DNA from: Acidobacteriota bacterium
GTDB taxonomy: Bacteria; Acidobacteriota; Blastocatellia; UBA7656
Assembly: GCA_016201275.1 (NCBI GenBank)
Contig: JACQDB010000053.1
Span: forward strand, 1-32,391
DNA: 32,391 nt
Direction of reading: 5' to 3'
Shown here: in pieces, positions 1 to 32,391 of the stretch
How the letters are laid out: every line of letters begins with the position of its first letter
Position numbering within the stretch: the stretch's first letter is position 1
Made by a program: the position numbers and the translations under genes
Notes under the pieces: model-generated
Database searches by the model: none
The model's input: the letters and a program-made list of their open reading frames with translations, nothing else
What the model was told of the DNA's origin: nothing

Positions 1-17
1 ACCTTGCCCGATGCTCA

Positions 18-129
18 AGGCTGGACTTTAAGCATCCCCCAACTGCCGTTGGTGGGATTGCAAAAAAACTTTGTTTGCTGGGTGTGTAGGCTGGACTTTA
101 AGCATCCCCCAACTGCCGTTGGGGGGATT
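18..129. repeat. duplicated 42-bp block with hairpin core
   Basis: Positions 18-59 recur at 88-129 with one mismatch (T53 versus G123). The second copy contains a perfect 8-bp hairpin at 106-125, CCCCCAAC, loop TGCC, GTTGGGGG. The T at 53 breaks this stem in the first copy. The right arm leads into the 42-bp tandem array, so the array probably arose by amplification from this block. Confidence 0.8.
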
Positions 130-242
130 CAGATGAATGGCCAAACCGCTTCGACTTTCCGTTGGGGGATTCAGATGAATGGCCAAACCGCCTCGGCTTT
201 CCGTTGGGGGATTCAGATGAATGGCCAAACCGCCTCGGCTCG
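116..242. repeat. tandem array, three 42/43-bp units
   Basis: Three units (116-158, 159-200, 201-242) each begin CCGTTGGGGG and continue through GATTCAGATGAATGGCC. The period is 42 bp; the first unit has one extra G. Units 2 and 3 are nearly identical and unit 1 differs at a few bases. A 42-bp period keeps any reading frame, but no start signal or protein motif supports translation. Confidence 0.85.
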
Positions 243-300
243 CAGTTGGTAGATTTTTCAGCGGCGCAGCAGCCTGATTTCATTGGCTTTTTCAACCCCG

Positions 301-345
301 GGAATGATGAAACCTCAGCTTGTTGAGCTGAGGTTTCATCATTCC
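301..345. repeat. perfect 20-bp palindrome, 5-nt loop
   Basis: GGAATGATGAAACCTCAGCT at 301-320 is followed by loop TGTTG and then its exact reverse complement at 326-345. No U-rich tail follows on either strand, so it does not look like an intrinsic terminator. It may be a REP-like or MITE-derived cruciform. Function unknown. Confidence 0.9.
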
Positions 346-557
346 AGGCGCGCACCGCAACGTCAGCTCTGGATTGGTGTTGTCCAACCTGAAATTGTAC
401 AAAGTCGAGCTAATAATCAATCACCAAATCACTTCACCACGCAGACCACCAAAATCACGCAGCCAAAAAAGCGCGCAAGCACTTTGGGTTCTGCGTAGCT
501 GGGAAACGGATTTTAGTTTCTATCCCAAGCCTTCAAAGCAGCGCTGCATAAAACAAA

Positions 558-612
558 TGCGGCTTGAGATTTGGTTTGTTATGCGATCCACACACCGAAA
601 CCTCAAGCCGCA
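558..612. repeat. imperfect inverted repeat
   Basis: TGCGGCTTGAG at 558-568 pairs perfectly with CTCAAGCCGCA at 602-612. Pairing continues inwards with a mismatch and a one-base bulge to about 577/593. It lies in gene-free sequence about 40 bp outside the terminator of the lipoprotein gene. Possibly the remains of a small palindromic element. Confidence 0.65.
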
Positions 613-651
613 AAGAGTGACTGAATTTGAAAAGAGGCACAAACAATGGTG

Positions 652-699
652 ACAAAAAAACTCAATAATAACGGGCGAACCTGACCATCAGGCTCGCCC
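652..699 (-). terminator. intrinsic terminator of the OmpA-like lipoprotein gene
   Basis: Read on the minus strand, a 12-bp stem (688-699 with 673-684; GGGCGAGCCTGA with TCAGGTTCGCCC, one G-U) closes a 3-nt loop. It is followed by GTTATTATTGAG and a run of seven T (654-660). It lies about 50 bp beyond the stop codon at 750. Confidence 0.8.
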
Positions 700-749
700 T
701 ACTGGCTCCTCTAAAGGGGGCTGCGTTTCCAGCAGTCGAGGAGGATTGC

Positions 750-1481
750 TTACTGTTTGACGCTCGGAGCGGCGCTTGATGTGGTCGTCGTCGTTGCGCC
801 ATTGACCTTGCGAGTCAATAGATGAATTTCGACGCGACGATTTTGAGCGCGGCCTGTGGGCGTGGCATTATCGGCTATCGGTCGGACTTTGCCAAAGCCT
901 AAAATGTGCATACTGTACAGCGCGAGATTATGCTTTTCGACCAGGTAACGCCGTACCGCTTCGGCGCGCATCTCGGTCAGTTGCTGGTTGTACAAATCCG
1001 CACCGCTGGCATCGGCAAAGCCTTGAATTTCGAGAATGAAATTGTCGCGGTCTTTAATCTGCACGGCCAGTTGATCGAGCGCAGTCAGGGCTTCGGGGGC
1101 CAGTTGAAAACTGTTGCTCGGAAAATTCACCGTCACCGTATGGGCGAGAGCGTATTTATCCAGATTGTCGCGCAAATCGCCAACCTTCTGCTCCAAGCTA
1201 TCGGCGCGACTGTTGACCTGATTGGCGCGGGTCAGCGCCGTGTCGGCCTGCGCTTGAGCGCGGTCGGCGCGGCCACGCACATCGTTGACGTTCTGGTTCA
1301 GCGATGTGAGGTCCTGAGTGTTGCGCCGCGAAGTTTCTTCCAATTCTCCGGTGCGCTGTTCGAGCGGCGTGACGCGCTCGTTGATGCGATTGCGCGCATA
1401 CTTTTTCGTCGCACACGCCAGCGAGCCGAAAATAATCAACCCACTGAGAACTACAAGAACTACCGTTCTGGTCTTCATCAT
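750..1481 (-). CDS. OmpA-family peptidoglycan-binding lipoprotein with coiled coil
   Basis: A 243-residue envelope lipoprotein expected to tether the outer membrane to peptidoglycan. Residues 5-22 form a signal peptide ending in the lipobox SLAC, so Cys23 would be lipidated. Residues about 33-110 are polar and alanine-rich with heptad spacing, a likely coiled coil resembling Lpp. Residues about 115-222 are an OmpA C-terminal domain: GFADASG carries the peptidoglycan-contacting Asp157 and NRRVEI carries the conserved arginines 215-216. The C-terminal tail is Thr/Ser-rich. GGAGAG precedes the tandem ATG-ATG start at 6 nt. It is monocistronic with its own terminator and divergent from the next gene. 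It is an Lpp-like spacer joined to a Pal-like domain; assignment to Pal of a Tol system is not supported because no tol genes are nearby. Confidence 0.88.
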   Translation of the reverse strand: MMKTRTVVLVVLSGLIIFGSLACATKKYARNRINERVTPLEQRTGELEETSRRNTQDLTSLNQNVNDVRGRADRAQAQADTALTRANQVNSRADSLEQKVGDLRDNLDKYALAHTVTVNFPSNSFQLAPEALTALDQLAVQIKDRDNFILEIQGFADASGADLYNQQLTEMRAEAVRRYLVEKHNLALYSMHILGFGKVRPIADNATPTGRAQNRRVEIHLLTRKVNGATTTTTSSAAPSVKQ

Positions 1482-1700
1482 TGCAACTCTCCGATTATGG
1501 ATTCACCCAATCTTGTGCAACCGATGTGCCGTTGATCGGGCGCTTTTTCCCGACTCGTAAAGTTGAAAAATAGAGGATGGCGAAACCCTCAGGGGCGTCA
1601 ATACACAAAATCGGCGAGTAAAGATTACCGGCAAACCGTGTAAGATTTTCCCGCTCTTCTACACTTGAGTTGGCGGGGGTAAGACCGCGCAGGCGATTGG

Positions 1701-1729
1701 TTGAAGCCGCACCAGCGGTCGTGTAACAT
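1701..1729 (+). promoter_or_regulatory. possible promoter of the Asp-box protein gene
   Basis: TTGAAG (1701-1706), 17 bp, then TAACAT (1724-1729). Each hexamer matches the sigma-70 consensus at four of six positions. It lies about 50 bp before the ATG at 1781, in the divergent intergenic region. Weak evidence only. Confidence 0.3.
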
Positions 1730-1780
1730 CAAGGTTGTTTGACAATCTCCCAAGCTCGAAATTTTCATAAGGTGAGAAGT

Positions 1781-3037
1781 ATGCCCAAACGTCTGCTGCG
1801 CTTTTTTCTTTTGTTCCTCGCCCTGCTCCTCGCGCCGCGCCTCCCGGTCGGCGACCGCCTATTGCCCGTAGCCGGAGCGCAGGCTATCGGCGTAGGCGCG
1901 CAACGCGCTCCCTGCATTATTGTGGACGGCAAAGACAACCTCTATTTGATGATGTCAACGGCGACCAAAACCGCCGCCGAACGCACGCCCGGCAGCCAAA
2001 TCTTTTTCACGCAATCGGCAGATCACGGCGCTACCTGGGACAATTTCCCTGTGACTCGTAATCTCTCCAATTCCAACGGCGAAGCCTTCGGAGGAGTGCT
2101 GGCGGTGACCAAAGCAAATAAGCCGAAATTTTTTGCGGTCTATCACGACACCGCTCCCGGCCCTACGCAAGCGTTTTTACTGCGAACCAAAAAAGGCACC
2201 AAATTCCGCGCTCCGAAAAATATCACGCCGCATAACGGCGGCGCGTTTACCCCCCGACTGGCGCTGGATTCCGGCGATAATGTTCACGTCGTCTGGGGCG
2301 ATACCTTGACCGGCAAGCGCGTCGCTTATTTGCGCTCAACCGATATGGGGGCTTCGTTCAGCGACCTGGTTGACCTCTCGCGCTCCACCGGCAATGCCTT
2401 CGAGCCGGAGATTGCCGTCGCTCCCGACGACAGCATTCATGTGGTCTGGGAAGATGATGCGTCGGGAAGCAAAGCCATTATGTACACGCGCTCGACCGAT
2501 GGCGGCGCAAACTTTTCGACTCCGACGCAACTTTCACAAGGCGCGGGCGCGGCGGTGGAATCCTATATTGCTATAGACACGACGGGACGAATTTATGTTT
2601 CGTGGTCGCAGGAAATGGAGGGCGCAGTGCAAGCCTTTTTCACGCGCTCGACCAATAACGGCGGGAGTTTTTCAACCCCTGTCAATCTCAGCCAGGCAGC
2701 CAACGGCGATGTTCGCAAGACCGTCATCACGACCTTTCAAGACCGCGTGTATGTGGCTTATAACAACGATAACGACCGCGACCATCAAGCCTATGTTTTG
2801 CAATCAACGGACGCCGGTGTAAGCTTTGGCGAGCCGGTGCAGGTCTCCGATGCCAACCGCAATCGTGGTCGGGCGCACAGCGTTACGATGGTGGTGGACA
2901 GTCGCGGCACCTTGCACGTTGTCTGGGTAGATAATTCCGTGCTGGGCAACGAAGAGGGTTTCTTGCAGTACAGTCAGTCAAGCAACGGGCGAAATTTTTC
3001 ACGCCCGGTGCAGATACTCGCTTATGTATCGAAATAA
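1781..3037 (+). CDS. secreted sialidase-like beta-propeller protein (Asp-box repeats)
   Basis: About 418 residues. The ATG at 1781 has AAGGTGAG just upstream and opens a signal peptide (PKRLLRFFLLFLALLLAP); an in-frame TTG at 1739 lacks both. The protein is almost entirely propeller blades carrying Asp-box motifs (S-x-D-x-G-x-x-F/W): SADHGATW, STDMGASF, STDGGANF, STNNGGSF, STDAGVSF and a degenerate SSNGRNF. Each follows a strand such as HVVWGD, HVVWED, YVSWSQ or HVVWVD. This is the BNR/sialidase-like superfamily fold. I do not see the arginine triad of true sialidases, so I call it a secreted propeller, possibly binding or degrading glycans. The next gene follows after 18 bp, so they are likely co-transcribed. 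Confidence 0.75.
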   Translation: MPKRLLRFFLLFLALLLAPRLPVGDRLLPVAGAQAIGVGAQRAPCIIVDGKDNLYLMMSTATKTAAERTPGSQIFFTQSADHGATWDNFPVTRNLSNSNGEAFGGVLAVTKANKPKFFAVYHDTAPGPTQAFLLRTKKGTKFRAPKNITPHNGGAFTPRLALDSGDNVHVVWGDTLTGKRVAYLRSTDMGASFSDLVDLSRSTGNAFEPEIAVAPDDSIHVVWEDDASGSKAIMYTRSTDGGANFSTPTQLSQGAGAAVESYIAIDTTGRIYVSWSQEMEGAVQAFFTRSTNNGGSFSTPVNLSQAANGDVRKTVITTFQDRVYVAYNNDNDRDHQAYVLQSTDAGVSFGEPVQVSDANRNRGRAHSVTMVVDSRGTLHVVWVDNSVLGNEEGFLQYSQSSNGRNFSRPVQILAYVSK

Positions 3038-3055
3038 CAATCGAAAGGAATTCCA

Positions 3056-3589
3056 TTGAAAAAAAATATTTTGGCAGTTGCGATGTTGCTCTTAGGGCTG
3101 GCGCTTTCTGCTGCCGCGCAAAGCCCGGAGAGTGTTTATACGAGTCTTTCATCGAAAGCCTGTAAGACCGTCAAGGCGGATCAACAAAGCGAATTCTCGG
3201 TGCAGAGTTGTCCGGGCATTGCTGGTTATAAATTGCTGTTGGCGGAAGATGATTTGCGCCAGAGCATCACGGTGGTTGCGCCCAATGGCAAAAAGCATTC
3301 CCTCGAATATTGGAGCGTCGTCACTTCGGGGTTCAGCACGTTGGGTGAAAAAGCCGAATGGCGCGTCACCAAAGGCAGTGATGGCAAGCTCGTCCCTATC
3401 GCTTTGATCGTGCGCGTCAATGCCAACGAAACCCCCGATGACGAAAAGAAGGTTACTTCGTACCTGGCGGTAACGAAAATTACGCCGCAAAAAATTTGCG
3501 TCACCGACAAGATCAAACCTGGCGCAACGCAAAACGAAGAGGCGCGCCGCGCTGCTGATGCGTCGGCAGCAAAATCTTGCCTGGAGTAA
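3056..3589 (+). CDS. small secreted protein, function unknown
   Basis: 177 residues beginning with TTG at 3056. The start is supported by GAAAGGAA 6-7 nt upstream and an immediate signal peptide (KKNILAVAMLLLGLALSAAAQ). The mature protein has four cysteines (in SKACKT, QSCPGI, QKICVT and KSCLE), consistent with two disulfides. It also carries the phrase CPGIAGYKLLLAEDDLRQSI, which I associate with uncharacterised periplasmic proteins. It lies 18 bp after the Asp-box propeller gene and is probably in its operon. No function can be assigned. Confidence 0.7.
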   Translation: MKKNILAVAMLLLGLALSAAAQSPESVYTSLSSKACKTVKADQQSEFSVQSCPGIAGYKLLLAEDDLRQSITVVAPNGKKHSLEYWSVVTSGFSTLGEKAEWRVTKGSDGKLVPIALIVRVNANETPDDEKKVTSYLAVTKITPQKICVTDKIKPGATQNEEARRAADASAAKSCLE

Positions 3590-3610
3590 AACCCGACCGC
3601 GAAGATACCG

Positions 3611-3662
3611 TTTAGAGGCGGACTCTGACCGCTTGAATTTGCCGTTTGAGACCGCCTCTAAA
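3611..3662. terminator. inverted repeat between convergent genes, possible terminator
   Basis: TTTAGAGGCGG at 3611-3621 pairs with CCGCCTCTAAA at 3652-3662 across a 30-nt loop. The A and T ends give a run of T on both strands. It lies between two convergent stop codons (3589 and 3718). A second small hairpin, CGCTTTG/CAAAGCG near 3680-3700, follows. Bidirectional termination is plausible, but the tails are short. Confidence 0.4.
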
Positions 3663-3717
3663 GTTCCCTCAGGCGATTTTGCGCTTTGCCCAAAGCGGCT
3701 TTTCATCAACGGAAAAA

Positions 3718-6024
3718 TCACAGGCGGAACAGATAAGAAACCTTCACAAAAAATTGTCGGCCATCGTTGAGAAAGCTACCTCTGGTTCGCACCAGACCGA
3801 ATTCATTGTGCCTCAATTGCGAATCCAGATTTTGATGATTGCTGTTGTAGCCGGCATAAAAAGCAGTGCCGGGATGCACCAGATAGGTTAGCAGAAAATC
3901 CGCGTTGATATGTTTGGTGGTCTGCAAAGAGGTGTATTCCTGATTGGCCAACACCGCGTCGTACTGCAAGATCATGCGGAAAGAAAATTCGCGGTTGAAT
4001 TGCAGGTTCCACTTCGAGCGGATGATGTGGTTATTGTAAATGTTTGCGCCGGTGGCGCGGCTGCGTAGTTTTTCCAGCAGGTAAACATTATCAATCACAA
4101 GCGGCGTAATCGGGCGCAAGGTCACGGTCAAATTCGCCGTCACGCGGTCTTCCAAAGACGGTGGTTGATTGGGCGCGGGAACGAAATTGATGCGTTGCCC
4201 CCAACGATATTCACCGCGCACGTTCACTTTGGCAAAATAGCTGGAGCGAATATTGATGCCCTTGTTCTGGCGATGATATTCGCGTGTCGCTTTGAGCAAG
4301 TCAAAATCGCTGGGGCGTAGATACTCGCTTTCCGGCGCGTAGTAAAACGAAAATCCAGTCTGCCGCGCCAAGTCGAATTGCAGGATCGGCACATAGGTTT
4401 CGTTGAGCTTGGTGCCGTCGTGATCCCAGGTCTGATTCATAATCAAACGCGGCCCCCACGAAATCAAATGCTTGCCTTCGGGGCGGAAATCGTAGCGGAA
4501 AAAACTGTCCACCGCACGCACATCCGGCCTGACGAAAAAGCCTGCCTGGGTGTTGAAGCCTTTGGCATAGTCGGTGTACTGCAACGTGTAGCCGAGTTTT
4601 CTGGCGGTATAATCGAGGCTGGCTGTATAAGCCGCGCCGCCTTGCTTTGTCCCATCAAGAAAGCGCGTTTCGCTGCTCACCGCTTGAAACGCCGTCGTCC
4701 AGTTCTGCCCGATTTTGAAGCGCCCATCTATACCGCCCACGCGATTGTAGCTGTTTTGATATTCGCGGTCGGTGAACATCACCCCCAGGCTCGATTGTTT
4801 GAAGAGATCGCGGCTGATGCGGGCTACGGTAAACAGCGCGCCTTTGCCGGCCAAAGGGTCATGGGCAGCCACTCGCTTACCCGGCGCTTCGTCGTCGGCC
4901 ACCAGCGCGCCTATGTTGTACTTGCCGAGTTTGCCGGTTAGCCGTGCGCCGAATTGCGGATCGGCGATGCGCCGCGTGAACAACAGATTGATAGGGGTTT
5001 GAAAATAGCTGGCGTTCTCCAGAAAGAACGGGCGTTTTTCGGGAAAGAAAACCTCGAAGCGTTGATTGATGGTCGGCTGCGGTTCGTCCGATTCCACCTG
5101 ACTGAAATCGGGATTGATGGCAATATCCAGCACCAGACTGTCTTTCACCACGAACTTCGCATCCAGCCCGGCATCAAACGCAGCCGGTTTGGTGACCAGG
5201 CGCGGCGCGTTCGCATCCACGGTGTCGAGCGCGCGAGAGGAAGTGAAAAAGCCGTAAGGATTGAGTTGAATGTTGCGCCCCGGCGAAATTTTTTCCATGC
5301 CGGTTAAGGTTCCCGCTTGATTCAAACGGCCTTGAATACGGCTCGACACTCTAGGCCAGTACGACCATTCGTTGGCGCGTGGAATCACCCGCAACAAGGT
5401 GATGCCCCAGGTCTGCAACTCGGCGGCAGAAAAACGCAAGCTCTTAAATGGAATCGCCATCCACACCACATAGCCTTTATCCGTGACCTGTGCTTGGCTG
5501 TCCCACACCGTATCGAAAGAAAAATCGGGGCCGTTACCAGCTTCGTTCCATAAGCCATCGGCCTGCACCCCCACCGGGTTCGACGCGAATACATAGCCGC
5601 GTTGCTGGTCGTGAAAGGTGTCGAGCGTGACTTCGACAAAATCATCGCTGAAGGCGGTTTCGCGGCGCGTCATACGGGCGCGCACTTTGTCCGGTTCGCT
5701 GTCGAAACATAAAAAAGCGATGTAGAGATTTTTGTCATCATAACCGAGAAAGGCTTCGGTTTTTTGCGACGCCGGTTCGCCGTCTTTTGGTCTTTCCTGC
5801 ACGAAGCCTTCGACTTTTGCCATGCCAGTGGTGGCGATCTGGTCATCGTTCATGCCAACAAACTGCGCGAATTTCGGGGCGCTGGAAAGATGCGGAATGG
5901 TGACGGCATTGGGCGTTGCGGGTACAGACGCCTGGCCATCGGCAAAGGCCGAGCCAGGGTTTAAGCAGATAATCAGCAGCACCAGCAAACCGGCGCGGCG
6001 GGGAAACTTTACGAACCACGACAT
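3718..6024 (-). CDS. CBM9-like / DUF5916 outer membrane beta-barrel protein
   Basis: About 768 residues. Start at ATG 6024, giving MSWFVKFPRRAG and a Sec signal ending GSAFA. AAAGGA lies about 12 nt upstream, rather far, but the upstream in-frame TTG (6096) gives no signal peptide. The first quarter of the mature protein is a carbohydrate-binding family 9-like domain (EAFLGYDDKNLYIAFLCFD, DDFVEVTLDTFHDQQRGYVF, VWMAIPFKSLRF). The rest matches my memory of DUF5916: NPDFSQVESDEPQPTINQRFEVFFPEKRPFFLEN, then alternating strands ending in the aromatic-rich YLFRL. It is probably an outer membrane barrel with a periplasmic or surface sugar-binding domain. Such proteins are common in Acidobacteriota and Bacteroidota; their substrate is unknown. 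Convergent with the small secreted gene. Confidence 0.82.
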   Translation of the reverse strand: MSWFVKFPRRAGLLVLLIICLNPGSAFADGQASVPATPNAVTIPHLSSAPKFAQFVGMNDDQIATTGMAKVEGFVQERPKDGEPASQKTEAFLGYDDKNLYIAFLCFDSEPDKVRARMTRRETAFSDDFVEVTLDTFHDQQRGYVFASNPVGVQADGLWNEAGNGPDFSFDTVWDSQAQVTDKGYVVWMAIPFKSLRFSAAELQTWGITLLRVIPRANEWSYWPRVSSRIQGRLNQAGTLTGMEKISPGRNIQLNPYGFFTSSRALDTVDANAPRLVTKPAAFDAGLDAKFVVKDSLVLDIAINPDFSQVESDEPQPTINQRFEVFFPEKRPFFLENASYFQTPINLLFTRRIADPQFGARLTGKLGKYNIGALVADDEAPGKRVAAHDPLAGKGALFTVARISRDLFKQSSLGVMFTDREYQNSYNRVGGIDGRFKIGQNWTTAFQAVSSETRFLDGTKQGGAAYTASLDYTARKLGYTLQYTDYAKGFNTQAGFFVRPDVRAVDSFFRYDFRPEGKHLISWGPRLIMNQTWDHDGTKLNETYVPILQFDLARQTGFSFYYAPESEYLRPSDFDLLKATREYHRQNKGINIRSSYFAKVNVRGEYRWGQRINFVPAPNQPPSLEDRVTANLTVTLRPITPLVIDNVYLLEKLRSRATGANIYNNHIIRSKWNLQFNREFSFRMILQYDAVLANQEYTSLQTTKHINADFLLTYLVHPGTAFYAGYNSNHQNLDSQLRHNEFGLVRTRGSFLNDGRQFFVKVSYLFRL

Positions 6025-6172
6025 ACGACTACGACATCCTTTGATGGAAGATTCTGGCTGGGGGAATTGCAAGCTGCCTGATGCGCTGCCTTGCAAGGAT
6101 TTGGCTCTCCCCTAACTTGCGTGCAGGGCATCAACATATAGCGTTGTCTATCGCCACGACATACAACATCTG

Positions 6173-6194
6173 GATATTCTTACCGCAGAATATC
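6173..6194. repeat. 8-bp perfect hairpin after the small secreted gene
   Basis: GATATTCT, loop TACCGC, AGAATATC. It begins about 10 bp beyond the stop codon at 6205 of the minus-strand gene. There is no clear T run on the minus strand, so termination is uncertain. Confidence 0.4.
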
Positions 6195-6204
6195 AGAGAG
6201 TCAA

Positions 6205-6687
6205 TTATTGCAACGCATCGGAATGCTCGGTCAGCTTTTTCAATATTTGTCTGGCGACGGTCTCGCGGGTTTGATAGGCCGACCCTTGCGAGGCGGTCGC
6301 GACAAATAGAGTTTTGCCTGTGGGAGTCAACCACACTGCCGTGGCAAAATAGTAAGAGTCAAAAGTGGAAAGAGTAAAGTGGCGATGGTCGCACCACCTA
6401 CCGCCTTTCCCGGTCGTTACAATCAAGTGAGCGTCATAAGTCTGGCTCGCCTTGGTGACCCACTCAAACGCAAACCCATAAAGCGCGGCGTTGTTGTTCA
6501 AGAGAGCCGATATTGTAGCGGCCTTTGCCGATAATTTCACCTCCAAGTGTTCTTCGACAAAGATTCGCAGGAGTTTTTTTTCACGCGCTGTCACGCCCTG
6601 CGACAGCGTTGGCCAACAAGGTTGAGATTGAATGGCGCTGGGGAACAGCGCCATTACGAGCAACACGGTGAACATTTTTGAAAGCAT
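6205..6687 (-). CDS. small secreted protein, function unknown
   Basis: 160 residues starting at ATG 6687, five bases after a strong AGGAGG; a GTG two codons upstream sits on the Shine-Dalgarno itself and is unlikely. An N-terminal hydrophobic stretch (KMFTVLLVMALFPSAIQS) looks like a signal peptide. The mature part has an alternating alpha/beta pattern, with GRWCDHRHFTLSTFDSYYFATAVWLTPTG followed by a helix with RETVARQILKKL. I do not recognise the family. It is separated from the DUF4440-like gene upstream by about 105 bp on the same strand. Confidence 0.6.
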   Translation of the reverse strand: MLSKMFTVLLVMALFPSAIQSQPCWPTLSQGVTAREKKLLRIFVEEHLEVKLSAKAATISALLNNNAALYGFAFEWVTKASQTYDAHLIVTTGKGGRWCDHRHFTLSTFDSYYFATAVWLTPTGKTLFVATASQGSAYQTRETVARQILKKLTEHSDALQ

Positions 6688-6792
6688 CGGCACCTCCTGT
6701 TTGCAGAGGGAACGCTGCGGTTTTGCAGAGGTTTTGATTTACCTCGGAGCCGATGAATCGTTGGCGTGTTTCTATTGATTCAAGTGCGACGA

Positions 6793-7281
6793 TTATTTGG
6801 GCGGCTCCAGAATGCGACTGCCGTGAAAGGACACGCATTGCCAGCGTCCCTGGCGTTTGACATAAACCGACGTGCGGCGATAACGAATGAAACTCTCTTT
6901 GCCTCGGATGAGAACTTTTTCATTAGAAATTCCGGTCACCACAGCGGTGTCGCCGTACAACCGAACCTGCATATCGCTGATGGTTTCTTCTTGTATGATG
7001 AAGGTCGAAGGCAGCGCGCCGGGCGTCGGAGCTTGGGCTTCTTCCAGTTCTTCGGCTTTGTTGGTCATCATACCGCGTCCATCTATGCCTACATAGTCAT
7101 CGGCCAGTATGCGCGCTGCGGTAGCGACATCGTGGGCTAAAAAGGCCGCCGACCAGTCGCGCTCCAACTGCATCAGTTCCTGTTCAATCTTGTGTTTGTC
7201 TATAGCCTTGCGGGTTTTCTGTGCCAAGGCTGGCACCGTCAACATCAACATCAACATCATCACCGTAACGCTTCGTCTCAT
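6793..7281 (-). CDS. secreted SnoaL-like / DUF4440 (NTF2-fold) protein
   Basis: 162 residues from ATG 7281 with AAGGAGA four bases upstream. A signal peptide (RRSVTVMMLMLMLTVPALAQ) is followed by an NTF2-like domain: the helix EQELMQLERDWSAAFLAHDVATAARILADDYVGID, then strands with MQVRLYGDTAVVTG, SFIRYRRTSVYVKRQGRWQCVSFHGS. This is the DUF4440/SnoaL_3 pattern. These small cone-shaped domains serve as enzymes or binding modules; the periplasmic member here has no assignable substrate. Confidence 0.78.
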   Translation of the reverse strand: MRRSVTVMMLMLMLTVPALAQKTRKAIDKHKIEQELMQLERDWSAAFLAHDVATAARILADDYVGIDGRGMMTNKAEELEEAQAPTPGALPSTFIIQEETISDMQVRLYGDTAVVTGISNEKVLIRGKESFIRYRRTSVYVKRQGRWQCVSFHGSRILEPPK

Positions 7282-7351
7282 GAAGTCTCCTTGTGCAATC
7301 ACGCTTTATAGGGAAAAGTCGGGTAGGTCTCTCCGGGTACTTTTATGGTTA

Positions 7352-8752
7352 CTATGATTTTGTTGGCGCTGTCAATCTTTTGATGAAAGGCAGCAACAAT
7401 GTCAAAGCCGCCGCGCCGATCATCGTTGCAATCGCCAGTGCCCCGAACAGGCGCACCAGCACAGCGCTGTTGTCTTGATAAAAACCTGCCAACTGTCCGG
7501 CCAGATAATTGCCAATCGAAACCGACAGAAACCACAAGCCCATCATCACGCCAACCAGTCGCGCCGGTGCAAGTTTGGAGACTGTGCTTAACCCTACGGG
7601 ACTCAAACAAAGCTCGCCCAGCGTGTGAATGAAATAGACAGCGATTAACCACAAGGGGCTGACTTTGCCGCTGCCGATGAACGACGCGGCGATGGCGAGA
7701 ACGGCCATGCCTAAACCGACAAAGAGCAACCCCCCGGCAAACTTCGCTGGGCTGGAAGGCTGCTGGTCTTTCAAGCGCAACCACAACCACGAAAAGACTG
7801 GAGCCAGCGCCAGTATGAAAATTGAGTTGACCGATTGCAGCCAACTCGATGGAAAAGCCAAGCCGAAGAGTTCCGTGCGCGTGTGATTTTGCGCGAACAA
7901 AGCGAAACTCGACCCGGATTGCTCAAACGCCATCCAGAACAGTAGCGAAAAAAAGTAGAGGATGAAAACCACAGCGAGGCGACGCTTTTCGACTTGCGTC
8001 AACGCTTGCTGATTTGTTATCTGGTTGACAGCTTCTTGGTTAATAGTTTCTTGATTGACAGTTTTCTGGTTGACGAATTTTTTTGATTCAGGACGATTAC
8101 CAACGCTGGCCAGTCGCTGGCGATGGGCGAGGTATTGCACCAGACCGAGCAGCATACCGACTCCGGCGGCGGCAAATCCCAGATGCCAGTTGAGGCGCTG
8201 GCCTATGTAGCCGCAGACGATGGGCGCAAGCATAGCGCCGACATTGATGCCCATGTAAAAAATCGAAAAACCGCTGTCGCGGCGCGGGTCGTCTTTGCCA
8301 TACAGTCCGCCCACCATGGTCGAAATATTGGGCTTGAGCAAACCCGTGCCGAGGGCGATCAACACCAGCCCCAGATAAAAAAACGGCATCGCCGGAACCG
8401 CCATGCAAAAATGACCGCTGGCGATGATGATGCCGCCGAGCAGAACCGCCAGCCGCGCTCCGAAAAATTTATCGGCGAGCCAGCCGCCGAACAAGTTGGT
8501 GAAATAAACCGCGCTGGTGTAAGCGCCGTAGATGCTGGTGGCTTTGACAGTGGGGAATTCCAAACCGCCGATGCTGAGTGGCGCGACCATGTACAGCACC
8601 AGTATGGCGCGCATTCCGTAATAGGAAAAACGCTCCCACATCTCGGTAAAAAAGAGTGTCGTCAAACCGCTGGGATGTCCGCCTATGCCGGAGCGGTCGG
8701 CTTGGCCGATGCTGGTTTGCGCGTCAGGGGAGGCCATCGTGGTAGCGCTCAT
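7352..8752 (-). CDS. POT-family proton-coupled peptide transporter
   Basis: 466 residues, inner membrane, about 12-14 membrane segments. Family hallmarks: FFTEMWERFSYYG at residues 34-46 (the ExxERFxYYG proton-coupling motif on helix 1), GGWLADKFFGAR in the first cytoplasmic loop, and FYMGINVGA (PTR2 signature). It should import di- and tripeptides with protons. GAGGAGG lies 10 nt before ATG 8752, and that ATG overlaps the stop of the upstream permease gene (ATGA), so the two are translationally coupled. The loop after the first six helices contains a low-complexity stretch built from four 15-bp repeats (VNQ-rich), unusual for the family. Confidence 0.9.
   Translation of the reverse strand: MSATTMASPDAQTSIGQADRSGIGGHPSGLTTLFFTEMWERFSYYGMRAILVLYMVAPLSIGGLEFPTVKATSIYGAYTSAVYFTNLFGGWLADKFFGARLAVLLGGIIIASGHFCMAVPAMPFFYLGLVLIALGTGLLKPNISTMVGGLYGKDDPRRDSGFSIFYMGINVGAMLAPIVCGYIGQRLNWHLGFAAAGVGMLLGLVQYLAHRQRLASVGNRPESKKFVNQKTVNQETINQEAVNQITNQQALTQVEKRRLAVVFILYFFSLLFWMAFEQSGSSFALFAQNHTRTELFGLAFPSSWLQSVNSIFILALAPVFSWLWLRLKDQQPSSPAKFAGGLLFVGLGMAVLAIAASFIGSGKVSPLWLIAVYFIHTLGELCLSPVGLSTVSKLAPARLVGVMMGLWFLSVSIGNYLAGQLAGFYQDNSAVLVRLFGALAIATMIGAAALTLLLPFIKRLTAPTKS
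8022..8081. repeat. four 15-bp in-frame repeats inside the POT gene
   Basis: Units 8022-8036, 8037-8051, 8052-8066 and 8067-8081 are variants of TGGTTGACAGTTTCT. On the coding (minus) strand they give repeats of the form VNQ-K/E-x, INQE, VNQ, between the two six-helix bundles. The period preserves the frame and the tract falls in a predicted cytoplasmic loop, so it is likely tolerated and could vary in copy number. Confidence 0.8.
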
Positions 8753-10278
8753 CGCTGGCTTACCTCCTCGGCTTCGGCTATGGCGGCTGCCGCTTGATAA
8801 CGCTTCATGACGCTGTGATGGCGACTATAGCCGAAGTAAATGGCAAAGCCTATGAGCAACCAGATAATCAGGCGATACCAGTTGTCAGCGGGCAGCGAGA
8901 ACATCAACAGCAAACAGGTGGCGATGCCTAAAATAGGCGTCAACGGCATCAACGGCACACGAAATGGGCGCTCGGTATCCGGGTATTTGCGTCGCATAAT
9001 CAAGACCGCAGCGCAGACGATGACAAAGGCGAAGAGTGTGCCGATGTTGACCAGGCCGGAAAGAATTCTGAGCGGTAGCACCGCCGACAGCGCGCCAACA
9101 AAGATGCCGGTGAGAATCGTACCTTTCCAGGGCGTGCGAAAGCGTTCGTGAATGGCCGCAAAAAATTTCGGCGGCAACATTCCATCGCGTGCCATCGCCA
9201 GCAGTATGCGCGCCTGCGAAAGCATCGTCACCAGTACGACCGAAGTGATGCCCGCCAGCGCTCCGAAGGCGACGAGAAATTGCGCCCACCGCAAACCGAC
9301 TTGTCGAAAAGCATCCGACACCGGCGCGTTGATGTCGAGTTGATGATATGGAACCATGCCGGTCAGCACCGCACCGACGCCCATATACAACACCGTGCAA
9401 ATCACCAGCGAGGCGATGATGCCGGTAGGCACGTCGCGTTGCGGATGCTTGGCTTCTTCGGCGTGGGTCGAGACCGAATCGAAGCCTATGTAGGCGAAGA
9501 AGATTACCGCTGCACCGGCGAGCATTCCCAGCGGTTGTCCGCCGCCATCGGCTTGACCAAACAGCGTTTTGCCGAAGAAGTTGATGCCCGTCAGTCCGTA
9601 AGGCGCAAATGGTTTCCAGTTCGCGGGGTTGATGTAAAACGCGCCGACGACAATCACGAAAAGCACGATGAGGACTTTCAAGATCACCATAGCGGTGTTG
9701 AAGCGTGCGCTCTCTTTGATGCCGATGACCAGAATCACCGTCACCATAGCGACGATCACCATAGCGGGCAAATCCAGCAGCTTGCCCGTCGCTACCAGCT
9801 TGCCTAGCGCCGGGTCGTAATCAAACGGCGCGTCGGTTAAGACTGCGGGTAGATGCACATTGAAGATGCTGATGAGGTCTTGAAAATAATGCGATGCGCC
9901 GTGCGCGATACCGGCGGCGCTGACGGCGTATTCCAAAATTAAATCCCAGCCGATAATCCAGGCGAAGAGTTCGCCGAGCGTCGCATAGGCGTAGGTGTAA
10001 GCCGAACCGGCAACCGGAACCATCGAAGCGAACTCCGCATAACAGAGCGCCGCAAATAAACAGGCGAGGCCGGAGACCACGAACGAGAGCATGACAGCGG
10101 GACCGGCTTTGTCGCGTGCGGCTTCACCGGCCAGTACGAAGATGCCAGTGCCGATGATTGCGCCAACGCCTAAACTGGTGAGTTGTACAGGCCCCAGTAC
10201 GCGACGCAAACGCTGTTCGCCGCGCATCTCTTCCAGCAATAGCGCGAGCGGTTTTCTGGCGAATAGTTGATTGCCCAT
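8749..10278 (-). CDS. APC-superfamily cationic amino acid transporter-like permease
   Basis: 509 residues from ATG 10278 (MGNQLFARKPL), with AAGGAG nine bases upstream; longer in-frame extensions lack a ribosome site. Twelve or more membrane helices are visible. GVGAIIGTGIFVLAG in helix 1 is the APC substrate/sodium-site signature. GFDSVSTHAEEAKHPQRDVPTGI and LPPKFFAAIHERFRTPWKGTI are typical of the CAT/YfnA branch (TC 2.A.3.3). It probably imports amino acids by proton symport; the exact substrate cannot be read from sequence. It overlaps the peptide transporter gene by four bases, forming a peptide and amino acid uptake unit. Confidence 0.88.
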   Translation of the reverse strand: MGNQLFARKPLALLLEEMRGEQRLRRVLGPVQLTSLGVGAIIGTGIFVLAGEAARDKAGPAVMLSFVVSGLACLFAALCYAEFASMVPVAGSAYTYAYATLGELFAWIIGWDLILEYAVSAAGIAHGASHYFQDLISIFNVHLPAVLTDAPFDYDPALGKLVATGKLLDLPAMVIVAMVTVILVIGIKESARFNTAMVILKVLIVLFVIVVGAFYINPANWKPFAPYGLTGINFFGKTLFGQADGGGQPLGMLAGAAVIFFAYIGFDSVSTHAEEAKHPQRDVPTGIIASLVICTVLYMGVGAVLTGMVPYHQLDINAPVSDAFRQVGLRWAQFLVAFGALAGITSVVLVTMLSQARILLAMARDGMLPPKFFAAIHERFRTPWKGTILTGIFVGALSAVLPLRILSGLVNIGTLFAFVIVCAAVLIMRRKYPDTERPFRVPLMPLTPILGIATCLLLMFSLPADNWYRLIIWLLIGFAIYFGYSRHHSVMKRYQAAAAIAEAEEVSQR

Positions 10279-10730
10279 GAAAAAAATCTCCTTGTTTTTT
10301 GCTGCGTTGATTGAATGCCGAAACGTCCAAGCCCCTGACGGACGGGCGTCATGGGTGAAGTCCAAAAAAAATTCGTGCGCTTCCTGTGGTGAAAAAATTA
10401 TGTCCAGCGCTCTTTGATATGCGGCAGCGGTCAAGGTTGTGCGTTGAAGCGATAGAGCGACAGAAAAGATTCTTCTAACGATAGCGACAGAAGATGGACG
10501 AAGGCAAAACTATTGCCACGAAAGGCGGCGTGGGCGGCGCGAATGGTTGGTGAGCGGAACGAATGGTTGTGACTGTGGCAGCGCGCCAATCACTAGGCGA
10601 AAGGGTTGGCGAAAATCGTGCAGCGCATCCGTGCTTCTGCGCCTAGGGGCAATATCGGCGGGGAAAATCGCCAGCATCTGCTGCCGCGCAGGCTTTTCGA
10701 CACGCCCTGCAACCGACCCTTGGGATCACG

Positions 10731-10758
10731 TTGCAATGTTGTCATCTTGTGATAGAAT
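10731..10758 (+). promoter_or_regulatory. probable sigma-70 promoter
   Basis: TTGCAA (10731-10736), 16 bp, TAGAAT (10753-10758). It lies about 370 bp before the glycosyltransferase start, so the transcript would have a long leader, or a small RNA ending at the stem-loop at 10872-10918. Confidence 0.45.
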
Positions 10759-10871
10759 CCCCGCGTATTTGATTGGAGTAGAAAAAAATCAACGAGCGGA
10801 AATGGGTGATGCAACACTCCGGTCAATTATCAGCAGCGCAATTATCAATAAACGAAAAGTTAAGAAATTGG

Positions 10872-10918
10872 AAAAGGCTCGCAGTTGGTCCCGTCAAGAA
10901 TCAAACTGTGAGCCTTTT
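10872..10918 (+). terminator. 15-bp stem-loop with A/T flanks, attenuator or small-RNA end
   Basis: AAAAGGCTCGCAGTT (10872-10886) pairs with AACTGTGAGCCTTTT (10904-10918), one G-U, around a 17-nt loop. The stem ends in CCTTTT on the right strand and, being symmetric, also on the left. It resembles a terminator sited about 110 nt after the promoter at 10731. It could end a small RNA or attenuate the operon that starts at 11132. Confidence 0.5.
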
Positions 10919-11131
10919 AAGATTGTCACAATGAACCAGACTACTGATGCGACAACGCTCAGGTGCTAAGACGTTGGAAGTCGGCGTAAGGATTCAAAAT
11001 ATTTTTGCGCGCAACGAATTTTTTTGTTTAGCCGGAGCTTCGCATCAGTCAACCAATACCATTCACAACGAGCGTGCTTCTCTTGGTGTCACGATGGCAA
11101 CAAGAGCGCTTGTTACAAGGGAGATTGATTC

Positions 11132-11887
11132 ATGCCAAGCGACAACTGTGCGCCTCACCCCTCACTTTCGATTGTCGTTCCACTGTATAACGAAGAAGCG
11201 AATATCGAGACCTTGATCAAAGCCATCTTCGCGGTCTTTTCTACCGATGCGAATTTTCTCGAACTCATACTGGTGGATGATGGCAGTCACGATCATACCG
11301 CTGCGCTCGCCCGTCAAGCCATCGCTTGCGACTCGCGCATACGCTTGCTCAGTCATACGGAAAATCGCGGCTTGGGGGCGGCGATTCGCACCGGACTGGC
11401 GGCGGCTGAAGGCGAGTTGGTGCTTTATACGGATGCCGATCTGCCCTTTGATTTTCAACTGATTCCGCAACTGCTCGCACGGGCTACCGACAACAACATC
11501 GTCATCGGTTATCGCGCCAATCGTGGCGAAGGCTTGCGCCGCTGGGTGTTGACCAAAGGCTATCACCTGCTCTGCTATTGCGCCTTTCGCCTGCGGGTGC
11601 GCGACATCAACTTTGCCTGCAAGCTGCTTCCGCGTCGCGCCTTGTCGAGAATGAAACTGCACTCGGAAGGCTCCTTTATTGACGCCGAGATGTTGCTGGA
11701 AGGTCAACGTCAGGGCTTTGAGATTACCGAATTCCCGCTCACTTACTATCCGCGAGTATGCGGCATTTCAACGCTCTCGCGTCCGGCTGTGGTGGTCGGC
11801 ATACTGAAAGAAATGCTGCGTTATGCCGGACGAAAAAATCAGACCAGCTATGAACTCGTCGAAGAAACTGATCCTAAACGCGGATGA
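11132..11887 (+). CDS. family 2 glycosyltransferase, polyprenyl-phosphate sugar synthase type
   Basis: 251 residues, cytoplasmic GT-A fold. SLSIVVPLYNEEANI starts the nucleotide-binding domain, LVDDGSHDHT holds Asp49-50, and DADLPF at 101-106 is the DxD-type metal site. Length and pattern match DPM1-like enzymes that load a sugar from a nucleotide donor onto polyprenyl phosphate; it lacks the C-terminal membrane helices of ArnC or GtrB. Start ATG has AAGGGAG eight bases upstream. It overlaps the next gene by 38 bp. With the deacetylase and ArnT-like enzyme downstream, it probably makes the lipid-linked donor used by the latter; the sugar is unknown. Confidence 0.85.
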   Translation: MPSDNCAPHPSLSIVVPLYNEEANIETLIKAIFAVFSTDANFLELILVDDGSHDHTAALARQAIACDSRIRLLSHTENRGLGAAIRTGLAAAEGELVLYTDADLPFDFQLIPQLLARATDNNIVIGYRANRGEGLRRWVLTKGYHLLCYCAFRLRVRDINFACKLLPRRALSRMKLHSEGSFIDAEMLLEGQRQGFEITEFPLTYYPRVCGISTLSRPAVVVGILKEMLRYAGRKNQTSYELVEETDPKRG

Positions 11888-12677
11888 TTACGGTAGCTGC
11901 GAAGCGGTCAACCTGGCGGTCGAAGAGGTCGCCGCTACCGGCATCCTCGGCGGCGTCTCGGTGCTGGCCAATGGCGAAAGCTGGGCGCAAGCGGTAGAGT
12001 TTTTGCGCCAGCATACCGAAATCGCCGCCGGAGTTCATCTCAATGTGGTCGAAGGGCGACCGCTGTCGTCATCGCCTGAAACTCGCATATTAACCAATAA
12101 AGATGGGCTTTTTTATGAGCGCAACAAGTTGCTCAGGCGTTGGTTGCGGCGACCTCTGGCGGTGTCTCGCGCTGTCGAAATCGAATGGCGCGCCCAGCTT
12201 GATAGATTACAAGAGCAGGGCCTACGCCTCACTCACGCGGACAGCCATCAACACCTGCACGCCTTTCCTTATGCGTATGGGCGCGCCGTAAAACTTTGTC
12301 GAGAATATGGCATTCCGGCGTTGCGTCATCCGTGGGCGCGTATCAACTGGCCGCTGCGACGCCAGAGCGTGCTGGCGTTGCAGGCGTCGTTAGCGCTTTC
12401 CCGCATCGCCAACCGGCGCACGGGTCTATATCACAACGATTACTTTTTGGGGTTTGAACGCGCCGCCGGTTATGACCTCGACGCGGTGCTTGAAGATGTG
12501 CAGACCCTTGCCGATGGCGTAACGGAAATGGCGTTTCATCCCAGCCGCACCGATGGCCTACCTTACGCCCAATTACACGGGAACCGCGAACGTCTGGCCT
12601 TGTTGACGGCTTCCCTTGCCGCTGACATCAGGCGCTTGGGCATTGACTTGATGACCTGGAGTACGGTCCGAACATGA
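11850..12677 (+). CDS. YdjC/ChbG-like carbohydrate deacetylase
   Basis: 275 residues. YdjC-family landmarks: LILNADDYGSCEAVN near the N-terminus (Asp12-13), GVHLNVVEGRP (His63), HADSHQHLHAFP (His129-His137) and EMAFHPSR near the end, together the metal site of a TIM-like barrel deacetylase (ChbG, HpnK). I chose ATG 11850 because the conserved core begins six residues later; ATG 11823 is also open and neither has a strong ribosome site, as expected inside an overlapping operon. It ends in an ATGA overlap with the ArnT-like gene. The position between a lipid-sugar synthase and an ArnT-like transferase suggests it deacetylates the lipid-linked sugar, as ArnD deformylates its substrate. That role is inference. 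Confidence 0.85.
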   Translation: MNSSKKLILNADDYGSCEAVNLAVEEVAATGILGGVSVLANGESWAQAVEFLRQHTEIAAGVHLNVVEGRPLSSSPETRILTNKDGLFYERNKLLRRWLRRPLAVSRAVEIEWRAQLDRLQEQGLRLTHADSHQHLHAFPYAYGRAVKLCREYGIPALRHPWARINWPLRRQSVLALQASLALSRIANRRTGLYHNDYFLGFERAAGYDLDAVLEDVQTLADGVTEMAFHPSRTDGLPYAQLHGNRERLALLTASLAADIRRLGIDLMTWSTVRT

Positions 12678-14455
12678 ACGATAAAAGCAAACTGGAGACT
12701 TGGGCAGCGCCGTTTTTACTGACGCTGACCGCACTGATTTATGTCGGCAGCGCCGGACTTCCGGCCTTGCTCGATGATGCCGATTCGTTCTATGCGGAAG
12801 TGGCGCGTGAGATGAATCTGCGGCACGATTGGATTACGCCGTATGCCAATGAGTTGCGGTTTCTGGAAAAGCCACCGCTGTTTTACTGGCTTATCGCGCT
12901 CTCTTATAAAGTATGCGGCGCGGTCAATGCGTTTACGGCGCGCTTGCCCACGGCGCTTGCCGTCACGGCGCTGGTTTTTGTCACCTACAAAATAGGCAAG
13001 TTGTTGTTTGGCACTCGCGCCGGATTTTTTGGCGGCCTCGCCTTGGCGACCTCAATAGGGTTGTTTCTCTTCACCCGCATCATTTTGCCGGACGCGTTGT
13101 TCACCTTGTTGTTGGCGCTTATCCTGTACGCCTTTTTGCGCTGGCAAGAGGCTGAACCAAAAGACCGCGCCGTGCTGTGGTTATATGGTTTGGCGGGGCT
13201 GGCGGTGCTGGCCAGAGGCTTGGTCGGCCTGGTCTTTCCGGCGGCGATTATCTTCCTCACCTTAGTCGTTTCGGGAAAAGTGAAAGAGGTGGTGCGCTTG
13301 CTTTCCATCAAAGGTTTGCTGCTCTTTTTGGTGATTGCCGTCCCTTGGCACATTGTTATTGGCGAGCGCAATCCGGGTTTCTACTGGTTCTATTTTATCA
13401 ACGAGCACGTCCTGCGCTTTCTAGGTAAACGCTACCCTATGGATTATGGAACGGTGCCTCTGTTGCCTTTCTGGGCGCTGCATCTGGTCTGGCTGTTTCC
13501 GTCGTCAATTTATCTACTGACGTTGTTGCGCCCGAAAAATTTTCAACGCGCCTTGGCCGAGCATCGCCCTGCCATGATCTTTCTGTTGGTCTGGGCCTTG
13601 ACTATTCTGCTCTTCTTTTCGTTTTCGACACGCTTGGAGTATTACACCATGCCTGCGCTTCCGGCGTTGGCTTTATTGGCGGGCAAACAATGCGCCTGCT
13701 TCTGGGAGCGCGGCGGAAAATGGCCGGGGGTGATCTTGGCAAGCATCGGCGTATTGACCGGCATAGCCTGTGTAGCCATCGCCGTATTCGTTAGTTCAGG
13801 CAACCCCAGCAGCTTTATGGGCTTGAAAGACAATCCCGATATTTATGCCTATTATCTAGGGCATCTCTTCGACCTGACGCCGGAAAGCCTGCGCGCTTTG
13901 CGGACTCCTTTGCTGCTCGCCGGGTTGGGCTTTGGCATTCTGCTGCCGCTGCATGGCTTGGCAAAATCGCCGGAGCGCAAAGCGATGATTCTGGCAATGG
14001 CGATGCTAGTCTTTTTTGTTGCTGCCGATTTCGGCTTTGTGATTTTTGCGCCGCGCTTGACCTCCAAACCCTTAGCCGAAGCGCTCATCCCGCGCTTACA
14101 AAGCAACTCCATGATTATCATTGATGGCGAATACGAAGAAGGCAGCAGCGTCGCGTTTTATACAGGGAGGACGGTTTATCTGCATAGCGCGCCTTCATCG
14201 AATCTGTACTACGGCTCGCGCTATGGTGATGCACCGCCGCTTTTTCTGGATGATGAAAGGCTCCAACAAATGTGGCGCGCAACCGACAGGCGCGTATTTC
14301 TCGTCACCTATCAGGCGAAGAAAGAGCGCTTGGCAACGCTACTCCCGCAGACAAAATTTACCATCGCTGAATACGGCGACAAAATTTTGCTTTCCAATTT
14401 TGCCGATCAATCTATGGCGACGGTCTCTGCTGCTTTGCTCAACCCGCAAAACTAA
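12674..14455 (+). CDS. ArnT-like family 39 glycosyltransferase (PMT_2)
   Basis: 593 residues, integral membrane. The first periplasmic loop has LLDDADSFYAEVAREM (acidic pair plus the YxExxR pattern), then FLEKPPLFYWL and TRIILPDALF, all typical of ArnT/RgtA-type GT39 enzymes that use polyprenyl-phosphate sugars at the periplasmic face. About a dozen helices are followed by a soluble C-terminal domain from about residue 470. Its start overlaps the deacetylase stop (ATGA). No nucleotide-sugar biosynthesis genes adjoin, so neither donor (aminoarabinose, galacturonate, mannose or other) nor acceptor (lipid A, hopanoid, protein) can be fixed. Confidence 0.87.
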   Translation: MNDKSKLETWAAPFLLTLTALIYVGSAGLPALLDDADSFYAEVAREMNLRHDWITPYANELRFLEKPPLFYWLIALSYKVCGAVNAFTARLPTALAVTALVFVTYKIGKLLFGTRAGFFGGLALATSIGLFLFTRIILPDALFTLLLALILYAFLRWQEAEPKDRAVLWLYGLAGLAVLARGLVGLVFPAAIIFLTLVVSGKVKEVVRLLSIKGLLLFLVIAVPWHIVIGERNPGFYWFYFINEHVLRFLGKRYPMDYGTVPLLPFWALHLVWLFPSSIYLLTLLRPKNFQRALAEHRPAMIFLLVWALTILLFFSFSTRLEYYTMPALPALALLAGKQCACFWERGGKWPGVILASIGVLTGIACVAIAVFVSSGNPSSFMGLKDNPDIYAYYLGHLFDLTPESLRALRTPLLLAGLGFGILLPLHGLAKSPERKAMILAMAMLVFFVAADFGFVIFAPRLTSKPLAEALIPRLQSNSMIIIDGEYEEGSSVAFYTGRTVYLHSAPSSNLYYGSRYGDAPPLFLDDERLQQMWRATDRRVFLVTYQAKKERLATLLPQTKFTIAEYGDKILLSNFADQSMATVSAALLNPQN

Positions 14456-14492
14456 TATTGAGGAAGCGCAGCGGCGACCTGAGCGCGACCAC

Positions 14493-14608
14493 TTATCACT
14501 CGCTGCCGAAAAATTCGCCGAGGTGTTTGCGGCAACTGCGGCTCATCATCAGTGTAGTGCCATCGCGCAGGATGACGCGGTATTGATTGTGAAACCACGC
14601 TTCGAGTT
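14493..14608 (-). pseudogene. duplicated 3' end of the LytTR response regulator gene
   Basis: These 116 bp match 15468-15583, the end of the regulator gene, with two mismatches (T14496/C15471 and A14562/G15537). On the minus strand they encode the last 38 residues of the LytTR domain (EAWFHNQYRVILRD, SRSCRKHLGEFFGSE). The final Trp codon is turned into TGA, followed directly by TAA. Homology stops sharply at 14608, with no start codon or upstream gene, so it is a fragment and not a gene. It lies in direct orientation to the intact copy, and a Uma2 gene sits between them. Confidence 0.9.
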
Positions 14609-14648
14609 TTGCCGGTGATATATAAAACCCCACGGCGGCATTCAAACA

Positions 14649-14678
14649 TTGAGGGCGCAAAAGCGATGGGTGTAAACT
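14649..14678 (+). promoter_or_regulatory. possible promoter of the Uma2 gene
   Basis: TTGAGG (14649-14654), 18 bp, TAAACT (14673-14678), giving a leader of about 25 nt before ATG 14711. It sits just outside the duplicated regulator fragment, so the inserted gene appears to carry its own promoter. Confidence 0.4.
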
Positions 14679-14710
14679 ACGGGCAACGCAAACATAGAGG
14701 AGAAGAGCCG

Positions 14711-15331
14711 ATGTCAGCAGAAACCAAGCCGAAATACACCTTGGCAGAGTATCTTGAACTCGACGCGAAATCGGCGGAGAGGTTGGAGTATTGGCAAGGC
14801 GAGATTTTTTCGATGAGCGGCGCAAGCGCGGAACACGCAGAGATCGAAGGCAACTTGATGGCTTTTTTGAAACCGCAGCTTACGGCTCGCGGTTGTCGTA
14901 TCTTCCCAGCCGATATGCGGATCAAGGTTCCGACGATGCCGCCGTATCGGTACGGCGATTTGTCAGCGCTTTGCGACCCGGCGCAGTTTGAAGAGATCGG
15001 CGGCGTTGATGCGTTGATCAATCCGGCATTGATTATCGAAATTCTTTCCCCTTCTACGGAAGCCTATGATCGCGGCGATAAGTTTACGCACTACAAATCC
15101 ATTCCAAGTTTTTGTGAATACCTGTTGGTGGCACAGCACCGTCCGCACCTTTCGCAGTTTGTCCGACAAGAAGATGGCTCATGGCTGCAAAGAGAGTTCA
15201 ACGATCTGAAGGATGCGGTGCAGTTGTCAACGCTTGGTTGTGAACTGCCATTGAGCGCTGTCTATCAGAATGTTTTTTTTGCACCGACGGCAAGCGTCAT
15301 TCCACCTGCTGTCCAAGATGACAACGTATGA
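14711..15331 (+). CDS. Uma2/DUF820 family putative nuclease-fold protein
   Basis: 206 residues; ATG 14711 has GAGGAGA seven bases upstream. The Uma2 pattern is clear: YTLAEYLELD, RLEYWQGEIFSMSGAS, HAEIEGNL, then YRYGDLSALCD (Asp83), NPALIIEILSPST (Glu110) and DRGDKFTHYKSIPSFCEYLLV (Lys124). This fold is related to PD-(D/E)xK nucleases, but no activity is established for most members. The usual PD pair before the first catalytic Asp is GD here. Uma2 genes are often multi-copy and scattered. This one lies between two copies of the regulator 3' end, on the opposite strand, which suggests arrival or duplication as a unit. Confidence 0.85.
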   Translation: MSAETKPKYTLAEYLELDAKSAERLEYWQGEIFSMSGASAEHAEIEGNLMAFLKPQLTARGCRIFPADMRIKVPTMPPYRYGDLSALCDPAQFEEIGGVDALINPALIIEILSPSTEAYDRGDKFTHYKSIPSFCEYLLVAQHRPHLSQFVRQEDGSWLQREFNDLKDAVQLSTLGCELPLSAVYQNVFFAPTASVIPPAVQDDNV

Positions 15332-15467
15332 AATGCGACTATGGCTTCAATGAGTGTGTAGTTGATTCAGTAAAGCGATAAAAATGCAGAGACGTTATTG
15401 CCTGTCCCGCCGCTTCCGTTCTTTTTGTCATCGAGGCAGAGCGCGAATAAACCATTCAGCCGAAATT

Positions 15468-16247
15468 TTACCACTCGCTGCCGAAAAATTCGCCGAGGTG
15501 TTTGCGGCAACTGCGGCTCATCATCAGTGTAGTGCCGTCGCGCAGGATGACGCGGTATTGATTGTGAAACCACGCTTCGAGTTCCTGTATGCGCTCCAAG
15601 TTGACGATGTGCGAACGGTGTATGCGGAGAAAAATTTTGGGGTCTAAACGAGATTCCAGATTGCTGATCGCTTCGCGTAACAGATGCGTCTGTTTGCCGA
15701 CGTGCAGGCGCACATATTTGCCTTCGGCTTCGATCCAGTCAATCTCTTCGGCCTTGATGAAAAAGACGCGCCCACCGCTTTTAATCATCAGGCGTTCAAG
15801 ATAATGCGTGCTGGCGCGCCACTCTTCGAGCAAAGCCAAGGTGCGAGTGTTGACGGCGCTGTGGTCTTCGGCGCGCAGGCGCGCTTTCGCCTGCTGCAGC
15901 GTTTTGTCAAAGCGCGTCTTGTCGAAAGGCTTCAACAGGTAATCGAAGGCATGGACTTCCAGAGCGCGTAAAGCATATTGATCGTGCGCGGTGACAAAGA
16001 TGATGAGCGGCAGGGCTTCGCCAGCGAGCGATTCCAGCACCTCGAAGCCGCTGATTTCCGGCATCTGCACGTCGAGAAAAACGATTGCCGGTCGTTGCGT
16101 TTCGATAGCGGCAATGGCGTCGCGTCCGTTGGCGCATTCGCCGACCATTTCGATGTCGGCATCGGCGCTTAACAGTTTGCGAATCTTGCGTCGCGCCAGC
16201 GGTTCATCATCCACCACCAGAGCGCGAATTTTGTCAGTCGTCTTCAT
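15468..16247 (-). CDS. LytTR-type response regulator
   Basis: 259 residues. The receiver domain has Asp13-14, phospho-acceptor Asp59 in FLDVQMPE, Thr86 in FVTAHD and Lys106 in LLKPFDK. A linker leads to a LytTR DNA-binding domain from about residue 155 (RLMIKSGGRVFFIKAEEIDWIEAEGKYVRLH ... FLRIHRSHIVNLERI). It should bind direct repeats in promoters after phosphorylation by the kinase encoded 54 bp upstream. The start at ATG 16247 fits the receiver N-terminus, though the ribosome site is weak. Its last 116 bp are duplicated at 14493-14608. No obvious terminator follows. Confidence 0.92.
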   Translation of the reverse strand: MKTTDKIRALVVDDEPLARRKIRKLLSADADIEMVGECANGRDAIAAIETQRPAIVFLDVQMPEISGFEVLESLAGEALPLIIFVTAHDQYALRALEVHAFDYLLKPFDKTRFDKTLQQAKARLRAEDHSAVNTRTLALLEEWRASTHYLERLMIKSGGRVFFIKAEEIDWIEAEGKYVRLHVGKQTHLLREAISNLESRLDPKIFLRIHRSHIVNLERIQELEAWFHNQYRVILRDGTTLMMSRSCRKHLGEFFGSEW

Positions 16248-16301
16248 AAACTTTGCGGTGAGGTGAAGGCATCAACACTTTTGCAAAGCGCTTCGCTGGC
16301 T

Positions 16302-17513
16302 TTATCCAAGCGGCGGAGCGTCAAGCGTTGTTTGTTGCACGAAAGGCATTTCAAGCAGCACTACGGTGCCACCGCCGTTGGCTTCCTGCAATTCAAAACG
16401 ATGTTGTGCGCCGTACAGTTGTTGCAGCCGCGCCCTCGTGTTGGCCAAGCCGACGCGCTCTTTTACGCCCGTATGGCTCGCTGGATGTGTGGCGTGGTTT
16501 GACGCCGCCAGCGCAGGCAAACCGGGGCCGTCGTCTGTCACCAGCAAACGCAGAGTGTCGCCATCGCGGGTCGCGCAAATTTCGATGTGACCTCCGGCGA
16601 TGCGCTGCGCGATGCCGTGGCGTATGGCATTTTCAATGATCGGTTGCAAAATCATGTTCGGCACTTGCGCTTCAAAAACCTGCGGCGCGATGTTCATGGT
16701 CACGCTCAAGCGATCATGAAAACGCACTTGCTCAATCTCCAGATAGCGCCGCAAAAATTCCAACTCCTCTTGAAGCGCGACGGTTTGCGCGCCGGAATTT
16801 TCCAAGGTCAAACGCAGAAAATCGCCGAGGCGCGCCAGCATTTCGTCTGCCGCCTGAGCGTCTTCATCGAGCAATGCCGAAATTGAATTGAGCGTGTTGA
16901 ATAAAAAATGCGGCTGCAATTGCATCTTCAACGCCTGCAACTGCGCCTGTGTCGCCTGCAATTGCGCTTCGGCGAGTGCGGCTTTCAATTGCGACGCCTT
17001 CACTTCTTCGTCGCGCAGTCGTCGGTAATAATGAATCAGGTGACTGACCAGCAGAATGACGCCGTAACTCATAAAGCCGGTCGGCAGGTTGAACAAAAAC
17101 AGGCGTTGATACAGATACGAAATCGTATCAATCGCATTGTCGGCGGCGATGTAGAGCAACCAGGCGATGAACAGATAAAGCGCACGTTGAAAGAGCGTGA
17201 GGAACAAACCGGCGACGATGTTGATGGAGAGATGGCGCAGCCAGTTGCGGCGTTCGATAGGGAAGCGGCGTGCCAGGCGAAAAATCAATGGCGCAAGGGC
17301 TGCCCACACCGGCCAATAAGCCAACTCCCAGGCCAGCACGCTCCACAAGGGCAGCGGCGCTTGATGAAAGCGAACGTAGATGTCGGCAAACAGATAATCG
17401 TTGATGCCGAAGGAAAGCCCTGCGCCCATCCAACCGGCAAAGGCCAGCAGGCCGACAAGCCAGCGTCGCTTTGACATCACTTGCGTCGGAATTGTCGCCG
17501 CCTTCTCGTTCAT
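16302..17513 (-). CDS. LytS/YpdA-type membrane sensor histidine kinase
   Basis: 403 residues. About four membrane helices occupy residues 18-165, then an Ala/Gln-rich coiled coil (LKAALAEAQLQATQAQLQALKMQLQ). The His_kinase domain has LQPHFLFNTLNSIS with phospho-accepting His202, and the HATPase domain has the N-box LQPIIENAIRHG (Asn295), DDGPGL (327-332) and GLANTRARLQ. There is no separate sensory domain, so the membrane part probably senses. Start ATG 17513 has AAAAGG eight bases upstream. One end of a 196-bp dispersed repeat lies 36 bp before the start. It forms a two-component pair with the LytTR regulator. Confidence 0.92.
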   Translation of the reverse strand: MNEKAATIPTQVMSKRRWLVGLLAFAGWMGAGLSFGINDYLFADIYVRFHQAPLPLWSVLAWELAYWPVWAALAPLIFRLARRFPIERRNWLRHLSINIVAGLFLTLFQRALYLFIAWLLYIAADNAIDTISYLYQRLFLFNLPTGFMSYGVILLVSHLIHYYRRLRDEEVKASQLKAALAEAQLQATQAQLQALKMQLQPHFLFNTLNSISALLDEDAQAADEMLARLGDFLRLTLENSGAQTVALQEELEFLRRYLEIEQVRFHDRLSVTMNIAPQVFEAQVPNMILQPIIENAIRHGIAQRIAGGHIEICATRDGDTLRLLVTDDGPGLPALAASNHATHPASHTGVKERVGLANTRARLQQLYGAQHRFELQEANGGGTVVLLEMPFVQQTTLDAPPLG

Positions 17514-17548
17514 CGCTTGTGCCTTTTTACTGGTCGCTACTTAGCGGA

Positions 17549-17744
17549 TTTGCCCCGCAGGGGTATAGGAAATTAGCCAGTGCTGTAGGCCCTGGAATCT
17601 TGTTGCCAAATGCTTTGCGTCCTGAAGGGGCGCAGGAGATGAATCGCTGCAAACCTCCGGCGCTCTTTCAGAGCGCGAAATTCACTTCTCTCCACTTTCC
17701 AGTGGCTTCACCACTGGCTAATTTCCTGTGCGCCTCCGGCGCGA
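17549..17744. repeat. 196-bp dispersed repeat, copy 1
   Basis: Matches 19466-19661 in the same orientation with two mismatches (near 17645-17648). A 16-bp terminal-type inverted repeat, AGGAAATTAGCCAGTG at 17567-17582 and its complement at 17712-17727, encloses 161 bp. Inside and at the edges are several short hairpins: CCCC-GCA-GGGG, GCGCTCT/AGAGCGC, CCAGTGG/CCACTGG and GCGCC/GGCGC. No coding frame of note. Together with 17745-17813 it fills the 300-bp gap between the kinase and SDR genes. Confidence 0.92.
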
Positions 17745-17813
17745 CAACCTGTCGCTTTAGCCATTCTCTCTAAAACTGAATCGTTACTTTTACCATTTCT
17801 TTTACCTTATACT

Positions 17814-18596
17814 CTACGTCAACATTCGGTCCAGATGGGTGTAGCCGCCATCTACGAAAATATGTTGGCCGGTGATGTGGCTGGCCTGTGCGGAGACGAG
17901 AAAGACGACCATCGCGGCAATCTCTTCGGGGCGCGTCAAGCGTTGCCCGAAAGGCATCTTCGATTTGATGCGCTGCAACTTCGCTTCGGGATTGTCAAAG
18001 GTGCTTAACCATTGCCGGTATAAAGGTGTCATCACTTCCGAAGGCACCAAGGCGTTAACCCGTATCGCATAGGGCAACAACTCTGCCGCCCATTCGCGGG
18101 TTAACGAAAGTATCGCGCCTTTTGCCGAGGCGTAGCCGGAGGTGTTGCCTTGCCCGGTCACCGCGACTTTGGAACTGAGGTTGACGATGGAGCCTTGCGC
18201 GGTTTTCAAATACGGTAACGCATAATGCGCCATGTTGTAATAGTGGAAAAGATTTTTCTTCAGCGACGCGACATAGTTTTCGGGGCTGCCATGTTCAAGT
18301 CCGACGTTATCGTTGACGCCTATGTTGTTGATGAGGGCATCAAGGCGACCATATTTTTCAATGGTTTTTGCCACTGCGAGCTGGCAGTTCTCGGCTTCGG
18401 TCATCTCCAGAATCAGCAAGAAACTCTCTTGGCCTTTGGCGTGCAATTCGTTGTGTATGAGGTGACCGGCTTCAACATCTTTATCAAGCATCACCGGAAT
18501 CGCGCCTTCATCGGCGAGCATACGCGAGGTCGCGCCGCCTATGCCTTTCGCGCCGCCGGTGATGAGAATAACTTTATTCGTAATTCCCAAATCCAT
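17814..18596 (-). CDS. SDR oxidoreductase, L-fucose dehydrogenase type
   Basis: 260 residues, Rossmann SDR. Cofactor loop TGGAKGIGG (13-21), NNIG at 90-93, catalytic Ser141/142, Tyr155 and Lys159 in SGYASAKG. The stretches NLFHYYNMAHYALPYL, SSKVAVTGQGNTSGY, VPSEVMTPLYRQWL and FVDGGYTHLDR closely recall the NAD(P)-dependent L-fucose dehydrogenase of Burkholderia multivorans/Xanthomonas. It would oxidise L-fucose to the 1,5-lactone. It starts 4 bp after the lactonase stop, with AAGGGA as ribosome site, and is the last gene of the operon. Other 6-deoxysugars or L-galactose are possible substrates. Confidence 0.85.
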   Translation of the reverse strand: MDLGITNKVILITGGAKGIGGATSRMLADEGAIPVMLDKDVEAGHLIHNELHAKGQESFLLILEMTEAENCQLAVAKTIEKYGRLDALINNIGVNDNVGLEHGSPENYVASLKKNLFHYYNMAHYALPYLKTAQGSIVNLSSKVAVTGQGNTSGYASAKGAILSLTREWAAELLPYAIRVNALVPSEVMTPLYRQWLSTFDNPEAKLQRIKSKMPFGQRLTRPEEIAAMVVFLVSAQASHITGQHIFVDGGYTHLDRMLT

Positions 18597-18600
18597 GTTC

Positions 18601-19434
18601 TTATCCCTTCAGTTGATAAAAGCGTGTGGCGTTGAGGCCGAAAATTTTTACGCGGTCGGCAGCGGAAAACGATTTTGCATAATCTGCCACAAGGCCGAAG
18701 ACTGTCGCATAATTTGCCGCCAGCAAACACACAGGCCAATCCGAACCATACATGATTTTGTCTGCGCCGAAGGCGTCGAAGACGACATCAAGGTACGGGG
18801 TGAAATCATCTTGGTGCCAGTTCTGCCAATTGGCTTCGGTGACCATACCGGACACTTTACAGTAGAGATTTGGATGTTTGGCGAGTTCCCGAATCTGCGC
18901 CGCCCAGGGGTCAATCTTTCGGTCTTTGATAAAGGGTTTGGCGAGGTGGTCTAAAACGAATCGTTGTTCGGGGAACGGCTCGACGAAGCGAATCGCCGCC
19001 GGAAGCTGTTGCGGGTAGATGAGTATGTCGTAAGTGAAGTGGTAATCGTTTAATAGTGCGATGCCGCGCCGGAAATCTTCGCGCCATAAAAAATCATCAT
19101 CAGGTTCGGCTTGCACGATGTGACGAAAGCCGCAGAGTTTGTCGAACTGCGAAAAGTAATCGAGTCTTGCGGCAACATTGTCAGCGCGTAAATCAACCCA
19201 GCCGACGACGCCTTTGATGAAGGAATGCGCGGCGGCGAGTTCCAGTAAAAACTGTGTCTCGCTTTCGGATTGCGCGGCCTGCACGGCTACGCAGCCGTCA
19301 AAGTGATTGGCGAGCAATTCTTGGTGCAAATCGGCGGGGCGGAAATCTTTCTGCAAAACCGCCATGTCATCGGTGATCCACGCATCTCTAGCGGCGTCGT
19401 AATTCCAGAAGTGTTGATGTGCATCAATCATCAT
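18601..19434 (-). CDS. amidohydrolase, L-fuconolactonase type (COG3618)
   Basis: 277 residues. The N-terminus MMIDAHQHFWNYD gives the HxH metal motif. Also seen are GVVGWVDL, GFRHIVQAEPDD, FVLDHLAKPFI, LYCKVSGMV and MYGSDWPVC with the catalytic Asp, all typical of the sugar-lactonase amidohydrolases that include L-fuconolactonase and Cj0487. It would open the lactone made by the adjacent dehydrogenase. The start is ATG 19434 or 19431. There is no Shine-Dalgarno; instead TATACT ends 5 bp before the first ATG, so leaderless expression from a local promoter is possible. A copy of the 196-bp repeat lies 32 bp upstream and separates this gene from the SDR gene before it. Confidence 0.85.
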   Translation of the reverse strand: MMIDAHQHFWNYDAARDAWITDDMAVLQKDFRPADLHQELLANHFDGCVAVQAAQSESETQFLLELAAAHSFIKGVVGWVDLRADNVAARLDYFSQFDKLCGFRHIVQAEPDDDFLWREDFRRGIALLNDYHFTYDILIYPQQLPAAIRFVEPFPEQRFVLDHLAKPFIKDRKIDPWAAQIRELAKHPNLYCKVSGMVTEANWQNWHQDDFTPYLDVVFDAFGADKIMYGSDWPVCLLAANYATVFGLVADYAKSFSAADRVKIFGLNATRFYQLKG

Positions 19435-19465
19435 TTTAAGTATATTTTGTAACGACTCAGCGATG

Positions 19466-19661
19466 TTTGCCCCGCAGGGGTATAGGAAATTAGCCAGTGC
19501 TGTAGGCCCTGGAATCTTGTTGCCAAATGCTTTGCGTCCTGAAGGGGCGCAGGAGATGAATTGCCGCAAACCTCCGGCGCTCTTTCAGAGCGCGAAATTC
19601 ACTTCTCTCCACTTTCCAGTGGCTTCACCACTGGCTAATTTCCTGTGCGCCTCCGGCGCGA
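19466..19661. repeat. 196-bp dispersed repeat, copy 2
   Basis: Direct copy of 17549-17744 (two mismatches). The 16-bp inverted repeat AGGAAATTAGCCAGTG/complement lies at 19484-19499 and 19629-19644. It sits inside the sugar-oxidation operon, between the second SDR gene and the lactonase. As with copy 1, its left edge is just upstream (32 bp versus 36 bp) of a minus-strand start codon. Confidence 0.92.
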
Positions 19662-19682
19662 AAACGTCCTTTGCTTGTTTGC

Positions 19683-20462
19683 CTAGCCATGCAAATTAAA
19701 GAAGCCGCCATCAATCGGATAATCGCAGCCGGTGATGAACGCCGCTTCATCCGAGCATAAATATAACGCGAGGTGCGCCACTTCCTGCGTCGTCGCCATG
19801 CGGCCAAGCGGCTGCGACTGCGACAGCTTCTCGAACATCTCGGCTTCGCTGCCGGGATAATGGTTTCGCAAAAAACCATCTACGAAAGGCGTATGCACAC
19901 GAGCGGGCGAGATGCAGTTGCAGCGTATCTGGTCGGCGACATAATCTCGCGCCACCGAAAACGTCATGGAGCGAACCGCCGCTTTGCTCATCGAATAAGC
20001 GAAGCGTTCCGCTAAACCGACGCTTGCGGCAATCGAAGCGAGGTTCAAAATCACCCCGCCCCCATTGGCTTTCAGGCTTTCGATGCAGGCATACATACAG
20101 TGATAAACGCCTTTGACGTTGACACGAAAGACGCGCTCGAAATCGGCGTCGCTGGTGGTTTCCAATTTGCCTATGTGAGCGATACCGGCGTTGTTGACGA
20201 GAATATTTAGGGGATGTTCGCAAGTGATTTCGGCAACCGTCTGCTGCACGTCCGTTTGGTTGCTGACATCGCAGGCGTGAGCGCTGGCCTTGCCGCCCTG
20301 TGCGTTGATGGCGGCGACAACGGCTGCGCCCTGCGCGACATTGAGATCGAGAATATGCACGAATGCGCCGTTGGCGGCAAAGGTTTCAGCGATGGCTTGG
20401 CCTATGCCGCTTGCGCCGCCGGTGACGATGGCTACTCGTTTATCCAATCGAAAATTGCTCAT
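19683..20462 (-). CDS. SDR oxidoreductase, 2-keto-3-deoxy-L-fuconate dehydrogenase type
   Basis: 259 residues starting at ATG 20462, two bases after the dehydratase stop; upstream frame extension is antisense to nothing and lacks SDR sequence. Cofactor loop TGGASGIGQ, then LDLN with Asp39, favouring NAD; NNAG at 90-93; Ser143, Tyr156 and Lys160 in FAYSMSKAA. NCISPARVHTPFVDGFL and the end DYPIDGGFFNLHG recall the 2-keto-3-deoxy-L-fuconate dehydrogenases of the oxidative L-fucose pathway. It would form 2,4-diketo-3-deoxy-L-fuconate. Assignment relies partly on the neighbours. Confidence 0.78.
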   Translation of the reverse strand: MSNFRLDKRVAIVTGGASGIGQAIAETFAANGAFVHILDLNVAQGAAVVAAINAQGGKASAHACDVSNQTDVQQTVAEITCEHPLNILVNNAGIAHIGKLETTSDADFERVFRVNVKGVYHCMYACIESLKANGGGVILNLASIAASVGLAERFAYSMSKAAVRSMTFSVARDYVADQIRCNCISPARVHTPFVDGFLRNHYPGSEAEMFEKLSQSQPLGRMATTQEVAHLALYLCSDEAAFITGCDYPIDGGFFNLHG

Positions 20463-20464
20463 GA

Positions 20465-22144
20465 TTACAGCGACACGCCTCGTTTCCAGGGAATGAAATC
20501 GTCCTGCCCTAACTGTTGCGCTTTGGTCTTGACTGTGCCGCTCGCCACGTTGATGACGAATTCCAAAATCTCTTCGCCCATCTGTTCGAGACTTTTTTCG
20601 CCAGCGATAATCGCGCCGCAATCTATGTCTATGATGTCGGACATACGGCGTGCGAGTTGGGCGTTGGTTGCCAGTTTCACCACAGGCACAATTGGATTGC
20701 CCATAGGCGTTCCGAGTCCCGTCGTAAACAACACGACATTGGCTCCGGCTGCGACTTCTGCGGTCGTGGATTCGACATCGTTGCCCGGCGTGCATAACAG
20801 ATTCAAGCCCGGCGTGGTCGCGTATTCGGGATAATCCAGCACCGCTTTAACCGGCGAGGTGCCGCCTTTTTTCGCCGCTCCCGCCGACTTCATGGCGTCG
20901 GTAATCAAGCCGTCTTTGATGTTGCCCGGCGATGGATTCATATCAAAACCGGAGCCTACGGCGGTGGCGCGTGCGGCATAATCGCGCATGAGATTGATGA
21001 AGCGCTGCGCGCTTTCGGGGTGTTCGCAGCGATTGATCAACTCCTGCTCGACGCCGCACAATTCGGGAAACTCCGACAAGATAGCCTTGCCGCCCAAGGC
21101 CGCTAAAATATCCGCCGTGTGACCGATGGCGGGGTTTGCCGAGATGCCGGAAAAGCCATCCGAGCCGCCGCATTCCAAACCCAGCGCCAGATGCGACAGC
21201 GCGGCGGGCTGGCGTGTTTGTTGATTGGCTGTGACCAGCGCTAAAAAAGTTTCTTTGATGGCCGCCGACAGCATGGCGTATTCCGAGCCGCTCTGTTGTT
21301 GCTCGAAAATCAGCAGCGGCTTGTCGAATTTGGGATTGCGTTTGACCAACTCGGCTTGCAGCATGGCGACCTGAGCGTTTTGGCAACCCAGACTTAAAAT
21401 CGTTGCTCCGGCAACATTCGGATGATGAATGTATCCGGCAAACAAGGCGCACAGATTATGCGCGTCTTCGCGAGTGCCGCCGCAACCGCCTTCGTGAATC
21501 AGAAACTTGATGCCGTCAAGGTTAGCGAAAATCTTGGGCGCAGGCGGCGCAGAGGGTTGCGCTTTGACGGCGTAGCGGTGCAATTCATCGTGGCGGCCTT
21601 CGCGGAAAAGCTTGGCCATTTCGGCGACTTGATGGTGATAAATTTCCGGCGGCGCGTAGCCGAGTTCTTTTTCAAAGGCCTGTTTGATGACGTTGACGTT
21701 GCGGGTTTCGCAAAACACCATAGGGATGACCAGCCAGTAATTCGCTGTGCCGACCTGACCATCGGAGCGCTGATAGCCTTGAAATGTGCGCCCCTGCCAT
21801 TTGCGTACATCGGGCGGCGACCAGTGAAATTCCGCGCCTTGAAAATCGAAAGCGGAAGCCTCGTGGCGGGTGTTGCGCGTGGTGATGACTTCGCCTTTTT
21901 GGATCGGCGCGACGGCTCTGCCGACTAGATAGCCGTACATGATAATTTTGTCGCCGATGGCTAAATCCACACCGGCGAATTTATGTTTGGCAGGAACGTC
22001 GGTGACCAGCGTGCCAGACCAATCGGCCAATCTTAACGCTTCGCCTTGAGGTAAATCGGTGAGCGCCACCAAGACATTATCTGCGGGATGAATTTGCAGC
22101 ATCCGCTGTTTGAGCGGCGCGGACGCCGGTTCAAGAATCGTCAT
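20465..22144 (-). CDS. UxaA-family sugar acid dehydratase (altronate/fuconate type)
   Basis: 559 residues from ATG 22144, with GAAGGAG five bases upstream; a longer in-frame start at 22165 is less likely. An N-terminal SAF domain (about 20-110, VLVALTDLPQGE ... GEVITTRNTRHE) is followed by the UxaA catalytic part with GYQRSDGQVGTANYW, HEGGCGGTREDA, LSLGCQNAQ, LECGGSDGFSGISANPAIG and GNDVESTTAEVAAGANVVLFTTG. Family members dehydrate altronate, galactarate or, in Campylobacter jejuni (there split into two proteins), probably fuconate. As the first gene of an operon with two SDRs and a lactonase, L-fuconate to 2-keto-3-deoxy-L-fuconate is the best guess. Confidence 0.87.
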   Translation of the reverse strand: MTILEPASAPLKQRMLQIHPADNVLVALTDLPQGEALRLADWSGTLVTDVPAKHKFAGVDLAIGDKIIMYGYLVGRAVAPIQKGEVITTRNTRHEASAFDFQGAEFHWSPPDVRKWQGRTFQGYQRSDGQVGTANYWLVIPMVFCETRNVNVIKQAFEKELGYAPPEIYHHQVAEMAKLFREGRHDELHRYAVKAQPSAPPAPKIFANLDGIKFLIHEGGCGGTREDAHNLCALFAGYIHHPNVAGATILSLGCQNAQVAMLQAELVKRNPKFDKPLLIFEQQQSGSEYAMLSAAIKETFLALVTANQQTRQPAALSHLALGLECGGSDGFSGISANPAIGHTADILAALGGKAILSEFPELCGVEQELINRCEHPESAQRFINLMRDYAARATAVGSGFDMNPSPGNIKDGLITDAMKSAGAAKKGGTSPVKAVLDYPEYATTPGLNLLCTPGNDVESTTAEVAAGANVVLFTTGLGTPMGNPIVPVVKLATNAQLARRMSDIIDIDCGAIIAGEKSLEQMGEEILEFVINVASGTVKTKAQQLGQDDFIPWKRGVSL

Positions 22145-22256
22145 TGCGTCTCCTTCAGGCAGCATGATTGAAGGAGTTACTCTAGCACAAATTGAGAGGG
22201 TCTATAAAACAAGGAATCAATCAGTAGTAGTGACCTAATCGTATGGTGCGGTTGGA

Positions 22257-22446
22257 TAGCCCACGAAGTGGGCGCAAGCATAAAGCCACGGGCGTTAGCC
22301 CGTGGACGCAAGCATAAAGCCACGGGCGTTAGTCCGTGGACGCAAGCATAAAGCCACGGGCGTTAGCCCGTGGACGCAAGCATAAAGCCACGGGCGTTAG
22401 TCCGTGGGCGAGCGCCCATTCGTATCGTTAGCCCACAAAGTGGGTG
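22257..22446. repeat. four 34-bp hairpin repeats with related flanks
   Basis: Units start at 22273, 22307, 22341 and 22375 and end at 22408. Each contains GCAAGCATAAAG followed by the hairpin CCACGGGCGTTAGCCCGTGG. Units 1 and 3 have GCCCG, units 2 and 4 GTCCG, so the array is a duplicated 68-bp dimer; the T keeps a G-U pair in RNA. Shorter hairpins CCCACGAAGTGGG (left) and CCCACAAAGTGGG (right) flank it. There are no variable spacers, so this is not CRISPR. It lies 5' of the sugar-oxidation operon. Confidence 0.9.
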
Positions 22447-22460
22447 ATAGTCAATTATCT

Positions 22461-22560
22461 AGAGCGTGTCGCAAAATTCCAGCAACAGCCCATATGTTGT
22501 GGATAGTCAAACCATCGCACACAATATCTGGACAGAAAATCCATTTCTGCGACAAGCTCT
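22461..22560. mobile_element. 100-bp MITE-like element with 4-bp target duplication
   Basis: Left end AGAGCGTGTCGCAAAA and right end (reverse complement) AGAGCTTGTCGCAGAAA form an imperfect terminal inverted repeat. The interior is also semi-palindromic (CCATATGTTGTG with CACAATATCTGG). ATCT occurs immediately outside both ends (22457-22460 and 22561-22564), the expected target-site duplication. It has no coding capacity and would need a transposase in trans. Confidence 0.75.
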
Positions 22561-22689
22561 ATCTATTACCCGCTTGGCGGGCTAGGAGGCCATCACCACC
22601 TGCCTACCTAGCGCTCCCGCACAGGGCTTGATGCGGTCACCGTGCGAAGCGAGTTAGCATCTACCACCATAACCGTAGGCCCCTACCCA

Positions 22690-24078
22690 TCAATCGGCGG
22701 TTTCGACTTCAATGCCGGGGTGAGAGGTTTCCAGATTTTGATCATCCGATTGATTCAAGCGTCGCTGCGTCAACCACCAGGCAATGCCCGGTATTAAAAA
22801 TGCAACCGCCAGAGCGCCCGCCGCTTGTCTGGCGCTGAACCCGGCTTTATCCAGACTCCAGCCCGTCAGGTAAGTTGAAACCGCCATAGTTAAAGTCAAC
22901 AACGATTGTTCGAGCGCGAAAACTCTGCCAAGAAAACGATTCGGCACTGCCGCTTGCAACAACACGGTTGAAAACACCCATTGAATACTGCCGCCAGCGT
23001 GCGCGCCGATGACGCTGATGCAGGCCAGCACGAAGAGCGGCGAAGTGGCGAACAAAATATAAAATAACGCCGAGATGAAAAAGGCGGCGGTGATGGTGCG
23101 ACGCATGGTCGCTGTCGAATTGCTGGTGATGGCGCGGGCGACCATCGGCCCAATCAGTGCGCCGAAGCCGCGACAGGCATAGAGTATGCCTATCGAAGCG
23201 CTGCCATCGCGGCCTATGGGAAAGACCTGCTTGCCGAAAATCGTCAACAACAACAACACGCCGCCGCCTATGCCCCAGCCGCTTTTGACCAGTAAAACCG
23301 CCACCACGCGGCGGTTTGATTTCAGATAACGAGCGCCTTCGATCATATCCGTCAGGCCGCTAATATCGGCGAACGAGAGTTTTTTCAAACGTCGCATAGC
23401 CGTCGCAGAACGCCGCGAAGTGGTCGTTGTGGCAAGGCTCACCATCGCATCCCCTTCGGTGGACAGCTTGATCGGAGAGGCCGTTGGCAAAGACGGTATG
23501 CGAACCGCGATGATGAAGAGCGCTGAAATAAAAAATGAAAGCGCATCAATGACGAAGGCGGTGTTGCGCCCGAACAGATCAGTGACGAAACCGCCGAGGG
23601 CTGCGCCCAGCGCCAGCGTGAACGACCAACTGGCGCTGGCCAGCGCATTGGCGGTGACCAAATCTTTGCGCTTGATGAGATTGGGAACGGCTGCTGATTC
23701 GGCTGGTTCGAAGAAGGTTGACAACACCACTTGCAGGATCGTCAACAGGTAAACCAGCCATACCTGATTGGCGTTGTGAATGAAGAGAAAACCCAGCACC
23801 GTCAGGCCGCGCAACAGATCGGCGGCAATCATAATGGTCTTGCGATTGAAGCGGTCGGCGACGACTCCGGCCAACGGCCCAAAGAAAAAGGTCGGCAGCA
23901 ATTTGATGATTAAAATAATCGCCACGCTTTCGCCCGACCCCGTCAAACTCAACAGCAAAGTAAAGAGCGCCACACTGTTGAACCAATCGCCGATCTGCGA
24001 GATGAAGCGGCCTGTGGTTAAGTTACGGAAATCGCGGTTCTGGCGCAGGAGTTCGATGTAGCCGATTTGCTGACTCAT
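22690..24078 (-). CDS. MFS transporter, MFS_3/DHA3 drug or siderophore exporter type
   Basis: 462 residues, 12 predicted membrane helices. The N-terminus (FRNLTTGRFISQIGDWFNSVAL), loop 2-3 motif GVVADRFNRKTIMIAADLLRG and helix 5 EPAESAAVPNLIKRKDLVTANAL are typical of the MFS_3 group (TetV, EntS-like). These usually export drugs, siderophores or metabolites. The central loop (about 200-235) is Ser/Thr/Arg-rich. Start ATG 24078 has only a weak GAG upstream. It runs parallel to the sugar-oxidation operon but is about 540 bp upstream and is not a FucP-type importer, so I do not link it to fucose uptake. About 185 bp on its other side (24079-24265) hold nothing I recognise. Confidence 0.85.
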   Translation of the reverse strand: MSQQIGYIELLRQNRDFRNLTTGRFISQIGDWFNSVALFTLLLSLTGSGESVAIILIIKLLPTFFFGPLAGVVADRFNRKTIMIAADLLRGLTVLGFLFIHNANQVWLVYLLTILQVVLSTFFEPAESAAVPNLIKRKDLVTANALASASWSFTLALGAALGGFVTDLFGRNTAFVIDALSFFISALFIIAVRIPSLPTASPIKLSTEGDAMVSLATTTTSRRSATAMRRLKKLSFADISGLTDMIEGARYLKSNRRVVAVLLVKSGWGIGGGVLLLLTIFGKQVFPIGRDGSASIGILYACRGFGALIGPMVARAITSNSTATMRRTITAAFFISALFYILFATSPLFVLACISVIGAHAGGSIQWVFSTVLLQAAVPNRFLGRVFALEQSLLTLTMAVSTYLTGWSLDKAGFSARQAAGALAVAFLIPGIAWWLTQRRLNQSDDQNLETSHPGIEVETAD

Positions 24079-24265
24079 GACTCTATTGTAAGGTTGGCTG
24101 CTCGATAAAAAAAGATGATGTGCGAATAGAAAAAACTTCTGCTGCTAAGAGCAGGCGAAGGCGAGGCGAGCAAGGCTTACGGTCACGATGGCCCGTCAAC
24201 GCCAACCTCAAAGATGATGAGCCGCCGCGCCGCGAAACTATTTTCTAGCTCACGAAAAGTGGCGT

Positions 24266-25057
24266 TTATTTGGGTTTTTTCGGGTTTTTGTGGCGAATCT
24301 TTTTAGGCTTCAAGTTCACCACGGGCGTACCCGGTTGCAAAAATTTATGCACTTCGCTCGGTTTCAATTCGCGGAATTGTCCGACCGGAAGTTTATCGTC
24401 GGTCAGATGGCCTATGCGTATGCGCTTTAATTTGGTGACCGAGTGGCCGGTGTAATCGAACATCTTGCGAATCTGCTGATTCTTGCCCTGCACCAGAGTG
24501 ACTTCGTACCAGCAGTTGCCGCCTTTGGCGGTGCGCTCCAACAATTTGATTTCCGCCGGAGCCGTGCGTTTATTCTCCAGGTGTATGCCTTCGCGCAGGC
24601 GGGCGATTTGTTCAGGATTCGGCTCGCCTTTGACCTTAACGTGATAGACCTTTTTCACCTGCCCGGCTTTGGTCAGCCGCTGCGTCAACTCGCCATCGTT
24701 GGTCAGAATGATTAAGCCTTCGGTGTTGTAATCGAGGCGACCAACGGGATGCAGCCCACGCCGCGACGAAGGCGGCAAGAGGTGCGCGACAATCAATCGC
24801 CCCTTGGGATCGGCAACCGTCGAGACATAGCCTTTCGGTTTATTGACCAGAAAATATTTTTTGGCCCTCTCTTCGTGATGCGGATTGAGGAGCTTGCCGC
24901 GCACTTTGATGTGATCTTTATCGAGGTCGGCTTTGCTGCCCAGTTCGGTGACGAGTTTGCCATTGACCGTCACCTCGCCGTGAAGAATCATCTCTTCAGC
25001 AGCGCGACGCGAAGCCATCCCGGTTGCTGCTATGATTTTTTGAATACGTTCTTGCAT
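24266..25057 (-). CDS. rluB: 23S rRNA pseudouridine synthase, RluB/RsuA family
   Basis: 263 residues. The N-terminal S4 RNA-binding domain (QERIQKIIAATGMASRRAAEEMI) is followed by the catalytic domain with GRLDYNTEGLIILTNDG, where Asp109 is the nucleophile, and NQQIRKMFDYTGHSVTKLKRIRIG. The C-terminus is a basic tail (KPKKIRHKNPKKPK) for RNA binding. It follows scpB on the same strand, the common bacterial scpA-scpB-rluB order, but here the gap is about 240 bp and filled with repeats. The ATG is preceded not by a Shine-Dalgarno but by a heptanucleotide array starting 4 bp upstream. RsuA or RluE specificity cannot be excluded; context favours RluB. Confidence 0.9.
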   Translation of the reverse strand: MQERIQKIIAATGMASRRAAEEMILHGEVTVNGKLVTELGSKADLDKDHIKVRGKLLNPHHEERAKKYFLVNKPKGYVSTVADPKGRLIVAHLLPPSSRRGLHPVGRLDYNTEGLIILTNDGELTQRLTKAGQVKKVYHVKVKGEPNPEQIARLREGIHLENKRTAPAEIKLLERTAKGGNCWYEVTLVQGKNQQIRKMFDYTGHSVTKLKRIRIGHLTDDKLPVGQFRELKPSEVHKFLQPGTPVVNLKPKKIRHKNPKKPK

Positions 25058-25061
25058 AAAA

Positions 25062-25117
25062 TTATTTGTTACTGGTTATTGGTTATTTGTTACTGGTTAT
25101 TGGTTACTTGTTGCTTT
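25062..25117. repeat. heptanucleotide tandem array abutting rluB
   Basis: Eight consecutive 7-bp units, of the form TTAYTKG: TTATTTG, TTACTGG, TTATTGG, TTATTTG, TTACTGG, TTATTGG, TTACTTG, then a degenerate TTGCTTT. The array occupies the ribosome-binding region of rluB. It resembles the short tandem repeats of cyanobacteria in style. Confidence 0.88.
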
Positions 25118-25135
25118 CGGCGTTCAAGTAACAAG

Positions 25136-25267
25136 CTCGACTGTTGTGTTTTGGCGATTACCGCGCCGATGTTTGAATTTTGTTATCTGCATATTGTGGT
25201 CTGATGATTCAGAGACACAATATGCAGCCGTCTTACCTCTCAAGTTATCCAAAACACAACAGTCGAG
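25136..25267. mobile_element. 132-bp palindromic element with 19-bp perfect inverted ends
   Basis: CTCGACTGTTGTGTTTTGG at 25136-25154 is the exact inverse of 25249-25267. Inside lies a second stem, CTGCATATTGTG with CACAATATGCAG, extended by TCTGA/TCAGA around a short loop. Flanks TAACAAG and TAACCAG could be a target duplication with one mismatch, but they also belong to the heptad arrays. There is no coding capacity; it is MITE-like and lies between scpB and rluB. Confidence 0.75.
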
Positions 25268-25307
25268 TAACCAGTAACAAATAACCAATAACCAGTAACT
25301 AATTGGT
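25266..25307. repeat. inverted heptanucleotide array overlapping the scpB 3' end
   Basis: Six units of 7 bp: AGTAACC, AGTAACA, AATAACC, AATAACC, AGTAACT, AATTGGT. They are the reverse complement of the array at 25062-25117, so the two arrays form the outer arms of a large palindrome around the 132-bp element. The scpB stop codon (25299-25301) and its last codons (VTN) lie inside this array. Confidence 0.85.
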
Positions 25308-25832
25308 TACTAAATCCTCGAAATCTTCGAGGCTCGGAAGTTCGGACACATCATTGAGTCCGAATTGTATCAGAAACTCTTTTGAAGTGCCGTATAACAT
25401 TGGGCGACCGACTACAGGCTTGTGACCGCGTGGCACAATCAAGCGGCGGTCTAATAAAGTTTTGATTGCCGAGGTCGAAGACTTGCCGCGAATCTCCAAG
25501 ATTTCGGGAATCGTGATCGGTTGTTTGTAAGCGATGACGGCAAGAGTTTCCAAGGCTGCCAGCGACAAACGCGCCGTCGGTTGCGCCTTCAAATAGCGCC
25601 GCACATATTCGTTTAATTCGGGGCGCGTGGAAATGCGATAGCCGCCCGCCAAGAGACGCATCTCAAGACCGCTGTTGCGAGCGTTGAACTCTTGCGTCAA
25701 TTCATCGCAAGCGGTTTTTATATCATCAATATTTTCACCCTCAAGCAGAGAAGTGATTTGCTTAATCGGTATCGGTTCTTCCGAAACGAAGACCAAGGCT
25801 TCAATAATTGGTTTTAGTTCTTCTATGGTCAT
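25299..25832 (-). CDS. scpB: segregation and condensation protein B
   Basis: 177 residues with the two winged-helix domains of ScpB: PIIEALVFVSEEPIPIKQI ... GYRISTRPEL and LSLAALETLAVIAYKQPITIPEILEIRG ... RLIVPRGHKPVVGRPMLYGTSKEFLIQFGL. As a dimer it bridges ScpA in the SMC-ScpAB condensin, which acts in chromosome segregation. It ends in EDFEDLVTN, whose last codons come from the heptad array. No clear ribosome site precedes ATG 25832. It is separated from scpA by an unrelated gene, which is unusual. Confidence 0.93.
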   Translation of the reverse strand: MTIEELKPIIEALVFVSEEPIPIKQITSLLEGENIDDIKTACDELTQEFNARNSGLEMRLLAGGYRISTRPELNEYVRRYLKAQPTARLSLAALETLAVIAYKQPITIPEILEIRGKSSTSAIKTLLDRRLIVPRGHKPVVGRPMLYGTSKEFLIQFGLNDVSELPSLEDFEDLVTN

Positions 25833-25852
25833 AGGTAAATGGGAACTGTATT

Positions 25853-26518
25853 CTAGCGAAGTATTCCTTTGTTCAATAACTCTGTTGCTACATTGGTTTG
25901 TGTATCTTCAAGCCATTGGATGCAGTCCATACAATTCACATCTATTCCTGCCTGAACGAATTTTATGAAGGATTGGGGAATGTAAGAGAGAATAAAGTCT
26001 CTGGATGGATTTTTGAAAAGCCCAACCCAAGTGTCCCATGCAGGAGCATCTCTACCATCTAGAAACTCGAACGATGCCACTTCCGATGCGCCATCCCAAA
26101 CATTTTCATCTGGAAAATATGCCAGCAATTTCCCCCCTTTTAAATCTTCATGAGAACTGACAGGAGAAACTTTCTGATTTAACAATCTACTTCGTGTCTT
26201 AAGCAAATTACTGATACTGCGAAGACGCTCATTAGGCATATACAGAAGATCAGAGTCGGTGTTCGCAATAACGGGTCTTAATTTATCGCTTCTCAAGGAT
26301 TCCTTTGGATTTAAAGCATTGGCAAGAGGCAGACACCATTTGATTGTTTCCGCCAGTCTCAACTCAATGGGAGAGGAATTTCCCAGGGCTATAAAACCCT
26401 GATGCCATTGTTCTTTGGTAGGCAAAGCTTCAGTGATAGGCAAAGCCTCATTAAACGATGGACTTGAAAAATCAATGTTGGAGAGTCCCAGAGAAATGAA
26501 ATTATTTTTGCCAAACAT
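25853..26518 (-). CDS. orphan protein inserted between scpA and scpB
   Basis: 221 residues, not recognised. No signal peptide or membrane segment. The C-terminal half has LKGGKLLAYFPDENVWDGASEVASFEFLDGRDAPAWDTWVGLF, then FILSYIPQSFIKFVQAGIDVNCMDCIQWLED, a pattern I associate only loosely with uncharacterised small cytosolic, possibly immunity-type, proteins. The DNA is visibly AT-richer than the genes on either side. It starts 13 bp after the scpA stop and ends 20 bp before scpB, so it is embedded in the operon. A recent acquisition is likely; a link to chromosome segregation is not supported. Confidence 0.7.
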   Translation of the reverse strand: MFGKNNFISLGLSNIDFSSPSFNEALPITEALPTKEQWHQGFIALGNSSPIELRLAETIKWCLPLANALNPKESLRSDKLRPVIANTDSDLLYMPNERLRSISNLLKTRSRLLNQKVSPVSSHEDLKGGKLLAYFPDENVWDGASEVASFEFLDGRDAPAWDTWVGLFKNPSRDFILSYIPQSFIKFVQAGIDVNCMDCIQWLEDTQTNVATELLNKGILR

Positions 26519-26531
26519 AAATCATCCAAAC

Positions 26532-27350
26532 CTAAATTTCTGACTGTGAACTATCGGGTTCTTCTCGTTCGACAATTACAATGTCGCCGAAGGTTTCCGA
26601 TTGCTGCAAGCGAATCGCCAGTTCTTTCACTAGCTCAAGAATCGCCAGAAAAATCACCACGCATTCGCGGCGCGTATGGGCGCGCTCAAAGACATCGCGG
26701 GCGCGCACCTCTTTCGACTGCTTGAGCAGCGTTTTTATTTCAACAATCTTTTCCGCCATCGTTTGTTCTTCACGGGCGATTTCAATTTCGGTAATCGCTT
26801 TCTTGCGATTCAAGACCTCGCGGAAGACCTCGAATAGTTGATAGACGGTGGCGGAAATTTCGGGATTAATTTTATCTGCATCGAGGTCGGCGCGGCTGAA
26901 GGTTCCGGCTTCAATCGTCGCACGCTGATAGAGCATATTGGCGGCGGCTTTGAACTTTTGATGTTCGAGCAACTGATACATCAATTCTTTGCGCGGGTCG
27001 TCCAACTCCTCTTCGGGAATCGTCGGGTCGCGTGGCAACAGCATATGCGATTTGATTTGGATGAGGGTTGCCGCCATCACTAAAAATTCTCCGGCAACGC
27101 CGATGTCGAGTTCCTGCATGGCTTTCAAATAGACGAGGTATTGCTCGGTGATGCGAGCAATCGGGATGTCGTAAATCGAAACCTCTTCTTTCTTGATGAG
27201 GAAGAGCAGCAGGTCAAGCGGCCCCTCGAAGACTTCGAGTTTGACCTTGTATTGACTGGTGTTTTCCGTAGGCGGCGACAATTGCTCGTCAACGCTGGTT
27301 GGTTGAGCCGCAGGTTGCGCTGTCGTTTTACTGTTGGTGGCTTCGTTCAT
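26532..27350 (-). CDS. scpA: segregation and condensation protein A
   Basis: 272 residues. After a disordered Thr/Gln/Pro-rich N-terminus (1-33), the kleisin signature begins: YKVKLEVFEGPLDLLLFLIKKEEVSIYDIPIARITEQYL, then FLVMAATLIQIKSHMLLP. The C-terminal winged helix (RRECVVIFLAILELVKELAIRLQQSETFGDIVI) contacts the SMC head. ScpA closes the SMC ring with ScpB. The start at ATG 27350 lacks a strong ribosome site. A 7-bp tandem array fills the short gap to trpS. Confidence 0.94.
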   Translation of the reverse strand: MNEATNSKTTAQPAAQPTSVDEQLSPPTENTSQYKVKLEVFEGPLDLLLFLIKKEEVSIYDIPIARITEQYLVYLKAMQELDIGVAGEFLVMAATLIQIKSHMLLPRDPTIPEEELDDPRKELMYQLLEHQKFKAAANMLYQRATIEAGTFSRADLDADKINPEISATVYQLFEVFREVLNRKKAITEIEIAREEQTMAEKIVEIKTLLKQSKEVRARDVFERAHTRRECVVIFLAILELVKELAIRLQQSETFGDIVIVEREEPDSSQSEI

Positions 27351-27360
27351 TTAGTATCAC

Positions 27361-27402
27361 AATCTGTAATCCGCAATCCGCATTCGGCAATCCGCAATCG
27401 TT
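27361..27402. repeat. heptanucleotide tandem array between trpS and scpA
   Basis: Six 7-bp units: AATCTGT, AATCCGC, AATCCGC, ATTCGGC, AATCCGC, AATCGTT. The sequence differs from the TAACC arrays near rluB but has the same period and the same kind of location, an intergenic gap of this gene run. It ends at the trpS stop codon. Confidence 0.8.
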
Positions 27403-28409
27403 TACGCCCAGTCCATTTTGATGGCTCGGCGAACTTCGGCCATAGTGATTTGCGCTTCCTGACGGGCGCGCTCCGAGCCGCGTTTCAAAATGGCTATGAC
27501 TTCATCGGGATTGTCGCGGAGTTGGTGGCTGCGTTCGGCAATCGCGCCGTACTTTTCGATAATGGCATCGGCAAGCGCACGTTTGCGATCCACGCAGCCG
27601 ATGCGAGCGTGGCGACAATCATCATCGAATTGGTCGGCAATTTCCGTGGTCAGAAAGAAGCGGTGCATCTGGCACACGTCGCAATTTTCGGGATGGCCGG
27701 GGTCTGTGCGTTTGATGCGCGTGCGGTCGGTGATCATCTGTCGCGCTTTTTCGCGCACCACCTCGGCGCTGTCTATCAGGTAGATCGCATTGCCATAGCT
27801 TTTGGACATTTTGCGTCCGTCGGTTCCCGGCAGCGTCAAGACTTCGGTGTGCAAGGCTTGCGGTTCAGGAAACACCTCGCCGAAAAAATTGTTGAAGCGA
27901 CGGACGATCTCCCGCGTCAATTCGATGTGCGAGGCTTGGTCTTTGCCGACGGGAACAAAGCTTGCTTTGTACAAAATGATGTCGGCGGCCTGCAATACCG
28001 GATAGCCTAGAAAGGCATAATTATTGATGTCTTTGGCGGTGATGTTTTCGCGCTGTTCTTTATAAGTCGGCGACCGTTCAAGCCAGCCCAAAGGGGTCAC
28101 GGCGGAAAGAATCAAGTGCAGTTCCGAATGTTCAGCAATAGCCGATTGCACGAAGATGGTCGAGCGTTCGGGGTCGAGACCGGCGGCAAGCCAATCGCTG
28201 ACCATATCTATGGTGTTCTGTTTGATGGCGCTGGTATCGGCGTAATCGGAAGTCAGGGCGTGCAGATCGGCGATGAAAAAGAAACATTCATAATCGCCCG
28301 AATCCTGTAGGCGAATCCAGTTTTTCAAAGCGCCTTCATAATTGCCTAAGTGAAGATTGCCGGTCGGACGCATTCCGCTCACGATTCGTTGTTTAATTTG
28401 GTCAGTCAA
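27402..28409 (-). CDS. trpS: tryptophanyl-tRNA synthetase
   Basis: 335 residues, class I synthetase charging tRNA-Trp. The HIGH-type motif is NLHLGN (18-23) and KMSKS is at 200-204; GWLERSPTYKEQ and VGKDQASHIELTREI are also typical. The start is TTG 28409 (MTDQIKQRIVSGMRP), eight bases after AGAGGA; a TTG at 28427 would overlap the ribosome site. Near the C-terminus cysteines occur at 243, 246, 265 and 272, in the region where some bacterial TrpRS carry a C-x22-C-x6-C-x2-C iron-sulfur motif. The last position of that motif is Arg275 here (CVDRK instead of an expected CVDCK). The M50 protease stop lies 15 bp upstream. Confidence 0.93.
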   Translation of the reverse strand: MTDQIKQRIVSGMRPTGNLHLGNYEGALKNWIRLQDSGDYECFFFIADLHALTSDYADTSAIKQNTIDMVSDWLAAGLDPERSTIFVQSAIAEHSELHLILSAVTPLGWLERSPTYKEQRENITAKDINNYAFLGYPVLQAADIILYKASFVPVGKDQASHIELTREIVRRFNNFFGEVFPEPQALHTEVLTLPGTDGRKMSKSYGNAIYLIDSAEVVREKARQMITDRTRIKRTDPGHPENCDVCQMHRFFLTTEIADQFDDDCRHARIGCVDRKRALADAIIEKYGAIAERSHQLRDNPDEVIAILKRGSERARQEAQITMAEVRRAIKMDWA

Positions 28410-28423
28410 AATAAAAATCCTCT

Positions 28424-29122
28424 TCAAGTCAAGGTCAGTAAGAATTTCAGCACATAAATAATCGGCGTCGTAATAAAAGACAACACGCCCATATACATCA
28501 ATGCCAACAGCAGAAAGATTCCGTAAGGCCGAATTTGTGCATAGGCATCGGCCATTGGCTCTGGAAGCAAACTCTCCATCACATGGCTGCCATCAAGCGG
28601 AGGAATCGGCAAGAGATTGAAAAACCCCAATGAAAGATTAAGCACCAGCATGATATTTAACAGCCTGCCGATAGGCTCCATGAAAGTGGATTGATTGGGT
28701 GCGGCGGCAAACACCTTGTAAACATTTCCCCTGTAGTCATAATTAAAAATGAAAACTCCGGCTGACAATAAAATGGCCAGAATGATGAAGGCAAGGAGCG
28801 CCAAAATAAAATTGCTGATCGGGCCTGCGGCGGAAACGCTGATGTTGGCTTTGGTTTTATTGCGCCATAATAACGGATTTGTCTGTACTGGCTTGGCCCA
28901 GCCTAGCAATGGAATAGAAGTTATCGCGCTGATTAAGGGAAAGACCACCGTGCCAATCGGATCAATATGCGGTAGCGGATTCAAGGTGATGCGACCTTGC
29001 AGGCGACCGGTATCATCGCCAAATTTTTCTGAGGTCCAAGCGTGCGCGGCCTCATGAAAAGAGAGCGAAAACAGTAGCGCTACAAACCAGATGATAATAA
29101 ATCCCACATCAATATTTCCCAA
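28424..29122 (-). CDS. site-2 protease-like M50 membrane metalloprotease
   Basis: 232 residues, about five or six membrane helices. HEAAH at 23-27 is the zinc-binding HExxH, and NLLPIPPLDGSHVM holds the third ligand Asp. NPLPHIDPIGTVVFPL and GWAKPVQTNPLLWRN are standard for the short M50 proteases without PDZ domains often found next to trpS and scpA. The substrate is unknown. The start is TTG 29122, eight bases after AGGAGA. The stop precedes the trpS start by 14 bp, so translation is likely coupled. Confidence 0.9.
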   Translation of the reverse strand: MGNIDVGFIIIWFVALLFSLSFHEAAHAWTSEKFGDDTGRLQGRITLNPLPHIDPIGTVVFPLISAITSIPLLGWAKPVQTNPLLWRNKTKANISVSAAGPISNFILALLAFIILAILLSAGVFIFNYDYRGNVYKVFAAAPNQSTFMEPIGRLLNIMLVLNLSLGFFNLLPIPPLDGSHVMESLLPEPMADAYAQIRPYGIFLLLALMYMGVLSFITTPIIYVLKFLLTLT

Positions 29123-29192
29123 ATCTATTTTCTCCTAACGATGGTCATCTTCTCTTCAGATGGAATCTCAACTTGGAAATTGTAGCCAACAT

Positions 29193-30221
29193 CTAAAACG
29201 GCAGATAGCCGGAAATGCCCAGCGGTACGCGAAAAAGTTCGCGGTTGGTGGCTAGAATCATGTCGCCTTGATCGTTGAAACAGATGCCGACGATGCCAGC
29301 CCCGGCGACCACCATTTCGGCTTCGGCATCAGGCGTGATTTTCACTATGCCTCGATGTCCCTGGCGGCTGGCCGACACATATAGATTGCCCACCGTATCA
29401 AAAGCCAAGCCTTGCGGTCGCCCCAAGCCTGTGAAAAAACGCGATACTTCCCCCTCCGGGCTGATTCGCATGACGGAATCGAAACTCGAAATATTTGGCC
29501 CCGTCACATAGAGATAATGGTCAGGGCCAAAGGCCAGATGAAACGCCGCCATGCTCGCTTCAAGAGTTGCGAAGGTTGTTGGCTCGCCGATTTCGTTGAC
29601 CAGAAAGATGGTGCCGCTGCGGTCGCCGACATACATTTTGCCTTCGTGATTAAAGGCGATGCCGGTGGCGGTTCCCAGATTTCGCGCAAAGACTTCAGAC
29701 TCTTTGAAGGGCGTCACTTTATAAACATTGCCGTCATAGCGACTGGTGATAAACATCTCGCCATCGGGATTCAAGGCCAGCCCTGTCGGATTAACGATGT
29801 CGGTTAGGAATGGTTCGCTCTCGCCGTCGGGGGTGATTTTATAAACCGAGACCGGAACCTTTTGCCCACGGGTTCCCGACAGCGTGGTGTAAATCGCGCC
29901 GTTATCTTTGTCGTATGCGGGATTGGCGACCGGATGCAAATTCTCTGCAAGCTTTTGACCGATGATAAAATCAACGCCATCGCTTTCGTTATGGTTGGCT
30001 TCAAGGCGCACTTTGACGACACCGGATTCCAGATATTTGGACGCCGGAACCGGCACGATGACCCGCGATGGCGAAGCGCCAATCGGTCTCGCTTCGATGA
30101 CATCGAATTGAATCCGCACCTGATTGAAACTGGAAAAATTACAATCCCGGCAACTGATAATCACTTCGCCGCCTTCGATGCCCGCTGTCGGATAAAGGCT
30201 TTCTATGATTGGCTGAAACAT
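29193..30221 (-). CDS. IPT/TIG plus NHL-type beta-propeller protein (SMP-30-like)
   Basis: 342 residues from ATG 30221, with AGGAG nine bases upstream; in-frame starts at 30257 and 30326 have poorer sites. Residues 1-95 look like an IPT/TIG-type beta sandwich (IIESLYPTAGIEGGEVIISCRDC ... SRVIVPVPASKYLESGVVKVRLE). The rest is a six-bladed propeller with repeats such as GLALNPDGEMFITSRYDGNVYKVTP, GIAFNHEGKMYVGDRSGTIFLV and GLAFDTVGNLYVSASRQGHRGIVKITP. No signal peptide is evident with this start. It could be a sugar-lactonase-like enzyme or a binding scaffold; catalytic residues are not obvious. Confidence 0.78.
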   Translation of the reverse strand: MFQPIIESLYPTAGIEGGEVIISCRDCNFSSFNQVRIQFDVIEARPIGASPSRVIVPVPASKYLESGVVKVRLEANHNESDGVDFIIGQKLAENLHPVANPAYDKDNGAIYTTLSGTRGQKVPVSVYKITPDGESEPFLTDIVNPTGLALNPDGEMFITSRYDGNVYKVTPFKESEVFARNLGTATGIAFNHEGKMYVGDRSGTIFLVNEIGEPTTFATLEASMAAFHLAFGPDHYLYVTGPNISSFDSVMRISPEGEVSRFFTGLGRPQGLAFDTVGNLYVSASRQGHRGIVKITPDAEAEMVVAGAGIVGICFNDQGDMILATNRELFRVPLGISGYLPF

Positions 30222-30374
30222 TCTGCGCGCTCCTGATTGCACTGATTGATTGACCATATTACGACGAAGAAAGTACAAAAGGCAAAAGCCTGTAGCTTGA
30301 TGATAGTCTGAACCTTTGGTCTGCACTCTCCTTTATAGGTGCGATGGCCTGTTGAATAGAATACGGGTTGGGCC

Positions 30375-31055
30375 TCACTTTTCAAAGAGCGTTGCTAATT
30401 TTTCCAGCGATAATCCCTTCAAAGTATCCGTCACCATATCGGCCTCGGCGAGAATTTCCCGTGAATAAGTATTGGTAACGGCAAGGCAAATCATACCGGC
30501 GGAACGCGCCGCGTGGATGCCATGAAAAGAGTCTTCGATTACCAGGCATTCGTGGGGTTCGATAGTTTTAGCAGTCTGTTCGGCGAGCAACCGAGAGGCT
30601 TTAAGAAACGATTCGGGGTCGGGCTTGCCGTGTTCCACATCTTCGGCGCTGACGATGAGGTTGAAAAAGTTTTGCAGACCGCCGTAGTGAAGAATCAGGT
30701 CAATCTCTGAGCGCAACGCGCCGGAGGCTATGGCGAGAGGGAATTGCCGGGATGCCCGCTCGACGAAATCTTGAACGCCTGGGAAGAGATGCAAACCGGT
30801 TTGCATGACCGGTTCGATGGTTGCGGCTTTGCGAGCGATCAAGGCGGCGAGCTTTTCTTTAGATAAGACTCTGCCGATTTTGGCAAAGGCTTTGGTAAAG
30901 CAGCCGCGATCATCAAGGGCAAGAAACTCGTGCAAATATGCTTCATTGGTCAAGGAAATGTTTTCTGCGGCGAGAACGGATTGTAGCGCCGCGAAGTGTA
31001 AAGGTTCGGTCTCGGCAAGGATGCCATCGCAGTCAAAGATTATTGCTTTCATCAT
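30375..31055 (-). CDS. HAD-superfamily hydrolase, beta-phosphoglucomutase-like
   Basis: 226 residues. Motif I FDCDGILAETEPLH (Asp nucleophile and acid/base pair), motif II ASGALR, motif III Lys in HGKPDPESF and motif IV IEDSFHGIHAA define a subfamily IA HAD with a helical cap between motifs I and II. It is related to beta-phosphoglucomutase and to sugar-phosphate or phosphoglycolate phosphatases; the substrate is unknown. The start is ATG 31055 or 31052 (MMK). GGAGGAG lies about 16 nt upstream, too far to be ideal. The upstream in-frame extension has no HAD sequence. It is divergent from the rRNA operon. Confidence 0.87.
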   Translation of the reverse strand: MMKAIIFDCDGILAETEPLHFAALQSVLAAENISLTNEAYLHEFLALDDRGCFTKAFAKIGRVLSKEKLAALIARKAATIEPVMQTGLHLFPGVQDFVERASRQFPLAIASGALRSEIDLILHYGGLQNFFNLIVSAEDVEHGKPDPESFLKASRLLAEQTAKTIEPHECLVIEDSFHGIHAARSAGMICLAVTNTYSREILAEADMVTDTLKGLSLEKLATLFEK

Positions 31056-31403
31056 GGGTTTGATTTCGCTTCTCCTCCGCAGGGGGAAATTTACTCGTTC
31101 ATTAAGGCAGCGCAAAGATAGTTGAAAATCCACTATCATGCAAAGCGCAGCGGCGAGAAAAAACCAAGAAGCCACGATTTTGCTGTTGCTACCGAATAAT
31201 GCGTATGGCGAAGCTTGAACTACCACATTTTGTGTAGAGTGATTTGGTGCTATCTCAAAAAAAGCGCGAGGTGAAGAGCGGGTTTGGGTTGGTAGTCGAG
31301 AGATTTTTTCTTTGGTGAAAATTTTTTTGCAGCGAAATAGCCAATAAAAACAAGGGTTTTGTGACGCTGAGGAGAAGTGCAGAAAGTTTTTCTGAAAAAG
31401 TAG
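31056..31403. other. intergenic region between HAD gene and rRNA promoter
   Basis: No gene seen. An imperfect 21-bp palindrome, GATAGTTGAAAATCCACTATC (31117-31137), could be an operator or hairpin for the leftward HAD gene. From about 31300 the sequence is very A/T-rich with phased A and T runs (31303-31330, 31381-31403), consistent with UP-element sequence upstream of the rRNA promoter. Confidence 0.45.
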
Positions 31404-31431
31404 TTGACACTGCTCTGATAATTCGTATAAT
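31404..31431 (+). promoter_or_regulatory. rRNA operon promoter
   Basis: Perfect consensus hexamers TTGACA (31404-31409) and TATAAT (31426-31431) separated by 16 bp, preceded by an A/T-rich stretch (AAGTTTTTCTGAAAAAG). Transcription would start near 31438, about 145 bp before the 16S gene. Confidence 0.92.
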
Positions 31432-31436
31432 CCTCA

Positions 31437-31582
31437 TTTGCCCAAAGGGGCAATGAAAAAGCAAAAGCGATCTTTGAAAACTAGATAGTGAATGAAACGA
31501 ACCAGACGTTCTGAGAGTTTTAGAAGAATTGACCAACAGTAGAACGGTCAAGGAAGCGAAAGCTTTTAATTGACCAGGATTT
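31437..31582 (+). promoter_or_regulatory. rRNA leader with boxA-like and processing stems
   Basis: The leader begins with a small hairpin, TGCCC-AAA-GGGGCA (31439-31452). GATCTTTGAAAACTAGAT around 31468-31485 contains a boxA-like antitermination element. TTGACC (31529-31534) pairs with GGTCAA (31546-31551), and a further copy of TTGACC lies just before the mature 5' end. The 5' half of the RNase III processing stem should lie here, but its partner is beyond the window. Confidence 0.5.

Positions 31583-32391
<809 letters not shown>

Follow-up and report, generated by a model that had tools for sequence, protein, structure and literature searches.

How does a long palindrome come to lie between two genes, and what keeps its two halves matched? 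This question is raised by the segment between scpB and rluB in an Acidobacteriota genome of the class Blastocatellia (assembly GCA_016201275.1, here G000), where tandem heptanucleotides face their inverse copies and a 132-bp element with inverted ends lies between them. The segment belongs to the window, by which we mean the whole stretch of 32,391 nucleotides that was analysed. In the parts of the two studies drawn on here, heptanucleotide repeats are described, for the majority of repeat-rich bacterial genomes, as the most abundant class among the longer simple repeats (PMC4679880), and their role is said to be still to be elucidated (Rehm et al. 2015, PMC4692102).

Results

Structure of the scpB-rluB segment

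A nested palindrome of heptads, a 132-bp element and inverse heptads had been predicted between the two genes, and this arrangement was found, as were the perfect 19-bp inverted ends and the inner 12-bp stem of the element at the positions given in Table 1. The left array, taken before to hold eight heptads, is indeed a tandem TTAYTKG array, consisting of seven exact units plus one degenerate one. Its exact units read a b c a b c d, where a is TTATTTG, b is TTACTGG, c is TTATTGG and d is TTACTTG. On the right side the inverse array is real, and the proposed count of six is reduced to four exact contiguous units, with one further inverse unit, CAAGTAA (25125-25131), to the left of the 132-bp element.

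Table 1. Features of the scpB-rluB segment; positions are those of the window.
Feature	Position	Strand	Remarks
Left arm, 7 exact TTAYTKG heptads	25062..25110	+	
Loop of heptad palindrome, TTGCTTTCGGCGTT	25111..25124		
Right arm, inner piece CAAGTAA CAAG	25125..25135	-	Split from remainder by 132-bp element
MITE-like element, 132 bp	25136..25267		
Perfect 19-bp inverted ends of 132-bp element	25136-25154 / 25249-25267		
Inner 12-bp stem of 132-bp element	25187-25198 / 25216-25227		
Putative 7-bp target duplication, copy 1, TAACAAG	25129-25135		Last 7 nt of inner right-arm piece
Putative 7-bp target duplication, copy 2, TAACCAG	25268..25274		6/7 match to TAACAAG
Right arm, outer part, 4 exact CMARTAA heptads	25271..25298	-	Outer edge touches scpB stop
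scpB, stop TAG 25299-25301	25299..25832	-	SMC_ScpB, 1.3e-50
rluB-type pseudouridine synthase gene	24266..25057	-	PseudoU_synth_2 and S4 domain matches

Read along the minus strand, the scpB stop is followed by the outer right arm, the 132-bp element, the remaining heptad palindrome and the start of rluB (25057), which lies 4 nt from the outer edge of the left array. The right array had been thought to encode the end of scpB, which it does not; its first heptad starts at the base adjoining the stop codon. We also found no reason to regard the left array as a replacement of the ribosome site of rluB, as the 20-nt spacer of the relative G002 is likewise without an obvious Shine-Dalgarno sequence (by eye). 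The composite has two layers, namely a heptad palindrome of the form TTAYTKG(n)-loop-CMARTAA(n) and a later insertion of the 132-bp element into its right arm. In the mRNA the spacer would be a very stable stem, in line with the folding proposed earlier for the minus-strand RNA: for positions 25055-25305 the predicted fold has -112.6 kcal/mol and a z of -15.4, and none of 200 shuffles was as stable.

When the scpB-rluB junctions were compared, the spacer measured 20 nt in G002, -1 nt in G003 and 33 nt in G004, and the segment is not conserved intergenic sequence. Since none of these three usable relatives has the heptad palindrome, it probably arose in this lineage. The loop in the window resembles that of another locus, L186, by eye, at an alignment score of 18 that is no higher than for shuffled cores. 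Three other repeats of the window were noted. A single-arm array of GATTGCG-type heptads fills the trpS-scpA spacer on the minus strand (27351-27401), where no inverted partner was seen, and tandem repeats whose period is not a heptad lie at 22268-22407 (34 bp, 4.1 copies) and 116-240 (42 bp, 3 copies).

The 132-bp element

A search of the genome for further copies had been advised, and both the heptad arrays and the element turned out to recur elsewhere. BLAST with the element core identified five further copies of approximately full length in the same genome (contigs C22, C162, C122, C154 and C107), at 76-86% identity, and two partial ones (C80 and C160), which together with the copy in the window (C98) makes eight. 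Among the six copies of approximately full length, a 7-bp flanking duplication is perfect at C22 (ACCTTTA) and C154 (TAGGTAA) and matches in six of seven positions at C98 and C162; none was seen at C122 and C107. The element thus shares with MITEs its terminal inverted repeats, the lack of room for a transposase gene, several dispersed copies and, at some of these, a target site duplication. Similar 18-nt ends were found 0.12-0.24 kb from the contig ends of C136, C95, C122 and C104, as if a multicopy element broke the assembly there, and also inside C133. Beside these ends no transposase was recognised, and the ORF adjoining the end in C133 has no Pfam match.

The copy on C162 sits, like that of the window, within a heptad palindrome, and these are the two loci at which arrays adjoin the element. 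It had been suggested that the arrays are part of the mobile unit or grew by slippage at its edges. That they are part of a MITE is ruled out by the catalogue of heptad loci and element copies. Thirty of the 32 heptad loci that we examined (28 of them inverted pairs) are without the element, six of the eight element copies, partial ones included, are without TTAYTKG heptads in the 70 nt on each side, and where the two occur together, one arm is in both cases interrupted by the element. We therefore give next to no credence to either form of this suggestion.

The TTAYTKG family in the genome

In 6.84 Mb, three consecutive TTAYTKG units gave 97+112 matches, compared with 6+12 when the pattern was reversed; chance does not account for the arrays. 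We examined 32 loci, 31 chosen ones and the window; the genome total may be larger. Thirty of them are inverted pairs with TTAYTKG reading inward, the remaining two (L052 and L061) being without a clear second arm. According to an automatic ORF call, 27 of the 32 lie between co-directional ORFs, a count that takes in L063 after an 89-aa ORF on the array was set aside and leaves out L049, L052, L059, L068 and L186, among which L059 corresponds to a gspE-pilT tandem in relatives. At eight loci (the window, L051, L053, L054, L056, L059, L068 and L179) the outermost heptad starts on the base after the stop codon. The occupied junctions include what we take to be, by recognising the sequences, rpoB-rpoC, dnaK-dnaJ, mraY-murD, gap-pgk, dppB-dppC, pyrB-pyrC and coxS-coxL.

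The two arms of a locus have a unit order in common. Over the 30 pairs the summed alignment score was 166. Exchanging right arms between loci gave 117 +/- 9.7, and shuffling units within arms gave 130 +/- 6.3; in neither case did any of 2000 trials reach 166. No significance was attained when the arms were matched position by position from the outer or the inner end, where 127 and 182 of 2000 permutations came up to the observed fraction, and units have therefore been gained or lost in the arms.

The cores between the arms measure 12-527 nt and are mostly unrelated. We considered a shared loop as a mobile core and rejected it, because shuffled cores scored up to 24 and only three comparisons (31, 30 and 25) exceeded this value, the 527-nt core of L049 taking part in two of the three. 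Three loci, L065, L184 and L187, do have their loop in common, together with portions of the outer flanks, and the common loop suggests that certain copies were moved whole. Two further peculiarities concern the interior of the palindromes. At L181, L183 and L062 second heptads (TTCCTCG, TTCCTTG and TCACAAA) have expanded inside the TTAYTKG palindrome, in one arm or the loop only, and at the coxS-coxL junction (L054, 1065-1454) a core of 415 nt between the two arms holds most of a 129-aa ORF.

Heptad arrays and their polarity in relatives

Three exact TTAYTGG units occurred in the genome itself only, that is in one of the 58 genomes of a Blastocatellia class sample, which includes no second member of its genus, and in one of the 109 of an Acidobacteriota sample that overlaps it. 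The period of seven is far more widespread than this word. In 580 kb of G002 we counted 41 period-7 arrays, none of periods 4-6 and four each of periods 8 and 9; 280 kb of G000 not selected for arrays held 14 of period 7 and four of period 8. Markov shuffles gave no period-7 arrays. Between 43 and 80 kb each of G003, G004, G009 and G008, regions which partly include junctions queried earlier, contained 7, 13, 17 and 10 such arrays, respectively, and 80 kb of G017 contained none, with 11 arrays of period 12.

Neighbouring arrays are usually inverted to each other. For G002, 15 inverted pairs were listed (13 without double listings) and no direct pair. G000 gave 24 inverted listings, many of them segment combinations of the same arrays, and five direct ones, which are also segments of the arrays L219 and L235. 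In G002 inverted pairs occupy 15 of 315 tandem junctions, 3 of 53 convergent and 0 of 54 divergent ones; the corresponding figures for G000 are 6 of 172, 0 of 32 and 0 of 34.

For polarity we used 66 merged inverted pairs from the sampled regions and the chosen loci, 30 of which are TTAYTKG pairs, there split as two clusters. In families with several members the polarity was kept in 57 of 59 pairs, and the strand reading inward has more G than C in 57 of the 66 pairs, fewer in 3 and equal numbers in 6. Counted by cluster, 15 are G-rich inward, one is C-rich and two are equal (14 : 1 : 2 after the TTAYTKG clusters are merged). Tandem junctions were G-rich inward in 20 cases, equal in two and C-rich in two. 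All five convergent junctions were G-rich inward, and there is no downstream start codon at such junctions; start-codon needs therefore do not explain the polarity, as judged from these five cases.

Heptads were also seen in putatively viral sequence. Over 12-13 kb, the putative viral contigs L395 and L398 hold 28 and 32 heptad arrays, for which 11 and 12 inverted pairs were listed, AATCAGT/ACTGATT and AGTGATC among them. Three units of the heptad are present in 37 such contigs, only 4 of which showed any inverted heptad pair in the stretch examined.

Orthologous junctions

Ten junctions with a TTAYTKG palindrome in G000 were followed into relatives, nine by a joined protein query and the tenth by the scpB search. 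This yielded 31 junctions, of which 28 were used after setting aside L242 and L073 (genes too far apart) and L074 (no rluB). As controls served nine conserved junctions without arrays, 23 of the 26 tried being used (L291 and L279 were not syntenic and L280 was too far apart). Period-7 arrays were present at 11 of 28 orthologous junctions and at none of 23 controls (Fisher p 0.0005), and inverted pairs at 9 of 28 and none of 23 (p 0.0025), in a comparison where the targets were chosen for recognisable genes and the control spacers in relatives are often short. The contrast was weaker when the targets were compared with other junctions of the same loci by a cruder junction call: pairs were found at 6 of 26 versus 1 of 30 (p 0.04) and arrays at 10 of 26 versus 6 of 30.

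The heptad itself differs from genus to genus. At rpoB-rpoC it is GATGTTA in G003, GGGTTCA in G004 and a CAGTCGGTA-like mixture in G002. The gspE-pilT junction has TTTTCAG in G003 and no heptads in G004, and in G002 (L245) its left arm, GGATTGC, and its right arm, AATCCTG, belong to different families; the word is perhaps being replaced there. The pyrB-pyrC junction of G002 (L263) holds two units of the G000 type, CCAATAA CCAGTA, just before the start codon and below the array threshold, and because of these the TTAYTKG family may be older than the genus.

The rpoB-rpoC junction was surveyed more widely. It was hit in 39 of 43 genomes, and 30 spacers were read. Eight have a period-7 array, seven of these as an inverted pair, and 22 of the 30 fold with a z below -2 (median -3.5) even though their sequences are largely unrelated. 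In comparison, a z below -2 was reached by 6 of 56 array-less tandem spacers of 45-160 nt in G000 and by 17 of 112 in G002, several of the latter 17 being worn heptads by eye. Array-less convergent spacers reached it in 4 of 13 (G000) and 15 of 30 cases (G002), as terminators would. Given that so many rpoB-rpoC spacers fold well and few array-less tandem spacers do, we conclude that a hairpin is either attracted to this junction or needed there, whether or not it consists of heptads. The hairpins are built in various ways. In six genomes (L323-L328, from G028, G039, G024, G036, G032 and G012) the rpoB-rpoC stems are, by eye, composed of AGTCTGGAA-like units some 9 nt long rather than 7, and in genus g16 (L311-L313, L317 and L318) they are without heptads and show what by eye appear to be compensatory changes in the stem.

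Folding of the two strands

If the fold of the transcript is selected, G-U pairs are tolerated on the sense strand only, and the sense RNA should fold better than the antisense RNA. At 27 TTAYTKG loci the sense strand was better in 8 and the antisense strand in 19 (p 0.06), and at 47 tandem junctions with heptads, from several genomes, there was no sense advantage (23 to 24, p 0.77). For the 30 rpoB-rpoC spacers the count was 18 to 12 in favour of sense (p 0.05). Selection on the sense RNA is hence not supported at the heptad loci and slightly supported at rpoB-rpoC. Because the sense RNA of the heptad loci folds no better than the antisense RNA, the data favour a process acting on both DNA strands as the maker of the heptad palindromes. 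Intrinsic terminators were considered as well. As the palindromes sit inside core operons, at rpoB-rpoC, dnaK-dnaJ, mraY-murD, gap-pgk and pyrB-pyrC, it is unlikely that they terminate transcription efficiently.

Discussion

Overall, the unit order shared by the two arms and the lack of a sense-RNA advantage point to an origin at the DNA level. The best explanation that we can offer, at a confidence a little short of even, is that the intergenic heptad palindromes of the whole genome result from slippage in steps of 7 nt together with copying from arm to arm. The arms would grow by strand slippage, and fold-back template switching, as in the correction of quasipalindromes, would copy each arm anew from its partner; in this proposal the arms stay complementary, although the word changes, because each is the template of the other. 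One heptad would also spread between loci of the same genome. The palindromes would persist wherever a long hairpin behind a stop codon is harmless or useful, which in the same proposal is the reason why operon junctions are occupied again in other genera. Homogenisation of inverted-repeat arms by template switching is described in the sections of earlier work that we rely on (PMC8604942, PMC7202029). Slippage and template switching alone leave unexplained why one heptad is present at 32 loci and absent from relatives, and why the polarity is fixed.

A mobile unit is an alternative. The pair of inverted arrays could be a REPIN-like element that a Y1 transposase of the IS200/RAYT type transfers as a single-stranded DNA hairpin, the loop being free to vary. 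The fixed polarity, the inverted pairing, the variable spacer, the extragenic site and the genome-specific families resemble REPINs as these are presented in the consulted part of Bertels and Rainey (2011, PMC3116915), and the loop common to L065, L184 and L187 counts for such a unit, but the unrelatedness of most loops counts against it. Y1_Tnp matches number 8 in G000 and 5-9 in the heptad-rich genomes G002, G003, G004, G008 and G009, compared with 1-3 in G017, G021 and G025 and none in G029, a group of four of which only G017 was scanned for arrays; the number may merely track genome size, and Y1_Tnp is present in 15 of 16 genomes. Around 20 Y1 loci, several of them cut by contig ends, a period-7 array lay within 250 nt at only two (L354 and L357), one of which has unmatched heptads on its two sides, and no TTAYTKG array was found within that distance. 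Two of the ORFs concerned, L352 (G000, C80; 310 aa) and L365 (G004, C4; 279 aa), have two Y1_Tnp matches each in one frame. A mobile unit alone also leaves unexplained why different families occupy one orthologous junction, and we consider this account unlikely. Selection could instead act on an intercistronic RNA hairpin, be it an mRNA stabiliser, an RNase site or a translation spacer, for which heptads would be the cheapest way of building a long stem and of building it again. This agrees with the well-folding, unrelated rpoB-rpoC spacers, with the apparently compensatory stem changes seen by eye in the g16 genomes G017, G021, G025, G037 and G040, and with a hairpin whose position is conserved across genera as its sequence changes. 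Against it speak the missing sense-strand advantage of the heptad palindromes and the short, stemless spacers at orthologous junctions (gspE-pilT in G004, pyrB-pyrC in G003 and scpB-rluB in three relatives), so that we judge it quite improbable.

The polarity could also be the product of telomerase-like synthesis. Both 3' ends of a break would be extended with heptads by a reverse transcriptase that carries a short RNA template, and would then be joined. Such a model would account for the fixed polarity and the G-rich 3' strand, and the geometry fits, as both inward 3' strands bear the same, mostly G-rich heptad. According to the excerpted description of DRT10, this system makes telomerase-like tandem-repeat cDNA, with a repeat of 9 nt in one case (PMC12632851). 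No RVT_1 match was found in G000, which is 98.7% complete, or in the heptad-rich G008, and we therefore hold the model to be very improbable; a shared unit order of the arms would not be expected from independent additions either. Returning to copying between arms, one may go a step further and regard certain junctions, most clearly rpoB-rpoC, as standing palindrome slots which are rewritten in each genus with its own G-rich-inward word by a directed DNA process that carries one word to dozens of slots. We regard this as possible, if rather doubtful.

From Xanthomonas, heptameric repeats between genes are already known, among them inverted pairs at conserved junctions (PMC4692102). There, GGGAATC heptads are intergenic, most of them have aligned ORFs on the two sides and lie near a neighbouring ORF, they are under-represented between divergent ORFs, and 70 (Xcc) and 75 (Xac) convergent two-site cases form inverted repeats. 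With its 7-bp unit, its convergent pairs and the same junctions occupied in related species, this is the closest known case; by our reading its G strand also reads inward in the pairs, which is the polarity found here. In contrast to the single G-quadruplex-capable heptad reported from Xanthomonas, there are many families here, and TTAYTKG has at most GG and no GGG tract. The present case also differs in that the heptad varies between genera at orthologous junctions and in that 30 of the 32 TTAYTKG loci are paired. Direct repeats of TAACTGA have been described from Beggiatoaceae, Cyanobacteria and Bacteroidetes (MacGregor 2015, PMC4679880). They resemble the present heptads in being a similar 7-mer that is mostly intergenic and adjoins start codons, but in the sections cited the Beggiatoaceae genome has 169 direct-repeat sets and one inverted repeat, whereas inverted pairs are usual here.

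REPINs are alike in their inverted doublets with a spacer, their extragenic hairpins and their genome-specific families, and differ, judging from the cited part of the text, in their REP core (PMC3116915); here the arms are tandem heptads of variable number, the arrays are not palindromic by themselves as a REP palindrome would be, and a transposase gene with the same repeat on its flanks was not seen at the 20 Y1 loci. The satellites of Bacillus keep a constant repeat length with a sequence that differs between species, as is the case here. Their units measure 20-21 or 52 nt, and in the passages cited short sequences and their reverse occur within the unit and not as pairs of arrays (Subirana and Messeguer 2021, PMC8161180).

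The literature searched, outside which lie most subscription journals including the cyanobacterial STRR papers, contains the studies on Xanthomonas and Beggiatoa; among the papers listed, none dealt with the replacement of heptads at orthologous junctions, and none with arrays of this kind in Acidobacteriota. As far as this search goes, an acidobacterial case with many families is new. The same holds for orthologous junctions that exchange their heptad, for a polarity rule that spans families and for the match in unit order between arms.

A heptad shared within a genome, words that differ between genera and junctions that recur make it possible to separate three questions, namely why the period is seven, why the arrays form inverted pairs and why the position is kept. 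The polarity rule is a sharp constraint on any mechanism, and the same tests can be applied to any genome with heptad arrays. If junctions such as rpoB-rpoC were indeed standing slots, this would amount to a genome-wide concerted evolution of hairpins without a conserved sequence, in which the arms are kept matched at dozens of slots.
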